Shown piece by piece: positions 1 to 64,000 of a DNA stretch of 64,000 nt. The notes beneath the pieces were generated by a model. It saw only the letters and a list, made by a program, of their open reading frames with translations, did no database searches and was not told where the DNA came from. The position numbers and the translations under genes were made by a program. Origin of the DNA: Luteibaculum oceani (GTDB lineage Bacteria; Bacteroidota; Bacteroidia; Flavobacteriales_D; Luteibaculaceae); the NCBI RefSeq assembly GCF_007995015.1, contig NZ_VORB01000005.1, positions 186,001-250,000 of the forward strand, given 5' to 3'. Every line of letters starts with the position of its first letter. Positions within the stretch are counted from its first letter, which is position 1.

Positions 1-1409
1 TTGTCGCCTTCGTTTCTTGTAGTTCCCGAAATTAAAAGGTTAGTTAAACCTCTTTCGCTGTATTCAATGTTGTATTGTCTAGCTTGGAATTCAGTACCCA
101 AGTTATTAGCAGTAAAATCGAAGATACCCGCCTTAGACTCACCATTTTGAAGGTGCATCAAGTTTACCTTGTACTTAGTGTTACCATCTTTGATAGCTGC
201 ACCTGCCATAGCTCCAAGTAAAACATTGTTTACACCGTAGTCACCTTTTTGACGCTCAAGTGGAGTTAACTCGTTTTGGTTAGGGTCGATAGCTTTACCG
301 TACAGGTTAAATTCAGCATCTTCGTAAAACTCGTACTCGTTCTTGTAGCTTAAAGAAAAGCTGTATCCAATTTTTCTTTCCCCTATTGCAGTTTGGTCAC
401 CGTACGAAAGAGAAACACCCGTATTCATAAAGCTATTTGCTCTATATCCACCCATTTGAGGGTTAAAACCTCTAAGGATGTCTTGGTACTCTTGACCTTT
501 AGCTCCATTAGGATTTCCGATAGCATCGGTAAACATTGGAATATCGGTTCTTCTACCAGTTGGGATATCTCTAGTACCATCGTCGAAACCTAAGAAATCG
601 GTTTTACCACCATTGTACTTAATGTAATCGCTGTTAAAGTGCATGTTTGGATTGAATCCAACTCCTACACCAACATTCATTAGCTTTTCTTCTGGGAAGT
701 CTTTGGTTGTAATATCAACAGCACCACCAGTAAAATCTGCACTTTGCTCAGCAGAGAAACTCTTAGATACTACGATATTATCGATAACATTGGTTGGGAA
801 GATATCCATTTGTACCGTGTTACGATCAGGATCTAGACCTGGGATATCCATACCATTCAACGTAGTTTTAGTATAGCGATCACCTAATCCGCGAACGTAT
901 ACATATTTACCACCTTGAACAGAAACTCCAGTTACACGAGACATAGCGCTCGCTGCATCGGAGTCTCCAATTTTCTTAAAAGATGCTGCGGAGATACCAT
1001 CTATTACTTTCGTTGACTTTTTCTTCATAGTAAGCAACGCAGCCTCAGTATTTTTAACAGCCTTAGCAGTAACAACAACTTCTTTTAGTTGTTCTGCACT
1101 AGCACCTAATCTAATTGTACCTAAAGCAGTTACTTCTCCTTCTTTTACAATTACGTCTTTAACCGTAACTGGAGCAAAAGAGATAAAAGATGCTTTAAGA
1201 TTATAAGTTCCTGGCTCGGCTTTAATTTCGAAGTTACCATCTAGATCTGTAGAAGCTCCTTTGGTAGTTCCCTCTATAATAACAGCCACACCAATTAGTG
1301 TTTCACCAGTTGCATCATCGATAACAGTACCGCGGATTGCAGACTGACCAACTGCCACTGTAGTAACAGCGGTAACACACAACACTAAAAATGCTCTTAA
1401 TAAAAACAT
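1..1409 (-). CDS. TonB-dependent receptor, N-terminal part (gene continues beyond the window)
   Basis: Outer-membrane gated transporter that imports a ligand using TonB-ExbB-ExbD energy. Reading leftward from the ATG at 1409 the frame stays open to base 1, so about 469 residues of the N-terminus are seen and the barrel end is missing. Residues 1-21 are a signal peptide ending in AVG; about 23-105 is a carboxypeptidase-regulatory-like domain (motif DLDGNFEI); then a plug domain with YVRGLGDRYTKTTLNG and DFTGGAVDI, typical of this Bacteroidetes receptor group. No SusD-like partner is visible. It lies downstream of the beta-helix lipoprotein in the same direction, separated by a terminator, and has its own promoter with TTAACA repeats. 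The substrate is unknown; the PhoBR-like pair nearby makes a phosphorus compound a reasonable guess, which is inference only. Confidence 0.9.
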   Translation of the reverse strand, partial: MFLLRAFLVLCVTAVTTVAVGQSAIRGTVIDDATGETLIGVAVIIEGTTKGASTDLDGNFEIKAEPGTYNLKASFISFAPVTVKDVIVKEGEVTALGTIRLGASAEQLKEVVVTAKAVKNTEAALLTMKKKSTKVIDGISAASFKKIGDSDAASAMSRVTGVSVQGGKYVYVRGLGDRYTKTTLNGMDIPGLDPDRNTVQMDIFPTNVIDNIVVSKSFSAEQSADFTGGAVDITTKDFPEEKLMNVGVGVGFNPNMHFNSDYIKYNGGKTDFLGFDDGTRDIPTGRRTDIPMFTDAIGNPNGAKGQEYQDILRGFNPQMGGYRANSFMNTGVSLSYGDQTAIGERKIGYSFSLSYKNEYEFYEDAEFNLYGKAIDPNQNELTPLERQKGDYGVNNVLLGAMAGAAIKDGNTKYKVNLMHLQNGESKAGIFDFTANNLGTEFQARQYNIEYSERGLTNLLISGTTRNEGD

Positions 1410-1462
1410 ATACAGTCTTTCTAAATTCGGTGCAAAACTCCGACTTCAGTTTCGAGGGTAAT

Positions 1463-1499
1463 CAATGATAAGTTTAAGGATGTGTTAACGAATTGTTAA
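1463..1499 (-). promoter_or_regulatory. Promoter of the TonB receptor with a two-copy TTAACA box
   Basis: On the minus strand TTAACA occurs at 1499-1494 and again at 1488-1483, exactly 11 bp apart, followed after 12 bp by TATCATTG (1470-1463), one mismatch from the Bacteroidetes -7 element TAnnTTTG. Two direct repeats spaced one helical turn apart just upstream of a -7 element is the layout of a PhoB/OmpR-family activator site. The binding protein is inferred, not shown. Confidence 0.5.
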
Positions 1500-1514
1500 G
1501 CACCAAGGGAAAGC

Positions 1515-1547
1515 ACAAAAAAAGCCCCACGCAGTAGCGTGGGGCTT
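1515..1547 (-). terminator. Intrinsic terminator after the beta-helix lipoprotein gene
   Basis: An 11-bp perfect stem (1522-1532 with 1537-1547, core GCCCCACGC) closes a 4-nt loop. On the minus strand it is followed by a run of T (1523-1517). It separates the lipoprotein gene from the receptor gene. Confidence 0.9.
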
Positions 1548-1569
1548 AACATTTCGTTTATATAGCTAA

Positions 1570-2787
1570 CTAGTTAAGCATACCTGCTTGTCCAGCCCAT
1601 GTCCATGACATCATAGCGCTATTGGCACCAGCATTTTTACGGGTAGCAACCTCAACTGTAGCCTGATCAGATCCTTGCTTAAAGAAATCTCCTAATACTT
1701 TTCCTTCAGGAAGTGTTGCTTCCCATCCAGCGATAAAGTATCCGTTGGTGTTAACAGAGAAACCAACTTCTTCTTTCTCTGCGTTTGGTCCATATCCTTC
1801 TACATCCTGACCTTCGCTTAAGTTAGTGAAGTAGATAGCAGACATTCTTACGTCTGTGTTATCATCTAGATCTACTAATCCAGAAGCTCCATCAGCATAT
1901 AAAGTACCGTTTATGATAGTGTGACCCGTAGAAGTGTAAGCCGCTTCTGGACCATCTAATTCAAATCCTTCGTCACCTGGGTTAATAACTACAAAGTTAT
2001 CTAAAGTACCTGCCCAAGCCTGATCGGTATCGATAGCATCGTCACCAGCATTCCAAACAACGGCGTTGGTTACATTAACAGTTCCTCCGAACCACTCAAT
2101 TCCATCGTCTTGGTTAGCTACAACTTCGATATTTTCGATAACAGTTCCGCTTCCAACACCACCTAAAGTGATACCGTTGATTTCGTTTCCTTCTCCGATG
2201 TTAGCTCCACCGTGACGTACAGATACATATCTTAATACTCCAGAGCTATCCGCATCATTCGTTCCACCGTATTTACCGTTGTTATCCGATGCTGGAATAC
2301 CTTCGATAGAAGCTTCAAGGTTACCACCTTTTATAGATGCATGTGCATTTCCAAGGATGATTAATCCACCCCATAATCCAGATAAATCTGCAGAAAGGTT
2401 AGGAGAAACGGTCATTCCCGGTGCAATTTGATCTGCGTATGAAGTAAAAATGATAGGTTCTTGCTCAGTTCCGTCTGCAATAATGGTAGCTCCTCTTGCA
2501 ATTACTAGTGCTGTAGCATTTGCACCTTCACCTGCCAAACCTTTAATAAGAGCCCCTGGCTCGATAGTTAGGGTAACACCCGCTTCAACAGCAACTCTGT
2601 TAGTTAATACGTACTGCTCTCCTTTTGTCCAAGTTGTGTTTTCTGTGATATTAGAAGAAACTACAATTCCTTGAATTTGATCTGGAGTTGTTGTTTTAGG
2701 ATCCTTCTCACAAGAAACTAGCGCTACTGATGCTGCTAGTATAACACTTGCTAATTTGTTTAGCTTTTTCATTTCAGTTTTTTTCAT
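1570..2787 (-). CDS. Predicted beta-helix surface/periplasmic lipoprotein
   Basis: A lipoprotein of about 405 residues. The signal peptide ends at ALVSC, whose Cys would be lipidated. The body is rich in short repeated strands (for example VTLTIEPGALIKG, IENIEVVANQDDGIEWFGG, HTIINGTLYADG), the look of a right-handed parallel beta-helix. There are no catalytic motifs I recognise. Such lipoproteins are commonly paired with TonB receptors of the kind next door in Bacteroidetes, and some databases mislabel them as transporters. Start: ATG at 2787 is taken; ATG at 2772 (MKKLNKLAS) is equally possible and gives a more usual signal peptide; the TTG at 2805 is unlikely. It may capture or process the ligand of the receptor (inference). 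Confidence 0.75.
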   Translation of the reverse strand: MKKTEMKKLNKLASVILAASVALVSCEKDPKTTTPDQIQGIVVSSNITENTTWTKGEQYVLTNRVAVEAGVTLTIEPGALIKGLAGEGANATALVIARGATIIADGTEQEPIIFTSYADQIAPGMTVSPNLSADLSGLWGGLIILGNAHASIKGGNLEASIEGIPASDNNGKYGGTNDADSSGVLRYVSVRHGGANIGEGNEINGITLGGVGSGTVIENIEVVANQDDGIEWFGGTVNVTNAVVWNAGDDAIDTDQAWAGTLDNFVVINPGDEGFELDGPEAAYTSTGHTIINGTLYADGASGLVDLDDNTDVRMSAIYFTNLSEGQDVEGYGPNAEKEEVGFSVNTNGYFIAGWEATLPEGKVLGDFFKQGSDQATVEVATRKNAGANSAMMSWTWAGQAGMLN

Positions 2788-2855
2788 TCGGTTTTGGTGC
2801 TGCAAATTTGGATCCTTTATTTGCTTGTTTCTAAAATCTGCAGTTATGGAATTAT

Positions 2856-2890
2856 GAAAAATAGACGGGGAAATATTACCTCATTGTTAA
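2856..2890 (-). promoter_or_regulatory. Probable promoter of the beta-helix lipoprotein gene
   Basis: On the minus strand TTAACA (2890-2885) is followed 11 bp later by the weaker copy GTAATA (2879-2874), then after 10 bp by TATTTTTC (2863-2856), one mismatch from TAnnTTTG. The layout resembles that of the receptor promoter. A second TGTTAAC lies at 2935-2941; each TGTTAAC is followed by the 10-mer CATTACCCCA (starting at 2899 and 2946), a direct repeat of unknown role. Confidence 0.35.
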
Positions 2891-2959
2891 CTGGTGACCA
2901 TTACCCCAAAAAATTGGAGAATACACAGTTACAATGTTAACACGGCATTACCCCACCAT

Positions 2960-3292
2960 TTAATTAGAGCCATATTCCTGTCGCAATTTCACTTTTAGAT
3001 ACACCCTGTATATTATATATAGGGATAAATCCGTAGCTGGCTCATCCGATTTCAAAGCTTTTTGGGTAATGTGATCGGGTAAATCTACCTTGTACAAGGC
3101 CTGAAAAAGTTCCCCAGGACGCTCTTCTAACATAGCATCTACCCAGTGAAACATGGTTTTCTTAACAAGATCCAATGTTAAATTTTCGCCGAAATAATTT
3201 TTTGGCAATCCTAAATCTTTTTCTAACTGGCTGATTATCAGTATTAAATCTTTTTCAACTAAAGTAGCGGGTATGTTCTTCGTCAGCTTCAT
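2960..3292 (-). CDS. Conserved-looking hypothetical protein (110 aa)
   Basis: I do not recognise this protein. It is 110 residues, soluble, without a signal peptide or membrane segment, mostly predicted helix, with motifs such as LGLPKNYF and MFHWVDAMLEERPGELFQALYKVDLPD. Start is the ATG at 3292. It is divergent from the MORN-repeat gene, sharing an upstream region of about 80 bp, and points toward the lipoprotein gene. Base composition and codon use look like the neighbours, so it is probably real and not a chance frame. Confidence 0.65.
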   Translation of the reverse strand: MKLTKNIPATLVEKDLILIISQLEKDLGLPKNYFGENLTLDLVKKTMFHWVDAMLEERPGELFQALYKVDLPDHITQKALKSDEPATDLSLYIIYRVYLKVKLRQEYGSN

Positions 3293-3336
3293 GAGAAATG
3301 GATAAGCAACTATTTGGAATTTTCAACGTTTTAATG

Positions 3337-3362
3337 TTACCTTTATGTTAACTCTATATTTC
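3337..3362 (+). promoter_or_regulatory. Promoter of the MORN-repeat gene with 11-bp tandem box
   Basis: Two tandem 11-mers, ATGTTACCTTT and ATGTTAACTCT (9 of 11 identical), place TTACCT at 3337-3342 and TTAACT at 3348-3353. TATATTTC (3355-3362) follows at once and is one mismatch from the -7 element TAnnTTTG. Transcription would begin a few bases before the ATG at 3372, which rules out the upstream ATG at 3345 as translation start. Confidence 0.45.
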
Positions 3363-3371
3363 CAAACCGTT

Positions 3372-3797
3372 ATGAGAAAGAAAATATTAGCCTTCACAAT
3401 TTTACTGGGCATAGCACTTTGCCCACTATTTGGTTCTGCACAAAGAGACAACTCTTTATTCGAAACCTACTTCGACGAAAGTACTGATACTAAATACGAG
3501 TACCTAACATACAATGACAAGCTTTCTGGCCCATTTAAGAAGTATGTTGAGGGTAACTTAACCGAAGAAGGATGGTTAATTGAAAACCAGGCGCACAGCG
3601 AATGGAGACAATACAGCAAAACCGGTAAAAAATTAGCTGAGGTACATTATGTACTAGGCAAAAAACACGGTACCTGGAAAATATGGGATGAAGAAGGAAA
3701 CCTTAGATATAAATACTCATACAACCGTGGGAAACCAACCGGTAAATGGGTGATGTACGGAGAAACTGGAGAAGTTTTACAAACCAAAGATCATTAG
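3372..3797 (+). CDS. Secreted MORN-repeat protein, YwqK-like
   Basis: A 141-residue exported protein. Residues 1-23 form a signal peptide (MRKKILAFTILLGIALC...GSAQ). The rest carries degenerate MORN-2 type repeats recognised by spaced G-x-W/F-x-x-Y patterns: GPFKKYVEGNL, EGWLIENQAHSEWRQY, GKKHGTWKIWDEEGNL, GKPTGKWVMYGETGEV. Proteins of this kind are annotated as YwqK-family antitoxins, but a toxin-immunity role has no support here; no toxin gene is adjacent. The ATG at 3372 is preferred over 3345 because the signal peptide starts there and the promoter overlaps 3345. The TTAAC boxes upstream suggest shared control with the PhoBR-like pair (inference). Confidence 0.75.
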   Translation: MRKKILAFTILLGIALCPLFGSAQRDNSLFETYFDESTDTKYEYLTYNDKLSGPFKKYVEGNLTEEGWLIENQAHSEWRQYSKTGKKLAEVHYVLGKKHGTWKIWDEEGNLRYKYSYNRGKPTGKWVMYGETGEVLQTKDH

Positions 3798-3809
3798 ATT
3801 TTAGCTTGG

Positions 3810-3831
3810 CTTAACTTTCTCTTAACATACG
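3810..3831 (+). promoter_or_regulatory. 11-bp direct repeat CTTAAC box upstream of the response regulator
   Basis: Tandem 11-mers CTTAACTTTCT (3810-3820) and CTTAACATACG (3821-3831) lie just after the MORN-gene stop. They resemble the boxes in front of the receptor and MORN genes. No good -7 element follows directly, so this may be an auxiliary site for the promoter further downstream. Confidence 0.35.
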
Positions 3832-3847
3832 AAGTAATTATTCATGC

Positions 3848-3878
3848 AAACTCCCGTTGCCCTCGGCCTCGGGAGTTT
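3848..3878 (+). terminator. Stem-loop, possible terminator of the MORN-repeat gene
   Basis: A 9-bp stem AAACTCCCG/CGGGAGTTT (3848-3856 with 3870-3878) closes a loop that holds a small GCC/GGC inner stem. The T-run after it is poor, so termination is uncertain. Confidence 0.5.
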
Positions 3879-3883
3879 GTCAT

Positions 3884-3938
3884 TTAACACACTCTTAAAG
3901 CTAACTCTCTTTCCCGTTATAATTCCAAGGTAGATTTG
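3884..3938 (+). promoter_or_regulatory. Promoter of the PhoB-like response regulator gene
   Basis: TTAACA (3884-3889) and TTAAAG (3895-3900) are 11 bp apart. TAGATTTG (3931-3938) is a perfect TAnnTTTG -7 element, 23 bp before the ATG at 3962. No TTTG -33 element is found at the usual distance, which fits an activator-dependent, possibly self-regulated promoter. Confidence 0.5.
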
Positions 3939-3961
3939 CATTGTTAAATGAAAATACCCCA

Positions 3962-4645
3962 ATGGACCAAAACAATCACACCATATTACTGGTAGACGAC
4001 GAACCAGATATCCTAGATATAATTAAGTATAATCTAGAGAAGGAAGATTTTAATGTCGTAACCGCCAACAATGGGAAAGAAGGTATTGAAGCTGCTAAAA
4101 AGCATCATCCTCAACTCATTCTTTTAGATGTCATGATGCCAGAAATGGATGGCATAGAAACCTGTACGCTCATTAGAGAAGACAGTAGCATTTCGGATAC
4201 CGTCATCGCTTTTTTAACCGCCCGTTCTGAAGATTATTCCCAAATAGCAGGATTTGAAGCCGGTGCGGACGACTATATTCCCAAGCCCATAAAACCAAGA
4301 GTATTGGTTAGCCGTGTTAAAGCCCTTTTAAGAAGAAAAGGAATAACTGACGGTCCCGCAGAAACTATAGCTCTGGGAGAACTTGAAATAAACAAAGAAA
4401 AGTACTCGGTAAATAAGGGAGGCGAGGAATTAACCCTTCCCAAAAAAGAATTTGAATTATTAGCTTTACTTTGTTCCAAACCCGGACGTGTTTTTACTCG
4501 AGAAGTTATTCTAAACAATGTATGGGGTAACGAAGTGGTTGTGGGAGACAGAACCATTGACGTACATATTAGAAAGCTGAGAGAGAAAATCGGGGAAGAT
4601 TACATTAAAACTGTAAAAGGAGTAGGATACAAAATTGAAGCCTAA
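3962..4645 (+). CDS. PhoB-like response regulator (receiver plus winged helix)
   Basis: OmpR/PhoB-family transcription regulator of 227 residues. The receiver domain (about 6-122) has the acidic pair Asp12/Asp13, phospho-acceptor Asp56 in LILLDVMMP, Thr86 and Lys108. The winged-helix DNA-binding domain (about 130-227) ends with RTIDVHIRKLREKIG and VKGVGYKI, as in PhoB. ATG at 3962 begins MDQNNHTILLVDD; the upstream TTG at 3941 is unlikely because it lies only a few bases after the -7 element. The gene overlaps the kinase gene by 11 bp, so the two are one operon. It is closest in appearance to the PhoB-type regulators of Bacteroidetes; phosphate as signal is likely but unproven. Confidence 0.92.
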   Translation: MDQNNHTILLVDDEPDILDIIKYNLEKEDFNVVTANNGKEGIEAAKKHHPQLILLDVMMPEMDGIETCTLIREDSSISDTVIAFLTARSEDYSQIAGFEAGADDYIPKPIKPRVLVSRVKALLRRKGITDGPAETIALGELEINKEKYSVNKGGEELTLPKKEFELLALLCSKPGRVFTREVILNNVWGNEVVVGDRTIDVHIRKLREKIGEDYIKTVKGVGYKIEA

Positions 4646-5699
4646 GTTAATTTCGTACGATTCCAGTCCAAAAAGCGTGGCGCTTAAGTGCGCTATGCTA
4701 GTTGCGGGGGCTGTTTTACTAATAGGGGCCATTTCGGAATACTTCGTTTATGGAAAAACCACCTGGTTTTCCATCCTCCTTTTCCCCGCTGTTGCTGGTA
4801 TCAGTTCTTTTGTATTTGTCAGTTTCTTTATTCAGCAATTCATAATTGCTAAAATTCGCCTCATCTACAAAACCATACGATCCCTCAAGAAAGACTCCCA
4901 AGACCTAAATCTTAACTTTTCAAGAGATCTTCTTAAAGAGGTTAACCGAGAGGTAATCGATTGGGCGGATGACCAGAGAAAAGAAATTGAAGTACTAAAG
5001 GAAAAGGAAAACTTTAGACGTGAGTTTATAGGGAACCTAGCCCACGAAATAAAAACTCCCATCTTCGCTATTCAAGGATACATTTTAACCCTATTAGAAG
5101 GTGGGATGAACGACCCAAGAATCAATAAAAAGTTCTTGGAAAAAGCTTCTCGAAGCACCGATAGAATGGTGGCTATGATAGAAGACCTAGATTCCATCTC
5201 TCAGTTGGAATCAGGAAAATTAAAATTGTACCAAGAGGAATTTGATGTTGTAGCGCTGGCCCAAGACATTATCGATTCGCTTGAAATGAGAGCGAAGGAG
5301 CACAACGTAACGCTCAAATTCAACAAAAAATACGACAAGCCTATTTTGGTTCATGCTGATCCAAATAGAATAAGTCAGGTACTATCTAATTTGTTGGTAA
5401 ACTCCATTAATTACGCTAAACCAGAAGGCGGTGAAACCGAAATCCGCTTTTTCGATATCGATGAAGACATCCTTATTGAGGTGGCTGACAACGGAATAGG
5501 AATAGACCAAAAAGATATACCTAGAATTTTTGAAAGGTTTTTCCGTGTTGATAAACACCGATCTCGCCACACTGGTGGTAGCGGCTTAGGGCTTTCCATC
5601 TGTAAGCACATTATTAATGCCCATGGATACACCATGGATGTTAGATCCACTAAGGGAATTGGCACTACATTTCTATTTCCTCTGAAAAAAGTAGGTTAG
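4635..5699 (+). CDS. PhoR-like membrane sensor histidine kinase
   Basis: Partner of the preceding regulator. Two membrane helices (about 16-36 and 45-70) with only a very short loop between them leave almost no periplasmic sensor, as in Bacteroidetes PhoR proteins. A linker helix leads to the HisKA domain with His137 in NLAHEIKTP; the ATPase domain shows N box LSNLLVNSINYA, G1 DNGIGI, F box FERFFRVDKH and G2 GGSGLGLSI. Start: the only plausible upstream codon is TTG at 4635, inside the regulator's last codons; ATG at 4698 would cut off the first helix. The minimal sensor suggests it reads the state of a membrane partner (in other bacteria the Pst transporter with PhoU), not a free ligand. Confidence 0.9.
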   Translation: MKPKLISYDSSPKSVALKCAMLVAGAVLLIGAISEYFVYGKTTWFSILLFPAVAGISSFVFVSFFIQQFIIAKIRLIYKTIRSLKKDSQDLNLNFSRDLLKEVNREVIDWADDQRKEIEVLKEKENFRREFIGNLAHEIKTPIFAIQGYILTLLEGGMNDPRINKKFLEKASRSTDRMVAMIEDLDSISQLESGKLKLYQEEFDVVALAQDIIDSLEMRAKEHNVTLKFNKKYDKPILVHADPNRISQVLSNLLVNSINYAKPEGGETEIRFFDIDEDILIEVADNGIGIDQKDIPRIFERFFRVDKHRSRHTGGSGLGLSICKHIINAHGYTMDVRSTKGIGTTFLFPLKKVG

Positions 5700-5730
5700 A
5701 ACAATTCAGCTAATTTCACGTTCTAACCCT

Positions 5731-6177
5731 GTGAAATTCAAAGAAGTACTTATAGAACGAGACGACATTCCAAGCGAATGGTTAGATCTCTTAGGCGGAA
5801 AATTTAGTTTTTGGGAAAATCTTAAAATCCGAGGAACGGGATCCCCCGCATTATCCCTAGCCAAAAACAACAGTGCCCCAGTTTTACTACCCTACAAATT
5901 CCACGAATCCTACGAACGCATTCCTTTTAACCTAGAGCTATACCCCAGAGGAGTTGTGTTTAGGGGTAACTGGAAAACGAAAACTTTTTGGGGCTGTATT
6001 TTAAACTCCGAAATTTTAGCCATCTCCACACTTATAAATCAATCGAAGCAATTGGAGTTGGGGATAAAACTCAAATCGGGCCATTTGATCTATTTTAACG
6101 GAAGAAGCGATCAACAAAACGCAATTACAGCCTTCGTAAACAAATGGAAAAAACTAAGCCAAGCGGTTAGCCTTTAA
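5731..6177 (+). CDS. Hypothetical protein (148 aa)
   Basis: I do not recognise this protein. It is 148 residues, starts with GTG at 5731, has no signal peptide or membrane helix, and is strand-rich (YPRGVVFRGNWKTKTFWGCIL, LGIKLKSGHLIYFNG). The last segment resembles the tail of small PH-like domains, but that is only a visual impression. It follows the kinase gene by 31 bp in the same direction and may share its transcript. Its last 24 bp overlap the convergent glycosyltransferase gene. Confidence 0.6.
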   Translation: MKFKEVLIERDDIPSEWLDLLGGKFSFWENLKIRGTGSPALSLAKNNSAPVLLPYKFHESYERIPFNLELYPRGVVFRGNWKTKTFWGCILNSEILAISTLINQSKQLELGIKLKSGHLIYFNGRSDQQNAITAFVNKWKKLSQAVSL

Positions 6178-7176
6178 AAAGGAAGTGATTTGGTCCTGAA
6201 ACCTTGCAGAACCAAAAGCAGCTAGCTCCATAAATTGTTCCTCCTCTATCCCTTTTGGAAATCCTTTGTGGAACCCGTGTTTCTTCGCAAGATATTCCTG
6301 TTCAGGTTGCCCTGGAGTTGGGAAACAAAGCAATGGTTTTTGTAGCAATGCGGCATCCATCAAGGTAGTGTAACCGCTGTAAGAAATAATCCTTTCCGCT
6401 GCCAAAACATAATCGCATACTTGATTAATCCTCTCACCAATTAGTAAGCGATTGTCGTTGATCTCCTCCACCGAATAAGGACAAAGAATTATCCAACGCT
6501 CATACTTAGAGTTGGAAAGCAACTTAAAGACCCTTTGAGTAAAACGCCTTGCTTCTATTTCCGGCCCCGAAGCCACCGCTACAATTTCTATAGTATCAAT
6601 TTTAGCATTGCGACTTTGATATTGCGACAACAGCCCTATAAATCTAGTTTTTGAACTTAAAGCAGGTGAAATAGCCGATAGTTTGCCACTTAGAAATTGG
6701 TTTTCAAAATCGGGAATCCAGAGCTCGGTAAACTTGTCGAAATAATGGATGCGCAATTTCTTTAGCCACCGACTCCAACCAAAGGGCGCTGGGTTTATTT
6801 GGTGATTAATAAGCACTGAAGGTATTGCGGAATGATAAAATCCCAACCGAGCATCAGAGATGATTAGATCGTACTTCTGGTTTAAACAGTGCTCTTTTAA
6901 CCACCAATTTTCCCATTTTATTACTTTTTTAATCCTTATCCCAGAAAGAGCCACCCCAGCGGTTAAGAAGGGTTTCTTTAAATATTTAATCCGGTAGGAA
7001 TTAAGCGTATGAAAAGTGAGCTGGGGGTATGCATCGTTGAGGTAGCTGAGCGCCTTACCATCCGATGCAATTTCCACTTTCCAACCCATGGATAAAAAGA
7101 AATCGATTACAGGCACAGACCGCGTCGCATGACCCAATCCCCAATTTAAAACACCATACATTAATCGTTTCTCCAT
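6154..7176 (-). CDS. Glycosyltransferase, GT28/MurG-like fold
   Basis: A 340-residue GT-B type glycosyltransferase. The N-terminus NWGLGHATRSVPVIDFF is the glycine-rich acceptor/membrane loop seen in this family; the C-terminal half has AERIISYSGYTTLMDAALLQKPLLCFPTPGQPEQ, the nucleotide-sugar binding region typical of Glyco_tran_28_C proteins. It is shorter and too divergent to be MurG itself. Sugar donor and acceptor are unknown. It is divergent from trmB and its 3-prime end overlaps the neighbouring gene by 24 bp. Confidence 0.75.
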   Translation of the reverse strand: MEKRLMYGVLNWGLGHATRSVPVIDFFLSMGWKVEIASDGKALSYLNDAYPQLTFHTLNSYRIKYLKKPFLTAGVALSGIRIKKVIKWENWWLKEHCLNQKYDLIISDARLGFYHSAIPSVLINHQINPAPFGWSRWLKKLRIHYFDKFTELWIPDFENQFLSGKLSAISPALSSKTRFIGLLSQYQSRNAKIDTIEIVAVASGPEIEARRFTQRVFKLLSNSKYERWIILCPYSVEEINDNRLLIGERINQVCDYVLAAERIISYSGYTTLMDAALLQKPLLCFPTPGQPEQEYLAKKHGFHKGFPKGIEEEQFMELAAFGSARFQDQITSFLKANRLA

Positions 7177-7195
7177 TTCTTTGCTAGAAACCCAT

Positions 7196-7203
7196 TAGTT
7201 TTG
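7196..7203 (+). promoter_or_regulatory. -7 element of the trmB promoter
   Basis: TAGTTTTG is a perfect TAnnTTTG element ending 14 bp before the trmB ATG. No clear TTG -33 element is seen at 17-23 bp. Confidence 0.45.
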
Positions 7204-7217
7204 CCAAAAATTCTCCC

Positions 7218-7892
7218 ATGGCCAAAAGAAAGAAGAAGCAATTTGCAGAAAACAAATTATTCGACCACGTTATAGAACCTTCTTTCTCAGAGATTCTGAA
7301 TAAAAAACACGAATTAATTGGAAAATGGCATCAAGAGGTTTTTAAAAACGACAATCCCATAGTATTAGAATTGGGCTGTGGAAAAGGAGAATACTCAGTT
7401 GGATTAGGAAGAAAGTACCCGGAAAAAAACTTTTTGGGAGTAGATATAAAGGGGAACAGAATTTGGCGCGGGGCTAAAACGGTTCATGAAGAAGGGCTAA
7501 ACAATGTAGCCTTTTTACGTTCTAAGGTAGATTTTATAGATCGCTTTTTTGCACCCGATGAAGTATCAGAAATTTGGCTAACCTTTTCGGATCCGCAACC
7601 CAAAAAACCCCGGAAAAGACTAACCTCAGACAAGTACCTCGATTTTTACAAGGGGTTTCTTAAAAAAGACGGTCTGATTCATTTAAAAACCGACAATAGA
7701 TTACTTTTCAATTATACCTTAGAGCAAATCCAGAAGCACAAGTTCACATTGCATTTCAGATCCTTTGATATTTACCATGAATGGGACAGCATTCCATCTG
7801 AAATGCAAAAACAGTTGGAAATTAAGACCTACTACGAGCAACTGTTTATGGGCAAGGGATTTAGGATAAACTACCTATGCTTTTCTATGTAG
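7218..7892 (+). CDS. trmB: tRNA (guanine-N7-)-methyltransferase
   Basis: Methylates G46 in the tRNA variable loop using S-adenosylmethionine. The 224-residue protein has the SAM motif VLELGCGKGEYSVGLG, a following acidic site GVDIKGNR, and the family signature TFSDPQPKKPRKRLTS (normally D-P-W-P-K-x-R-H; the Bacteroidetes version has DPQPKK). The N-terminal K-rich stretch AKRKKKQFAENKLF is typical of the group. It is followed after one base by the alkyltransferase-like gene, so the two are probably co-transcribed. Confidence 0.95.
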   Translation: MAKRKKKQFAENKLFDHVIEPSFSEILNKKHELIGKWHQEVFKNDNPIVLELGCGKGEYSVGLGRKYPEKNFLGVDIKGNRIWRGAKTVHEEGLNNVAFLRSKVDFIDRFFAPDEVSEIWLTFSDPQPKKPRKRLTSDKYLDFYKGFLKKDGLIHLKTDNRLLFNYTLEQIQKHKFTLHFRSFDIYHEWDSIPSEMQKQLEIKTYYEQLFMGKGFRINYLCFSM

Positions 7893-7893
7893 C

Positions 7894-8223
7894 ATGAAAA
7901 AGAGCAGCGATGCATACGAACGCATTTATGCACTAGTGCGAAATATCCCCGAGGGAAAGGTTTGTACTTACGGCGACATCGCCGAAGCCATTGGAAGTAA
8001 AGGTGGAGCACGTCTAGTTGGATGGGCCATGAATGGCTCCCACAATGCAAATCCTCCCGTGCCTGCACATAGAGTAGTAAACCGTTTGGGACAATTAAGC
8101 GGAAAACACCACTTCCCCACTCCCACCGCAATGCAAGAACTTCTTGAAGCCGAAGGGGTTAAGGTTAAAGACGATCAAATATTGGATTTTGCTTCCCACC
8201 GATGGAAACCTACATTGTCCTGA
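7894..8223 (+). CDS. Alkyltransferase-like protein (MGMT fold, catalytic Cys replaced by Ala)
   Basis: A 109-residue DNA-binding protein of the O6-alkylguanine-DNA alkyltransferase C-terminal domain family. The helix-turn-helix (about 20-48, IPEGKVCTYGDIAEAIG...ARLVGWAMNGS) and the active-site region are intact, but the methyl-acceptor motif PCHRV reads PAHRV, with Ala58 in the place of the reactive Cys. It therefore cannot transfer alkyl groups. Known alkyltransferase-like proteins bind O6-alkylguanine lesions and direct them to nucleotide excision repair; that role is inferred here. Length fits the stand-alone ATL family. It shares a transcript with trmB. Confidence 0.9.
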   Translation: MKKSSDAYERIYALVRNIPEGKVCTYGDIAEAIGSKGGARLVGWAMNGSHNANPPVPAHRVVNRLGQLSGKHHFPTPTAMQELLEAEGVKVKDDQILDFASHRWKPTLS

Positions 8224-8246
8224 CAATTATTTAGCGCAACAAATTG

Positions 8247-8254
8247 TACCTTTG
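8247..8254 (+). promoter_or_regulatory. -7 element of the mrp operon promoter
   Basis: TACCTTTG matches TAnnTTTG perfectly and ends 14 bp before the mrp ATG at 8269. A -33 element is not evident. Confidence 0.45.
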
Positions 8255-8268
8255 CAGCACTTTTAGCT

Positions 8269-9381
8269 ATGAGTGACAAGCCAGTAACAAAAACAGAAAT
8301 AGAAAAGGCCCTTTCTTACGTTAAGGAGCCCGATTTAAATAAAGACATCGTAAGCCTTGGATTGGTTAGAAATCTAAGCTTGGATGGGCACAAGGTTAAG
8401 TTTCAGCTTAGCGTGCACAATCCAGCCATGCACAACAAAAAGCGCATGGAAGAAGCTTGTCGTTTCAATATCCAAAGACACTGCGGCGACCACCTAGAAA
8501 TTGAAGTCGATATCGTTTCACTGAAGGATACAGAAGATCCCGAATTAAGGAAAGTACTTCCAGGTGTAAAAAACATTTTGGCTGTAGCCTCTGGAAAGGG
8601 TGGAGTAGGAAAATCTACTATTGCTGTTAACCTGGCAGTTGGATTAGCCAAATTGGGTTATTCCGTAGGATTCATCGATGCTGACATTTATGGTCCATCT
8701 GCCCCGGTAATGTTCGATTTAAGACAGGATAAGCCCACTACGGTAGAAGTAGATGGAAAATCGAAGATTACACCGTTGGAGCAGTATGGCGTGAAAATTC
8801 TTTCCATCGGATTTTTCGCTGAAGCCAATCAGGCTATTGTTTGGAGAGGCCCAATGGCAACTCGTGCACTAAATCAGATGTTTAGCGATGCACACTGGGG
8901 ACCATTGGATTATGTAATTGTAGACCTTCCTCCAGGAACTGGGGATATACACTTATCGCTTGTTCAGGCAGTACCTGTAACTGGAGCAGTTGTGGTTTCA
9001 ACTCCTCAAGAAGTAGCATTAGCTGATGCACGTAAAGGAGTTGAGATGTTTAAAATTCCACAAATTAACGTACCTGTACTGGGAATAGTAGAAAATATGG
9101 CTTGGTTTACTCCGGCCGAATTACCAGAAAACAAGTATTACATTTTTGGTAAAGAAGGAGCTGCAAAATTAGCGGAGCAGCAAAATATCGATCTGCTTGG
9201 ACAGATTCCTTTGATACAAAGTGTTAGAGAAGCTGGAGACATAGGTAGACCTGCTGTTTTACAGGAGGGAACTCAGGCAAGCGAGGCTTTTGATAAAATG
9301 GTTTTGAATGTTATCAAAAGTGTAGAAAAGAGAAATTCGGAACAAGAACCCACTAAAAAGGTTAGTGTAACACCTCAGTAA
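8269..9381 (+). CDS. mrp: Mrp/NBP35-type iron-sulfur carrier ATPase
   Basis: A P-loop ATPase that carries or inserts Fe-S clusters. Residues about 5-85 are a MIP18/DUF59 domain; the ParA-like ATPase follows with deviant Walker A GKGGVGKST at 109-117, IDADIYGPSAP and DLPPGTGD. The cluster-binding CxxC found in many Mrp proteins is absent: the segment reads ENMAWFTPAELPENK. I believe this is usual in Bacteroidetes, so it is not taken as decay. It heads an operon with nfu (1 bp between) and the ferredoxin reductase gene, which supports an Fe-S role. Confidence 0.93.
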   Translation: MSDKPVTKTEIEKALSYVKEPDLNKDIVSLGLVRNLSLDGHKVKFQLSVHNPAMHNKKRMEEACRFNIQRHCGDHLEIEVDIVSLKDTEDPELRKVLPGVKNILAVASGKGGVGKSTIAVNLAVGLAKLGYSVGFIDADIYGPSAPVMFDLRQDKPTTVEVDGKSKITPLEQYGVKILSIGFFAEANQAIVWRGPMATRALNQMFSDAHWGPLDYVIVDLPPGTGDIHLSLVQAVPVTGAVVVSTPQEVALADARKGVEMFKIPQINVPVLGIVENMAWFTPAELPENKYYIFGKEGAAKLAEQQNIDLLGQIPLIQSVREAGDIGRPAVLQEGTQASEAFDKMVLNVIKSVEKRNSEQEPTKKVSVTPQ

Positions 9382-9382
9382 T

Positions 9383-9655
9383 ATGAATAATGCCGGTATG
9401 GTATCCATAGAGGATAAAATAAACGAAGCGCTTAACTCCATTCGCCCCTTTTTAGAGGCCGACGGTGGAGACGTAACGCTAGAGGAGGTAACAGACGATG
9501 GTATCGCCAAGGTAAAATTGCATGGAGCGTGCAGCAGCTGTTCCATGAGCTCAATGACCATGAAGGCCGGAATCGAAGAAGCCATTAAAAAGGCTGTACC
9601 TCAGATTAATGCGGTAATTGCCGTTAACAATATTGTAGAATCATCATTAAACTGA
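9383..9655 (+). CDS. NifU-like (Nfu) iron-sulfur scaffold protein
   Basis: A 90-residue protein made of a single NifU C-terminal domain. Cys50 and Cys53 in GACSSCSMSSMTM form the CxxC that bridges a [4Fe-4S] cluster between two subunits. LEADGGDVTLEEV is the other signature. Start at ATG 9383; ATG at 9398 (MVSIEDKIN) is an alternative. It sits between mrp and the ferredoxin reductase gene with spacings of 1 and 14 bp, and would pass clusters to target proteins, possibly the ferredoxin encoded about 3.4 kb downstream. Confidence 0.93.
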   Translation: MNNAGMVSIEDKINEALNSIRPFLEADGGDVTLEEVTDDGIAKVKLHGACSSCSMSSMTMKAGIEEAIKKAVPQINAVIAVNNIVESSLN

Positions 9656-9669
9656 TTACCACTGAGTAA

Positions 9670-10674
9670 ATGATAGAAACTGATATCCTAATTATAGGCG
9701 CTGGTCCTTGTGGATTATTTACCGTATTCGAAGCTGGACTTCTAAAATTGCGCTGCCACCTTGTAGATTCACTTCCACAACCTGGAGGACAACTAACCGA
9801 AATTTATCCGAAAAAACCCATTTACGATATCCCAGGATTTCCTTCAGTTTTAGCTGGAGACCTAGTGGAACATTTAATGGATCAAGCTCGTCCGTTTAAG
9901 CCTGGATTTACCCTAGGTGAACGCGCCGAAACGGTAGAAAAAGACGAGGAAGGAAATTTCATTTTAACTACGAATAAAGGTACTAAGCACAAAGCTCCTG
10001 TTATCGCTATAGCGGGTGGATTAGGTTGCTTTGAGCCTCGTAAACCACCTATCTCTAATATCACTGATTTCGAGGATAAAGGAGTAGAATACATTATTAA
10101 AGACCCCGAATTTTACCGCGGAAAACGCGTAGTAATTGCCGGTGGTGGGGATTCTGCACTCGACTGGACGATATTCCTTTCTAACGTAGCGAGCGAAGTT
10201 TCTTTGGTACACAGAAGAAGCTCTTTCCGCGGACATTTAGATTCTGTACAAAAGGTTATGGACATGGCCGAAAGTGGAAAAATAAACCTGGTTACTAATG
10301 CAGAAGTAACCGGATTAAATGGGGATGACCAATTAAGCGAAGTAACCATAACCAAACAAGATCACGGTGAAATCGTTAAAAAAGCAGACCACTTTGTTCC
10401 ATTGTTTGGATTATCTCCCAAGCTTGGTCCTTTAGCTGACTGGGGACTTAACATCAGTAAAAACTCTATAGAGGTAGATACTTTTGATTACAGCACCAAT
10501 GTGGAAGGAATTTATGCCATTGGAGACATTAATACTTACCCAGGGAAATTAAAACTTATTCTTTGTGGGTTCCACGAAGCCACTTTAATGGTACAAAGCG
10601 CATTTAAGCGCATTTACCCAGATAAGAACTTAGTACTTAAATACACCACCGTTAACGGAGTTAATGGGTTTTAG
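9670..10674 (+). CDS. Ferredoxin--NADP(+) reductase, thioredoxin-reductase type
   Basis: FAD- and NADPH-binding flavoprotein of 334 residues. FAD motif IIGAGPCGLF (9-18) and NAD(P)H motif VVIAGGGDSALDW (about 154-166) are present, and the C-terminal FAD segment GIYAIGDINTYPGKLKLI is clear. The redox-active CxxC of true thioredoxin reductases is missing, which identifies the YumC/ferredoxin-NADP reductase group. It should exchange electrons between NADPH and a ferredoxin; the [2Fe-2S] ferredoxin at 13.0 kb is the obvious candidate partner. It ends the mrp-nfu operon and is followed by a terminator. Confidence 0.92.
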   Translation: MIETDILIIGAGPCGLFTVFEAGLLKLRCHLVDSLPQPGGQLTEIYPKKPIYDIPGFPSVLAGDLVEHLMDQARPFKPGFTLGERAETVEKDEEGNFILTTNKGTKHKAPVIAIAGGLGCFEPRKPPISNITDFEDKGVEYIIKDPEFYRGKRVVIAGGGDSALDWTIFLSNVASEVSLVHRRSSFRGHLDSVQKVMDMAESGKINLVTNAEVTGLNGDDQLSEVTITKQDHGEIVKKADHFVPLFGLSPKLGPLADWGLNISKNSIEVDTFDYSTNVEGIYAIGDINTYPGKLKLILCGFHEATLMVQSAFKRIYPDKNLVLKYTTVNGVNGF

Positions 10675-10697
10675 GGAATAGATTTATTAATGGATTG

Positions 10698-10730
10698 AAG
10701 GCTGCCAATTAAAAAAGCAGCCTTTTTTTA
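10698..10730 (+). terminator. Intrinsic terminator of the mrp-nfu-reductase operon
   Basis: An 8-bp stem AAGGCTGC/GCAGCCTT (10698-10705 with 10717-10724) is followed by a seven-T run. Confidence 0.9.
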
Positions 10731-10776
10731 ATTACAACAGAATTTACCAAAACAACTTAAAGCCCAAATTAAAACA

Positions 10777-12381
10777 TCATTCCTTAATAAAACGAGCTAC
10801 TTTTCCATCGCTGCGGCGAATGAGGTAAACCCCATCACTAAGACCAGAAATATTAAGTTGGTTTTTTGCCTTGTAACGACCTAACAATTTTCCATCAGAC
10901 TGGAATAGCTCAAAATCTGATTTACCGTTTAGGTTTATTATATCGCTTTGGCTAGGGTTGGGAAATATTATTATTGGAATCTCTGTAGTAGCAGAGGTAG
11001 AACCTTGCGGTAGCTTACTCCATTTGCGAATAAAGATACTTGGTGGTTTTTCTCGAGAACCGTGGAAATAAAAATCACTTTTTTCAATATCGTAACCTGC
11101 ATGTAATTCAAAATAGCTAGTGGACGAGATTTTTAAAAAATTATTCTCTCTGTTACAAAACGGGTAATCATCCATCGCTTCCATTGCCAAAATGTCACCT
11201 CGATAATCCATTATTACCTTCAGTCGTTGATCTTCATTTACAGAGACATTAAAATTAGGGTAGTTTCTTGAAATCCCCCTAAAATGTGCTGTATATGTTG
11301 AATCAGTTAAAAAACTGCAACTAGATGATCCGTCATGTCGATTCGGCCATTCATCTAAGGAGTCTCCGAAAAAAATTAGAGATTCATATTTACAAGAATT
11401 TAAATTTATTCTGGCCCACACCAAGTCTCGCCAGCCACCATTGTAAGTTGCCGGATAGTAACCTGAACTAATCTTTGGTTGCAATACCCCGTCAACAAGT
11501 AAAATACTATCATTGATAAAAAAATAATTCAAAAAATACATATCAAAAGAATCCCTTTTGGACAGCTCGATTAAAGAACTATCAGTAGCCTCCCCATTTT
11601 CATTAAAGCTTAAGACCAATAACTCCTGGGAGACCTGAGTTTCAATGGTTTCCTTTAGTGTTTGCTCTAAAACTACAATATGTCCATTACCATTTGGTCT
11701 TTCCTTTATCGTACTTACACTGGAATATTTATACCTAGTGGTGTCATCCCAACTCACATTATTTGTTATTTGCCCCTCCGGTTTTAACTCAAAAACCCAG
11801 GGTTTTCCTCCCTTTAGAAAGTAAGAATTTTGCGGCTCACCATCAAAATATCTTGAGTCCTGTACTGCATATAACTTCAAATGACCATTGGGTAATTCAA
11901 ACAAAGTTATAAGTCTGTCGTCACCACTACTTCCCAAACACCGATTCCACAAAACATTTAAATCCCTATCTAAGCGCGCCACAAATACATCGTAGTAGAG
12001 TTGTTGCCCTTCAACCCCACCTATTTCATGGGTTTCAGAATAGCAATAAGAACAGGATCCAAATAACAACAGGTCTCCGTTACTTAACTCTTTCATTCTT
12101 AGTACCTCATCGCCACCAAAATCAACAACTTTTTCATTTAAAATAGTGCCATTGGTATCTACTTCAAGAAAGTAACTATCTCTTATATACCCTTGGGGTG
12201 GTGGATCCGCTTTTTGCCCATAAATTAAAATGCGATTTTCATTCAATTGAATCATGTTTACAGGTACTTCCTCTTCATGGGAGCCGTAAATTTTATTCCA
12301 CTCCTCAAAAAGCGTATCCTGTTGGGCATTTGCCATAAATACCCAAGACATAAATATCAGAAGAAGAAGTTGCTTAAACAT
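10777..12381 (-). CDS. Secreted protein with type IX secretion C-terminal signal
   Basis: A 534-residue exported protein. Residues 1-20 (MFKQLLLLIFMSWVFMANAQ) are a signal peptide. The middle has repeated blocks of the kind found in beta-propellers (for example RILIYGQKADPPPQGYIRDSYFL is too long to be a motif by itself, but GNLL/GDLLLFG and GHLKLYAVQD are repeat-like). The last 70 residues (IIIFPNPSQSD, GKLLGRYKAK, LSDGVYLIRR) are a T9SS type A sorting domain. Start is placed at ATG 12381, because the frame upstream to 12441 lacks signal-peptide features. Function unknown. The coding region looks more AT-rich than its neighbours and is followed upstream by a repeat-filled stretch, suggesting later insertion. 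Confidence 0.85.
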   Translation of the reverse strand: MFKQLLLLIFMSWVFMANAQQDTLFEEWNKIYGSHEEEVPVNMIQLNENRILIYGQKADPPPQGYIRDSYFLEVDTNGTILNEKVVDFGGDEVLRMKELSNGDLLLFGSCSYCYSETHEIGGVEGQQLYYDVFVARLDRDLNVLWNRCLGSSGDDRLITLFELPNGHLKLYAVQDSRYFDGEPQNSYFLKGGKPWVFELKPEGQITNNVSWDDTTRYKYSSVSTIKERPNGNGHIVVLEQTLKETIETQVSQELLVLSFNENGEATDSSLIELSKRDSFDMYFLNYFFINDSILLVDGVLQPKISSGYYPATYNGGWRDLVWARINLNSCKYESLIFFGDSLDEWPNRHDGSSSCSFLTDSTYTAHFRGISRNYPNFNVSVNEDQRLKVIMDYRGDILAMEAMDDYPFCNRENNFLKISSTSYFELHAGYDIEKSDFYFHGSREKPPSIFIRKWSKLPQGSTSATTEIPIIIFPNPSQSDIINLNGKSDFELFQSDGKLLGRYKAKNQLNISGLSDGVYLIRRSDGKVARFIKE

Positions 12382-12723
12382 ATATTCTTGATTAGGGGAA
12401 TAAGCGCTTGCTAAATTCATTTCACTCTGATAAACAGGCACTTATCATTTATAAAACTCTTCATTATTTTTCACAATAAAAAATAAGGAAATACCACTCT
12501 ATCTTCTCAAAAACAATAGTTGGCTACATAATAGATAATCCAAACTCAAACCCGTAGATTAAGTACTTGATAGTTCATTTTTTACTTCAGCATATACAAT
12601 AACGAAACTATTTATCGCTCGGTGATTTTGATCAAACACTCAGGGTAAATATTATTTTGATGAAAACCCTATTCCTATTTTACTTGAAAGATTAGGGTCA
12701 ATTAGACCAACCCTTCAAAGATC

Positions 12724-12749
12724 GCTGTCTGAACGTAGTCGAGAACAGC
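12724..12749. repeat. Palindromic dispersed repeat, copy 1
   Basis: Imperfect hairpin opening with GCTGTCTGAACG and closing with TAGTCGAGAACAGC; the ends GCTGT and ACAGC pair. Copies 2 and 3 are at 12865 and 12963. Confidence 0.55.
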
Positions 12750-12764
12750 AGGACGTATCGAGGT

Positions 12765-12794
12765 TAACCACAAAGGAATCAAAGTTGCACAAAG
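12765..12794 (+). repeat. CACAAAG dispersed repeat
   Basis: Ends with CAAAGTTGCACAAAG and starts with AACCACAAAG, the same sequence as the inverted repeats around the GxxExxY gene near 20.6 and 21.2 kb; the centre differs at a few positions. A T-run and GG follow, as they do after the copy at 20589. Confidence 0.65.
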
Positions 12795-12864
12795 TTTTTT
12801 TGGGATGAGGGATTAAGGGTAAAGGGAACACCCTTTTCACTTCGCTAATCATTCTCCGAAGCGC

Positions 12865-12890
12865 GCTGTCCGAGCGCGTAGTCGAGGACA
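12865..12890. repeat. Palindromic dispersed repeat, copy 2
   Basis: Reads GCTGTCCGAGCG then CGTAGTCGAGGACA; GTCC and GGAC pair around the loop. Shares TGTC, GAGCG and AGTCGA with the copy at 12724. Confidence 0.5.
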
Positions 12891-12962
12891 ACACCCAGAA
12901 ATCGATTAAATATTCTTTTTTCCCTCAATATTTCATCGCAAATCACCAAGGACAGCGCTGCG

Positions 12963-12986
12963 TTGTCTCAGGGAAGTCGAAGACAT
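12963..12986. repeat. Palindromic dispersed repeat, copy 3 (degenerate)
   Basis: TTGTCTCAGGG followed by AAGTCGAAGACAT; GTCT and AGAC can pair. Weaker match to copies 1 and 2. Confidence 0.4.
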
Positions 12987-13021
12987 CGCATTTATTAGCA
13001 AATCCAATTCATTTGAATCCC

Positions 13022-13029
13022 TACTTTTG
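13022..13029 (+). promoter_or_regulatory. -7 element of the ferredoxin promoter
   Basis: TACTTTTG matches TAnnTTTG and ends 15 bp before the ATG at 13045. It overlaps an in-frame TTG at 13027, which is thereby excluded as a start. Confidence 0.5.
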
Positions 13030-13044
13030 CTGAAATTTTTTACC

Positions 13045-13371
13045 ATGAGTGTGGTTAATGTTACGGTAATCGACCGTCAGGGTGTAGAACACAATTTTGA
13101 AGCTCCAACCGATATGGATCTTAACCTTATGGAGCTTTGCAAGGCCAACGAACTTCCCGTAAAAGGTACTTGTGGAGGAATGGCGCTTTGTGCCTCTTGC
13201 CAATGCTATGTATTGTCTGATACCGATTTGCCAGAGCAAAGCGATGAGGAACTTGACATGCTAGATCAAGCTCTCTATGTTAAAGACAATAGCCGATTGG
13301 GCTGTCAAATTCCAATCTCAGAAAATATTGAGGGCTTAGTGGTAGAACTAGCTCCCGATGAAGAAGATTAA
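13045..13371 (+). CDS. [2Fe-2S] ferredoxin, adrenodoxin type
   Basis: A 108-residue electron carrier. Cys43, Cys49 and Cys52 (GTCGGMALCASC) plus Cys87 (SRLGCQI) give the C-x5-C-x2-C...C cluster ligand pattern of vertebrate/bacterial-type ferredoxins. ATG at 13045 is chosen because it matches family length and lies after the promoter. Likely partner of the ferredoxin-NADP reductase encoded at 9.7-10.7 kb; the two are now separated by the T9SS gene and repeats. It is followed after 25 bp by the epimerase-like gene. Confidence 0.92.
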   Translation: MSVVNVTVIDRQGVEHNFEAPTDMDLNLMELCKANELPVKGTCGGMALCASCQCYVLSDTDLPEQSDEELDMLDQALYVKDNSRLGCQIPISENIEGLVVELAPDEED

Positions 13372-13396
13372 AACAAATAATTGATCTAAGGGTTAA

Positions 13397-14311
13397 ATGA
13401 CTATGCCTAACGTAATGCTAACGGGTGGCACCGGCTTGGTTGGATCAAAACTTTGCGACAAGCTCCTGGCCCTCAATTACAAAGTATTTATTCTTACTCG
13501 TGGAAGATCTATAAAGGTATCTCCCAACCTTTCCTACGTAAATTGGGATATTGCCAATAAACATGTGGATAAAGGCGCACTCCCTAAAAAGTCGGAAGAA
13601 CTCTTTATCATTCACCTTGCAGGAGCATCTGTTGCCGACCAACGCTGGACATCCTCCTACAAAACCAAGATCCTAAATAGCCGAGTAGATTCGCTCAACT
13701 TCCTTTTGTCTCTTGTTGGAGATCAATGTAAACATATTGTTTCGGCTTCGGGAGTGAATTACTATTTCGGACCGAATACCGACAAGGAGTTTAAAGAGGA
13801 AGATGCTGCAGACCAAAGCAGTTTTCTGGGACAAGTATGTGTAGAATGGGAAAAAGCTGCCTTAGAAAACACCTATGGCATACCTGCTGCAGTGGTTAGA
13901 ACTGGAACCGTTCTCTCTAAACGCGGTGGAGCCTTTGGCATATTTAAATCACTCGCCAAAAAAGGCCTACTGATGCCCTTGGGTTCTGGTAAACAATGGC
14001 TACCCTGGATACATAATTACGATTTGTGTGAGATGTACATCCACTTGTTGGAAAAAAGAAGAACCGGAGCTTTTAACGCGGTGGCATCTGAACAAATAAT
14101 TCAAAAAGACTTCTTTAAGCAACTTGCAAACAAGCTAAATAAATGGGTTTGGCCACCTCTGGCTCCCAAATTCGCGATAAAACTTGCAATGGGTGAAAGA
14201 GCTACCATAATCTTAAATGGTGCCCAAATAGACAATCAAAAAATCTTGGATAGCGGTTTTAAGTTTAAATATCCCGCCGTTGATAAGGCCCTAGACCATT
14301 TGGTTAAGTAG
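13397..14311 (+). CDS. TIGR01777-family NAD(P)-dependent epimerase-like protein
   Basis: Extended short-chain dehydrogenase/reductase fold, 304 residues. The NAD(P) motif MLTGGTGLVGSKLCDKLL is at the N-terminus, IIHLAGASVADQRWTSSYK is the hallmark of the YfcH/SDR39U1 group, and AAVVRTGTVLSKRGGAFGIF and PLGSGKQWLPWIHNYDL follow. A DUF1731-like tail is present (PPLAPKFAIKLAMGERATIIL). The substrate of this family is not known. Start ATG 13397; ATG 13403 is possible. Confidence 0.88.
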   Translation: MTMPNVMLTGGTGLVGSKLCDKLLALNYKVFILTRGRSIKVSPNLSYVNWDIANKHVDKGALPKKSEELFIIHLAGASVADQRWTSSYKTKILNSRVDSLNFLLSLVGDQCKHIVSASGVNYYFGPNTDKEFKEEDAADQSSFLGQVCVEWEKAALENTYGIPAAVVRTGTVLSKRGGAFGIFKSLAKKGLLMPLGSGKQWLPWIHNYDLCEMYIHLLEKRRTGAFNAVASEQIIQKDFFKQLANKLNKWVWPPLAPKFAIKLAMGERATIILNGAQIDNQKILDSGFKFKYPAVDKALDHLVK

Positions 14312-14450
14312 TTGTGGATCTGTTGATGAAGAGATGAAAAGATAAAGGGATTATGTGTTCAAGGGTTTATGGGGTAATGGGTTAACCACCCAGAAACACT
14401 TTTTGGTTTTAAAATCTAGGATCCAGGTGCCGGAAACACCTATAAACACC

Positions 14451-14520
14451 TACAAACCAACCACTTAACTACTCAACCACTTACTATTCAACCATTCAAC
14501 CACTCTCCACTCACCAAAAC
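14451..14520. repeat. Low-complexity CAACCACT-like repeat tract
   Basis: Degenerate short units such as CCAACCACTTA, CTCAACCACTTA, TTCAACCATT and CAACCACTC fill the space between the epimerase-like gene and the polyprenyl synthase gene. No gene or hairpin is apparent here. Confidence 0.5.
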
Positions 14521-14524
14521 ACAA

Positions 14525-15502
14525 CTACGAAATTCTATCCGCTAAAAAGCCAGCCAATTCTTCAAATTGATCTTTGTATTCGTCTTGCATATTGGTTTCG
14601 GCCAATGCATTTAACGCACGGTGGTAATAATCGAGCATTATTTCGGTAGTTGCTTTTCTTGCTCCCGATCGTTCAAAAATTTCCTTTACACGCTTAACTT
14701 TCTCCTCAGGATTACTCAATTCGCGTTTAGCAAACCAGTTTAAAAGTTCTGCTTTATCTTCTTCGTTGGCCAATTCTAACGCCTTTAAGAACAAGTAGGT
14801 TTTCTTATTGGCTAAGATGTCGCCACCTTCTTTTTTACCAAAGTTTTCACCTTCGGGAAAGGCGTCTAATAAATCATCTTTTATTTGAAATGAAATCCCA
14901 AGATACTCTCCAAAGCGGTATATTTTTTCGGCTTCTGACTTATCTGCCCCACCGATTATTGCTCCCATTTTAAGGCTTGCACCAACTAATGCAGCAGTTT
15001 TTTGGCGGATCATTTCTATGTAGTCCTCAACCTTTACTTCCTTGAGATTTTCGAACTCCAAATCCTTAACCTGACCTTCGCAAACTTCAACGGCCGAATG
15101 CGAAAACACCTCGAAACATGGCTTAAAGGCTCTATCGCTTAATCGACCTAAATACTTATAGGCTTCAATAAGCATTACATCCCCAGTTAAAATGGCAATA
15201 TTCTCATCCCACTTGGTGTGCACCGTTTCTTTACCCCTTCTTTTTGGGGCCTCATCCATAATATCGTCGTGAACTAATGAGAAATTATGAAATACCTCCA
15301 CAGCCATGGCTGCATCCCTTAGTTCTGTTTCCGTACCGTGGTATGCCTTTCCCGCTAAAATTAACATAGCTGGTCGTATACGCTTCCCGCCCAATTCCAT
15401 TATGTAGCGAAAAGGCTCGTATAGTCCTTTAGGTTCTATGGGAAGTGGCAAATCTTTAATTTGCCCGTTGATAAACTCCTTTAGTTCTACTAGAGACTGC
15501 AT
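14525..15502 (-). CDS. Trans-polyprenyl diphosphate synthase
   Basis: Head-to-tail prenyltransferase of 325 residues that extends allylic diphosphates with isopentenyl diphosphate. GGKRIRP (38-44), first aspartate-rich motif DDIMD (79-83) and second DDLLD (209-213) are intact. Phe74, five residues before the first motif, is a large residue at a position that limits chain length in this family, so geranylgeranyl diphosphate (C20) is a fair guess; longer quinone side chains cannot be excluded. It starts 1 bp after the rmlA stop and ends the MMPL-rmlA operon. Confidence 0.9.
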   Translation of the reverse strand: MQSLVELKEFINGQIKDLPLPIEPKGLYEPFRYIMELGGKRIRPAMLILAGKAYHGTETELRDAAMAVEVFHNFSLVHDDIMDEAPKRRGKETVHTKWDENIAILTGDVMLIEAYKYLGRLSDRAFKPCFEVFSHSAVEVCEGQVKDLEFENLKEVKVEDYIEMIRQKTAALVGASLKMGAIIGGADKSEAEKIYRFGEYLGISFQIKDDLLDAFPEGENFGKKEGGDILANKKTYLFLKALELANEEDKAELLNWFAKRELSNPEEKVKRVKEIFERSGARKATTEIMLDYYHRALNALAETNMQDEYKDQFEELAGFLADRIS

Positions 15503-15503
15503 A

Positions 15504-16364
15504 CTATTTTACCAGGTTTTTAAGGTAAACACCATATCCACTCTTTTCTAGAGGTTCGGCAATTTTTAATAATTGTTCGCTATTTATAAATCCTTGACGG
15601 AAGGCAGCTTCTTCTATACAGCCTATGTTTAATCCTTGTCTAGCTTCAATAACCTGTACATACTGACCAGCCTGCATAAGGGAGTTAAATGTTCCCGTAT
15701 CCAACCATGCGGTTCCTCTGTCCATTATTGCCACCTGAAGCTCACCGTTTTCGAGATAAATCTTGTTGATATCGGTTATCTCTAGCTCCCCCCTTTTACT
15801 AGGCTTTAGGTTCTTAGCGTAATCAATCACTCGGTTGTCGTAAAAGTACAAACCAGGAACAGCGAAGTTAGACTTTGGTTCACTTGGTTTTTCTTCAATT
15901 GAGATGGCTTTACCACTCGCATCGAACTCCACTACTCCATATCGCTCTGGATCGGATACGTGATAGGCAAAAACCACACCTCCATCTGGATTGGTATTAT
16001 CTTGAAGCGTTTTATCTAATCCCGTACCATAAAAGATATTATCTCCTAAAATCAACGCCACCTTATCGTTTCCTATAAAATCGGCTCCAATGGTAAAGGC
16101 CTGTGCCAAACCTTTAGGCTCGGGTTGTACGGCATACGAAAGTTCTATTCCAATTTGACGGCCATCGCCCAAAAGGTTTCTAAATGCCTCCTGATCTCGA
16201 GGAGTAGTTATGATTAATATTTCGCGGATACCACTGTTGATTAGGGTACTAAGTGGATAATATATCATTGGTTTATCGTAAACGGGCATCAGCTGCTTAC
16301 TCACCGAATAGGTTAAAGGGTGTAACCTTGTTCCCGATCCTCCCGCTAATATTATTCCTTTCAT
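15504..16364 (-). CDS. rmlA: Glucose-1-phosphate thymidylyltransferase
   Basis: Makes dTDP-glucose from dTTP and glucose 1-phosphate, the first step toward dTDP-rhamnose and other dTDP-sugars. The 286-residue protein shows the nucleotide-binding signature [37 protein letters not shown] and [11 protein letters not shown], all typical. rmlB, rmlC and rmlD are not in the window. It overlaps the upstream exporter gene by 4 bp (ATGA), so it is translated from the same mRNA. Confidence 0.95.
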
Positions 16365-18802
16365 GATTCTTCTGGATTTTCCTTTCGAATTACTAAATCA
16401 TCTAATTCTATGTCTTCCTCCTCGTCGATAATCTCCATAAGAGGCTCCTTAAATGCCTGGGTAGTGATATACCTATCCAATGACATTAATAGGCTTGGTA
16501 AAAGCACCAAGTTGGTTAACATGGCCACCAATAAGGTTACCGAAACCAAAATTCCAAGGGCTTGGGTTCCACCAAACTCCGATGCAGTAAATACGCCAAA
16601 ACCGAAGAAAAGGATGATGGATGTATAAATCATACTTACCCCTGTTTCCCTAACCGCTCTGATAACAGAACTTCCAATATTCCACTGGTAGGCTTTAAGC
16701 TCTTGCCGGTACTTTGCCAAAAAGTGAATGGTGTCATCCACACTAATTCCGAAAGCTATACTAAACACCAAAATGGTTGATGGCTTTATGGCTATTCCAA
16801 AATAGCCCATTATGGATGCGGTTACTAACAATGGAATTAAATTGGGTACAAAAGAAATAAGTACCATTCGCCAAGACCTGAATAGAAAGGCCATTATACA
16901 TGCAATGATAAGTACCGCTATACAAAGCGAAACAAAAAGATTTTTAACCAAATAAGATGTCCCCTTGAAAAACACTACCGACGTTCCAGTTAGGGTAACC
17001 TTGTATTGTTCTGGATTAAATATGCTATCGATCTTGGGTCTTAATTCCTCAACAATTTCATTCATTCTAATGGTTCCCACATCGGCCATCTGCGCCGTTA
17101 TGCGAACCCGCTGCTTAGCCGTATCTACAAAAGCAGTAAGCAACTCTTTACCCCCAGTTCCCGAATTCTTTAAATAGGGCGTTATAAATCGTTGCTCCGA
17201 ATTGTTTATAAGCGTGTATTTGGATGGAATCCCGTTAAAAAACGCCTGCTTTGCAAATTTTAATGCATCAACGATGCTGAGCGACTTACTTACTTCGTCG
17301 TAGGACTCTAATTCCTTTTGAAATTGCTCTACCCTACGTAACGTACCTCTATTTAATGCTCCACCCGGACGTTTGGTGTCTACCAATATTTCCAAGGGCA
17401 TTACTCCGTTAAAATGGGTCTCGAAAAATTTAAGATCTACCAAAATGGGATCGTTGCTCGGTAGGTCGTCGACAATATAACCAGTAACTTTGATCTTGCT
17501 AAGCCCTATCGCTCCAACTACCACCAGGATAATGGTCGCGATGTATACGGTTCTTCTGTTTTTAGTAACGGCCACTACCAACCATTCGGCTACCTCGTAC
17601 AACCACTTTCTATTAAGGTGATTTATATGTCTAACCTTAGGTTCTGGTTGATAAGAAAAGATAATGGGGATAAGCAGAATGGATAAAAAGAATACCAGCA
17701 GGATATTAAGCGCAGCAATAATTCCAAACTCTCTTAAAATGGCAGAACTGGTAAAAATAAAGGTGGCAAAACCAATAGCAGTGGTGCAATTGGTCATAAA
17801 AGTGGCATTACCAATTTTCTGAATTACCCTAGAAAGTGCCTTTATTTTATTTCCGTGCAGTTTAAATTCTTGGTGATACTTGTTAAGCAGGTAAACGCAG
17901 TTAGGTATCCCAATAACGATCATCAGCGGAGGAATTAACCCCATGAGAATTGTGAGTTTAAACCCAAACAAACTCATGGTACCCATGGACCATATTACCC
18001 CAGTGATTACTACCAAAATGGAGTAAAGAACAACTCGGAATGAACGGAAGAAAAAGAATAATAACAGGGCTGTTACTAAAGCTGCCAAACCAATAAACAT
18101 TCCCAGTTCGCGCTTTACTTTTTGGGCAACCAATGTTCTGATGTAGGGCAATCCAGAAATCTTAACATCCAAATGGCCACTTTCGTATTTGGAAATTCTA
18201 GCCCTAATTTTTTCAAGTGCACCTATTCGTTCCTCAGCATTAAATACGCGTGGATTTACAAAAAGCATCATCAGTGATGCCTCGGTATCTTTGTTAAATA
18301 ACAATCCTTCGTAAAAAGGTAGGGCTTTTATTCCACGGTAAAGGCTATCTAATTCCGTTTGATTTTGAGGAAGCTTTTGCATTAGTTTCCTCAGCTCAAA
18401 AACCCGAAGCTCATCGTTTTTTGTAAGGTTATAAAGATGGGCAACGGAGAAAACCGAATCTATAACTGTAAGGGAATCAACCCCTTCTGCAATGGGGTCT
18501 AACGGAGCGACTTTAATTTTCTTTAAATCCTCACCCAGACGATACCATGCATTAAAATGTTCAATGGAGAAAAATTCATCGCTTTGCACTCCGAGAACCA
18601 TAATATTTCCATCCTGAGAAAACTCGTCGAGAAATTTCTGATACGTAATTGCTGTGCTATCGGTCTTGGGTAGTATCCCTCCGAAATTGTAACTTAGTTC
18701 TACGCTTTGCGCTTTGAAAAGCATAAACCCAGTTAAAATTACCAGGACTATAAGAATGCCAGGTCGATTTCGAAGAATGAGACCGGAGATTTTCATCCAC
18801 AT
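16361..18802 (-). CDS. RND-superfamily (MMPL-type) exporter
   Basis: An 813-residue inner-membrane transporter with two repeated halves, each with one membrane helix, a large periplasmic loop and five more helices (12 in all). Conserved segments include [34 protein letters not shown] in half one and [17 protein letters not shown] in half two. Such proteins move lipids or hydrophobic molecules; related ones carry hopanoids or fatty acids. Co-transcription with rmlA and a prenyl synthase would fit export of an envelope lipid, but this is inference. The C-terminal 30 residues are acidic and cytoplasmic. Confidence 0.85.
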
Positions 18803-18886
18803 ACGCGGGAGACAGTGCTTAAATTAAGGCTAACAAAGAAACAAAAAATAAGGTTCTAAAAAGGAAGAAGACGGGAGTAAGTACAG

Positions 18887-19906
18887 ATGAGCAACCTATT
18901 AATGATTAAGCACTTGCTAGCGAATTTGAGTTTAAAACGATTCGTTAACTTATTTCGCGTTTACAGTTCCTTCCAGCTGAGTAAAATTTTAAAGCGCCCT
19001 ATCGTTTGGGGAAAGCCGTTTGCATTTTCCATAGAACCCACAACAGCTTGTAATTTGGGCTGCACCGAATGTCCAAGCGGACTTAAAAAATTTACTCGAA
19101 ACACCGGAAACCTGAAGTTGGAAGAGTTGGAAAAATGGCTCCCTCAAATTAAAAAGAAAGCCATGTACGTCAATTTCTATTTCCAAGGAGAGCCATTGAT
19201 TCACCCCAATTTAGCCCAAGCCATTTCCATGGCAGATAATGCGGGAATATTCACCTCCATTTCTTCGAATGCCCATTTTATAACCCCGCAAAAAGCTGAG
19301 GAATTAATAAAGGCAGGTTTGCGTAAAATAATTGTCTCCATCGACGGCATTACCCAAGAAAGCTATGAGCAATATCGAGTACATGGGGTTTTGGCAAAGG
19401 TTTTAGAGGGAACCAAAAATTTGGTGGAAGCGAAATCGAGATTAAAATCCTCCTATCCAATCATAAGCTGGCAAATGGTAGTTTTCAGTAGTAATGAAAA
19501 GCAAATACCAGAGGCAAAAAAATTGGCCAAGGAATATGGCGTGGATGAAATAAAATTTAAAACCGCTCAATTTTACGATTACGAAAATGGCCACCCACTT
19601 ATGCCCAATTCGGAGCGCTACTCACGCTACAAGAAGCTGGATAATGGAAAGTTCGCCATCAACAATAAACTCCCAAATTTCTGCTGGCGTTTGTGGCAAA
19701 GCAGTGTCTTAACCTGGGATGGACATGTAGTGCCCTGCTGTTTCGACAAGGATGCAGATTACAAAATGGGTAAACTAAATGGAGTAGCCTTTGATAAGGT
19801 GTGGAAAAACAAACCTTACCAAAACTTTAGGAGTAAAGTCCTAAAAGGCCGAAAGCATATCGATATCTGTGCGAATTGTAGCGAGGGAAGTAAGGTGTGG
19901 AATTAA
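18887..19906 (+). CDS. Radical SAM protein with SPASM domain
   Basis: A 339-residue enzyme. Cys55, Cys59 and Cys62 in ACNLGCTECPSG bind the radical-SAM [4Fe-4S] cluster. The barrel follows (FYFQGEPLIHPN, SSNAHFITP, KIIVSIDGI). The C-terminal SPASM segment has Cys residues in NFCWRLWQS, GHVVPCCFDKD and DICANCSEG for further clusters. SPASM enzymes often modify peptides; no short precursor peptide gene is seen next to it, and others of this type act on small envelope molecules. Substrate unknown. Start ATG 18887 is followed by a hydrophobic/basic stretch; ATG 18902 is possible. Confidence 0.88.
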   Translation: MSNLLMIKHLLANLSLKRFVNLFRVYSSFQLSKILKRPIVWGKPFAFSIEPTTACNLGCTECPSGLKKFTRNTGNLKLEELEKWLPQIKKKAMYVNFYFQGEPLIHPNLAQAISMADNAGIFTSISSNAHFITPQKAEELIKAGLRKIIVSIDGITQESYEQYRVHGVLAKVLEGTKNLVEAKSRLKSSYPIISWQMVVFSSNEKQIPEAKKLAKEYGVDEIKFKTAQFYDYENGHPLMPNSERYSRYKKLDNGKFAINNKLPNFCWRLWQSSVLTWDGHVVPCCFDKDADYKMGKLNGVAFDKVWKNKPYQNFRSKVLKGRKHIDICANCSEGSKVWN

Positions 19907-19932
19907 GAAAATTACCAATCAAGACTATAAAA

Positions 19933-19959
19933 TTCACCACAGAGGTACTCAAAGTTTGG
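19933..19959 (+). repeat. CACCACAGAGG dispersed repeat
   Basis: TTCACCACAGAGGTACTC followed by AAAGTTTGG. The first part is repeated at 20554 and the second part resembles the CAAAGTTG section of the repeats around the GxxExxY gene. Confidence 0.55.
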
Positions 19960-20059
19960 CTGAGATTTTGGATTCAAATTCGCAGTGAAATGCCCCCAAA
20001 GTGATATCCAAAAAATTAACTTGCGAACTTTCAATGTCCATAACCAACTAATGCAGCAC

Positions 20060-20521
20060 ATGAAATATTTTTTACTCCTGCTTTGCACAACCATTTTTTG
20101 CCAAGTAAGTTTTGCCCAAAATGCTAATAGGGATGCCAAAAAATATAGGAAAGCAAAATACCTTTCGGTTGACAGGTTGCCAGAATTCAAACGAGGAAAT
20201 AGTGCCATGTTTGAATATTTATCAGACAATATTATTTATCCAAAGGAGGCCCTGATTAACGGTGAACAGGGAGTCGTTTTTGTAATCTTTGAAGTGGACA
20301 CCAATGGTATAATTAAAGACATAGAAATTGCTAAAGGAATCTCACCAGTTTTGGATGCAGAGGCAATCCGTGTGGTTAAAAGTATGTCGGGAAAATGGAA
20401 GCCAGGAGTTAAAAACGGCAAATTGGTCAGAGTTAAATTCAACCTTCCCGTAAGATTTTTTCCAAGTCCAGATTTACGAAACGCCGCAATTAGGGAAAAT
20501 AAAAGGAAACAACAAGATTGA
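20060..20521 (+). CDS. Secreted protein with TonB C-terminal domain
   Basis: A 153-residue exported protein. MKYFLLLLCTTIFCQVSFAQ is a signal peptide, so ATG 20060 is chosen over earlier in-frame codons (20051 ATG, 19985 GTG). The rest is a TonB-type C-terminal domain: YPKEALINGEQGVVFVIFEVDTNG, GISPVLDAEAIRVVKSM, KWKPGVKNGKLVRVKFNLPVRF. Without the N-terminal membrane anchor and proline-rich span of real TonB it would not be an energy transducer; stand-alone periplasmic versions are common in Bacteroidetes. Lies between copies of the dispersed repeat. Confidence 0.82.
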   Translation: MKYFLLLLCTTIFCQVSFAQNANRDAKKYRKAKYLSVDRLPEFKRGNSAMFEYLSDNIIYPKEALINGEQGVVFVIFEVDTNGIIKDIEIAKGISPVLDAEAIRVVKSMSGKWKPGVKNGKLVRVKFNLPVRFFPSPDLRNAAIRENKRKQQD

Positions 20522-20553
20522 TGAATTACTATGCGGTAAATAAAAAAGGTTTA

Positions 20554-20588
20554 TTCACCACAGAGGTACTCAGAGGTACGCAGATTAG
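20554..20588 (+). repeat. CACCACAGAGGTAC dispersed repeat
   Basis: TTCACCACAGAGGTACTC and then AGAGGTACGCAG, an internal near-duplication. It abuts the left inverted repeat of the GxxExxY cassette. The preceding bases TTTATTCACCAC match the outer end of the right inverted repeat. Confidence 0.55.
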
Positions 20589-20618
20589 TCACCACAAAGT
20601 TCCCAAAGTTGCACAAAG
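20589..20618 (+). repeat. Left inverted repeat of the GxxExxY cassette
   Basis: 30 bp starting TCACCACAAAG and ending AGTTGCACAAAG; matches the reverse complement of 21175-21204 at 28 of 30 positions. Confidence 0.8.
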
Positions 20619-20675
20619 TTTTTTGGCGAAAAATACATGGTTTTGTATTTGAGATTTTAGTACCTAATATAAGCT

Positions 20676-21047
20676 GTGGATGCCAATGCTTTATCTTACC
20701 ATGTTATTAAAAGTGCCCTAAAAGTACATACTGAATTAGGTCCCGGACTTTTAGAAAGTGCCTATGAGGCTTGCTTACAATATGAATTAATTGATAGAGG
20801 ATTTAAGGTAGAGCGTCAAAAGTCGCTACCCGTAATTTATGAAGGCGTCAAGGTTGAAGCTGGATACCGAATAGATCTAATGGTAAATGATCTTTTAATT
20901 ATAGAATTGAAATCCGTGGATAAAATTGCTCCCATCCACACGGCCCAGGTAATGACCTACTTAAAACTATCCAACCTAAAACTAGGGCTACTCTTAAATT
21001 TTAATGTACCAAGCTTAAAACTGGGTATCCGGAGGGTAATTATTTAG
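20676..21047 (+). CDS. GxxExxY-family PD-(D/E)XK nuclease-like protein
   Basis: A 123-residue protein of the GxxExxY family. The name motif is GLLESAY at 24-30. Asp67 and Glu77-Leu-Lys79 (YRIDLMV, IIELKSVD) match the D...ExK active site of PD-(D/E)XK nucleases, and a conserved Gln/Tyr follows in AQVMTYLKLSN. GTG at 20676 is the likely start, since no ATG is in frame nearby. Family function is not established. The gene stands alone between inverted repeats, in a region otherwise rich in dispersed repeats, which suggests a selfish or repeat-associated element. Confidence 0.88.
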   Translation: MDANALSYHVIKSALKVHTELGPGLLESAYEACLQYELIDRGFKVERQKSLPVIYEGVKVEAGYRIDLMVNDLLIIELKSVDKIAPIHTAQVMTYLKLSNLKLGLLLNFNVPSLKLGIRRVII

Positions 21048-21174
21048 CTTAATGTTACCTAACTGGTTTTGGATTTAATTCACATTTCTACTCCAAAAAG
21101 AAAAAAAATTCGTTCTGTAGAAGCATCCATTTCAAATAGAATAGCAAGTCGGCCATTTTATTACACCACACCTC

Positions 21175-21204
21175 CTTTGTGCAACTTTGAGAACTTCGTG
21201 GTGA
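21175..21204 (-). repeat. Right inverted repeat of the GxxExxY cassette
   Basis: Reads on the minus strand TCACCACGAAG...AGTTGCACAAAG, 28/30 identical to the left arm. Confidence 0.8.
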
Positions 21205-21219
21205 ATAAAACCCCTGTAG

Positions 21220-21247
21220 AAAATAAAAAAAGGGGCCTCAGCCCCTT
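21220..21247 (-). terminator. Intrinsic terminator after frr
   Basis: Stem AAGGGGC/GCCCCTT (21230-21236 with 21241-21247), 4-nt loop, followed on the minus strand by a T-rich run. Ends the pyrH-frr transcript. Confidence 0.88.
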
Positions 21248-21250
21248 TCC

Positions 21251-21811
21251 TTATATCTTCATAATATCTTCTTCCTTGCGGTCGACATGTTTATCGGCCT
21301 TGTTGGAATAGGTATTTGTTAATTCTTGAATGTGTGCTTCTCCATCTTTAGCAGCATCCTCTGGTAGTCCGTCTTTTTGAAGCTTTTTAATTGCTTCGTT
21401 TGCATCTTTACGTGCATTTCTGATTCCCACTTTGGCGTGTTCTGCTTCGGATCTTGCCTTTTTAACCAATTCTTTTCTTCTTTCTTCGGTTAATGGCGGG
21501 ATAGAAATGATTAATACGTCACCATTATTCTGTGGAGTAAAACCAAGGTTTGCATTGATTATAGCCGTTCCAATAGGATCTAACATTTGCTTTTCCCATG
21601 GCTGCACGGTTATAGTTCTAGCATCTGGAGTACTGATATTAGCCACCTGCGAAGCCGGTGTCATAGTTCCATAATAGTCTACGTGTACAGAGCTTAACAT
21701 TGAAGGGTTAGCCTTCCCCGCTCTAATTTTAAGTAACTCGTCTTCTAAATGTTGAATGGCTTTAGACATGGCCGCTTCGGCCTTTTGGTATATTGCTTCT
21801 AATTCTTCCAT
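21251..21811 (-). CDS. frr: Ribosome recycling factor
   Basis: Splits post-termination ribosomes together with EF-G. The 186-residue length and sequence match the family: the three-helix bundle has KIRAGKANPSML, VDYYGTMTPASQVANIS, VQPWEKQMLDPIGTAI and PPLTEERRKELVKKAR. It follows pyrH by 2 bp, the usual tsf-pyrH-frr order. Confidence 0.97.
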   Translation of the reverse strand: MEELEAIYQKAEAAMSKAIQHLEDELLKIRAGKANPSMLSSVHVDYYGTMTPASQVANISTPDARTITVQPWEKQMLDPIGTAIINANLGFTPQNNGDVLIISIPPLTEERRKELVKKARSEAEHAKVGIRNARKDANEAIKKLQKDGLPEDAAKDGEAHIQELTNTYSNKADKHVDRKEEDIMKI

Positions 21812-21813
21812 GA

Positions 21814-22521
21814 TTAAAACTCAACTAAGGTTCCTACACTATCTCCGTTTAGTACTTTCAATAAATTTCCGCCTTTGTCCATATCAAATACGATAATGGG
21901 CAATTTGTTCTCATTACAAAGGGTAAAGGCTGTCATATCCATAACATTTAACCCTTTCTCATACACCTCATTAAACGTAATGGTGTTGAACTTGGTCGCA
22001 TCGGGATTTTTCTCTGGATCTGCCGTATAAATTCCATCTACACGGGTACCTTTTAGAATAACATCTGCTTCTATCTCAATAGCTCTTAAAGAAGCAGCGG
22101 TATCGGTAGTAAAGTATGGGTTACCTGTACCAGCTCCAAAAATTACTACTCTACCTTTTTCTAAATGGCGAATTGCTTTTCTACGAATAAACGGTTCGGC
22201 AATTTGTTCCATTTTAATTGCAGAAAGCAAACGGGTATATACCCCATTTTCTTCGAGTTTACTTTGCAAAGCCATGCTATTAATCATGGTTGCAAGCATC
22301 CCCATATAATCACCCTGGACGCGATCCATACCACCTTCTGCAGCCTGTATACCTCTAAAGATATTTCCTCCTCCAATTACAATGGCCATCTCAACTCCAG
22401 TAGACAATACCTCCTTAATTTCTTGAGCGTATTGGTTAAGGCGTTCGTGGTCGATTCCGAATTGTTTATCTCCCATCAGAGATTCTCCAGAGAGTTTGAG
22501 CAGGACTCGCTTATACTTCAT
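21814..22521 (-). CDS. pyrH: UMP kinase
   Basis: Bacterial amino-acid-kinase-fold enzyme that phosphorylates UMP to UDP. The 235 residues show [39 protein letters not shown] and [17 protein letters not shown]. It lies 81 bp after tsf, beyond a terminator, and is followed by frr. Confidence 0.97.
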
Positions 22522-22549
22522 TGGGCAAAATTTGGCGTAATATTAATCA

Positions 22550-22581
22550 AAAAAAAAGAGAGAATTTTCATTCTCTCTTTT
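22550..22581 (-). terminator. Intrinsic terminator after tsf
   Basis: 12-bp stem AAAAGAGAGAAT/ATTCTCTCTTTT (22554-22565 with 22570-22581), 4-nt loop, and on the minus strand a T-run of nine. Separates the ribosomal operon from pyrH-frr. Confidence 0.9.
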
Positions 22582-22602
22582 CAAATAAGTGGTTTCAGGT
22601 AA

Positions 22603-23442
22603 TTAACCTCCGATAGAAACTCTTTCGTAAGCAGTAACGGTTAAACCGCCTTCTACCTGATCTAAATATTTCTGTACAGAAAGCTTGTTGTTAGAGATGT
22701 AATCTTGCTCTAACAAGGTGTTTTCTTTAAAGAATTTACCAAGTTTTCCTTGAGCAATTTTCTCAGCTAATTCAGCAGGCTTTCCAGCTTTAATAGCTTC
22801 TTCCTTACCGATCTCAACTTCCTTAGCGATAACTTCTTGGTCTACACCATCCTTGTTTAAAGCTAGAGGGTTCATAGCTGCAACTTGCATTGCAACTTCT
22901 TTACCAGCTTCGATAACGTTTTCTCCTGCCTTGTTAAGTGCAACAGCAGCAGTTAACTTATATCCTGGGTGGTTGTATACAACAACAGTTTCACCTTCAA
23001 CTAGTTTGTATGCAGAAAGATCAATTTTCTCTCCGATTACACCAGTTTGCTCAGTGATTTTTTCCTCGATGCTTAATCCATCTGCAAAAGGAAGTGCTTT
23101 AAGAGCAGCAGTATCTGCAGGCTTGTTAGCTACAGCGATATCAAGGATTTTCTTAGCTAAGCCGATGAAATCATCGTTCTTAGCAACGAAATCGGTTTCG
23201 CAATTTACAGCAACGATAACACCAGACTTGTTGTCTTCTGTACCAACACCAACTACAACACCTTCGCTTGCTTCTCTATCTTCTCTTTTAGCAGCTACTT
23301 TTTGACCTTTTTTACGTAAAAGCTCAATTGCTTTTGCTTGATCACCTTCAGCCTCAACTAGGGCTTTCTTGCAATCCATCATTCCAGCGCCGGTCTTTTT
23401 GCGCAATTCGTTTACTTGTGAAGCAGAGATACTTACCGCCAT
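22603..23442 (-). CDS. tsf: Elongation factor Ts
   Basis: Nucleotide exchange factor for EF-Tu. 279 residues: N-terminal UBA-like region with VNELRKKTGAGMMDCKKAL, the core signature VVAVNCETDFVAKNDDF, and a C-terminal subdomain ending KFFKENTLLEQDYI. It follows rpsB by 25 bp and ends in a strong terminator. Confidence 0.97.
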   Translation of the reverse strand: MAVSISASQVNELRKKTGAGMMDCKKALVEAEGDQAKAIELLRKKGQKVAAKREDREASEGVVVGVGTEDNKSGVIVAVNCETDFVAKNDDFIGLAKKILDIAVANKPADTAALKALPFADGLSIEEKITEQTGVIGEKIDLSAYKLVEGETVVVYNHPGYKLTAAVALNKAGENVIEAGKEVAMQVAAMNPLALNKDGVDQEVIAKEVEIGKEEAIKAGKPAELAEKIAQGKLGKFFKENTLLEQDYISNNKLSVQKYLDQVEGGLTVTAYERVSIGG

Positions 23443-23467
23443 CTTATGTAAAATTTAAATCTTGTGA

Positions 23468-24304
23468 TTATTTAGACTCTTCAGTCTTCTCTTCAGAAGA
23501 AGTTACTTCTTCTTTCTTTTCTTCTTTAGCTTCTTTAGCTTCAGCTTTCTCAGCTTTTGCATCTGCCTTGGCTTTTGCCTCAGCTTCTTTAGCTTTATCA
23601 GCCTTATCCTTATCAGCCTTTCTTTCAGACAATCCTTCTTTAATGAATTCTACCATGTAAGAAGTAATAGTCTCGATAGACTTAGAAGCATCATCATTTG
23701 CTGGGATAGCAAAATCAACCTCGTTAGGGTTAGAGTTCGTATCAACCATTGCAAAAGTTACAATACCTAAACGCTTAGCCTCTGCAACTGCGATGTGCTC
23801 TTTATTGATGTCTACAATGAAAATTGCAGATGGAAGACGTGTTAGATCAGCAATAGATCCTAAAGTCTTTTCTAGTTTTTCTCTTTGACGAGTAATTTGA
23901 AGACGCTCTCTTTTAGAGATGTTATCAAAAGTTCCGTCTGTAGCCATTTTGTCGATGTTAGACATCTTCTTAATAGCCTTACGAACTGTAGCAAAGTTAG
24001 TTAACATACCACCAGACCAACGCTCGGTTACGTATGGCATGTTTACCGAAGAAGCCGCTTCTGCAACGATTTCCTTAGCTTGCTTTTTAGTTGCTACGAA
24101 AAGAATTTTCTTACCAGATTTTGCAATCTGCTTAAGAGCAGCTCCTGCTTCATCAATCTTTGCTGATGTTTTGTTAAGATCGATTACGTGGATACCTTTT
24201 TTCTCATCAAAGATGTAAGGAGCCATTGCTGGATTCCACTTTCTTTTTAAGTGGCCGAAATGCACGCCAGCTTGAAGCATTTCTTCAAATCTCTTGTTTT
24301 CCAT
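23468..24304 (-). CDS. rpsB: 30S ribosomal protein S2 with charged C-terminal tail
   Basis: Small-subunit protein S2. Residues 1-227 are the usual domain (LQAGVHFGHLKRKWNP, YVTERWSGGMLTNF, PSAIFIVDINKEHIAVAEA). Residues 228-278 are an added tail made almost only of Lys, Ala, Glu and Asp (KADKDKADKAKEAEAK and so on), absent in E. coli S2; similar tails occur in other Bacteroidetes. The gene is preceded by a 115-bp leader with a strong hairpin, and is followed by tsf. Confidence 0.96.
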   Translation of the reverse strand: MENKRFEEMLQAGVHFGHLKRKWNPAMAPYIFDEKKGIHVIDLNKTSAKIDEAGAALKQIAKSGKKILFVATKKQAKEIVAEAASSVNMPYVTERWSGGMLTNFATVRKAIKKMSNIDKMATDGTFDNISKRERLQITRQREKLEKTLGSIADLTRLPSAIFIVDINKEHIAVAEAKRLGIVTFAMVDTNSNPNEVDFAIPANDDASKSIETITSYMVEFIKEGLSERKADKDKADKAKEAEAKAKADAKAEKAEAKEAKEEKKEEVTSSEEKTEESK

Positions 24305-24345
24305 GGTGTTTACCTTCCTTTTGGACTTAAGTTACTTGCTTAAGC

Positions 24346-24386
24346 AATGCCCCAGTAACCATTGTAACCAATGGGTCTGAGGCATT
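24346..24386 (-). promoter_or_regulatory. Hairpin in the rpsB leader, possible autoregulatory element
   Basis: On the minus strand a 10-bp outer stem (AATGCCTCAG/CTGGGGCATT, with one G-T pair), a small internal loop, a 6-bp inner stem CCATTG/CAATGG and a GTTA loop. No T-run follows, so it is not an intrinsic terminator. It is next to a 12-bp palindrome TTGCTTAAGCAA. S2 controls its own operon through the leader in E. coli; the same is proposed here by analogy. Confidence 0.45.
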
Positions 24387-24419
24387 TGGATCCTAAACAA
24401 ATTATTGTTTGTGTAAAAA

Positions 24420-24806
24420 TTAACGTTTCGAGAACTGGAATTTCTTACGAGCTTTCTTCTGACCTGGCTTCTTACGCTCAACCATTCTCGGGTCACGCGT
24501 CATTAAGCTCTTAGCCTTAAGTGCTGGTTTCATCTCTGCATCAACATCTACTAATGCACGAGAAATTCCAAGGCGGATTGCTTCTGCTTGTCCAGTAATA
24601 CCACCACCTGCTACGTTTACAATCACATCGTACTTACCTGTAGTTTCGGTTAGTTCGAATGGCTGATTAACTTTGTAAAGTAAAGTAGGAACTGTAAAGT
24701 ACTCTTTCACATCCTTACCGTTAACTGTAACGGCACCACTTCCCTCCTTTAAAATAATGCGGGCAACTGCCGCCTTTCTTCTACCAATTGTATTGATAAC
24801 TTCCAT
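24420..24806 (-). CDS. rpsI: 30S ribosomal protein S9
   Basis: 128 residues: [19 protein letters not shown] at the start, [19 protein letters not shown] in the middle and the basic tail [18 protein letters not shown] that reaches into the P site. It follows rplM by 5 bp, the near-universal L13-S9 pair. Confidence 0.97.
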
Positions 24807-24811
24807 ACCTA

Positions 24812-25267
24812 CTACTTAATATCGTTTAGGTTTATTGCTTTTGGCTTTTGAGCCTCTTGCTTATGAGCAGCTCCAGCGTACACAAACAAGTTGTTGAAAA
24901 GCTTTGCTCCTAATTTATTCTTAGGTAACATTCCTTTTACCGCTTTCTCTACCACAGCCTCAGGCTTCTTGGCTAATAACGACTTTACAGAAACTTCTTT
25001 CTGACCTCCTGGGTACCCAGAGTGACTGATGTATGACTTATCATCCATCTTATTTCCTGAAAGTCTGATCTTCTCGGCGTTGATAACCACAACATTATCT
25101 CCACAGTCTACGTGTGGAGTAAAGTTTGTTTTGTGCTTTCCACGGATAAGTTTAGCAACCTTACTTGCCAATCTCCCTAAAGTCTCATTCTCTGCATCTA
25201 CCAATAACCATTCTTTATTAACGGTTTCCTTATTGGCCGAAATGGTCTTATAACTTAACGTATCCAC
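24812..25267 (-). CDS. rplM: 50S ribosomal protein L13
   Basis: Large-subunit protein of 151 residues when started at GTG 25267 ([13 protein letters not shown], the usual Bacteroidetes N-terminus). A TTG at 25318 in the same frame lies inside or before the promoter and is rejected. Signatures: [54 protein letters not shown]. First gene of the rplM-rpsI-rpsB-tsf run. Confidence 0.95.
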
Positions 25268-25304
25268 GATCTGTTGTTTTAATCTATCTTCACAAAATGG
25301 GGTG

Positions 25305-25335
25305 CAAATGTAAAGCAATTTTATAATTCCACAAA
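25305..25335 (-). promoter_or_regulatory. rplM promoter, perfect Bacteroidetes consensus
   Basis: On the minus strand TTTG (25335-25332), a spacer of exactly 19 bp, then TACATTTG (25312-25305). It matches TTTG-N19-TAnnTTTG without mismatch. Transcription should start near 25300, giving a leader of about 33 nt before the GTG at 25267. Confidence 0.85.
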
Positions 25336-25346
25336 ACTGTGAACAT

Positions 25347-26540
25347 TTATTTGTTAATTACCCCAAGTTCCTGTCCTACAGATATAAATGCTGCTACCGC
25401 CTTATCCAGTTGCTCTGTAGTATGTGCAGCGGATAATTGCGTTCTAATTCTTGCTTTTCCTTTTGGAACTACTGGATAGAAAAATCCTACCGCATAAACT
25501 CCTTTTTCCAATAATTTTTCTGCAAACTTTTGGGCAAGAGGTGCATCGTATAGCATTACTGGAACAATAGGCGAGTCGCCTGGTACGATATCAAATCCAG
25601 CCGCCAATAATTTTTCCTTAAAATACTTGGTGTTCGCCTCTAGCTTATCTCTTAACTCCGTACTCTCAGAAAGGATATCGAAAACCTTATTTGCTGCTCC
25701 AACGATGCTTGGTGCCAAAGAATTTGAAAATAAATAAGGTCTAGAGCGCTGACGAAGAATTTCTATCACTTCTTTCTTCGCGGTAGTGTACCCCCCCATT
25801 GCTCCACCTAGGGCTTTTCCCAAGGTACCGGTGATAATATCCACCCTGTCCATGACATTGCAATATTCTGCAGTACCTCTACCCGTTTTACCAATAAAAC
25901 CGGCTGCATGGCACTCATCTATCATTACCAAGGCGTCGTACTTATCTGCTAAATCGCAAATCTGATCCAACTTAGCAATGTCTCCATCCATAGAGAAAAC
26001 CCCATCGGTAACAATTATTCTAAAACGCTGCGCCTGAGCTGCTTTTAATTGCTCCTCCAAGTCTGCCATATCCGAGTGCTTGTAACGGTAACGTTGCGCC
26101 TTACAAAGTCTTACCCCATCTATGATTGAAGCGTGATTTAACTCATCGGAAATAATGGCATCTTCTTTGGAAAAAAGTGGCTCGAAAACACCTCCATTGG
26201 CATCGAATGCCGCTGCATAAAGTATGGTGTCCTCGGTTCCGTAAAACTTAGCAATTTTTGCCTCTAATTCTTTATGGATATCCTGGGTTCCACAAATAAA
26301 ACGAACCGAAGACATTCCAAATCCATGGGTATCTAAAGTATCGTGTGCAGCCTTTATTACATCAGGGTGCGAAGACAAACCTAAATAGTTGTTCGCACAC
26401 ATAATAATTACATCGTCGCCACTTTTTAGCTTTACCTCGGCATCCTGTGGTGAAGAAATAATGCGCTCTGCCTTGTATAAACCGGCCTCTTTTGTTTGCG
26501 CTAATTCGTTTTGTAGGTACTCTTGTATTTTTCCGTACAT
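25347..26540 (-). CDS. kbl: Glycine C-acetyltransferase (2-amino-3-ketobutyrate CoA ligase)
   Basis: PLP enzyme that cleaves 2-amino-3-oxobutyrate with CoA to glycine and acetyl-CoA, second step of threonine breakdown. 397 residues of the alpha-oxoamine synthase family: [40 protein letters not shown] with Asp208, and the PLP lysine Lys242 in GTLGKALGG. The dehydrogenase partner tdh is not in the window. It starts 2 bp after the serine hydrolase gene, so they share a transcript. Confidence 0.95.
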
Positions 26541-26542
26541 GG

Positions 26543-28033
26543 CTATTTTTTCTTTTTAAAGTTCAAATTGTAAAAATGAAAATCCGGGTTGGGAAGCTCA
26601 ATTTCAAATGAAATAGGCACTCCGGTTTTATCGGTTTTAAAATGCACTCTTCCTGCCGGAAGGAATGGGTCGTTAAATTTCACTTCGTAACTCGCTCCAC
26701 TTAAATGCTTCAATTCCCCTGTAAACAAATCGGCAGCGGGATTTAAAGTTAACTGGGGCTCGCCATTTTTATTTAAAGCTATAGTCGCTTTTCCATACAT
26801 CACATCCTCGTAGGTACCCAGGGCAGCAATATGTGGGAATTTCTGAGGGACCCCTTGTACTAATTGCTTGTATTTAACCTGGGTTTCTTCTCTTTTCTTC
26901 TGGAATGGCAGATACTTTGCAGCCCAATCTTCAACATTTCCGATGGTATAGGCATCTAACAAGTAATTTGTTGTTGCAAAAGGCAAAATGGTTTCACTAT
27001 TAGTAAGCACTACAACCGCCAATTTTTCCTCTGGAAGCAACGCTAAATTGAGGATAAAACCAGGCAAACCTCCTGAATGTTTTAGGATACGATGATCGTT
27101 GTACATGGTAACAAACCACCCCAAAGCAGCACCCTTGAAAAGAATATTGTTGTTAATATCACCCTCGGAGATTGGCTGTGGCGTATGCAATTGAAAAATC
27201 TTGTTTACTGTAGCTGGAGAAAGCAACGCCGTGCTATCTGGTAACATCCCCTTGTTTAGCCACATATTAGCCCATTTAGCAAGGTCTAACACATTTGACC
27301 TTACTCCCACAGCTCCCACGCAATTATCGAAGTTTTGATATGCTATTGGGCGACCTTTTACATGCGGATGAGCCTTATTTCTCTGCGCTTTAAAATATTC
27401 CAACTTGGTGTAGGAGTTCTCCATTCCCAGAGGAGTTAAAATGCTGTCCTGAATAAAATCTGCCCAGCTCTGCCCAGATAGTTTTTCTATCAATAGTCCG
27501 GCATTAACGAAGTTAAGATTTGAGTACCCATACTCGGTTCTAAATCCATGCTTCGGTGCCAATTTCGAAAATCTTTCAGCTATTTCTTTGGCCGAATAAT
27601 TGGTTCCGTACCAAAGCAAATCACCGTCGAAAGTGTTGTACCCATTTCTATGACAAAGAAGATCTTCAACTAAAAAATTCTCTTCAACATAGGGGTCGTA
27701 CATTTTAAAATCTGGAAGATGATCTTTTACCTTATCATCCCACTTTACCAGACCATTATCTACCAAAATCCCTACCGACGCTGCCGTAAAAGCCTTACTC
27801 AAAGAGGCTAATTCAAACACAGTATTTACATCTACACTGGTTTTATTATCGATGTGGGCATAACCAAATGCCTGCGCGTAATCTACTTTTCCATCTTTTA
27901 CAACCGCAACAGACATTCCCTGCTGGTTGTACATTTCCATGGCATTAGACAAATAGTTTGTTATACTTTCCTTTTCCTGAGCCTGCAGCGAAAAGGTGAA
28001 TAACATGGCTATTAAAACCAAATACTTATGCAT
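26543..28033 (-). CDS. Serine hydrolase, class C beta-lactamase-like, exported
   Basis: A 496-residue exported protein. ATG 28033 starts [19 protein letters not shown], a signal peptide; upstream frame to 28102 is unlikely coding. The catalytic SxxK is Ser77-Leu-Ser-Lys80, and the Tyr-x-Asn motif is Tyr170-Ser-Asn172. GGLPGF ([18 protein letters not shown]) supplies the third motif. A C-terminal domain of about 120 residues (DUF3471-like beta barrel) follows. Such proteins include peptidases and esterases; a role in antibiotic resistance should not be assumed. Confidence 0.88.
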
Positions 28034-28085
28034 AGTCGATAAAATTTGAGGAGCGAAAATAAGGAGATTCTTTTGGGAAAAAATA

Positions 28086-28120
28086 AAATTAAAAAGCCCC
28101 ACCGGTTGGGTGAGGCTTTT
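28086..28120 (-). terminator. Intrinsic terminator after gdhA
   Basis: Stem AAAAGCC...GGCTTTT with CACC/GGTG inside (28092-28103 with 28109-28120), one mismatch, followed on the minus strand by a T-rich run. Confidence 0.85.
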
Positions 28121-28140
28121 CTGAATATGTTGAAGGACTA

Positions 28141-29490
<1,350 letters not shown>

Positions 29491-29508
29491 TCATGCAATT
29501 TGTTGGCG

Positions 29509-29516
29509 CAAAAGTA
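29509..29516 (-). promoter_or_regulatory. -7 element of the gdhA promoter
   Basis: TACTTTTG on the minus strand, a perfect TAnnTTTG, 24 bp before the gdhA ATG. No clear -33 element. Confidence 0.5.
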
Positions 29517-29559
29517 ATTTTTTTTTGATAGGACGGATAGCCTTTTCCGATAGAGTCTT

Positions 29560-30663
29560 TCAAACCCTTTCAACCCTTTTCCCTGGGAGGATACGCACCA
29601 ACCCATCTAACTCCATTTCGGTGAGTAAAGCATTAACCTCGCTTTGCCTTTTATTCATGCGAAGACAAAGCTCATCTATACCTACTGGTTTTTCGAGTTG
29701 CCCGTACACATCCTGAAAACGATTTTCTATAAGCAATGTAGTTTGGGCGCCCTGACTGGAATTTGCCTTAGAACTCCAGCCTAAATCGTTAATTATTTGG
29801 TCGGGTGAGGTAACCAAATAAGCCAATTGATGTTTTATCAGTTCGTGGCAACCTTCGGAGAGCGTATCTCCTATTCTTCCTGGAACACAATAAACATCTC
29901 GATTATACTGCTGCGCATAACTTGCGGTAACCATAGACCCTCCTTTAACGCCTGTTTCTACCACAAGAATTGCATCCGACATACCGGCCACTATTCTATT
30001 TCTGCGGGTAAAATTTTTAGGATCTGTGGGGCTGTTAAACCAATACTCACTCAAAAGGAATCCACCTTGATGCACAATTTCTGCAGCCAGCTTTTTGTTT
30101 GCACTTGGATACATAAGGTGGAATCCATGGCCTAACACCGCCCCGGTGACCAGTTTATTTTCCAAAGCCGATTTATGTGCCGCCGTATCAATGCCATGTG
30201 CCAACCCACTTATGATGCATGATGGAACACTTGCAAAACGCCCAACAAATTTGTTCGCCATATCCTTGCCATAGCTTGTTGCCCTTCTGGTTCCAACAAC
30301 CGCAATATTATGTCTTTGGTTTAAGGCCTCAACCCGGCCTTTTACAAAAAGATTTAATGGAGCATCTGCACAATATTTAAGCTTGACTGGATAAACAGAT
30401 TCGCCAATATTAATGATGGTAACCGCATTTTTCTCGGCTAACTCTAGTTGTTCAAATACCTGAGGAAAAAGGGCTTTCAAGCCCAGTTTTAATCCCTTGG
30501 GCAATCTTATTTCCATTTCGTCCTTAACAAGGAAATTCTTGTTTTCGAATTCTAAAATTTCATGAATATCCTCCCGAAAAAGGTTCCATATTTTTTTGGC
30601 TTGAATTGGTCCTACCCCTACCTGTTTAGACAAAGCCAGCGTAATAACATTGGTATCCACCAT
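29560..30663 (-). CDS. dprA: DNA-processing protein DprA
   Basis: Binds incoming single-stranded DNA and loads RecA in natural transformation. 367 residues: N-terminal helical region (VGPIQAKKIWNLF), Rossmann-like DprA fold with VVGTRRATSYGKDMANKF, IISGLAHGIDTAAHKSAL, FTRRNRIVAGMSDAILVVE, and a C-terminal winged-helix segment (PVGIDELCLRMNKRQSEVNALLTEMELDG). Divergent from kdsB with a gap of only 23 bp. Confidence 0.94.
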   Translation of the reverse strand: MVDTNVITLALSKQVGVGPIQAKKIWNLFREDIHEILEFENKNFLVKDEMEIRLPKGLKLGLKALFPQVFEQLELAEKNAVTIINIGESVYPVKLKYCADAPLNLFVKGRVEALNQRHNIAVVGTRRATSYGKDMANKFVGRFASVPSCIISGLAHGIDTAAHKSALENKLVTGAVLGHGFHLMYPSANKKLAAEIVHQGGFLLSEYWFNSPTDPKNFTRRNRIVAGMSDAILVVETGVKGGSMVTASYAQQYNRDVYCVPGRIGDTLSEGCHELIKHQLAYLVTSPDQIINDLGWSSKANSSQGAQTTLLIENRFQDVYGQLEKPVGIDELCLRMNKRQSEVNALLTEMELDGLVRILPGKRVERV

Positions 30664-30686
30664 AAAAATTACTTTTTCTTTGCTGC

Positions 30687-31394
30687 ATGAAAACGCTCAC
30701 AGTTATTCCTGCTCGTTATGCCTCTACGAGATTTCCAGGTAAGCCTTTGGTACTTATCGATGGGGTATCTATGATAGAAAGAGTGTATCGGCAGGTACAG
30801 AAAAGTAAAAAATCTAACGCAATTATCGTAGCTACAGACGACGAAAGAATTCTAAATCACGTAAAAGATTTTGGTGGCGAAGCAATGCTTACCAATGCTA
30901 ACCACCCCTCTGGAACAGATAGATGCTTTGAGGTTTACGATTATCTTAATGCAGATTTTGACCTTTTGGTGAACGTGCAAGGCGATGAACCCAAGCTCGC
31001 TCCCGAAGCTATTGATAGCCTAATAGATTTTATGGAGCAAAACCCCATGCCGATTGGCACCCTTGCTCGAAAAGCCAACGAACCTTCAGAATACCAAAAT
31101 TCTAATACCGTAAAGGTTGTTTTTAATAAACAGCAGCAAGCACTTTACTTCTCCAGATCCCCTATTCCCTTCTACCGAGACAAAGCTTCGAGTGAATTTT
31201 ACCAGCATATAGGAATTTATGCCTTTAAAAAGGAAGTAATTGAGGAGTTAAGAAAGCTACAACCTAGCAAATTGGAGCAAAACGAAAGCCTTGAACAATT
31301 GCGTTGGTTGGATAATAGTTTTAATATTGGCGTTGAATTAACCACCTACCGGTCTCAAGGCATCGACACTCCAGAAGATATTAACAAGTTGTGA
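30687..31394 (+). CDS. kdsB: 3-deoxy-manno-octulosonate cytidylyltransferase
   Basis: Activates Kdo as CMP-Kdo for the lipopolysaccharide core. 235 residues with VIPARYASTRFPGKPL, IVATDDERI, HPSGTDRCFE, LLVNVQGDEP and YFSRSPIPFYRD. Divergent from dprA; the next gene on the same strand starts about 70 bp downstream. Confidence 0.96.
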   Translation: MKTLTVIPARYASTRFPGKPLVLIDGVSMIERVYRQVQKSKKSNAIIVATDDERILNHVKDFGGEAMLTNANHPSGTDRCFEVYDYLNADFDLLVNVQGDEPKLAPEAIDSLIDFMEQNPMPIGTLARKANEPSEYQNSNTVKVVFNKQQQALYFSRSPIPFYRDKASSEFYQHIGIYAFKKEVIEELRKLQPSKLEQNESLEQLRWLDNSFNIGVELTTYRSQGIDTPEDINKL

Positions 31395-31465
31395 ATAGCT
31401 TGTTATAAACACGCGTTGATAAAATCCTGAGGCATCCAAGGGCGGCTTTACTTAACTTAGCAGTG

Positions 31466-32452
31466 ATGGTACGCTACAGATACGAAAAACAAATTGCTTC
31501 ATTATTACTTCAGAACCAAGAAGTAGTAATCCCCAAGGTGGGTAAATTGGTGGTTTCCACTACCCCCGCTCGTATTTCTAAGGAAGAGCAGCGAATTATC
31601 CCACCAGGACAGGAGCTTAGTTTTATTAACAATCTTACGGACGACAAAGGTATTTTGGCGCAAACAATTGCCAGGTACTTCGATCTCGAATACAGCATTG
31701 CAAAGAACTTGGTTCAGCACGAATGCGAAACTGTTTTTAAGCATTTACAAGCCGGAAGAACTATTCTTTTCCCAGGATTGGGAGAAGTATACTTGAATGA
31801 AAATCAAGAGATTTCGTTTAAAAAATGTCCTACCGAAGATTCTTTAGTTGAAAGAGAAATCGGTCTTACAGAAGTACAGTTACCTGCAGGAGTAATCGAT
31901 CTTAAAGCCAAGAAGAAGGTTAAAATAGCTGGTGCCAAGAGTAGAAACTGGGCAAAAATTGCAGCCTCTTTAGCATTACCTGCGGTTATTGGTGCTGGAT
32001 TCTGGTTTCAACAAGATATTAACAACGGAATGCAACTTGCCAAGTTTGGAGATTGGGGCAAAGAACAAGCTACCTACAAGGCAAGAAGATACAATCCAAC
32101 TGAAATAAAAAATACCGAAGAAGCCATTGCGGTTAAGAACTTTAAATACTCTGGAAAAGGATTTAAAGTGCTAAGCTTAAATGAGCTGAAATTACCAGTT
32201 CGCCTACCTGAAGAAAAAGTAGAAATTAACTACAGATACCAACTAATTGGCGGTTGTTTTAAAGATTTGGGCAATGCCAACAAGGCTGTTGAAAATTTCA
32301 CCAATCAAGGTTTCGAAGCTTTTATTTCTGAATTTAAACACGGCCTTTACCGCGTTTGCATAGGAAAATTTGAAACCAAGGCAGAACTGAAAAAAGAAAT
32401 TAAACGGGCCAAACAGGAACTAGGAGTAAATCCGTGGTTCGTAAAAGCCTAA
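31466..32452 (+). CDS. HU-like (CCDC81-type) domain / SPOR domain membrane protein
   Basis: A 328-residue protein unique in layout to Bacteroidetes. Residues about 1-130 look like the HU-CCDC81 fold (IASLLLQNQEVVIPKVGKLVV, LQAGRTILFPGLGEVYL). One membrane helix lies near 170-185 (AASLALPAVIGAGFWF). The C-terminal 75 residues are a SPOR domain (YQLIGGCFKDLGNANKAVENF, YRVCIGKFETKAELKKEI), which binds denuded septal peptidoglycan. The in-frame GTG at 31463 precedes ATG 31466; the ATG is preferred. A role at the division site is inferred from the SPOR domain. Confidence 0.8.
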   Translation: MVRYRYEKQIASLLLQNQEVVIPKVGKLVVSTTPARISKEEQRIIPPGQELSFINNLTDDKGILAQTIARYFDLEYSIAKNLVQHECETVFKHLQAGRTILFPGLGEVYLNENQEISFKKCPTEDSLVEREIGLTEVQLPAGVIDLKAKKKVKIAGAKSRNWAKIAASLALPAVIGAGFWFQQDINNGMQLAKFGDWGKEQATYKARRYNPTEIKNTEEAIAVKNFKYSGKGFKVLSLNELKLPVRLPEEKVEINYRYQLIGGCFKDLGNANKAVENFTNQGFEAFISEFKHGLYRVCIGKFETKAELKKEIKRAKQELGVNPWFVKA

Positions 32453-32459
32453 GCAATAT

Positions 32460-33017
32460 TTAAGAGTCTGAATTTTCAGACTCTTTTTTTTGCCTTTTCT
32501 TTTTGTAAGCCATAATACTCAAGGTTAGTAAAACTGCTACTCCAAGAATTCCAGCTACTCCCCAAATCCAATTAAAAAGGTCCTTGTACACTACCACAAA
32601 AACAATGGCGATTAAAAGAATGGTGGCTATTTCATTCCACATTCTAAATAACAAACTACTCCCAGGGATAATATCCTTCTGAAACTTTCTAAAGTACCGG
32701 CCACAGCTTAGGTGATATAGAAAAAGGCCAAAAACAAAAGCAAGCTTTAAATGCATCCAAGCCAATTGCAAGTAAGCAGGATTTGCTACTAGCATAGAGA
32801 TCCCAAATACTAAGGTGAGAATACACGCTGGCCAAGTGATAATGTACCACAAACGACGCTGCATTATTTTAAACTGATTGCAAAGGATATCGCGCTCTGG
32901 GTTATCCTTTTTACTCGCCTCGGCATGGTAAACGAAAAGCCTTGGCATATAAAACAAACCAGCGAACCAAGAAACCATAAAAACCAAATGCAATGCTTTA
33001 AATGCGGTAAAATCCAT
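32460..33017 (-). CDS. hemJ: HemJ-type protoporphyrinogen oxidase (CopD-like membrane protein)
   Basis: A 185-residue inner-membrane protein with about five helices, of the TIGR00701/UPF0093 family that oxidises protoporphyrinogen IX in haem synthesis. The N-terminus KALHLVFMVSWFAGLFYMPRLFVYH is the family hallmark; His10, and Lys91 in MHLKLAFVFGL, probably correspond to the conserved His and Lys of cyanobacterial HemJ. The tail is Lys/Glu/Ser rich. No other haem genes are in the window. Confidence 0.9.
   Translation of the reverse strand: MDFTAFKALHLVFMVSWFAGLFYMPRLFVYHAEASKKDNPERDILCNQFKIMQRRLWYIITWPACILTLVFGISMLVANPAYLQLAWMHLKLAFVFGLFLYHLSCGRYFRKFQKDIIPGSSLLFRMWNEIATILLIAIVFVVVYKDLFNWIWGVAGILGVAVLLTLSIMAYKKKRQKKESENSDS
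32462..32492 (+). terminator. Intrinsic terminator of the HU-SPOR gene
   Basis: 10-bp stem AAGAGTCTGA/TCAGACTCTT followed by a T-run. It lies inside the last codons of the convergent hemJ gene, so that gene's end encodes half of the hairpin. Confidence 0.88.
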
Positions 33018-33028
33018 TTAAAAAGGGG

Positions 33029-33036
33029 TATTTTTG
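33029..33036 (+). promoter_or_regulatory. -7 element of the thioesterase promoter
   Basis: TATTTTTG, a perfect TAnnTTTG. It overlaps the in-frame TTG at 33034, which therefore cannot be the translation start. Confidence 0.5.
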
Positions 33037-33051
33037 CCGAAAATACTGCTT

Positions 33052-33585
33052 TTGAAAAAGAAAATTCTAGCTAAAGACACTTTAGTAATAACATCTAAAA
33101 TTGTTTTACCTAACGACACCAATACCCTCGGAAATTTATTTGGTGGACAGTTGTTGGCATGGATGGATAATTGTGCCGCCATTGCAGCAGGCAGATTTTG
33201 CAGACGGGTAGTAGTTACCGCATCAGTAGGTAATGTTTCTTTTAACCACCCCATTAAACTTGCCGACGTAGTTACACTCGAAGCAAAAGTGAGCCGCTCT
33301 TTCAGCTCTTCGATGGAGGTGGTTATTGACGTTTTTACCGATGGAATTGGAAATAATGAGCGCAAAAAATGCGCCACTGGAATTTACAACTTTGTTGCTG
33401 TCGACCAACACGGATCTACCATTGAAGTTCCCGAATTAGTACCGGAAACAGACTTGGAAAAGGAAAGACACAAAGCCGCATTAAGAAGAAAGCAATTGAG
33501 CTTAATTTTAGCGGGGAAATTAAACCCAGAAAAGGCTACGGAATTAAAAGCACTATTTTTCTCAGAAGGAAATCAGGCTAAATAA
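33052..33585 (+). CDS. Acyl-CoA thioesterase, hotdog fold
   Basis: YciA/BACH-type thioesterase of about 177 residues that hydrolyses acyl-CoA. Hotdog signatures: IVLPNDTNTLGNLFGGQLLAWMDNCAAIAAGRF (read as two blocks LPNDTNTLGNLFGG and LAWMDNCAAIAA), TASVGNVSFNHPIKLADVVTLEA. The ORF could open at TTG 33034, but that codon is part of the promoter; TTG 33052 (MKKKILAKDTLV) is the best remaining start and gives family-like length. Its end overlaps the convergent GT9 gene by 13 bp. Confidence 0.85.
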   Translation: MKKKILAKDTLVITSKIVLPNDTNTLGNLFGGQLLAWMDNCAAIAAGRFCRRVVVTASVGNVSFNHPIKLADVVTLEAKVSRSFSSSMEVVIDVFTDGIGNNERKKCATGIYNFVAVDQHGSTIEVPELVPETDLEKERHKAALRRKQLSLILAGKLNPEKATELKALFFSEGNQAK

Positions 33586-34532
33586 TCCCATATACCATTC
33601 ACGTCTTGCCCCAACATGCATTTAAAATGCTTTTTGGGGCATTTCTTTTTTCCAATTTTGGAGCACGGCCTACATTTTAAATCGTCAACCTCAAAATTCT
33701 GATAACCCTCGTAACCAAAAGGGTACATTCCCAATTTTGGAGTAGTATTCCCCCACAATACGGCCATCTTCTTTTTAAATGCAGCTGCAATATGCATCAT
33801 ACCCGTATCAGAGCTTATTACCGAGTGCGCCATTTCTATAACCCTGGCACTTTCATCTAAACTCAATTTTCCAGCAAGATTTTTCACATCCTGATTGTTC
33901 TCTGCAATCTGCTTCCCTTTGTCGGCCTCTGCCTTACCTCCTAACAGAACTACCTTTCTCTTGGCGGAATGTAATAGCTCATTTACCTTTTCATCGGGAA
34001 TTTGCTTGGTGTAATGCGCGGCTCCAAGTACCAAAACGGTATATTCCCCATCAACAACGGGCGTAGTATTTTCAATTGAATTTCCATAATAGTAGTCCAG
34101 TCCCAAACCATCGTACTCGAGGCCTAACTTTTTTAATCCCGAAAAATATCTATCGACAATATGAACATCTGGCATTACGTCCTTTTTAAAGTTAACGTAT
34201 AGCCACTTCTTGTAATTTAATTTATCGAAGGTGAAAGATTTAGCCTTAAGCTCGCGCTTTACCAATGATGATCTTACATTTTTATGCAAATCAATTACAG
34301 CATCGTAACCCTCTTTTTTTAGGATGGAAATTTTATCCACCACATCCTCCCAAGTATATACTTGATGAACAAACGGGTTAGCTTTTACAATACCCGAAAA
34401 AGATTTTTTAGTAAGAAAATGAATTTCGCAATTTGGATATGCTTTACTGAAGCAACGAACTACAGGGCTCGTTAATACGATATCTCCTATAGAACTAAAC
34501 CTTATAAAAAGCACTTTATTTAACGACATCAT
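33573..34532 (-). CDS. Glycosyltransferase family 9 (heptosyltransferase-like)
   Basis: Adds a heptose or related sugar to the lipopolysaccharide core. 319 residues with the N-terminal FIRFSSIGDIVLTSPVVRC and C-terminal SVISSDTGMMHIAAAFKKKMAVLWG, both typical of WaaC/WaaF/GT9. A Cys-rich tail (CRPCSKIGKKKCPKKHFKCM) follows, as in many Bacteroidetes GT9 proteins. Exact acceptor unknown. kdsB and rfaE2 in the window support a Kdo/heptose core. Divergent from tatD. Confidence 0.88.
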   Translation of the reverse strand: MMSLNKVLFIRFSSIGDIVLTSPVVRCFSKAYPNCEIHFLTKKSFSGIVKANPFVHQVYTWEDVVDKISILKKEGYDAVIDLHKNVRSSLVKRELKAKSFTFDKLNYKKWLYVNFKKDVMPDVHIVDRYFSGLKKLGLEYDGLGLDYYYGNSIENTTPVVDGEYTVLVLGAAHYTKQIPDEKVNELLHSAKRKVVLLGGKAEADKGKQIAENNQDVKNLAGKLSLDESARVIEMAHSVISSDTGMMHIAAAFKKKMAVLWGNTTPKLGMYPFGYEGYQNFEVDDLKCRPCSKIGKKKCPKKHFKCMLGQDVNGIWDYLA

Positions 34533-34545
34533 CTATCCAAGTATA

Positions 34546-34553
34546 TACCTTTG
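34546..34553 (+). promoter_or_regulatory. -7 element of tatD, leaderless layout
   Basis: TACCTTTG (perfect TAnnTTTG) ends only 5 bp before the ATG at 34559, so transcription should begin at or next to the start codon. Confidence 0.5.
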
Positions 34554-34558
34554 CGCCC

Positions 34559-35356
34559 ATGATTCTTGTAGATAGCCATTGCCATTTATACGCAGATCAA
34601 TTTAACGAAGACCGCGATCAAGTTCTAGAGGCTGCAATTAAAAGTGGTGTAAAGAAAATAATACTTCCCAACATAGACCGCGATTCGGTAAATCCAATGC
34701 ACGAATTATCCAATCGCTACCCAGAAAATTGCTTTCCAATGATGGGGCTGCATCCGTGTTCTGTGAAAGAAAATTTCAGAAACGAGCTAGACTTCCACAA
34801 GAATTTATTGTACCAGAATCTAGACCAATACGTTGGTGTTGGTGAAATTGGAATAGACCTTTATTGGGATAAAAGCACGTTGAATGAGCAAAAGATTGCT
34901 TTTAAAGAACAATGCAATTGGGCCATAGACCTAGATTTGCCTATTGCCATACACGTTCGCGACTCCTTTAATGAGGTTTTCGAATGTTTAGATGAAATTG
35001 ACACTTCCAAGCTCAAGGGAGTTTTCCATTGTTTTTCTGGAAATAAAGAACAGGCGCAGAAAGCATTAAGTTATCCCAATTTTATTCTGGGAATTGGCGG
35101 CGTGGTAACCTTTAAAAACAGCAAGCTCGGCGCTACACTAACCGAATTTGTACCGAAAGAAAAACTGGTAGTAGAAACAGACAGTCCCTATTTAACCCCT
35201 CACCCGCATAGAGGGAAAAGAAATAGCCCAGAATATATTCCGCTAATTGCCCAGAAACTTGCAGATTTGTACCTGTGCTCGGAAGAAGAAATTGCTGAAA
35301 TAAGCACAAATAACATTAAACGAATGTTCCCCAAAGTATTTAACAATGACATCTAA
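34559..35356 (+). CDS. tatD: TatD-family metal-dependent deoxyribonuclease
   Basis: TIM-barrel metal hydrolase of 265 residues. Metal ligands are visible: His7 and His9 in DSHCHLY, Glu in GVGEIGID, His in AIHVRDSF and GVFHCFSG, and Asp in VETDSPYLTPHP. The family acts as a 3-prime to 5-prime DNase/RNase and D-aminoacyl-related roles have been discussed. Its end overlaps ansA by 11 bp, indicating a two-gene operon. Confidence 0.92.
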   Translation: MILVDSHCHLYADQFNEDRDQVLEAAIKSGVKKIILPNIDRDSVNPMHELSNRYPENCFPMMGLHPCSVKENFRNELDFHKNLLYQNLDQYVGVGEIGIDLYWDKSTLNEQKIAFKEQCNWAIDLDLPIAIHVRDSFNEVFECLDEIDTSKLKGVFHCFSGNKEQAQKALSYPNFILGIGGVVTFKNSKLGATLTEFVPKEKLVVETDSPYLTPHPHRGKRNSPEYIPLIAQKLADLYLCSEEEIAEISTNNIKRMFPKVFNNDI

Positions 35357-36371
35357 AATAGCACTGCTTTATACTGGGGGAACTATAGGTATGTCGGAGG
35401 ACAGCCTAAGCAAGCGGCTGGTACCCGTAGATTTTGGTCATTTATTCGATCAGATACCGGAATTAAAAAAGCTAGAAGTCGATATTTCCTTTTATCAACT
35501 ATGGGAACCCATAGATTCATCGGATATGCAGCCCCATCATTGGGTAATATTAGCGGAAAAGGTTGAGGAGTTATATCAAGACTACGACGGATTTGTAATT
35601 CTACACGGAACCGACACCATGGCTTACACGGCTTCGGCTTTAAGTTTTATGCTTAAAAACCTTTCTAAACCGGTAATTTTAACGGGGTCCCAATTACCAA
35701 TAGGGACATTGAGAACCGATGGAAAAGAGAACATAATTAGCGCGGTTGAAATAGCTGCTGCCAAGGAAAATGGAAAGCCCGTTGTGCCCGAGGTATGTAT
35801 CTATTTTGAATACAAATTACTGAGAGGAAATCGATCTTCGAAGTTGAGCACCGAGCATTTTGATGCTTTTAAAAGTCCCAATTATCCTGCACTAGCTGAA
35901 GCCGGTGTGAAAATTACCTACAACTATCCATATATAGACACCCAGCGATTTGGAAATCTAGAACTTGCGACCCGTTTTTCGAATAGGGTAAGCTCGTTTA
36001 AGCTTTATCCTGGGTTTGATGCTAGGATAATAGATCACTTGCTGGAGGCTGATTTGTCGGATGCCATTATAATTGAGGGATATGGCTCTGGAAACATTGG
36101 AAAGCACCAGCAATTGCGAAGTGTCCTACAAAAATGGGTGGATGCGGAAAAACTATTACTAGTTTCTTCGCAATGCGTTTTGGGTTCGGTATTCTTAGAA
36201 AAGTATGAAAGTGGTGCCGGATTAAAAGCATTAAACGCAATAAGTACGGAGGACTTAACGTTCGAAGCAAGTTTAACTAAGATCATGCTAGCGCTAGGAT
36301 CTAGTGAAAACGCAAAAGAGGCAGGGCAAAAGTTTAAAGGAAATTGGGCAGGGGAACAAGCGATTGGATAA
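35346..36371 (+). CDS. ansA: L-asparaginase, type I
   Basis: Hydrolyses asparagine to aspartate and ammonia in the cytoplasm. 341 residues without signal peptide (type I). Catalytic threonines are Thr13 in TGGTIG and Thr89 in HGTDTMAYTA; GSQLPIGTLRTDGKEN follows. Translationally coupled to tatD by the overlap. Confidence 0.94.
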   Translation: MTSKIALLYTGGTIGMSEDSLSKRLVPVDFGHLFDQIPELKKLEVDISFYQLWEPIDSSDMQPHHWVILAEKVEELYQDYDGFVILHGTDTMAYTASALSFMLKNLSKPVILTGSQLPIGTLRTDGKENIISAVEIAAAKENGKPVVPEVCIYFEYKLLRGNRSSKLSTEHFDAFKSPNYPALAEAGVKITYNYPYIDTQRFGNLELATRFSNRVSSFKLYPGFDARIIDHLLEADLSDAIIIEGYGSGNIGKHQQLRSVLQKWVDAEKLLLVSSQCVLGSVFLEKYESGAGLKALNAISTEDLTFEASLTKIMLALGSSENAKEAGQKFKGNWAGEQAIG

Positions 36372-36430
36372 ATTCAACTTTCGCAATTCTCCCTAGTAAT
36401 TACAAGCAGTTCAAGGGATTGCAATATTTT

Positions 36431-36458
36431 TTTGTCCAAATAGAATTTTTGTATTTTG
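36431..36458 (+). promoter_or_regulatory. Promoter of the tRNA-Ser/exbB unit
   Basis: TTTG (36431-36434), 17-bp spacer, then TATTTTG (36452-36458), a -7 element shorter by one base than TAnnTTTG. It ends 40 bp before the tRNA. Confidence 0.45.
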
Positions 36459-36498
36459 CACCCCTCTAAAAACGTTCTTTTATAAATAAAACATACAC

Positions 36499-36589
36499 GG
36501 AGAGGTGGCCGAGTGGTCGAAGGCGCACGCCTGGAAAGTGTGTATACCTCTAAAGGGTATCGAGGGTTCGAATCCCTCTCTCTCCGCCA
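36499..36589 (+). tRNA. tRNA-Ser (anticodon GGA)
   Basis: Acceptor GGAGAGG pairs with TCTCTCC; anticodon loop CTGGAAA gives GGA (reads UCC/UCU); a long variable arm marks class II tRNA; T-loop is TTCGAAT. The CCA end is encoded (36587-36589). Discriminator base is G. A terminator is not seen after it; exbB starts 47 bp downstream. Confidence 0.97.
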
Positions 36590-36635
36590 TTTTAACAACA
36601 AAAAAGCAAAAACAGAAAACCCAACTCAACTGGTT

Positions 36636-37511
36636 ATGAAAAAGTTAGTATCAGTATTGGCTCTAAGTGCCATGTTCCTTGTCGGAGCTCCTTCGATGAT
36701 GTTCGCTCAGGAGTCTAGTGAAACTGCAACCGAAGCACAAGCAGAAGGTATGCAAGATGAAATGGCTGCCGACAGCGCTGCAATGGAGGAAACTGCAGTT
36801 GAAGAAGAGCCTGTAGTAGAAGAAACTGCTGGAATTACAGAAGAAGATGTGGCTCCAGAAGAAAAAACTACTGGAATTCACCAAGTTCTTAAAGAAAAAT
36901 TCATCGAGGGTGGTCCTGGATTTATGGCTATCGTATTGGTGTGTTTAATTTTAGGTTTAGCGATTTGTATCGAAAGAATCATTTACCTAAACATGTCTAC
37001 CACCAATACTCAGAAATTACTTTCTGATATCGAGGATGCATTAGCAAGCGGTGGTGTAGAAGCTGCAAAAGAAGTTTGTAGAAGCACGAAAGGACCTATC
37101 GCGAGCATTTTCTACCAAGGACTTTCTCGTTCTGACGAAGGTGTAGAAATGGTTGAAAAATCAGTTATCGCCTACGGTGGTGTACAAATGGGATTACTTG
37201 AAAAAGGAATTTCTTGGATTCAATTATTTATCGCTCTTGCTCCTATGTTAGGATTCATGGGTACGGTAATTGGTATGATTGGTGCATTCGACGCGATTGC
37301 TGCTGAGAACAACATTTCACCTGCGATTGTTGCCGATGGTATTAAAGTAGCACTTCTTACTACTGTATTCGGTCTTATTGTAGCCATTATCCTACAAATT
37401 TTCTACAACTACATCGTAGCTAAAGTTGACAGCATCGTTAACAATATGGAAGATGCTTCAATTTCTTTAGTAGACATTCTAGTTAAGCACGAGCTAACTT
37501 CTAAAAAATAA
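36636..37511 (+). CDS. exbB: MotA/TolQ/ExbB proton channel protein with extended N-terminus
   Basis: Proton channel subunit that powers TonB or a similar envelope machine. 291 residues: signal peptide MKKLVSVLALSAMFLVGAPSMMFA, an acidic Glu/Ala-rich segment (about 26-75), then three membrane helices with the conserved core APMLGFMGTVIGMIGAFDAIA and VALLTTVFGLIVAI. The open frame extends upstream through the tRNA to 36513, but that part is tRNA sequence; ATG 36636 is the real start. Heads an operon of exbB, a membrane protein and two exbD genes with 6-9 bp gaps. Confidence 0.92.
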   Translation: MKKLVSVLALSAMFLVGAPSMMFAQESSETATEAQAEGMQDEMAADSAAMEETAVEEEPVVEETAGITEEDVAPEEKTTGIHQVLKEKFIEGGPGFMAIVLVCLILGLAICIERIIYLNMSTTNTQKLLSDIEDALASGGVEAAKEVCRSTKGPIASIFYQGLSRSDEGVEMVEKSVIAYGGVQMGLLEKGISWIQLFIALAPMLGFMGTVIGMIGAFDAIAAENNISPAIVADGIKVALLTTVFGLIVAIILQIFYNYIVAKVDSIVNNMEDASISLVDILVKHELTSKK

Positions 37512-37519
37512 TTTCCACT

Positions 37520-37933
37520 ATGGAGGAGAATAAAATCGGTCTTGCACTCAACGTTGCCAAAATCGGAATTATCGCACTTGGTATCATCTTCGTATTGATG
37601 ATACTAGGGGGTAACGATGGCATGGTTGGATCTGCATTGACCTTAACCTATGTTGCTTTAGCCGCTAGTGCTATCGCTGCGTTGGGATTTGGTATCTACC
37701 TTTTCCTTACGAATATCAAGAACAACAAAACTGGAATTATTTCTCTTGGAGTTTTTGCTGCAATTATTCTTATTGCTTATGCAACAGCTTCTAGCGACAT
37801 TCCAGCCATTAAACAACAAGTATCTGAAGGTACCGTTAAAATGGTAGGAGGTGGAATTGTAGCTTTCTATATCCTTTTAATTGGTGCGGTTGGATCTATT
37901 GTTTACGCAGAAGTAAGTAAACTTTTTAAATAG
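37520..37933 (+). CDS. Four-helix membrane protein of the exbB/exbD operon
   Basis: Hypothetical inner-membrane protein of 137 residues with about four helices (IGIIALGIIFVLMILGG, YVALAASAIAALGFGIYLFL, IISLGVFAAIILIAYATA, IVAFYILLIGAVGSIVYA). A soluble loop (SSDIPAIKQQVSEGTVKM) separates the last two. It lies between exbB (8 bp) and exbD (6 bp), so it is probably part of the same complex or its assembly. I cannot name a family. Confidence 0.82.
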   Translation: MEENKIGLALNVAKIGIIALGIIFVLMILGGNDGMVGSALTLTYVALAASAIAALGFGIYLFLTNIKNNKTGIISLGVFAAIILIAYATASSDIPAIKQQVSEGTVKMVGGGIVAFYILLIGAVGSIVYAEVSKLFK

Positions 37934-37939
37934 ACTTTT

Positions 37940-38656
37940 ATGTCAAGAAGAACAAGAGAAACACCAGAGATTAATGCCGGTTCTATGGCCGACATTGCCT
38001 TTCTTTTGTTGATATTCTTCCTTGTAACTACTACAATGGATCAGGATACGGGTATCCTACGTCTTTTACCTCCACCACTTGATGAGGAGGTAGAAGATCC
38101 ACCCATTGTAAAAGAGAAAAACGTTTATGAGGTTCTGGTAAACGCAAACGACCAATTGTTGGTAGAAGGTGAACTTATGGCTATTTCCAATCTGAAGGAT
38201 GGAGCTATCGAGTTCTTAACCAATCCTACTAACAGTGATAAACTTCCTCAAAAAGAAAGAATCACTAAGGCTTTGTGTAACCAGCAAATTGCTCAAATCA
38301 AATCTTTCATTGCTCAAGCTCCAGATCGAAAGGATCTTAAAAAAGACCTTGAGAAATGGGAAAACAAACTACAAACAGTTGAACTTATAGGAGAGTATAG
38401 AGAACTTCCAGGTTCAGCAATTATTTCATTGCAAAACGATAACGGTACATCGTACGATATGTACATCCAAGTTCAAAACGAACTTCAAAGTGCCGTTAAC
38501 CAGTTGAGAGACGAGTTGTCAATGGAAAAGTTTGGAAAACCATACAGCGAACTTGATGCTAATGGTGGAGACGATGAAAAAGCTAAAATCTTAGCGATTA
38601 GAGCAGTTTACCCACAACGTATTTCAGAGGCAGAACCAAAAGACACAGGAAACTAA
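37940..38656 (+). CDS. ExbD/TolR-family protein, long form
   Basis: Biopolymer transport protein with one N-terminal membrane helix (ADIAFLLLIFFLVTTTM, about 17-33) carrying the conserved Asp18 region, and a periplasmic domain. At 238 residues it is much longer than ordinary ExbD (about 140); the extra 100 residues lie in the middle (KSFIAQAPDRKDLKKDLEKW, helical) and interrupt the usual fold. First of two exbD genes in the operon. Confidence 0.9.
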   Translation: MSRRTRETPEINAGSMADIAFLLLIFFLVTTTMDQDTGILRLLPPPLDEEVEDPPIVKEKNVYEVLVNANDQLLVEGELMAISNLKDGAIEFLTNPTNSDKLPQKERITKALCNQQIAQIKSFIAQAPDRKDLKKDLEKWENKLQTVELIGEYRELPGSAIISLQNDNGTSYDMYIQVQNELQSAVNQLRDELSMEKFGKPYSELDANGGDDEKAKILAIRAVYPQRISEAEPKDTGN

Positions 38657-38664
38657 GAGATATT

Positions 38665-39129
38665 ATGGCAAAGTTTAAAAAACAAGGTTCTAAATCTCAA
38701 CCAGCAATATCCACTGCTTCGCTTCCGGATATTGTATTCATGCTTCTTTTCTTCTTTATGGTTACCACGGTAATGCGTGAAGTAGAATTAAAGGTAAAGG
38801 TGGATAAACCTCAAGCATCTGAAATTGAGCGTTTAGAAAACAAAGCCCTTGTAGATTACATCTATATTGGACCTCCAACCGATAAAAGATACGGTACAGA
38901 ACCAAAAATTCAGCTAAACGACGTTTTTGCTGAAGTTTCTGATATCGGAACTTTTATCGAAGACAACAGATCTCAAAGAGACGAACAAGAGGTTCCATTA
39001 ATTACAACTTCATTAAAGGTTGATAAACAAACCAAAATGAAGATTGTAACCGATGTAAAACAGGCTTTAAGAAAGGTACAAGCCCTTAAGCTTAACTACT
39101 CAACTCACGAAAGAGCTAGAACTAAATAA
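38665..39129 (+). CDS. ExbD/TolR-family protein
   Basis: 154-residue partner of the previous protein. Membrane helix SLPDIVFMLLFFFMVTTVM with the conserved Asp in LPDIV, then a periplasmic domain ending KQALRKVQALKLNYSTHERA. Pairs of different ExbD proteins with one ExbB are usual in this phylum; heterodimer formation is possible. Last gene of the operon, followed by a strong terminator. Confidence 0.92.
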   Translation: MAKFKKQGSKSQPAISTASLPDIVFMLLFFFMVTTVMREVELKVKVDKPQASEIERLENKALVDYIYIGPPTDKRYGTEPKIQLNDVFAEVSDIGTFIEDNRSQRDEQEVPLITTSLKVDKQTKMKIVTDVKQALRKVQALKLNYSTHERARTK

Positions 39130-39150
39130 GTGTTCTAAACCTATCATACT

Positions 39151-39184
39151 AAAAACCCCGAAGCAAATGCTTTGGGGTTTTTTT
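39151..39184 (+). terminator. Intrinsic terminator of the exbB/exbD operon (bidirectional)
   Basis: 14-nt stem AAAAACCCCGAAGC/GCTTTGGGGTTTTT with one G-T pair and AAAT loop; T-run on the plus strand and A-run before it, so it can also stop the convergent CPBP gene. Confidence 0.92.
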
Positions 39185-39207
39185 ATATCCAAAAAATAAG
39201 TAATCCT

Positions 39208-40152
39208 TTAATCTTCCTTTTCCTCCTCATCCGCAGTAACTGGTACCTCAACTATAATGGGTTCCATCGCGCGCGCGCTCTTTTTATTCAACCAATAAAT
39301 TATTAAGCCACCAAGCGCAAAGGATCCCACTGTTAGCACAATACTTCCAAGATCGTAGTCGGGTATGTCAAACTCGTTTACATCAGCTGTGCTGGGCTGC
39401 AGCCAATGCACTAAAAATAAGGCTAAGGCATTGTTGGCAAAGTGCATAGCCATAGACAGAACCAAATTACCAGTTCTAAGGAAAATCCATCCCAAAACCA
39501 GGCCCAAAACAAAGCGAGGAATGAACCCACCAAATTGCATATGTAGCGCTGAAAAAATAAACGCGCTTAATACAACAGCAGTCCAGCCATTTTTGGTAAA
39601 TAAGTGTATTTCGCGCTGAAGGATCCCTCGGAAAACCAATTCTTCACCCACCGCAGGAACTAGGGCTACCAGGAATAAATTAACACAAAGGGTTGCCAAA
39701 TCCGGGGCACGAACGATCGCCATTGTGAAAAGCCCCGCACTCTTCTCCATTTCTAACAATGACTCCGAGAGTGGTATTTGTTGATTTATATAGGATAAGA
39801 AAGTAACAGCAGGATATAAAACCAAACCAAGGGCTACAGCCGCAATTAAAAGATTGCGTTTTGGTGAGCTTAAAATCAAGTTTTTGGTACCTGATAAGTA
39901 CACCAGGATAAAACCGGGTAAGACCATAAAACCCAAATGTTGAGTAAATAATAAGAACTTATTTGCTCCTACAATCCAGGGCTTATCGTAATCTTTTAGC
40001 ATTTCATAATCCTGCGGTAGACTAAGCCCATAAAGAACTTTTAACAGGTTTACCCCCAATATTGAAGTGACCCCTCCCACAAGGAAGGCAATGCCAATTA
40101 AAAAGAAAATCCGTTGTAAGGGGCTTAGGCTTCGAATAAAGAATGTGACCAT
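39208..40152 (-). CDS. CPBP-family intramembrane glutamic protease
   Basis: A 314-residue membrane protein with about eight helices. Active-site motifs of the Abi/CPBP family are present: GEELVFRGILQREI (EExxxR), FSALHMQFGG (FxxxH) and MAMHFANNALALF. Family members are CAAX prenyl protease relatives, often linked to bacteriocin self-protection, but nothing of that kind is nearby. The last 25 residues are acidic and cytoplasmic. Confidence 0.9.
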   Translation of the reverse strand: MVTFFIRSLSPLQRIFFLIGIAFLVGGVTSILGVNLLKVLYGLSLPQDYEMLKDYDKPWIVGANKFLLFTQHLGFMVLPGFILVYLSGTKNLILSSPKRNLLIAAVALGLVLYPAVTFLSYINQQIPLSESLLEMEKSAGLFTMAIVRAPDLATLCVNLFLVALVPAVGEELVFRGILQREIHLFTKNGWTAVVLSAFIFSALHMQFGGFIPRFVLGLVLGWIFLRTGNLVLSMAMHFANNALALFLVHWLQPSTADVNEFDIPDYDLGSIVLTVGSFALGGLIIYWLNKKSARAMEPIIVEVPVTADEEEKED

Positions 40153-40166
40153 CTTTAACTATTTGG

Positions 40167-40174
40167 TATTTTTG
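40167..40174 (+). promoter_or_regulatory. -7 element of dusB, leaderless layout
   Basis: TATTTTTG (perfect TAnnTTTG) ends 4 bp before the GTG start at 40179, so the mRNA would begin at the start codon. Confidence 0.5.
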
Positions 40175-40178
40175 CACC

Positions 40179-41171
40179 GTGGTAAAGATCGGAAATATAA
40201 ACTTGGGAGAGTTTCCCCTGCTACTGGCTCCCATGGAAGACGTTAGCGACCCTCCATTTAGAGCCTTGTGCAAGAAACACGGTGCAGACTTAATGTATAC
40301 CGAGTTTATTTCATCGGAAGGATTGATTAGGGACGCCGCTAAAAGCGTTCAGAAACTAGATATATATGAATACGAAAGACCTATTGGTATTCAAATATTT
40401 GGATCTGAAATAGACTCCATGATCAAGGCAGCGGAAATTACCGAAGCAAGTAATCCCGACATAATAGATATTAACTACGGTTGCCCTGTTAAAAAAGTGG
40501 CTTGTAAAGGTGCCGGCGCGGGTATTCTTAAGGATATTCCAAAAATGGTTAGCATGACAGCGGAAATTGTAAAACGCTGTAAGCTTCCCGTTACGGTTAA
40601 AACCCGCTTAGGCTGGGATGAAAACTCTAAGCATATTGTAGAGGTTGCAGAACGATTGCAAGACGTGGGAATTCAGGCAATAAGCATACACGGAAGAACC
40701 CGTGCCCAGATGTATAAAGGCGAAGCCGATTGGTCGCTAATTCGCGAGGTTAAAGAAAATCCTCGAATGAATATTCCCGTTTTTGGAAATGGGGATATTG
40801 ATACTCCTGAAAAAGCCCTAGAATACAAAAATAAATTTGGGGTGGATGGAATCATGATAGGGCGAGCTTCGATCGGAAATCCATGGATCTTTAATCAGAT
40901 AAAGGAATACATTTTTAACGGAAAGGTTATTCCCGAACCTCAACTTGCGGAAAAAGTAGAGGCAGTACGGTACCATTTGCAACGCTCTTTAGACTGGAAA
41001 GGAGACACGCTTGGAGTGGTTGAAATGCGCAGGCATTACGCCAACTATTTTAAGGGGATACAAAACTTTAAGCCTTATCGTCAGGTCTTGGTTACCGAGG
41101 ATAATCCAGAAGTACTATTCCAAACTTTGGATGAAATTGCTGATACGTTTGCATTCGCAACTACAGATTAA
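40179..41171 (+). CDS. dusB: tRNA-dihydrouridine synthase
   Basis: FMN enzyme that reduces uridine in the D-loop of tRNA. 330 residues: LLLAPMEDVSDPPFRALCKKHG, DINYGCPVKKVACKGAGAG with the catalytic Cys, KTRLGWDE, ISIHGRTRAQMYKG, GIMIGRASIGNPWIF. The DusB subgroup is the usual assignment for Bacteroidetes. GTG 40179 is the only good start. Its end overlaps the convergent permease gene by 4 bp. Confidence 0.93.
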   Translation: MVKIGNINLGEFPLLLAPMEDVSDPPFRALCKKHGADLMYTEFISSEGLIRDAAKSVQKLDIYEYERPIGIQIFGSEIDSMIKAAEITEASNPDIIDINYGCPVKKVACKGAGAGILKDIPKMVSMTAEIVKRCKLPVTVKTRLGWDENSKHIVEVAERLQDVGIQAISIHGRTRAQMYKGEADWSLIREVKENPRMNIPVFGNGDIDTPEKALEYKNKFGVDGIMIGRASIGNPWIFNQIKEYIFNGKVIPEPQLAEKVEAVRYHLQRSLDWKGDTLGVVEMRRHYANYFKGIQNFKPYRQVLVTEDNPEVLFQTLDEIADTFAFATTD

Positions 41172-42382
41172 AGCAATCTTTTAACTAACCTATTTACGGG
41201 CCAGAAGGTAACTACCGCTATGGCCAATATAGTACCTATAATTAGGAGCAAATCGGTCCATTGCATTGCTACAGGATAAAATTCAACTACCGATCCCTCT
41301 AATCTTAGTAGCCCGATATGCTGTTGGGCTAATACAATGATTACGCCCAAGAATAGCCCTATTGTTAAACCTAACGCGTTAATGAGCAAGGATTGGAAAA
41401 AGAAAACTAAGGAAACACGCTGCTCCGACATTCCAATAACCTTTAATACGAACAAATCCGTTTTTTTCTCCAATACCAATATGCATAGGCTTGCAACTAT
41501 GTTAAAGGCAGCTACTACGAGGATAAAAAACATAATGCTGAAGGATATCCACTTTTCGCTCTGACTGGTTTTAAATAAAACCGCATTCTTTTCAGCTCGA
41601 GTTTCTATTTTAAAATCCGATCCTAATGCAGCTTTTAAGTCAGTTTTAGTCTCTTGAAGATCAGTATTATCATTTAGATAGCAGTAGACACTAGAATACA
41701 AATGGCTATTGTGTATTCTAAATATTTCTCGGTAATTCTCTTTGCTAGTAAACGCGAAGTTGAGATCGTAATCTGCTGTTACGGTAAAGGTGCCTAGTTC
41801 GGTAAAAGCTGTTTTGTTTAAGGCCCCAAAAGCATTTGCCCCCAATTTTGCACCCTTGGGTATATTCATAACAACCAAAGGCTCAATAGAAGGAAATGTA
41901 AAACCTCTTTTTAAATGATAGTGTAATCCGGCACCAAGAATTAAAGACCTATAACTAGGATTAAAAAACTCGTTTATTCCACCTCGGTTAATATGATTTA
42001 GAAATGCGGTATTTTCTACAAATTGTTGATCAACCCCAACCAGTTTCGCCACCAATTGGTTTTTACCCGACTGCAATACAACTTGTCCCTTAAGAACTCC
42101 ACTAATCTCCCTTACATTAGCATTAGAGGTAATTATACCCGCCAGACTATCGGAAAGAAGCAGTTGGCTCCCCTCGATGGGTAAAATTTCTATGGGTGCA
42201 TCTAAACTGCTGTATAATTCCTTTACAAGTTTATCTATACCGTTAAAAGTTGAAAGTACCAGAACCATCGCAAGGCTTACAAAGGCGATAATGGTTCCTG
42301 AAATGAAGGAGATGTAGTTAATTACATTTCTAGATTTTTTGGCGAATAAATATCGCCATGCTATTAGAAATGCAACTCTCAT
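41168..42382 (-). CDS. FtsX/LolE-type ABC transporter permease
   Basis: A 404-residue inner-membrane protein with one N-terminal helix (VINYISFISGTIIAFVSLAMVLVLSTFNGID), a large periplasmic MacB-like domain and three C-terminal helices with the FtsX signature (FNIVASLCILVLEKKTDLFVLKVIG). This is the pattern of LolC/LolE, which release lipoproteins from the inner membrane. No ATPase subunit (LolD) is next to it. Follows rbfA by 4 bp and is the last gene of the hflX-rbfA run. Confidence 0.9.
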   Translation of the reverse strand: MRVAFLIAWRYLFAKKSRNVINYISFISGTIIAFVSLAMVLVLSTFNGIDKLVKELYSSLDAPIEILPIEGSQLLLSDSLAGIITSNANVREISGVLKGQVVLQSGKNQLVAKLVGVDQQFVENTAFLNHINRGGINEFFNPSYRSLILGAGLHYHLKRGFTFPSIEPLVVMNIPKGAKLGANAFGALNKTAFTELGTFTVTADYDLNFAFTSKENYREIFRIHNSHLYSSVYCYLNDNTDLQETKTDLKAALGSDFKIETRAEKNAVLFKTSQSEKWISFSIMFFILVVAAFNIVASLCILVLEKKTDLFVLKVIGMSEQRVSLVFFFQSLLINALGLTIGLFLGVIIVLAQQHIGLLRLEGSVVEFYPVAMQWTDLLLIIGTILAIAVVTFWPVNRLVKRLL

Positions 42383-42386
42383 GGGC

Positions 42387-42722
42387 TTACTTTAAAAGGC
42401 GATCTATTTCAGCAGCGTAGTCTAACGAATCGTCGATATAAAATTGAAGATCTGGAATTTTTCTAAGGTCTTTTGCCAGCCTTTTCCCAAGAACACCCCG
42501 GATATAACCTTTAATTTCTTTCACCTGGTTTAACAGTTCTTCCTTTTCGCCCTTGACAAATAAACTAAGGTAAACACGTGCCAAAGACATGTCTGATGTT
42601 ACCCTTACTTGCGTTACGGTTATAAAGGCACCCCCTAATTTAGACTTAGCAACATCTAAGAAGATTGTAGCTAATTCTCTCTTAATAAGGGCCGATACTT
42701 TTTGCTGTCTTACGCTATCCAT
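42387..42722 (-). CDS. rbfA: 30S ribosome-binding factor
   Basis: KH-fold ribosome maturation factor of 111 residues with QQKVSALIKRELATIFLD, FITVTQVRVTSDMSLARVYLS, RGVLGKRLAKDLRKIPDLQFYIDDSLDYA. It starts 2 bp after hflX and is followed by the permease gene. Confidence 0.93.
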   Translation of the reverse strand: MDSVRQQKVSALIKRELATIFLDVAKSKLGGAFITVTQVRVTSDMSLARVYLSLFVKGEKEELLNQVKEIKGYIRGVLGKRLAKDLRKIPDLQFYIDDSLDYAAEIDRLLK

Positions 42723-42724
42723 GT

Positions 42725-43933
42725 CTAGTATAAAAAGTTGTTGTACGGAAACCTCTTCACGTGAATTTCCCTAACCATATCGTACAAGGTATCTCTTAAC
42801 TCATCGATATGGGTTTTATTAATTGCTGAGATAAAAATAACCTTATCTGGTGACAGCTTCGCCATCCATGAATTTTTGAACTCGGCAAGGCTTTGAGAAT
42901 TCGTTTCCTCGTCCTCAACAAATTCTACCTCCTCTGCTGGTGTAAATTTATACTGGTCAATTTTATTAAACACCACCAAGGTGGGTTTATCCGCAGCCTT
43001 TATATCTGCTAAAGTTTGATTGACCACATCGAATTGCTCCTCGAAATTCTCGTGAGAAATATCCAATACATGCACCAGCACATCAGCTTCTCGAACCTCG
43101 TCCAGTGTACTTTTAAAAGATTCTACCAATTGCGTTGGTAGCTTCCTAATAAATCCAACCGTATCAGAAAGAAGGAAAGGCAAATTATCAATGACTATTT
43201 TCCTTACGGTGGTATCAAGGGTTGCAAAGAGTTTATTTTCTGCGAACACCTCAGATTTACTCAATAAGTTCATAATAGTGGATTTTCCAACATTGGTATA
43301 TCCCACTAAAGCAACCCTAACCATAGCGCCACGGTTAGATCGCTGAACTTCCATTTGCTTATCTATCTTCTCTAACTTTTTCTTTAGGGAAGAAATCTTA
43401 TCGCGCATGATCCGCCTATCGGTTTCAATCTGCGTTTCTCCGGGCCCCCTAAGACCTATACCCCCTTTTTGACGCTCGAGGTGTGTCCACATTCGGGTTA
43501 ACCGAGGCAGCAAATATTCATACTGAGCCAGTTCTACTTGAGTACGTGCATAACTTGTAGAAGCGCGTTGAGCGAAAATATCTAGGATAAGATTGGTTCT
43601 ATCGAGTACTCGAATTTTAAGTTCTCGCTCCAGGTTTCGCAATTGAGAAGGGGTTAATTCATCATCGAAAATGATGAGCTCTAACTCATTGTCCTTTACA
43701 AAGTCTACAATCTCTTGAAGCCTTCCTGTACCAACAAAGGTTTTGTTATGAGGTTTCTCTAACTTTTGGCTAAATTTTTTAACCACATCCACCCCGGCCG
43801 TATCGGCTAAAAACTCTAATTCATCTAGATATTCCTTAAGCTGGGCATCTGTTTGCCCTTGCCATTGAACACCTACTAGAACTGCCTTATCTCGCTGTTT
43901 AGCTGTAGAAAAATGCTTGAATTGATTTCCCAA
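42725..43933 (-). CDS. hflX: Ribosome-associated GTPase HflX
   Basis: GTPase that rescues or splits stalled ribosomes. 402 residues: N-terminal HflX domain (ELEFLADTAGVDVV, TFVGTGRLQEIVDFV, IIFDDELTPSQLRNLE), then GTP-binding motifs GYTNVGKST, DTVGFI, NKID and a Bacteroidetes-type extension. LRGPGETQIETDRR is the family hallmark. Upstream gene 43954-44397 points the same way, 20 bp before it. Confidence 0.94.
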   Translation of the reverse strand: MGNQFKHFSTAKQRDKAVLVGVQWQGQTDAQLKEYLDELEFLADTAGVDVVKKFSQKLEKPHNKTFVGTGRLQEIVDFVKDNELELIIFDDELTPSQLRNLERELKIRVLDRTNLILDIFAQRASTSYARTQVELAQYEYLLPRLTRMWTHLERQKGGIGLRGPGETQIETDRRIMRDKISSLKKKLEKIDKQMEVQRSNRGAMVRVALVGYTNVGKSTIMNLLSKSEVFAENKLFATLDTTVRKIVIDNLPFLLSDTVGFIRKLPTQLVESFKSTLDEVREADVLVHVLDISHENFEEQFDVVNQTLADIKAADKPTLVVFNKIDQYKFTPAEEVEFVEDEETNSQSLAEFKNSWMAKLSPDKVIFISAINKTHIDELRDTLYDMVREIHVKRFPYNNFLY

Positions 43934-43953
43934 TGAATTACCTCCTATCTATT

Positions 43954-44397
43954 TTAGAACCAGGTTCCAAACTCTCTTAAGAAAGGCCAAGGAATGCTTA
44001 CAAAAATGATTACGAATGCAATAGCATATAGCTTAAATGCTTTAGCGTGGGCCAGAACCCCATCGCTCATTCTTTTTGCTTTGCTATAACCAACAGTAGC
44101 CAATGCTATACCTATCAGCATTCCTACCATGTGTTCCATTCCGTAAAATCTGGTTAAACTATTCCCCATAGCCATCCCAAAATCTTCGAAAATCATAGCG
44201 CTTTTAGCACTTTTAAAATACAAAACCAGACCTATTATTAACTGGACATGCAGAAAGATCATGGTGATTAAAAAGGCTTTTTTAATCCCACCATCAAAGG
44301 CTTCATTTCGCTTTCCAATAAAATTGAAAATCACCCATAAAAATCCGGCTAAAATTAAATATCGTAAACCACTGTGGGCGTGCACTAATCCAGTCAT
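43954..44397 (-). CDS. Small four-helix membrane protein, possible b-haem binder
   Basis: A 147-residue inner-membrane protein with four helices. I do not recognise a named family. His6 and His8 at the start, His50 in IFLHVQLIIGL and His89 in YGMEHMVGML are placed like haem ligands of small b-type cytochromes. ATG 44397 is used. It may be co-transcribed with hflX, but no functional link is known. Confidence 0.7.
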   Translation of the reverse strand: MTGLVHAHSGLRYLILAGFLWVIFNFIGKRNEAFDGGIKKAFLITMIFLHVQLIIGLVLYFKSAKSAMIFEDFGMAMGNSLTRFYGMEHMVGMLIGIALATVGYSKAKRMSDGVLAHAKAFKLYAIAFVIIFVSIPWPFLREFGTWF

Positions 44398-44413
44398 CTT
44401 TAAGAATTTGGTA

Positions 44414-44440
44414 CAAAAGTACGCATCAATACGCGAACAA
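44414..44440 (-). promoter_or_regulatory. Promoter of the small membrane protein gene
   Basis: On the minus strand TTG (44440-44438), 16-bp spacer, TACTTTTG (44421-44414), a perfect TAnnTTTG; spacing is one base below the usual 17. Confidence 0.5.
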
Positions 44441-44565
44441 CCACTCTAATACAACTAATGTTTATATAATTCCTTACCAAATTGTGATGCTAAGGTTAAT
44501 CGCTAGTTTAAAAAGTACTTCAGCCTTTTTTATCAATGATTACATTTATGCCAAAATCTAATTTC

Positions 44566-47553
44566 ATGAAGAAAATTCTTTCCTTTTTGGGATTAGGCTT
44601 ATCCCTTTTCTATAGCGGATTTTCTCAAGTTGCTCCCGTTAGGGGCATTGCAGATAAAGACGTAGAGATAAAAGCCTATACCAATGCCACCGTCCATGTA
44701 GATGCCAACACTACATTTAAAAACGCGACGATAGTCGTTAAAAACGGAAAAATTGATGCTATTGGAACCCAAGTTGCCGTTCCAGTTAATGCCGTTAGCG
44801 TCGATTTACAAGGAAAACATGTTTACCCCTCATTTGTAGAGCTTTATAGTGCTTACGGAATTTCTGAAGCGCCCAACAAAAAAGGCGAGTATCCCGTATA
44901 CGAATCTACCAACCCAGGCGCCTATTATTGGAACGATGCCATTCGCCCTCAAATGGATGCCGCTGGTATGTTCTCACCCGACCAAAAATCCGCTGAAAAA
45001 TGGAGAAAAGCTGGTTTCGGGGTTTCGCTAAGTCATCACCAAGATGGTATTGCTCGCGGAAAAGGACTTGCCGTTACTCTTGGGGATGGAAATACTGAAG
45101 AAAATATCATCGATTTAAAAAATCATGCCTTTTTCTCTTTTGATAAAGGGTCCTCTTCTATGAGTTACCCCTCGTCTCTTATGGGTAGTATAGCCTTGCT
45201 TCGCCAGGCATTTTACGATGCTAAATGGTACAGCGATGCCAAACCAGAGAAAAAGAACATAAGTTTAGAACACTTGTCCCGTCAACTTAATGCTCCTGGT
45301 TTTTTTAAGGTTAGCGACAAGTTAGATCTTTTGAGAGCCGAAAAAATAGCGCAAGAATTCGGGCTTTCTTGGATTTATGTAGGCGGAAACGACTACTACC
45401 AAAACCCAGATTTATTTAGAAATAAGAATATAAAATTGGTTGTTCCAATTAATCATCCAAAGGCCTACGATGTAAGCAACCCACTTGCTACTTCTATGCT
45501 GGCTATGGAAGATTTAAAGGAATACGACTGGGCTCCAATGAACCTATATACCCTCAGTAAAAACGGGGTTCGCTACGCCCTTAGCGCAAGCGCTCTGGAA
45601 AAACCTGAGGAAATTTTTAAGGAAATAAGAATTGCTTTAGACGCTGGAGCAAATGAAAAAGACATCCTGGCTGCCCTAACCACTATTCCTGCACAATTTG
45701 CTGGGATAGATAAGCAAGTGGGTAGCCTTGAACGTGGAAAATTGGCCAACTTCTTAATTACCAATAAGCCAATTTTCGAAAAAGGAAGCAAAATTATTAC
45801 CAATGTAGTACGCGGAAACGGATTTGAAATAAACCCGGAACCCATTGCCGACTTTGCTGGAAAATACCTGGTACAACTTGGAGAAAAGGATTTCGAATTA
45901 AGCATTTCCGAGGATAAAGATTCTTATAAAGCAAGTTTGATGTCGCTTTTATCCGATAGTACCAAACACAAGGTAAATGTTAGTACACAAGGCTTTGGAA
46001 TCAACCTATCTTTTAAATTGAGTGATGAAGAAGGTTACTATAGAATTCAGGGAAGAAAAAGTGAAAACGGACTAAAAGGAAGAGGAAGCGACCCAAAGGG
46101 TGTTCCTTTCAATTTCTCCGCCACATCCGAGGAAATGGAGGAAAATGAAAACAAAAATTCTGAGGAAAATGAAAACTTCCCAGTTTCGAGTTTCTCTTAT
46201 CCTATGAAGGCATTTGGATATCCTGCATTACCAGAGAAACAATCCATCTTAATTAAAAATGTAACGGTTTGGACCAACGAAAAAGATGGGGTTTTAGAAA
46301 ATACGGATGTACTGATTAGCAATGGTGTAATTGCCCAAATTGGAAAGAACCTTCCCAAGGCAAACTGGACCGTAATTGATGGAACCGGCATGCATTTAAC
46401 ACCTGGAATTGTAGATGAACATTCTCACATTGCAATTTCCAAGGGAGTAAACGAAGGTGGGCAAGCTGTAAGTGCCGAAGTAAGTATAGAGCACGTTGTA
46501 AACCCAGAAGACATCAACATTTATCGCCAATTAGCAGGTGGAGTTACCGCTGCCCAATTGCTGCATGGTTCTGCCAACCCTATAGGTGGTAGATCGGCCG
46601 TTGTAAAACTGAAATATGGAGAAAGCCCGGATGAAATGCTAATTAATAATGCGGATGGCTTTATAAAATTCGCATTGGGTGAAAACGTAAAACAATCGAA
46701 TTGGGGTGAGCGCTTTAATAGCCGTTACCCACAAACGAGAATGGGTGTTGAACAAATGTATTACGATGCATTTCATCGTGCATTGGAATACAGAAAAGCA
46801 AAAGAAAGCGCACGTACTGCAAAAGACAAACCCCCATACAACATAGAATACGAAGTATTACTGGAGATTTTGGATCGCAAACGCTTCGTAAGCTGTCACT
46901 CCTATATCCAATCTGAAATAAATATGCTGATGCATGTGGCAGATAGCCTTGGCTTTAACATCAACACTTTCACCCACATTCTAGAGGGGTACAAGGTGGC
47001 CGATAAAATGAAGGCACACGGAGTTTCTGGATCTACCTTCTCTGATTGGTGGGCATACAAATTCGAGGTAAAGGATGCCATTCCGTACAACGCTGCAATT
47101 ATGCATGAGCAAGGAGTAAATGTTGGTATTAACTCCGACGATGCCGAAATGGGTAGAAGATTAAATCAAGAGGCATCTAAAATTGTTAAATATGGTGGCG
47201 TATCGCAGGTGGAGGCCGTAAAAATGGTTACCCTAAACCCTGCAAAAATGCTACACATTGATAACAGAGTGGGAAGCATTCGAGTTGGAAAAGACGCAGA
47301 TGTAGTCCTTTGGTCAGATGTACCCCTTACCCAAAAAGCAAAGGTTAAATACACTTTAATTGAAGGTAAAATTTACTACAGCGAAGACCAGGAAAAAGCT
47401 GCTTTAGAGCGCGACCAAAAACAAAGAGTTGCCATTATCAATAAAATGATGGCCGACAAATATGGTGACAAGCGAAAGCCAACCGCCGCTAAGCGCGAAA
47501 AAATGTACCACTGCGAATCATTTAACGAATCAAGCGAATCACACCATGATTAA
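44566..47553 (+). CDS. Exported amidohydrolase-family protein with a second, catalytically degenerate amidohydrolase domain
   Basis: A 995-residue exported protein. MKKILSFLGLGLSLFYSGFS is a signal peptide at ATG 44566. Two amidohydrolase-like halves are fused. The N-terminal half (about 25-420) has the fold landmarks (GKHVYPSFVELYS, GSLERGKLANFLI) but lacks the HxH metal motif. The C-terminal half is complete: His619-Ser-His621 in DEHSHI, His778 in SCHSY, His804 in FTHIL and Asp858 in NSDDAE. A linker of about 130 residues, acidic in part, lies between. Family activity suggests deacetylase or imidazolonepropionase/peptidase-like reactions; the substrate is unknown. It overlaps the next gene by 8 bp. 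Confidence 0.85.
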   Translation: MKKILSFLGLGLSLFYSGFSQVAPVRGIADKDVEIKAYTNATVHVDANTTFKNATIVVKNGKIDAIGTQVAVPVNAVSVDLQGKHVYPSFVELYSAYGISEAPNKKGEYPVYESTNPGAYYWNDAIRPQMDAAGMFSPDQKSAEKWRKAGFGVSLSHHQDGIARGKGLAVTLGDGNTEENIIDLKNHAFFSFDKGSSSMSYPSSLMGSIALLRQAFYDAKWYSDAKPEKKNISLEHLSRQLNAPGFFKVSDKLDLLRAEKIAQEFGLSWIYVGGNDYYQNPDLFRNKNIKLVVPINHPKAYDVSNPLATSMLAMEDLKEYDWAPMNLYTLSKNGVRYALSASALEKPEEIFKEIRIALDAGANEKDILAALTTIPAQFAGIDKQVGSLERGKLANFLITNKPIFEKGSKIITNVVRGNGFEINPEPIADFAGKYLVQLGEKDFELSISEDKDSYKASLMSLLSDSTKHKVNVSTQGFGINLSFKLSDEEGYYRIQGRKSENGLKGRGSDPKGVPFNFSATSEEMEENENKNSEENENFPVSSFSYPMKAFGYPALPEKQSILIKNVTVWTNEKDGVLENTDVLISNGVIAQIGKNLPKANWTVIDGTGMHLTPGIVDEHSHIAISKGVNEGGQAVSAEVSIEHVVNPEDINIYRQLAGGVTAAQLLHGSANPIGGRSAVVKLKYGESPDEMLINNADGFIKFALGENVKQSNWGERFNSRYPQTRMGVEQMYYDAFHRALEYRKAKESARTAKDKPPYNIEYEVLLEILDRKRFVSCHSYIQSEINMLMHVADSLGFNINTFTHILEGYKVADKMKAHGVSGSTFSDWWAYKFEVKDAIPYNAAIMHEQGVNVGINSDDAEMGRRLNQEASKIVKYGGVSQVEAVKMVTLNPAKMLHIDNRVGSIRVGKDADVVLWSDVPLTQKAKVKYTLIEGKIYYSEDQEKAALERDQKQRVAIINKMMADKYGDKRKPTAAKREKMYHCESFNESSESHHD

Positions 47554-48814
47554 GAAATTATTATCACTAAGCATATTGTTGGGTGCATCTATATCCCTTT
47601 TGGCTCAACAAACTTTAATTTCCAATGCCACTTTGCATTTAGGAAACGGAGAGATTATTGAAAACGGATTTATTGGCTTGGGAAGCAATGGCGAAATCGA
47701 TTACCTCGGAGTATCGGCTCCCCTTAATGCCTACAAAGAAGAAATAGACGCTACTGGGAAACATGTTTACCCAGGCTTTATCGTTCCCAATACTACTTTG
47801 GGTCTGGTTGAGATATCTGCCGTTAGGGCCTCTAGAGACCATGCAGAGACAGGATCATTTAACCCCAATGTTAGATCGCTAATCGCATTTAATTGTGAGT
47901 CGGATATCATCCCAACCGCAATGGATAACGGGGTTTTAATTGGACAAATCACTCCAAGAAGCGGAAGAATTTCTGGAAGCTCTTCTGTTGTAAATCTCGA
48001 CTGTTGGAACTGGGAGGATGCTGCCCTTAAAACCGATGATGGGATTCACGTTAACTGGCCAGCGCCTTCTTACCGAACCGGATGGTGGGCCGAACCAGGC
48101 GGAATAAAGCTTAATGAGAAATACGACGAACAGGTTATAGAGCTTTCAGACTACCTCAAGAATGCGAAAGCTTATAATGCGAGTACATCCAACCTGAAGG
48201 ACCTAAGATATGTGGCCCTTGGGGGACTTTTCAAAGGGTCGAAAACCCTATACATCCACACCAATTCTGCACATGCAATGCTTGACGCCCTTGAGTTAAA
48301 AAAGCAATTGGGTATAGAAAAGTTGGTGTTTGTAGGGGGGTATGAAAGTCATCTTATTCTCGATGAACTGAAAACTGCACAAACTCCAATAATCTTAAGA
48401 AGATTGCATGAACTGCCCATGCATCCAGACGATCCATTACACCTCCCCTACCAGCTTCCAGCCATTTTAAATAGAGCAGGAATAACTGTAGCCTTAGACG
48501 TTGCTGGAGATATGGAACAAATTCAGGTGCGTAATCTTCCCTTTTTAGCTGGAACGGCTGCCGCCTATGGGGTGAGCACAGAAGATGCGGTGAAAATGAT
48601 TACACTAAATACCGCTATAGCTCTTGGAATTGATGACAAAGTTGGCACCCTACAAAAAGGAAAACACGCCACACTTTTTGTCTCCGAAGGAAATGCCCTG
48701 GAACCCATGACGAACAATGTAATTATGGCTTTTGTAAAGGGTAAACCTGTTGATTTAAACGACAACAAGCAAAAACAGCTCTACAAAAAGTATCAGGGCA
48801 AGTACAATCAATAA
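47546..48814 (+). CDS. Exported amidohydrolase-like protein without the HxH metal motif
   Basis: A 422-residue exported protein beginning MIKKLLSLSILLGASISLLAQ (signal peptide). It resembles the N-terminal half of its upstream neighbour: GKHVYPGFIVPNTTLGLVE sits where HxH should be, and the C-terminal signature VGTLQKGKHATLFVSEG is kept. The metal-binding residues seen in the neighbour are missing, so it probably has no hydrolase activity by itself and may be a partner subunit. The upstream frame back to 47462 is an overlap with the neighbour's C-terminus and is rejected. The spacing implies translational coupling. Confidence 0.82.
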   Translation: MIKKLLSLSILLGASISLLAQQTLISNATLHLGNGEIIENGFIGLGSNGEIDYLGVSAPLNAYKEEIDATGKHVYPGFIVPNTTLGLVEISAVRASRDHAETGSFNPNVRSLIAFNCESDIIPTAMDNGVLIGQITPRSGRISGSSSVVNLDCWNWEDAALKTDDGIHVNWPAPSYRTGWWAEPGGIKLNEKYDEQVIELSDYLKNAKAYNASTSNLKDLRYVALGGLFKGSKTLYIHTNSAHAMLDALELKKQLGIEKLVFVGGYESHLILDELKTAQTPIILRRLHELPMHPDDPLHLPYQLPAILNRAGITVALDVAGDMEQIQVRNLPFLAGTAAAYGVSTEDAVKMITLNTAIALGIDDKVGTLQKGKHATLFVSEGNALEPMTNNVIMAFVKGKPVDLNDNKQKQLYKKYQGKYNQ

Positions 48815-48836
48815 TATCCTACTCAACTAATTTGAT

Positions 48837-48866
48837 AAAACAGCTGCAGATATCTGCGGCTGTTTT
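48837..48866 (+). terminator. Intrinsic terminator after the amidohydrolase pair
   Basis: Stem AAAACAGC/GCTGTTTT with an inner TGCAG/CTGCG stem, ending in a four-T stretch. Weak tail but strong stem. Confidence 0.75.
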
Positions 48867-48985
48867 ACTTTAAACCCATTTATAACTGGGATATTTGAAA
48901 ATCTAATCCTCAACTCCAATTAATACTTCCATCACTTCAGAGGGCGAGAAATTCATATTATCTTCCACCCTCCAAAAAAAATTTA

Positions 48986-51760
48986 ATGTCGGATAAACGT
49001 CTTTTTCTACTCGATGCTTACGCTTTAATATACCGTGCTTATTACGCGTTTATTAAAAATCCTAGAATCAACTCCAACGGCCTAAATACCTCCGCTATTT
49101 ATGGTTTTACTAATACGGTAGTCGATCTAATTAGAAGCGAAGACCCCACCCATATTGCTGTGTGTTTTGATGTTTCGGGTCCAACGGAAAATCACATGGC
49201 TTATGCCGAATACAAGGCAAACCGAGAGGAAACCCCAGAGGATATTAGAATAGCGATTCCATACATCTATAAAATTTTAGAGGCCTTTAATATTAAAACC
49301 TACGGCTTAGAAGGCTACGAAGCCGACGACATCGTTGGAACTTTTGCAAAGCAAGCTGAAAAAGCAGGGTTTACCACCTATATGATGACCTCGGATAAAG
49401 ACTACGCTCAACTGGTATCGGAGAATATTTTCATGTACCGCCCTGCTAAATCCGGAAAAAAACCAGAAATCTGGGGTATTCCAGAAGTTCAAGAAAAATT
49501 TGGAGTAAGCACCCCAGAACAAGTCATAGACTTTTTAGGTATGATGGGAGATAAGGTGGATAACATCCCAGGTATCCCAGGTGTAGGAGAAAAACGTGCC
49601 AAGGACCTTATTGCAGAATTTGGTTCTATGGAAGGATTGTATGAAAATACCGACAAGCTAAAGGGCAAACTAAAAGAGAACGTAGAAGCGAATAAGGAGC
49701 AGGCCTTTTTGAGTAAACAATTGGCTCGTATAAACCAAAACGTCCCATTGGAGTGGGATCCAAACGAAACGATAAGGCAAGAACCCAACAAGGATCAATT
49801 AAGAGAACTCTTTGGCGAACTGGAATTCAGAACTCTGAGCCAACGTGTTTTAGGTGAAAAATTAACGGTAGCAAGCTCTTCCAATCAACAGACCTCCTTA
49901 TTCGGAGATGATGAAAACGAGGAAATAGCTGAGGAAGGTACTAGCATGCGGACCATAGAGGACGTAAAGTACGATTACCAACTTCTGGAAGGGCAAGCGG
50001 GAATGGCCACCTTAAAGGAAGTGCTTTCCGAAGCCGATGCCTTCTGTTTTGATACCGAAACAACCGATTTGGATGTATGGAAGGCCGATTTAATAGGCAT
50101 GGCATTTTCTACCAAAGCTGGAACTGGTTATTACCTCCTTTTGGAGGGCACAAAACAGGAGAAAACAAATTTTCTGCAGGAATTACAGCCTTTTTTTAGT
50201 GATGCTACCAAAATTAAGATAGCCCATAACCTAAAATTCGATGCTGGTATTCTCGCCCAATTTGGCCTGGAATTAAAAAACCCCGTTTTCGATACCATGG
50301 TAGCACACTACCTTATCAATCCAGATATGCGTCATGGGATGGATGCCCTATCGGAAGCCTACCTCAATTACCAACCTATTTCGATTGAAGATTTAATTGG
50401 GAAAAAAGGAAAATCCCAAAAGTCGATGGATACGGTAGATAAGGAAAGGGTAGCCGTTTACGCAGCCGAAGATGCCGATATCACTTTTCAGCTTTACGAA
50501 CTTTTCTCCAAAAAACTGAAAGAACTAAATGCCGAAAAGCTATTCACCGACCTAGAAATGCCTTTGGTAGAGGTATTGCTTGAAATGGAAACGCACGGTA
50601 TTAAGCTAGATGCTGATATGCTAAAAGCCCAATCGGAGAAAATGGTTGAAGACATTCAGCAACTTGAAAAATCCATCTACCAGCATGCCGGAACCGAATT
50701 TAAAATTAGCTCACCAAAGCAATTGGGAGAGATTTTGTTCGACCGCTTAAAAATTACCGACAAGCCGAAAAAGACCAAGTCGGGCCAGTATGCTACCAGC
50801 GAAGATATTTTGGTTAAATACAAAGAGAATCATCCCATAATTGAAGATATTATGGGTTATCGCCAGCTGATGAAACTTAAGTCTACCTATGTAGATGCCT
50901 TACCTCAACTTATTAACGAAAAAACGGGGCGTATCCATACCAGTTTTAACCAAACGGTAGCGGCTACAGGAAGACTAAGCTCCAACAATCCCAACTTGCA
51001 GAATATCCCTATTAGAACCGAGCGAGGTAGAGAAATTCGAACTGCTTTCGTTCCATCAGATAGTAACCACACCCTAATTGCTGCCGATTATTCTCAAGTA
51101 GAATTACGCATTATTGCGGCTTTGGCTAAAGACGAAAATATGATTCAGTCTTTCCGAGATAAAAAGGATATCCATGCAGCAACCGCGGCGAGAGTTTTTG
51201 GGGTGAATATAGATGAGGTAAATCGCGAACAAAGATCCCGAGCTAAAGCGGTGAACTTTGGAATTATTTATGGGCAATCGGCTTTTACCTTGGCAGATCA
51301 ATTGGGAATAAAACGAGGTGAGGCAAAGGAACTTATTGATAATTATTTCAATCAATATCCAGCTATAAAAGCCTTCTTAGAAAACCAGAAGGAATTGGCA
51401 AGGAAACAAGGGTATGTGGAAACCATCATGGGCAGACGCCGTTATTTAGCAGATATCAATTCACGAAATGCCATTGTTAGAGGTTTTGCAGAGCGAAACG
51501 CGGTAAACGCTCCTATACAGGGTTCAGCAGCAGATATCATCAAAAAAGCGATGATAGATATTCATCATTGGTTATCAGAAAGCAAACTTAAAACCAAGAT
51601 GGTTTTACAGGTGCACGATGAATTGCTTTTTGATGTTCCGAACGAAGAAATTGAGGCGCTGTGCAAAGGAGTTGAAGAACGCATGGAAAATGCGGTATCA
51701 CTTGCCGTACCGCTTGAAGTGGAAATTGGAAAGGGAAGCAATTGGCTGGAAGCCCATTAA
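48986..51760 (+). CDS. polA: DNA polymerase I
   Basis: Repair and Okazaki-fragment polymerase, 924 residues. N-terminal 5-prime flap nuclease (LFLLDAYALIYRAYYAF, GLEGYEADDIVGTFA, TSDKDYAQLV, GDKVDNIPGIPGVGEKRA); 3-5 exonuclease domain intact with DTETTDLD and HNLKFDAGIL, so proof-reading is likely kept; family A polymerase motifs A DYSQVELRIIA, B RAKAVNFGIIYG and C QVHDELLF. Starts at ATG 48986. Confidence 0.97.
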   Translation: MSDKRLFLLDAYALIYRAYYAFIKNPRINSNGLNTSAIYGFTNTVVDLIRSEDPTHIAVCFDVSGPTENHMAYAEYKANREETPEDIRIAIPYIYKILEAFNIKTYGLEGYEADDIVGTFAKQAEKAGFTTYMMTSDKDYAQLVSENIFMYRPAKSGKKPEIWGIPEVQEKFGVSTPEQVIDFLGMMGDKVDNIPGIPGVGEKRAKDLIAEFGSMEGLYENTDKLKGKLKENVEANKEQAFLSKQLARINQNVPLEWDPNETIRQEPNKDQLRELFGELEFRTLSQRVLGEKLTVASSSNQQTSLFGDDENEEIAEEGTSMRTIEDVKYDYQLLEGQAGMATLKEVLSEADAFCFDTETTDLDVWKADLIGMAFSTKAGTGYYLLLEGTKQEKTNFLQELQPFFSDATKIKIAHNLKFDAGILAQFGLELKNPVFDTMVAHYLINPDMRHGMDALSEAYLNYQPISIEDLIGKKGKSQKSMDTVDKERVAVYAAEDADITFQLYELFSKKLKELNAEKLFTDLEMPLVEVLLEMETHGIKLDADMLKAQSEKMVEDIQQLEKSIYQHAGTEFKISSPKQLGEILFDRLKITDKPKKTKSGQYATSEDILVKYKENHPIIEDIMGYRQLMKLKSTYVDALPQLINEKTGRIHTSFNQTVAATGRLSSNNPNLQNIPIRTERGREIRTAFVPSDSNHTLIAADYSQVELRIIAALAKDENMIQSFRDKKDIHAATAARVFGVNIDEVNREQRSRAKAVNFGIIYGQSAFTLADQLGIKRGEAKELIDNYFNQYPAIKAFLENQKELARKQGYVETIMGRRRYLADINSRNAIVRGFAERNAVNAPIQGSAADIIKKAMIDIHHWLSESKLKTKMVLQVHDELLFDVPNEEIEALCKGVEERMENAVSLAVPLEVEIGKGSNWLEAH

Positions 51761-51784
51761 AATTCTGATTCTGCATTAATTATC

Positions 51785-51792
51785 TACCTTTG
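51785..51792 (+). promoter_or_regulatory. -7 element of the HAD hydrolase operon
   Basis: TACCTTTG, a perfect TAnnTTTG, lying 22 bp before the ATG at 51815. Confidence 0.5.
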
Positions 51793-51814
51793 CAGGCCAA
51801 TTATTAAAGGGAAA

Positions 51815-52264
51815 ATGGAACAAAGCGGATTGCGGATTGCAGTTGATTTCGATGGCACCATAGTAGAGCATAAATATCCTGCTATTGGGAAAGAAATGCT
51901 TTTTGCTTTCGAAACCTTAAAGCAGTTGCAGAAAAAAGGCCATACTTTGATTCTCTGGACCTACAGAATTGGCGAAGATTTAGAAGCTGCAGTGGAGTAT
52001 TGCAAAGAAAACGGCGTGGAATTTTACGCTGTAAATGCAAACCACCCAGAAGAACAATGGACTCCAGAAATTCCTAGAAAACTGGATGTAGATTTGTTTA
52101 TCGACGATAGAAATGTTGGAGGATTTTTGGGGTGGAGTGAAATTTGGCAACGACTGCATCCAGAATCTGGCCCCCTAGATTATCAACTTAAAAATCCCGA
52201 TGCCCATAAGAACTTCCCGAATGAAAGTAACTCGGGTGGATTTTGGAAAAAACTTTTTAGCTAA
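51815..52264 (+). CDS. HAD-superfamily hydrolase-like protein
   Basis: A 149-residue small HAD protein. IAVDFDGTIVEHKYP carries the nucleophile Asp and Asp+2 of the DxD motif (Asp11, Asp13); LWTYRIGED supplies the Thr of motif II and VDLFIDDRNVGG the motif IV aspartates. Similar short proteins are known from Bacteroides structural work, but the natural substrate is not established. Stop and the next start share one base (TAATG), so it is coupled to map. Confidence 0.82.
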   Translation: MEQSGLRIAVDFDGTIVEHKYPAIGKEMLFAFETLKQLQKKGHTLILWTYRIGEDLEAAVEYCKENGVEFYAVNANHPEEQWTPEIPRKLDVDLFIDDRNVGGFLGWSEIWQRLHPESGPLDYQLKNPDAHKNFPNESNSGGFWKKLFS

Positions 52265-53049
52265 TGATCAAGCTTAAATCGGCTGAGGAAATAGAATTAA
52301 TACGCCAAAGTGCGTTGGTAGTAAGTAAAACATTGGGTGAAATTGCCAAGGTAATTAAGCCTGGAATTACTCCTTTAGATTTAGATAAACTTGCAGAAGA
52401 GTGCATTCTAGACCTAGGTGCTAAACCTGGTTTTAAAGGGATGTACGATTACGAGTTTACCCTTTGCACATCGGTAAATGAGCAAGTTGTACACGGCATT
52501 CCCGACAAACGCCCCCTACAAGAAGGCGACATCATTTCTGTTGATTGCGGATCCTACATGAATGGATACTACGGAGACCACGCATATACCTTTTGTATCG
52601 GCGAGGTTAAACCCGAAGTAAAAAAATTGGTGGATACCACCCTGGAATGTCTTTACAAAGGAATTGCAGAAACCAAAGCTGGAAACCGAATCGGAGATTT
52701 GGCTTTTGCCATTCAAAACCATGCCGAAACCAATGGTTACGGGGTAGTTCGTGAATTGGTTGGCCACGGTTTAGGTAAAGACCTCCACGAAAAACCAGAA
52801 GTTCCCAATTATGGTAAGCGCGGAAGGGGTACCATGCTTAAGAACGGTATGACGCTAGCTATTGAACCTATGATAAACATGGGAGTTAAGGAAGTAAAGC
52901 AACTTTCTGACGGTTGGACCATAGTAACCGCCGATGGCAAACCAAGTGCCCATTTTGAGCACGATGTAGCCATTATTAACGGTCAACCCGAAATATTATC
53001 CACTTTTAAATACGTAGAAGAAGCCCTAGGCTTAGATGTTACAGCATGA
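52264..53049 (+). CDS. map: Methionine aminopeptidase, type I
   Basis: Removes the initiator methionine from new proteins. 261 residues with metal ligands in VDCGSYMNGYYGDHAYTF (two Asp), GHGLGKDLHEKPEV (His), IEPMINMG and FEHDVAI (two Glu). TSVNEQVVHGIP is the substrate region. Coupled to the upstream HAD gene and overlapping the methyltransferase gene by 4 bp. Confidence 0.96.
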   Translation: MIKLKSAEEIELIRQSALVVSKTLGEIAKVIKPGITPLDLDKLAEECILDLGAKPGFKGMYDYEFTLCTSVNEQVVHGIPDKRPLQEGDIISVDCGSYMNGYYGDHAYTFCIGEVKPEVKKLVDTTLECLYKGIAETKAGNRIGDLAFAIQNHAETNGYGVVRELVGHGLGKDLHEKPEVPNYGKRGRGTMLKNGMTLAIEPMINMGVKEVKQLSDGWTIVTADGKPSAHFEHDVAIINGQPEILSTFKYVEEALGLDVTA

Positions 53050-53813
53050 GAAAGCTCTTTCATTTTCTATTGACAACGATACCTAGGCCAGTCCTAATTA
53101 TCTTGTCCTACCCCTATAGAGCTTTTGCTCGTTTGTGGTACGCGGGAAATAAGTATACCTGCCCAATTGAAGGTAAATCGTATCGCAAATTTTTGCCTTA
53201 TGGTGCCTTAAATATCAGGGAAAACGCTTTGTGCCCGGGATCTCTATCCCTAGAGCGTCACCGTTTACTTTGGCTATACCTAAAGGAGAAAACCAATTTC
53301 TTTACTGCACCAAAATTAAAGATGCTTCATGTAGCGCCTGAGCAGTGCTTTCTAGACATTTTTAAAAAGCAAAAGAACCTTGATTACACAACTGGTGACT
53401 TGGTTTCTCCTATTGCAGATGTTAAAATGGATCTTCATAATCCACCCTTTGATGATAACACCTTTGATGTGGTATTTTGTAACCATGTACTAGAGCATGT
53501 AGACGATGCAGATAAGTGCATGCGCGAGTTATACCGTATCATTAAACCAGGTGGATGGGGTATTTTCCAAGTTCCATTGGATACCACAAGAGAAGAAACT
53601 TTGGAAGATCCAAGTATTACTTCTGAGGAAGACCGTTTAAAGCATTACTGGCAAAAAGACCATGTTCGTTTGTTTGGTATGGATTATCCAAAAAGATTGG
53701 AAGCTGCTGGGTTTGATGTAAAAACAGAAGACTACACCAAAGAAATAGGACCAGAGTTAACCGAAAAATACTGCCTGATGAAGGGTGAGCTGCTTTTCTT
53801 TTGCTCTAAATAA
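53046..53813 (+). CDS. SAM-dependent class I methyltransferase
   Basis: A 255-residue protein with a methyltransferase domain in its second half: LHVAPEQCFLDIF, MDLHNPPFDDNTFDVVFCNHVLEHVDD, MRELYRIIKPGGWGIFQVPL. The N-terminal 90 residues start with a helix-prone stretch (TIPRPVLIILSYPYRAFARLWY) and hold three cysteines, possibly membrane-associated. Substrate unknown. It ends an operon with map and is followed by a terminator. Confidence 0.85.
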   Translation: MRKLFHFLLTTIPRPVLIILSYPYRAFARLWYAGNKYTCPIEGKSYRKFLPYGALNIRENALCPGSLSLERHRLLWLYLKEKTNFFTAPKLKMLHVAPEQCFLDIFKKQKNLDYTTGDLVSPIADVKMDLHNPPFDDNTFDVVFCNHVLEHVDDADKCMRELYRIIKPGGWGIFQVPLDTTREETLEDPSITSEEDRLKHYWQKDHVRLFGMDYPKRLEAAGFDVKTEDYTKEIGPELTEKYCLMKGELLFFCSK

Positions 53814-53837
53814 AACTATACCAAATCGTTAAAAACT

Positions 53838-53867
53838 AAAAGTCAACTTTAGGGTTGGCTTTTTTTG
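53838..53867 (+). terminator. Intrinsic terminator of the map operon
   Basis: Stem AAAGTCAAC/GTTGGCTTT (one G-T pair) with a 6-nt loop and a seven-T run. Confidence 0.85.
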
Positions 53868-53984
53868 TGCCTTATAATTCCGTGATCGCAATCTATTATG
53901 CAAAGGCAAAAGTGTTTCGATAAGCTAAAGCAGTGCTTATAGATATTTCGATTAGCAATTGAAACTGGTCAAAAATTAGTCCAA

Positions 53985-54018
53985 CAAAAAAGGGCGATTG
54001 CATTTGCAATCGCCCTTT
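53985..54018 (-). terminator. Intrinsic terminator of the small lipoprotein gene
   Basis: 13-bp perfect stem AAAGGGCGATTGC/GCAATCGCCCTTT with ATTT loop; T-run on the minus strand. Faces the terminator at 53838, with about 120 bp of nothing recognisable between. Confidence 0.92.
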
Positions 54019-54039
54019 ATTATTTCTTTACAAGTCGAC

Positions 54040-54276
54040 TTAGTGGTTGTGGTCGCTGTGATCTTCAGTCATTTCTTCAGCTTTCTCACCTACAGCTTCC
54101 ATAGTTGAGTCAACCTTCTCACCTGCTTCTTCCATGGTCTCTTCCATGTCGTTAACAGCCTCGTCGAACTTCTCGTTCATTTCTTTTTCTACTTCTTCTA
54201 CTTTAGTTTCAGTTTCAGAACCACAAGAAACTGCAAACATCCCTGCCAATGCAGCAAATAATAATACCTTTTTCAT
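54040..54276 (-). CDS. Small acidic lipoprotein with His-rich tail
   Basis: 78 residues. MKKVLLFAALAGMFAVSC is a lipoprotein signal with Cys18. The mature part is almost all Glu, Lys, Met, Val and Ala in heptad-like order (VEEVEKEMNEKFDEAVNDM, MEETMEEAGEKV), a likely single coiled coil, and ends DHSDHNH. The His/Asp tail might bind a metal ion. Divergent from the superoxide dismutase gene. Function unknown; the family is common in Bacteroidetes but uncharacterised. Confidence 0.78.
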   Translation of the reverse strand: MKKVLLFAALAGMFAVSCGSETETKVEEVEKEMNEKFDEAVNDMEETMEEAGEKVDSTMEAVGEKAEEMTEDHSDHNH

Positions 54277-54316
54277 TTTTAAACGGGGTTTAATTAGGAT
54301 ACAAATCTTAAAATAT

Positions 54317-54351
54317 TTTGTGAGTATAAAAAATGTGCTTTACTATATTTG
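54317..54351 (+). promoter_or_regulatory. Promoter of the superoxide dismutase gene
   Basis: TTTG (54317-54320), 23-bp spacer, TATATTTG (54344-54351), a perfect TAnnTTTG. Leader of about 25 nt to the ATG at 54378. Confidence 0.6.
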
Positions 54352-54377
54352 AACAAACTCAAAAAAATAAGATCGTT

Positions 54378-54986
54378 ATGGCCTTTGAATTGCCTAAATT
54401 ACCTTACGCACATGATGCTTTAGAGCCGCACATAGACGCTAAAACCATGGAAATTCACCATGGAAAGCATCACGCTGGATATACAACAAAATTAAATGGA
54501 GCTATTGAGGGAACAGATTTAGCTGGAAAGTCTATCGAAGATATCCTTAAAAATCTAGACATGAGCAATGGCGCTGTAAGAAACAATGGTGGTGGATATT
54601 ACAATCACTGTCTATTTTGGGAAGTAATGAGCCCAAATGGTGGTGGAAATCCTAGTGGTGCCCTTGCCGATGCTATTAACGAAGCTTTTGGTTCTTTTGA
54701 AGCGTTTAAAGACAAGTTTTCTGCTGCCGCAGCTACACAGTTCGGTTCAGGATGGGCTTGGCTTTGTGCTCACCCAGGTGGAAAAGTAGAGGTTTGTTCT
54801 ACACCTAACCAAGATAACCCTCTGATGCCTAGTATTGGTTGCGGTGGTACTCCTATTTTAGGTTTAGATGTTTGGGAACACGCTTACTACCTAAACTACC
54901 AAAACAGACGTCCAGACTACATCGAAGCTTTCTTTAATGTAATTAACTGGGATGAAGTTTCTAAAAGATACGAGGCAGCTAAATAA
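54378..54986 (+). CDS. sodA: Superoxide dismutase, Mn-type (Fe/Mn family)
   Basis: Dismutates superoxide in the cytoplasm. 202 residues. Metal ligands: His27 in MEIHHGKHH, His77 in YYNHCLFW, Asp164 and His168 in LDVWEHAYY. Gln145 in [10 protein letters not shown] and the GGGYYNH sequence are the Mn-type (not Fe-type) arrangement; cambialistic activity is possible. The frame extends upstream to ATG 54333, but the promoter -7 element lies within that extension, so ATG 54378 is right. Confidence 0.95.
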
Positions 54987-55014
54987 CTAGCTTCCCGCAA
55001 TATTTTTCATCTTT

Positions 55015-55043
55015 GCCCGTGTAGCTAATACACGGGCTTTTTT
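55015..55043 (+). terminator. Intrinsic terminator of sodA, abutting the next start codon
   Basis: 8-bp stem GCCCGTGT/ACACGGGC with a 7-nt loop and six T directly followed by the ATG (55044) of the TM2 gene. Confidence 0.85.
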
Positions 55044-55409
55044 ATGCGATTATTTTTCCTCCTTGTTATATTAACTGTAATTCCTTTTGCCTCCTCTTAT
55101 GGACAGGTAAAAGAAATTTTTGTCCAAGAAAATGGTACAACCGTTATTGAGGGAGTTCCAGAATTAAAAAAGAGTACCGCATTGCTCATAACGGTGCTGC
55201 TCGGACCCGTGGGTGGGCATAGAGTTATAATGGGAACTAAATCATGGGTCCCACTGGTATATACCCTTACCCTAGGAGGTGGATTGGGTATCGTTCCACT
55301 GATCGACTTTTTTGCCACTCTTTTTTCCAAGGATATTAAAGAATATCAAAACCAGGGCCGAGTTCTAATGTGGCTAAACAAAAAAGGAGTACCCAGAGGC
55401 ACTCCTTAA
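55044..55409 (+). CDS. TM2-domain membrane protein
   Basis: 121 residues. MRLFFLLVILTVIPFASSYG is a signal-like N-terminal helix. A short periplasmic part (VKEIFVQENGTTVIEG) leads to a TM2 domain: LLITVLLGPVGGHRVIMG, a second helix VPLVYTLTLGGGLGIVPLIDFFATL with the usual Gly and Asp. TM2 proteins have diverse and mostly unknown roles. No promoter is seen between the sodA terminator and this start, so expression may depend on read-through. Confidence 0.85.
   Translation: MRLFFLLVILTVIPFASSYGQVKEIFVQENGTTVIEGVPELKKSTALLITVLLGPVGGHRVIMGTKSWVPLVYTLTLGGGLGIVPLIDFFATLFSKDIKEYQNQGRVLMWLNKKGVPRGTP
55381..55407 (-). terminator. Possible terminator of glmS
   Basis: 7-bp stem AAGGAGT/ACTCCTT with a 10-nt loop inside the end of the TM2 gene; on the minus strand five T follow. 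Moderate. Confidence 0.5.
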
Positions 55410-55431
55410 ATATTTCATCGAGAATAATTAA

Positions 55432-57276
55432 TTATTCCACGGTTACAGATTTTGCCAAATTTCTTGGTTGATCCACATTACATCCTCTCATTACTGCTAC
55501 GTGGTAAGAGATTAGTTGTAGTGGAACTACGGTCAATAGTGGCGTAAATAATTCGTCGCACTCAGGTACCTCAAAAGAGTAATCCGCCATATCCTTAACG
55601 TCCTTATCTCCCTCGGTTACAATAGCGATAACCTTTCCGCTTCTTGCCTTAACCTCTTCTATATTACTTACCACCTTTTTGTATGATGGTCCCTGATTGG
55701 CAATTACAAAAACAGGCATGTTCTCGTCTATCAACGCAATAGGACCATGTTTCATTTCTGCCGCCGGGTAACCTTCAGCATGGATGTATGAAATCTCTTT
55801 AAGCTTTAATGCCCCCTCAAGTGCAACTGGGAAATTAATTCCTCTTCCCAAGAAAAGTGCATTGGTCGCATCCTTGTAGATTTCTGCGATTACTTTAGAC
55901 TCTGCAGCCTTCTCCAATACGCGCTCTACCTTGTCCGGAATAGATTGGAATTCGAACAAATATCTGTTGAATTGAGAGGTATTGATTGATCCCTTAAAAT
56001 GCGCTATGTGAAGTGCCATCAAGGTGGCAACTGTTACCTGAGCCGTAAACGCCTTGGTAGATGCAACTCCAATTTCTGGACCGGCATGGGTATAAGCTCC
56101 CGCATCGGTAACCCTTGAAATGGTAGAACCAACCACATTACATATACCTAGGGTTGTAGCACCTTTTTGTTTTGCAATTTCTAATGCTGCTAGGGTATCT
56201 GCTGTTTCACCACTTTGGGAGATTGCAATAACAATATCATCGTCGTAAATAATTGGATTGCGGTATCTAAATTCAGATGCATACTCCACCTCAACCGGGA
56301 TGCGAGTAAGTTCTTCGAATAGGTATTCTGCAACCAGTCCGGCATGCCAAGAGGTACCACATGCAACAAAAATTATTCTTCTTGCATTGGCAAGGGCACG
56401 TTCGTAATCTCTAATTCCACCTAGGGCTATTAACCCCTTATCAAGGTGGATTCTACCACGCATGGTATCCTTTATAGACTTTGGTTGCTCATATATTTCC
56501 TTGAGCATGAAATGATCATATCCACCTTTTTCTATGGCTTCTAATTCCATTTCTAGCTTTTGAACATATGGCGTCTTTTGCTGATTTTTAATGGTCTTAA
56601 TAGAAAGACCATCCTTTAAAGAGGCAACCGCAATTTCTTCTTCCTCCAAGTACACCACATTTTTGGTATAATCGATAATAGGTGTAGCATCCGAAGCCAA
56701 ATAAAAGTCTCCTTGCTCACCAATACCAACAACTAGTGGACTTCCCTTCTTGGCCGCAATTAGCATATCTGGATTATCCTTCGATAAAACCACTATAGCA
56801 TACGCTCCAACCACCTCGTTTAAGGCTATTCTTACTGCTTCCACGATATCCACCTTTTCATTAGCCTGGATATCTTCTATAAGGTGAATTAAAACTTCGG
56901 TATCGGTTTTAGACTCAAACTTATGTCCACGAGCCATAAGTTCCTGTCGCAAAGACGCATAATTTTCTATGATCCCATTATGGATAATAGCCAATTTCTT
57001 ATCTCCAGAATAATGAGGGTGTGCATTAACGGTACTTGGTTCTCCGTGGGTAGCCCAACGGGTATGACCAATTCCAACAGTAGCATTGGTGTCTTTTCCT
57101 TCCAGAGCTTCCTGTAACAAAGCAACTTTTCCTTTGCTTTTTGTTACATCAATCACTCCATCTTTGTACAAGGCAACCCCTGCACTATCATATCCTCTAT
57201 ATTCGAGTCTTTTTAGGCCATTTATAATGATGGGGCAAGCTTGCTTTTGCCCTACGTAGGCTACAATTCCGCACAT
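55432..57276 (-). CDS. glmS: Glucosamine--fructose-6-phosphate aminotransferase (isomerizing)
   Basis: Makes glucosamine 6-phosphate for peptidoglycan and lipopolysaccharide. 614 residues: Cys2 (after Met removal) starts the class II glutamine amidotransferase domain (MCGIVAYVG, GHTRWATHGEPS, HNGIIENY); two SIS domains follow (ACGTSWHAGLVAEYL, ISQSGETADTLAAL, LGRGINFPVALEGALKLKEIS). Ends DQPRNLAKSVTVE. Last gene of the glgA-DUF4270-glmS run; no glmS ribozyme is visible. Confidence 0.96.
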   Translation of the reverse strand: MCGIVAYVGQKQACPIIINGLKRLEYRGYDSAGVALYKDGVIDVTKSKGKVALLQEALEGKDTNATVGIGHTRWATHGEPSTVNAHPHYSGDKKLAIIHNGIIENYASLRQELMARGHKFESKTDTEVLIHLIEDIQANEKVDIVEAVRIALNEVVGAYAIVVLSKDNPDMLIAAKKGSPLVVGIGEQGDFYLASDATPIIDYTKNVVYLEEEEIAVASLKDGLSIKTIKNQQKTPYVQKLEMELEAIEKGGYDHFMLKEIYEQPKSIKDTMRGRIHLDKGLIALGGIRDYERALANARRIIFVACGTSWHAGLVAEYLFEELTRIPVEVEYASEFRYRNPIIYDDDIVIAISQSGETADTLAALEIAKQKGATTLGICNVVGSTISRVTDAGAYTHAGPEIGVASTKAFTAQVTVATLMALHIAHFKGSINTSQFNRYLFEFQSIPDKVERVLEKAAESKVIAEIYKDATNALFLGRGINFPVALEGALKLKEISYIHAEGYPAAEMKHGPIALIDENMPVFVIANQGPSYKKVVSNIEEVKARSGKVIAIVTEGDKDVKDMADYSFEVPECDELFTPLLTVVPLQLISYHVAVMRGCNVDQPRNLAKSVTVE

Positions 57277-57291
57277 AAAATAATCTGGTTT

Positions 57292-58611
57292 TTATAGGCG
57301 AGTGAAATATACAATTAATTCAGGGCGAAGCCCGTCTTCCTCGGCTTTTAGTAGTAAAGTTCTATTTGCCGAAACCCCACCAGAAGCTGGAATTAATCCA
57401 AAGCCGAAAAATTCATCAGTTCGGATAGAATATTGTTGTATAAATCTAGCAATGTGGAAGGTATACCCCCCTTTTTCTTCATCGTAGGCTCCACCGAAAT
57501 AACTAGACCCTTCCAATTGATCTGGAAGTAATCGTAGCGTCCCGTCCTCATTTAACTCAACCAGAATTAAATTTTTAGATGGACCGAACTTCTCTGCCAT
57601 TACATCCCTTTTAACTGGAAGAAATAACTCTGCCTGCGCAATACCTATTGGAGCAAGCGCCTTCAAACTATCCAGCTTATCGATATGAAATTTGGCAAAC
57701 AACCCTCCTCCAGTTTTAATTAATCCGTAGGTGGCCTCGCCTGTATTGTTAAGTTCTAATTCAGCTTCTGAACCAGTAAAGTCGTGAAGGATAGTAGTAC
57801 TTCTCACGCTATTTCCCGAAACAATCAGCTGGTATTTGTAGGTAGAATCTGGATCGGATGTATAATGGTAATAGATATCCAGGTTACTGTATATGCTCGA
57901 TGGGTTTACAACAGCCACCGAACCATCACCCGAACCAGGTATGCTCACCGATTTAACCTGCAACCCTTTAAAATACTCAGCGAAATTCTTGTTATTCAAG
58001 AAGTTATCATCGGTAGAGTTTTTTAATAGGTATTCACCCAGCTCCTTCTTTAAAGGCAATTTAAATTGGGCACCGAGGGTATCACCGTTAACTACTATTT
58101 CATCGGGAGAAAACTTCAACATCCCAGCAGTATCCACTACCAAATTGGTTTGCTCTGTGTTAAAAATCCTATTGGAATAGTATGTGGAGTCCACATTTAA
58201 ATCCTCGGCCAATTGATACACCTCCATTTGATGTGCAAAATCTTCAGAACCATATACTGAAGAGATAGCCATGGTTAGGTTAACACTGTCAATTTCGATT
58301 TCAGCTCTATTTGTAATCACCGATGCATTGCTTGATAAGCGCACTTGAAATTGATTACTATAGTTTGCTGTTCCGGTGTGGGGATCGTTATATACTCCAA
58401 GCATTAGTGCAGATAAATTATCTGTAACAATACTATCTGCTTTTATGGTTTCCCATTGAAAGGGAGCTCCTTGTGTGGATTTAAAACTTAGGATATCACC
58501 TTCGGGGAGTAAGTCATCACTTAAATTTCCCTTTGGTTTTTCACATCCAACTAATACCAAAAAAAGAGCGGAAAACCCTAAGGCTTTCCGCACTAAAACT
58601 GAACTTATCAT
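57292..58611 (-). CDS. DUF4270-family lipoprotein
   Basis: A 439-residue lipoprotein with Cys23 at the end of LFLVLVGC. GNLSDDLLPEGDILSF is the common start of DUF4270 proteins, and the whole is a strand-rich surface-type protein without known catalytic residues. DUF4270 genes next to glgA and glmS are a recurring Bacteroidetes arrangement; the function is unknown. It starts 12 bp after the synthase gene and ends 15 bp before glmS. Confidence 0.85.
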   Translation of the reverse strand: MISSVLVRKALGFSALFLVLVGCEKPKGNLSDDLLPEGDILSFKSTQGAPFQWETIKADSIVTDNLSALMLGVYNDPHTGTANYSNQFQVRLSSNASVITNRAEIEIDSVNLTMAISSVYGSEDFAHQMEVYQLAEDLNVDSTYYSNRIFNTEQTNLVVDTAGMLKFSPDEIVVNGDTLGAQFKLPLKKELGEYLLKNSTDDNFLNNKNFAEYFKGLQVKSVSIPGSGDGSVAVVNPSSIYSNLDIYYHYTSDPDSTYKYQLIVSGNSVRSTTILHDFTGSEAELELNNTGEATYGLIKTGGGLFAKFHIDKLDSLKALAPIGIAQAELFLPVKRDVMAEKFGPSKNLILVELNEDGTLRLLPDQLEGSSYFGGAYDEEKGGYTFHIARFIQQYSIRTDEFFGFGLIPASGGVSANRTLLLKAEEDGLRPELIVYFTRL

Positions 58612-58623
58612 GTTAAAAACAAT

Positions 58624-59457
58624 CTATTCTTCTACAAGAACGGCGCTCTCTTCAATTATTGTGTTGTATAGCTCATTACAAGCTTCAAAATGCTCATCTT
58701 CTGATGGCTGAATGGTATTTACATCCAACTCATTACAGAAAGATCCGAACTTCTCGCTTGCATCCTCGTCTGCCAATACCACTGCATCTGCATACTGCAT
58801 ACCCAATTGGTATAGGTTTTCCACACTTGGATTTTTAAGCACGTCTTGATTTTCTAACTCAATTCCATCGAAATTTAATTTGGCTGGAATGTTGTTATTT
58901 AATTTGTTTTCTAGCTGACCGCTATACGTTGAAAATACGACTTTACTTTCGCTAAAGTGAGGATCGTTGTGATATACTTTTTTCAGATAAACTGGAAGAA
59001 AAGCAGACATCCAACCGTGACAGTGAATGATATCTGGAGTCCAACCCAATTTCTTAACCGTTTCGATTACCCCTTTACAGAAGAACATCGCTCTTTCATC
59101 GTTATCCTCGAAAAACTCACCTTCCTTGCTAGCGTTTACCGCTTTTCTTTGAAAATATTCCTCGTTGTCAATGAAATACACCTGCATTCTACCAGCGGGT
59201 ATAGACGCAACCTTAATGATCAGTGGATGGTCGTTATCATCAATGATAAGATTCATTCCACTTAAGCGGATTACTTCGTGAAGTTGGTGTCTTCTTTCGT
59301 TGATACACCCATACTTTGGCATGAAAACACGAATTTCTTTACCTGATTCTTGTGTTTTCTGTGGAAGTTTTCTACTTATGTCTGAAATTTCATTGGAAGG
59401 AAGGAAAGGAGTGATTTCTTGAGATACAAAAAGAACCTTGGGTTTTCTCATAGACAT
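58624..59457 (-). CDS. Short glycogen/starch synthase-like protein (GT5 N-terminal domain)
   Basis: 277 residues. The N-terminal domain of ADP-glucose-dependent synthases is recognisable (KVLFVSQEITPFLPSNEI, VFMPKYGCINERRHQLHEV, DIIHCHGWMSAFLP), but the C-terminal nucleotide-sugar domain of about 230 residues is missing. This short form is known in Bacteroidetes, so it is not obviously a broken gene; catalytic activity alone is doubtful. First gene of the run to glmS, divergent from panC. Confidence 0.82.
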   Translation of the reverse strand: MSMRKPKVLFVSQEITPFLPSNEISDISRKLPQKTQESGKEIRVFMPKYGCINERRHQLHEVIRLSGMNLIIDDNDHPLIIKVASIPAGRMQVYFIDNEEYFQRKAVNASKEGEFFEDNDERAMFFCKGVIETVKKLGWTPDIIHCHGWMSAFLPVYLKKVYHNDPHFSESKVVFSTYSGQLENKLNNNIPAKLNFDGIELENQDVLKNPSVENLYQLGMQYADAVVLADEDASEKFGSFCNELDVNTIQPSEDEHFEACNELYNTIIEESAVLVEE

Positions 59458-59479
59458 AAACTTGGGAAATTTTGAATTA

Positions 59480-59510
59480 CAAAAGTACTAAATTTTACCC
59501 GCTTTAGCAA
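59480..59510 (-). promoter_or_regulatory. Promoter of the glgA-DUF4270-glmS operon
   Basis: On the minus strand TTG (59510-59508), 20-bp spacer, TACTTTTG (59487-59480), a perfect TAnnTTTG. Confidence 0.65.
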
Positions 59511-59562
59511 GTGCTAAACACGGCTATGGCCCTAATTCTCACCCACTAAACACATTATTTCC

Positions 59563-60417
59563 GTGCTGGTAATCGATAATTACGAAGATTTATCCCTTTA
59601 CAGGGAGAAATTGGGAGATAAACGCATTGGTTTTGTTCCCACTATGGGGGCCTTGCATCGGGGGCATTTACACCTGGCAGAAACATCTATTAAACATTGC
59701 GACGCTACCGTTGTAAGTATATGGGTGAACCCGAGACAGTTTAATGATAAGGAAGATTTTGAGAAGTATCCTCGAAATTTCGATGAAGACATTAAAAAAC
59801 TCCGTAAAGTGGGTGTGGATGTTGTGTTCATTCCCAAATCCGAAGAAGAACTCTATAAAGCGAATCGCTTAAAACAAGAGGCTCGCGATTTAAAAGGATT
59901 GGACAAGCCGCTTGAAGGAATGTTTCGAACAGGGCATTTTGAGGCCGTAGTTGAAGTGGTTTATCGACTTTTCTGCACGGTTAAACCATCCGTAGCCTAC
60001 TTCGGAAAAAAAGACTTCCAACAGTTTCGCATCATTGAGCATTTTACGAACAGCAATGATTTAGGAATTGAAATTATTGGGTTAGAAACCATAAGAGAAG
60101 AAAGTGGACTCGCCATGAGTTCGAGAAACGAAAGGCTTAACCAACAGGAAAGAGCGGCTGCCGCTGGAATCTATAAAACACTTAGTTGGATAAAAAACTC
60201 ATGGAACGATAAGCACAAGAGTCCTGAAGAAATAAAGGAAGAAGCGGCAAACCAGTTATTGGCTATTCCGGGACTTAAATCAATAGACTATTTGGAAATA
60301 GTTAACGAAGAAGATTTAAACCCGGTGAAAAACGGAAGTTCAAATACCGCAAGAGCCTTTATTGCGGTTTACCTGGGGCCAGTAAGATTAATCGATAATC
60401 TCTCTTTAAATAACTAA
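59563..60417 (+). CDS. panC: Pantoate--beta-alanine ligase
   Basis: Joins pantoate and beta-alanine with ATP to pantothenate. 284 residues with the HxGH-type motif FVPTMGALHRGHLHL, SIWVNPRQFN, VAYFGKKDFQQ and SGLAMSSRNERL. GTG at 59563 is the start. Followed by panD (9 bp), which supplies its beta-alanine. Confidence 0.95.
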   Translation: MLVIDNYEDLSLYREKLGDKRIGFVPTMGALHRGHLHLAETSIKHCDATVVSIWVNPRQFNDKEDFEKYPRNFDEDIKKLRKVGVDVVFIPKSEEELYKANRLKQEARDLKGLDKPLEGMFRTGHFEAVVEVVYRLFCTVKPSVAYFGKKDFQQFRIIEHFTNSNDLGIEIIGLETIREESGLAMSSRNERLNQQERAAAAGIYKTLSWIKNSWNDKHKSPEEIKEEAANQLLAIPGLKSIDYLEIVNEEDLNPVKNGSSNTARAFIAVYLGPVRLIDNLSLNN

Positions 60418-60422
60418 CTTTG
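60415..60422 (+). promoter_or_regulatory. Candidate -7 element of panD, leaderless layout
   Basis: TAACTTTG (perfect TAnnTTTG) overlaps the panC stop and ends 4 bp before the panD ATG, the same distance as in dusB. It may allow panD to be transcribed apart from panC. Confidence 0.4.
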
Positions 60423-60426
60423 CACC

Positions 60427-60777
60427 ATGCAAATCGAGGTTGTAAAAAGCAAAATCCATAGGGTATCTGTTAGCGAAGCCGATTTAAATTATATCGGTTC
60501 GGTTACCATAGATGAGGATCTTATGGATGCCGCTAACATGATTGAGGGGGAGAAGGTGCAGATTGTTAATATTAACAACGGTGAGCGCCTTGAAACATAT
60601 GTAATTAAAGGAGAGCGTGGATCGGGTAAAATTTGCCTTAACGGACCAGCTGCTAGGAAAGTTGCAGTGGGTGATATCGTTATCATTATTTCCTACGCCA
60701 TTTTAGATTTCGAAGAGGCAAAAACGTTTAAACCCTCGTTGGTTTTCCCCGATGAACGAACCAACAAACTAAAGTAA
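60427..60777 (+). CDS. panD: Aspartate 1-decarboxylase proenzyme
   Basis: Makes beta-alanine. 116 residues; self-cleavage between Gly24 and Ser25 in [12 protein letters not shown] forms the pyruvoyl group. [10 protein letters not shown] and NGAAARKV-like ([20 protein letters not shown]) regions follow. Directly after panC. Confidence 0.96.
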
Positions 60778-60781
60778 TCCG

Positions 60782-61810
60782 TTGAAATCAAAATTATTTA
60801 GTGTCTTAAAAGTTGCCTTCTTCCTGTGCCTGGGATTAGCGATTATAGTTTTGTTTACCGGCAAACTATCCGAAAAAGAAAAGGCTGAAATTTGGGAAGC
60901 AGTATTAAACGCCGACTACTCTTGGATATTACTATCCATGCTATTTGGAACCCTTGCCCACATCAGTAGGTCATTTCGCTGGAAACAGCTTTTGGAACCC
61001 ATGGGGCATCATCCATCATCTGCAAATACTTTTTTCGCCGTAATGGTTATGTACTTCGCTAACCTGGCTGTACCAAGATTAGGCGAAGCCACTAGATGCG
61101 TAATACTTAGACGTTACGAAAAAGTTCCAATGGAAAAGTCTTTTGGAACAGTAATAGCCGAGAGAGCCATCGATTTATTATTCCTTGGATTTATTTTTCT
61201 GATCACCCTTATTTTTGAGTGGGACATGCTTTGGAAAGGGATAGACTCCCTTAAAACAATGGGAAACAGTGGCAATCCGAATTCGGAGAGTGAACCAAGC
61301 TTAGTACTTCCCATTATGGCCATTATCGGCTTAACTATCGCTGGCATCCTTTTCTTTTTCAGAAAAACTGAAAGAGTAAGAACCATATATGCAAAGGTGG
61401 TAGAACTAATCATAGGGTTTGTCTCTGGATTAAAATCCGCCTTTAAGGTAAAAAAGCCCCTATGGTTTGTCGGGCATTCACTTTTTATCTGGTTTATGTA
61501 TGTTATGATGGTTTGGATTTGCTTTTTTAGCATGCCCGAAACTTCTAACCTACCCTGGGAGTCTTCTTTTACGCTGCTAATTTTTGGATCCTTAGGAATT
61601 ATCATCGTTCCAGGTGGACTGGGAATTTATCCTGCCATAATGAGTGCCGTACTTTTATTATACGGCGTACCCGAGGCCAAAGGGTATGCATTTGGTTGGA
61701 TTGTTTGGTTAGGCCAAACCCTCCTTCTTGTTTTATGGGGAATTATATCGCTAATTTTACTTCCCGTATTCAACAAGAAGAATAAACATGTCTCAACAGC
61801 TGACGCCTAA
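60782..61810 (+). CDS. Lysylphosphatidylglycerol synthase TM-region / flippase-like membrane protein
   Basis: 342 residues, about eight membrane helices, UPF0104/LPG_synthase_TM family (SRSFRWKQLLEPMGHH, NLAVPRLGEATRCVILRRYEKV, GLGIYPAIMSAVLLLYGV). It begins with TTG at 60782, 4 bp after panD. The family moves lipids or is the membrane half of lysyl-phosphatidylglycerol synthases; no catalytic GNAT-like half is present here. Confidence 0.86.
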   Translation: MKSKLFSVLKVAFFLCLGLAIIVLFTGKLSEKEKAEIWEAVLNADYSWILLSMLFGTLAHISRSFRWKQLLEPMGHHPSSANTFFAVMVMYFANLAVPRLGEATRCVILRRYEKVPMEKSFGTVIAERAIDLLFLGFIFLITLIFEWDMLWKGIDSLKTMGNSGNPNSESEPSLVLPIMAIIGLTIAGILFFFRKTERVRTIYAKVVELIIGFVSGLKSAFKVKKPLWFVGHSLFIWFMYVMMVWICFFSMPETSNLPWESSFTLLIFGSLGIIIVPGGLGIYPAIMSAVLLLYGVPEAKGYAFGWIVWLGQTLLLVLWGIISLILLPVFNKKNKHVSTADA

Positions 61811-62309
61811 CCCGAAACTCTTTACACTAGATAAAGCCACAGATCTTGTTTCTGAATGGAAACAAAAAGGCGAGGTACTCGTGTTTACCAACGGCTGTTT
61901 CGACATCCTACATCCCGGGCATGTAGATTACCTTCAAAAAGCTAAAAATTTAGGTTCCAAACTCATTTTGGGACTCAATTCCGACGACTCTGTACGAAGA
62001 TTAAATAAGGGACCCGAAAGACCTTTAAATTCGGAATGGTCTCGAGCTTTTGTTTTAGCTGGTTTAACAGCCATAGACATGGTAGTGCCTTTTAACGAGG
62101 ATACTCCCCTTAAATTAATTTCCGCCTTAAAACCAGATATTTTGGTAAAAGGTGGAGATTACGACGAAAGTGAGTCCGACCCCACCTCTAAAAACTACAT
62201 TGTAGGTAAAAGAGAAGTGGAGGAATTTGGTGGTAGTGTTAAAACCATTCCCTTTTTAAACGGATTTTCAACCTCGGATTTAGTAGAAAAAATTAAACGA
62301 TTTGGCTAA
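61788..62309 (+). CDS. rfaE2: D-glycero-beta-D-manno-heptose 1-phosphate adenylyltransferase
   Basis: 173 residues, only the adenylyltransferase half of HldE. Nucleotide-binding HxGH in FDILHPGHVDYL, FTNGCFD, LGLNSDDSVRRLNKGPERP and a C-terminal GFSTSDLVEKI. Makes ADP-heptose for the lipopolysaccharide core; the kinase half (rfaE1) must lie elsewhere. Overlaps the flippase-like gene by 23 bp and radA by 8 bp. Confidence 0.93.
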   Translation: MSQQLTPNPKLFTLDKATDLVSEWKQKGEVLVFTNGCFDILHPGHVDYLQKAKNLGSKLILGLNSDDSVRRLNKGPERPLNSEWSRAFVLAGLTAIDMVVPFNEDTPLKLISALKPDILVKGGDYDESESDPTSKNYIVGKREVEEFGGSVKTIPFLNGFSTSDLVEKIKRFG

Positions 62310-63663
62310 ACTTAAAAAAGCTTTTTTCTGCAGTAACTGTGGATATGAAGCCTCCAAATGGCAAGGCAAATGTCCTGCATGTAACCAGTGGAATACCTTT
62401 ACAGAAGAAATTATTTCTAAACAGAAAAGCAGCTCCACCAGCTTTGTCGCAAAGGCCGAATCGCATCCCAACAAGCTAGTAGAGGTAAATTCAGAGGAAA
62501 AACCCAGAATTATATTAAAAGACGCAGAATTAAACCGTCTCATGGGTGGTGGAATTATGCCTGGTTCTGTGGTCTTGCTCGGTGGGGAACCCGGAATAGG
62601 TAAAAGTACCTTGCTGTTACAACTGCTTCTTCAGTTTCATCAGGAGGTATTATATGTTTCGGGTGAAGAAAGCAGCCTTCAAATTAAAGATAGGGCCTCA
62701 AGAATCTCATCTACTATTCCCAACACCTTTTACATTTCCGCCGAAACCGATATAGGTCAGATTGTGAAATACGCTAATGAGTTAAAACCCAAACTATTGG
62801 TAATTGACTCAATACAGACGCTTCAGCACGAATTAATTGATTCCGTTCCAGGTTCTATCTCGCAGATTAGAGCTTGCTGCGGCGAGTTAATAAAGCTGGC
62901 TAAAACCACCGATATCCCAATTTTTGTAATTGGTCATATTACAAAGGATGGTCAAATTGCAGGACCCAAATTGTTAGAGCACATGGTAGATGTTGTTCTG
63001 CAGTTCGAGGGCGATCATCAATATTTCTTACGACTTTTAAGAGGGGTAAAAAACAGATTTGGAAACACCAATGAAATTGCCCTGTACGAAATGCAACAGG
63101 GTGGATTAAACCCCGTAGCAAATCCTGGAGAGGTTTTTATTAGTGGAAAAGATGAAAACTTAAGCGGAACGGCCACTGGGATAATACTAGAAGGAGTTAG
63201 GCCGCTACTTATTGAGTCGCAAGCCTTGGTTTCCAGCGCGGTGTACGGAACACCTCAGCGCTCCGCAACAGGCTTTGATGTTAAGCGATTAAATATGCTT
63301 TTAGCCGTTTTAGAAAAGCGCTGTGGTTTTAAGTTAGGAGCAAAAGATGTGTTTTTAAATATTGCCGGCGGATTTAAAATAAACGATACCGGATCTGACT
63401 TAGCGGTCGTGATGGCCATTTTAAGCAGTGCTGCGGACATTTCCATCCCAGCAAAAACAGCATTTGCAGCAGAGATAGGATTAACCGGAGAAGTAAGACC
63501 AGTTACTCGTTTAAATCAGCGAATATCGGAGGCTGCCAAATTGGGCTATAAACAACTATTTGTATCCAAATACGCCAAAAATATAGATGGGGACTTACCT
63601 CAATCTATTGAAGTAGTCCCCATCAGTCAGATTAACGAAGCGGTAGCCCGTTTATTTGCTTAG
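62302..63663 (+). CDS. radA: DNA repair protein RadA
   Basis: Branch-migration factor of recombination. 453 residues: zinc finger Cys10-x2-Cys13...Cys24-x2-Cys27, RecA-like ATPase with Walker A GEPGIGKST (95-103), the RadA motif KNRFG, and a Lon-like C-terminal domain (GGFKINDTGSDLAVVMAILS, GLTGEVRPVTRLNQRI). TTG 62302 is the start, inside the rfaE2 end. Last gene of the panC operon; overlaps the convergent OmpA-family gene by 4 bp. Confidence 0.95.
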   Translation: MAKLKKAFFCSNCGYEASKWQGKCPACNQWNTFTEEIISKQKSSSTSFVAKAESHPNKLVEVNSEEKPRIILKDAELNRLMGGGIMPGSVVLLGGEPGIGKSTLLLQLLLQFHQEVLYVSGEESSLQIKDRASRISSTIPNTFYISAETDIGQIVKYANELKPKLLVIDSIQTLQHELIDSVPGSISQIRACCGELIKLAKTTDIPIFVIGHITKDGQIAGPKLLEHMVDVVLQFEGDHQYFLRLLRGVKNRFGNTNEIALYEMQQGGLNPVANPGEVFISGKDENLSGTATGIILEGVRPLLIESQALVSSAVYGTPQRSATGFDVKRLNMLLAVLEKRCGFKLGAKDVFLNIAGGFKINDTGSDLAVVMAILSSAADISIPAKTAFAAEIGLTGEVRPVTRLNQRISEAAKLGYKQLFVSKYAKNIDGDLPQSIEVVPISQINEAVARLFA

Positions 63664-64000
63664 TTGTTCTCCCCTTCTACTGAAGGTTGAACCGGAGCAT
63701 CCGCCTTGCGATTAATTATTTCAAATATCTTATCCAGATTCGGTGTAAGAATTATCTCTATTCTACGGTTCTTAGATTTATCTGCAGGATCTATTGGGTG
63801 AAACTCAGATCTACCCGCAGCAATTAACTGGGCTGGGTTAATTTTAGAGTTCTCTACCAAAATTTCAACTACTGCAGTTGCTCTCAATACAGACAATTCC
63901 CAGTTATTTCTTGGGATAGCTTTAGAGTAAATCTTGTCTGTGTCGGTATGCCCTTCTACTAAAACCTCGATATCCTTTTGCTCCTCAAGTACCTGAGCAA
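63660..64000 (-). CDS. OmpA-family domain protein, C-terminal part (gene continues beyond the window)
   Basis: Only the last 113 or so residues are seen; the frame is open to base 64000, so the start is outside. The segment is an OmpA/MotB-type peptidoglycan-binding domain: VLVEGHTDTDK, NWELSVLRATAVVEIL, IAAGRSEFHPIDPADKSKNRRIEIIL. The Asp in GHTDT and the Arg in NRRIEI that hold diaminopimelate are present. The tail (PVQPSVEGENN) is short and acidic. Confidence 0.85.
   Translation of the reverse strand, partial: AQVLEEQKDIEVLVEGHTDTDKIYSKAIPRNNWELSVLRATAVVEILVENSKINPAQLIAAGRSEFHPIDPADKSKNRRIEIILTPNLDKIFEIINRKADAPVQPSVEGENN

Follow-up and report, generated by a model that had tools for sequence, protein, structure and literature searches.

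Which regulator reads the TTAAC-like direct repeats, spaced 11 bp apart, that stand beside the phoB-like gene of Luteibaculum oceani, and to what signal would it respond? A preliminary description of this window, the 64,000-nucleotide stretch of DNA analyzed here, had placed such repeats before the receptor, MORN, response-regulator, and lipoprotein genes and suggested that five genes here may form one phosphate-responsive regulon. The present analysis makes it highly probable, on sequence grounds, that the repeats are Pho boxes of the adjacent PhoB-like regulator and part of a self-controlled phosphate-starvation switch.

Results

The locus resembles a Flavobacterium-type phoBR cluster

The gene neighborhood of this cluster (TonB receptor, lipoprotein, phoB, phoR, and glycosyltransferase) is present in the window (Table 1). 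The lipoprotein has no match in Pfam or NCBIfam. A terminator-like hairpin lies between the lipoprotein and receptor genes, and the receptor therefore probably has its own promoter. A second hairpin, at 3852-3880 after the distal phoB boxes, was considered as the terminator of a small RNA and rejected, the boxes being too near and a -7 element absent; it more likely marks the end of the MORN transcript.

The two best of the 100 NCBIfam models matching the regulator are the PhoB models TIGR02154 (219.8 bits, cut-off 296.2) and NF053854 (214.7, cut-off 270), though both scores fall below cut-off. The best models of the kinase, PnpS, WalK, and PhoR, are likewise all below cut-off, with PnpS on top (247.3, cut-off 400) and the PhoR models TIGR02966 and NF053855 at 220.5 (cut-off 334.2) and 150.4 (cut-off 500). 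These PhoB and PhoR scores count against the Pho-box reading.

Table 1. Genes, predicted Pho boxes, and promoter elements of the locus, in window coordinates
Feature	Position	Strand	Basis
TonB-dependent receptor, incomplete at the window edge, with CarboxypepD_reg and Plug domains	1..1409	-	Pfam PF13715, PF07715
Candidate -7 element of the receptor, TATCATTG, differing from TAnnTTTG at one position, 18 bp downstream of box 1488	1463..1470	-	sequence
Predicted triple tandem Pho-box array TTAACA-TTAACA-TTAAAC (1499, 1488, 1477) upstream of the receptor	1473..1499	-	sequence; rank 4/127,954
Hairpin and T run resembling a terminator, between the lipoprotein and receptor genes	1516..1546	-	sequence
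Lipoprotein	1570..2772	-	synteny: ortholog of pectin-lyase-fold lipoprotein FII beside phoBR in Flavobacterium (PMC8115612)
Putative -7 element TATTTTTC of the lipoprotein, one mismatch, 16 bp after box 2879	2856..2863	-	sequence; spacing rule
Predicted tandem Pho box TTAACA-N5-GTAATA (2890, 2879) upstream of the lipoprotein	2875..2890	-	rank 3 in window; array conserved before orthologs
110-aa gene, function unassigned by homology	2960..3292	-	weak homologs, about 30% identity, in 15/62 genera
Predicted Pho box with the top score in the window, TTAACA-N5-GTAACA, directed toward the 110-aa gene	3336..3351	-	profile, 22.5 bits
MORN_2-repeat protein, signal-peptide-like start	3372..3797	+	Pfam PF07661
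Predicted distal Pho-box pair TTAACT-N5-TTAACA (3811, 3822) upstream of phoB, about -151 to -136	3811..3827	+	rank 2 in window
Predicted proximal Pho-box pair TTAACA-N5-TTAAAG (3884, 3895) upstream of phoB	3884..3900	+	10.5 bits, rank 14
-7 element of phoB, TAGATTTG, an exact TAnnTTTG match 36 bp downstream of box 3895	3931..3938	+	sequence; relatives 15, 26/27, 37/38
PhoB-like response regulator, receiver and winged-helix DNA-binding domains	3962..4645	+	Pfam PF00072, PF00486
PhoR-like sensor kinase, overlaps phoB	4635..5699	+	Pfam PF00512, PF02518
Glycosyltransferase, also accompanies phoBR in relatives	6154..7176	-	synteny; PMC8115612 (Fjoh_0541)

The strongest tandem boxes of the window cluster at this locus

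A profile of the tandem box was built solely from promoters that precede orthologs of phoB, the lipoprotein, and the TonB receptor in relatives, and was scanned over 127,954 window positions. The best four sites, at 3351(-), 3811(+), 2890(-), and 1499(-), all lie in the locus, and shuffled windows held 0.57 +/- 0.8 matches at 14 bits or above. The repeats of the preliminary description are present and, by a profile that draws on relatives only, four of their sites stand above chance at ranks 1-4. The distal pair before the response regulator had been given as 3810/3821, one base low; its boxes start at 3811 and 3822. The receptor array has a third repeat, TTAAAC at 1477(-), which the preliminary description lacked. 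The start of the glycosyltransferase gene holds none of the top-ranked sites.

MORN had also been named as a target, from the plus-strand reading of 3336-3352 (TTACCT at 3337 and TTAACT at 3348). That reading scores 11.7 bits versus 22.5 bits on the minus strand, which suggests that the site mainly points the opposite way, at the 110-aa gene, and leaves MORN unsupported as a main target.

Across the 2.92-Mb genome, the exact pattern TTAAC-N6-TTAAC occurs 11 times, including two occurrences within this 2.5-kb stretch, versus 24 in the reversed control; this lack of genome-wide enrichment counts against the Pho-box reading. A degenerate pattern gave eight genome-wide matches, four at this locus, a concentration that is partly circular since the pattern was picked to fit the four sites. 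PstS, Pit, and PhoX are not detectable in this genome, which also counts against the Pho-box reading. With strict sites concentrated at one locus and these three proteins undetected, a genome-wide regulon finds no support.

Boxes and -7 elements are in 11-bp phase in relatives

The TAnnTTTG-like element reported after each promoter-proximal box is exact for phoB only, and carries one mismatch for the lipoprotein, the receptor, and MORN; inspection of the sequence after the pair 3811/3822 revealed none. The MORN element, TATATTTC, follows the box at 3348 by only 7 bp, and the receptor's 18-bp distance to TATCATTG falls outside the usual 15/26 spacing, which again counts against the Pho-box reading. 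Across Bacteroidota, box-to-TAnnTTTG distances cluster at 15, 26-27, and 37(-38) bp, in steps of 11. Among the window promoters, the lipoprotein's 16 bp agrees with this series and phoB's 36 bp comes close to it. The corresponding gap peaks at 21-22 in 299 order-mates (31/101 non-redundant matches) and at 20-22 and 10-12 in 296 genomes of the phylum. The Bacteroidota layout is, as predicted from these arrangements, a PhoB-type array in place of the -33 element.

The arrays are conserved before phoB, lipoprotein, and receptor genes

The upstream regions of phoB in 29 relatives contain nine exact TTAAC-N6-TTAAC matches, versus 0.03 in shuffles (maximum 1), and TTAA[CAT] pairs at 11 bp occur in 19/29 genomes versus 1.1 in shuffles. 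Spacing is specific: 15 pairs stand at 11 bp, with zero to two at nearly every other spacing. Pairs at 11 bp were also counted before orthologs of the lipoprotein (21) and receptor (10), and none before those of PHOR or GT. When the profile, held fixed, was applied to 80 named loci, some of which may overlap its training genomes, sites of at least 10 bits were found for TBDT in 17/26, LIPO in 14/22, and PHOB in 32/78; reversed controls gave 1/26, 1/22, and 6/78, and the count before PHOR was 1/68. The earlier assignment of these arrays to the OmpR/PhoB type is therefore borne out before phoB, lipoprotein, and TonB receptor, with conservation across Bacteroidota families.

The same promoter precedes phosphate genes in other families

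In-phase promoters elsewhere precede DUF47-PitA in two families, with 10 genomes in one and two in the other, and also precede PstS-PstC, a weakly PHO4-like protein, and PhoB. Phosphate is well supported as the signal of the Bacteroidota box promoter because this same promoter stands before pit/DUF47, pstSC, and phoB. Genome-wide scans also placed in-phase promoters before M1 peptidases, chromate transporters, and thioredoxin-like lipoproteins, which have no known phosphate role. PhoX (PF05787) promoters, taken as a positive control, had no boxes at 30 order-mate loci, though PhoX is among the most induced F. johnsoniae genes. Both of these findings count against the Pho-box reading.

In the F. 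johnsoniae phoBR cluster, Pi depletion raises the receptor by 8.0, the lipoprotein by 9.9, PhoB by 3.1, and GT by 5.4 log2 units (PMC8115612). PhoB binding and low-phosphate induction are documented in literature on related species only (PMC9603813, PMC8115612, and PMC3547664), and the genes studied here may respond to phosphate as well. The phosphate link in the originally proposed regulon is supported by the pit/pst/phoB promoters elsewhere and the induced F. johnsoniae orthologs; a genome-wide extent is not.

In a sister family, one of the Flavobacteriales, a candidate Pho-box-driven small RNA was observed that is absent from Rfam; it is conserved, about 130-165 nt long, and ends in a covarying terminator hairpin. 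Neither the window nor the rest of the L. oceani genome contains a significant match to its model.

Discussion

We propose that phosphate limitation would lead PhoR to phosphorylate PhoB, and that the phosphorylated regulator would bind the tandem 11-bp half-sites head to tail. PhoB would occupy arrays of two or three boxes whose distance to the downstream TAnnTTTG is 15 bp, or is longer than this by one or two turns of 11 bp, where it would cover the missing -33 region and recruit RNA polymerase carrying the primary sigma factor. It would then activate its own operon, phoBR, together with the outer-membrane lipoprotein and the TonB receptor, probably also the 110-aa gene, and only possibly MORN.

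Three other explanations have to be weighed. The boxes may be PhoB operators in a lineage whose signal is not mainly phosphate, such as envelope or redox stress. In Riemerella anatipestifer, the genes under PhoPR control include many non-phosphate genes, and the authors of that study suggest a role in aerotolerance (PMC9603813); the undetectable Pst, Pit, and PhoX of L. oceani fit this as well. However, phoPR of the same species is reported to be upregulated in phosphate starvation (PMC9603813), several P-responsive F. johnsoniae loci are described as tightly repressed when cells are limited for N and Fe (PMC8115612), and the promoter precedes pit and pst in other families, which together render a different signal unlikely.

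A slightly more doubtful explanation is that a different OmpR-family regulator, and not the adjacent protein, uses the repeats as its operator, or that they represent a generic TTAAC motif which several such regulators share. Recognition of 11-bp direct repeats is common among OmpR-family regulators, and non-phosphate genes also lie behind in-phase promoters. The flavobacterial PhoP motif was judged similar to that of E. coli ArcA by the authors of PMC9603813; yet the arrays match that very PhoP motif, track phoB itself across families, and precede pit and pst. That functionless TTAAC pairs at 11 bp arose by chance from AT-rich intergenic DNA is scarcely credible. The genome-wide frequency of the exact pattern, no higher than in the reversed control, would fit chance, but the arrays are conserved between genomes and specific in their spacing, and the window ranking together with the phoB upstream counts in relatives already contradicts it.

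For PhoB boxes beyond this locus, the evidence leans toward a Bacteroidota-wide Pho promoter code, in which TTAAC-N6-TTAAC arrays would stand 15 + 11k bp from TAnnTTTG, from transporter operons to phoB, with a phosphate-starvation small RNA in one Flavobacteriales family. A literature search found no Bacteroidota Pho-box sequence or promoter layout beyond one DAP-seq motif. The Bacteroidota count among the important users of organic phosphorus. With such a code, phosphate regulons could be predicted for genomes that have yet to be studied; the code also hints at how activators act where a promoter has no -33 element, and it directs attention to a candidate small RNA under phosphate control.

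Pho boxes as such are already known, and those described here would be a further Pho-box operator. The Bacillus subtilis PhoP box shares their TTAACA-type hexamer and 11-bp period. Its direct-repeat design is confirmed in PMC4415409. The arrays here differ in their targets and in standing before TAnnTTTG, the -7 element of Bacteroidota. For R. anatipestifer PhoP, also a Bacteroidota regulator, the accessible part of PMC9603813 gives a DAP-seq motif with the same core (TTTAACA); in EMSA the protein bound its own operon, phoPR, at -156 to -121, and also bound before a TonB receptor and moxR. That part describes no 11-bp tandem layout or spacing to a -7 element, and its phosphate link rests on phoPR upregulation in starvation. 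The F. johnsoniae phoBR cluster, or PUSIV, which is induced at low Pi, shares with the window the receptor, pectin-lyase-fold lipoprotein, phoB, phoR, and glycosyltransferase, while the window adds the MORN and 110-aa genes; no mention of a Pho box was found in PMC8115612. The SphR Pho boxes of cyanobacteria (CTTAACCT, 8 bp with a 3-bp linker) share the CTTAAC core, the 11-bp period, and the two or three tandem repeats (PMC1906773), in another phylum and with another promoter core. The Escherichia coli PhoB Pho box, in contrast, has the core CTGTCAT rather than TTAAC, and yet it too consists of tandem 11-bp units, and these lie close to the -10 element, on its upstream side and at a fixed distance (PMC1906773, PMC4415409).

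Tandem boxes at the receptor–phoBR locus

The window corresponds to bases 186001-250000 of contig C5 in the 2.92-Mb genome of L. oceani. The relatives of this species belong to the Flavobacteriales and to further Bacteroidota groups. The preliminary description had reported TTAAC-like boxes repeated at 11 bp ahead of the receptor, lipoprotein, MORN, and response regulator genes, and had raised a possible Pho regulon. All of these boxes were found in the sequence, one pair lying 1 base from its assigned position, and the receptor array contains an additional third repeat at 1477.

Genes of the receptor–phoBR locus (window positions) and loci of the f9 RNA candidate
Feature	Coordinates	Strand	Remark
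TonB receptor	start 1409	minus	
Lipoprotein	2772-1570	minus	
110-aa gene	3292-2960	minus	
MORN_2 protein	3372-3797	plus	
PhoB-like regulator	3962-4645	plus	
PhoR-like kinase	4635-5699	plus	
Glycosyltransferase	7176-6154	minus	
f9 RNA candidate	L074-L080, L082, L083, L085; e.g. L076:1047-1201	+ (L076)	behind gap-22 promoter

A 24-bp tandem profile was trained by expectation maximisation only on regions upstream of relatives' phoB, lipoprotein, and receptor orthologs; its seed was the TTAAC-N6-TTAAC consensus, the motif already described, and its ranking of window sites is a test of transfer, not blind discovery. On both strands, the four best window positions, 3351(-) (22.5 bits), 3811(+) (19.0), 2890(-) (17.1), and 1499(-) (16.1), all fall inside the receptor–phoBR locus, with 3337(+) ranked 8 and 3884(+) ranked 14. 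The strongest site, 3336-3351, is oriented toward the 110-aa gene, for which weak homologs occur in 15 of 62 genera. Boxes precede a MORN gene in two relatives (loci L171 and L173), and therefore this predicted site could possibly serve both directions, toward the 110-aa gene and toward MORN.

Conservation across relatives

In L. oceani, exact TTAAC-N6-TTAAC occurs 11 times versus 24 for the reversed pattern; there is no genome-wide enrichment, and the box signal resides in position and conservation, not in genome-wide frequency. In 30 genomes, L. oceani included, the sequence before the phoB ortholog holds 15 same-strand TTAAC pairs at spacing 11 and 0-2 at nearly all other spacings. With L. 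oceani excluded, TTAAC-N6-TTAAC was observed there 9 times versus 0.03 expected (maximum 1 in 400 dinucleotide shuffles), and two TTAA[CAT] boxes 11 bp apart in 19 of 29 genomes versus 1.1 expected from dinucleotide shuffles. Such 11-bp pairs numbered 23 before phoB orthologs (mean at other spacings 3.8), 21 before lipoprotein orthologs (3.7), and 10 before receptor orthologs (1.2), with none before relatives' phoR or glycosyltransferase genes. In 80 named loci, whose genomes may partly overlap those used for training, the profile scored at least 10 bits (the threshold) before 17 of 26 receptor genes (reversed sequences, 1), 14 of 22 lipoprotein genes (1), 32 of 78 phoB genes (6), and 1 of 68 phoR genes.

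The receptor–lipoprotein–phoB–phoR–glycosyltransferase cluster recurs in many families and is present in named Flavobacterium species too. The receptor has its own array mostly where it does not lie immediately behind the lipoprotein gene, an arrangement that the window fits, with a terminator-like hairpin between the two.

Promoter layout and proposed mechanism

The open pattern TTAAC-N6-TTAAC-N{0,30}-TAnnTTTG, which ends in the Bacteroidota -7 element, gave 101 non-redundant matches in 299 order-mates, 31 with a gap of 21-22 and 5 with a gap of 10, where a typical bin holds ~2-3. Across 296 phylum genomes, the 150 matches listed (duplicates kept) included 14, 18, and 33 at gaps 20, 21, and 22, 13 at gap 10, 10 at gap 25, and 8 at gap 6; the gap-25 loci inspected were dapF-like orthologs. 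The second box starts 15 or 25-27 bp from TAnnTTTG, and in phoB promoters also 37-38 bp from it; the distances rise by 11-bp steps, each a single turn of the helix. The boxes sit where the -33 element would be. Of the window promoters, those of the lipoprotein (16 bp) and phoB (36 bp) come close to this spacing; those of the receptor (18) and MORN (7) depart from it.

From the observed boxes, conservation, phase, and target genes, the window boxes are best read as a predicted PhoB operator. PhoB would sit head-to-tail on two or three 11-bp half-sites, and the array would stand in for the -33 element and bring polymerase to TAnnTTTG. We infer that the PhoB-like regulator encoded here binds these boxes and that target genes are activated through them, phosphate being the presumed signal in L. 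oceani.

The predicted regulon within and beyond L. oceani

When a degenerate pattern was fitted to the four top locus sites, it matched the genome 8 times. Four matches lie at the receptor–phoBR locus; one of the others is intragenic, two have no gene ahead in the orientation they face, and one is 99 bp upstream of the gene for a secreted-looking protein. The strict regulon, as far as it can be detected, therefore lies mostly at this locus. The genome gave no family match to PhoX, Pit, or PstS. It encodes a 580-aa PhoU-domain protein at C5:149931, with no site of at least 10 bits on the ~3-kb loci around that gene. Separately, a triple box (TTAAC/TTAAC/GTAAC) precedes the gene for a secreted, esterase-like protein carrying a T9SS tail (L008, C6:120399, minus).

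Elsewhere, in-phase promoters (arrays 15 bp, or 15 bp plus 11-bp steps, upstream of TAnnTTTG) precede a DUF47 (PF01865) gene with a Pit (PF01384) transporter behind it, in 10 genomes of one family and 2 of another. They also precede a PBP_like_2 (PstS-like) gene with a BPD_transp_1 permease next in line, phoB, moxR (L266, G384:C1), TonB receptors, a purple-acid-phosphatase-like protein, and also genes without a known phosphate role; no box precedes PhoX genes in order-mates. Of these targets, moxR and a TonB receptor are PhoP-bound in R. anatipestifer as well (PMC9603813). In family f19 (L202, L203, L204, L206) the promoter precedes ~378-aa membrane proteins, possibly a new phosphate carrier; the L202 protein, the sole member scanned, weakly matches PHO4 (phosphate transporter). 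In-phase boxes recur before related-looking lipoproteins in family f17 (L215, L219, L264, L269), one with a Thioredoxin_8 domain.

In 13 genomes of family f9, a conserved 130-165-nt noncoding stretch lies immediately 3' of the in-phase promoter. It ends in a terminator with a covarying stem (double changes in 8 of 10 pairs). Model R1 detects this RNA candidate in the 13 f9 genomes and did not find it in L. oceani; Rfam gave no family at cut-off and one sub-threshold RsmY match. At L082, a prsA-like gene follows in place of the receptor. The sole Rfam match at gathering threshold in the window is a tRNA gene (36499-36586).

Comparison with known Pho systems

In F. johnsoniae, Pi depletion raises (log2) the receptor Fjoh_0545 by 8.0, the lipoprotein FII Fjoh_0546 by 9.9, phoB (Fjoh_0544) by 3.1, and the glycosyltransferase Fjoh_0541 by 5.4 (PMC8115612). 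Pho boxes are direct repeats of 11 nt (PMC4415409), cyanobacterial SphR boxes consist of CTTAACCT with a 3-bp linker (PMC1906773), and PhoB of B. fragilis binds the promoter of pstC (PMC3547664). For R. anatipestifer PhoP, TTTAACA is the most conserved part of the DAP-seq motif, and EMSA showed binding to its own operon at -156 to -121; PhoP also binds before moxR and a TonB receptor (PMC9603813).
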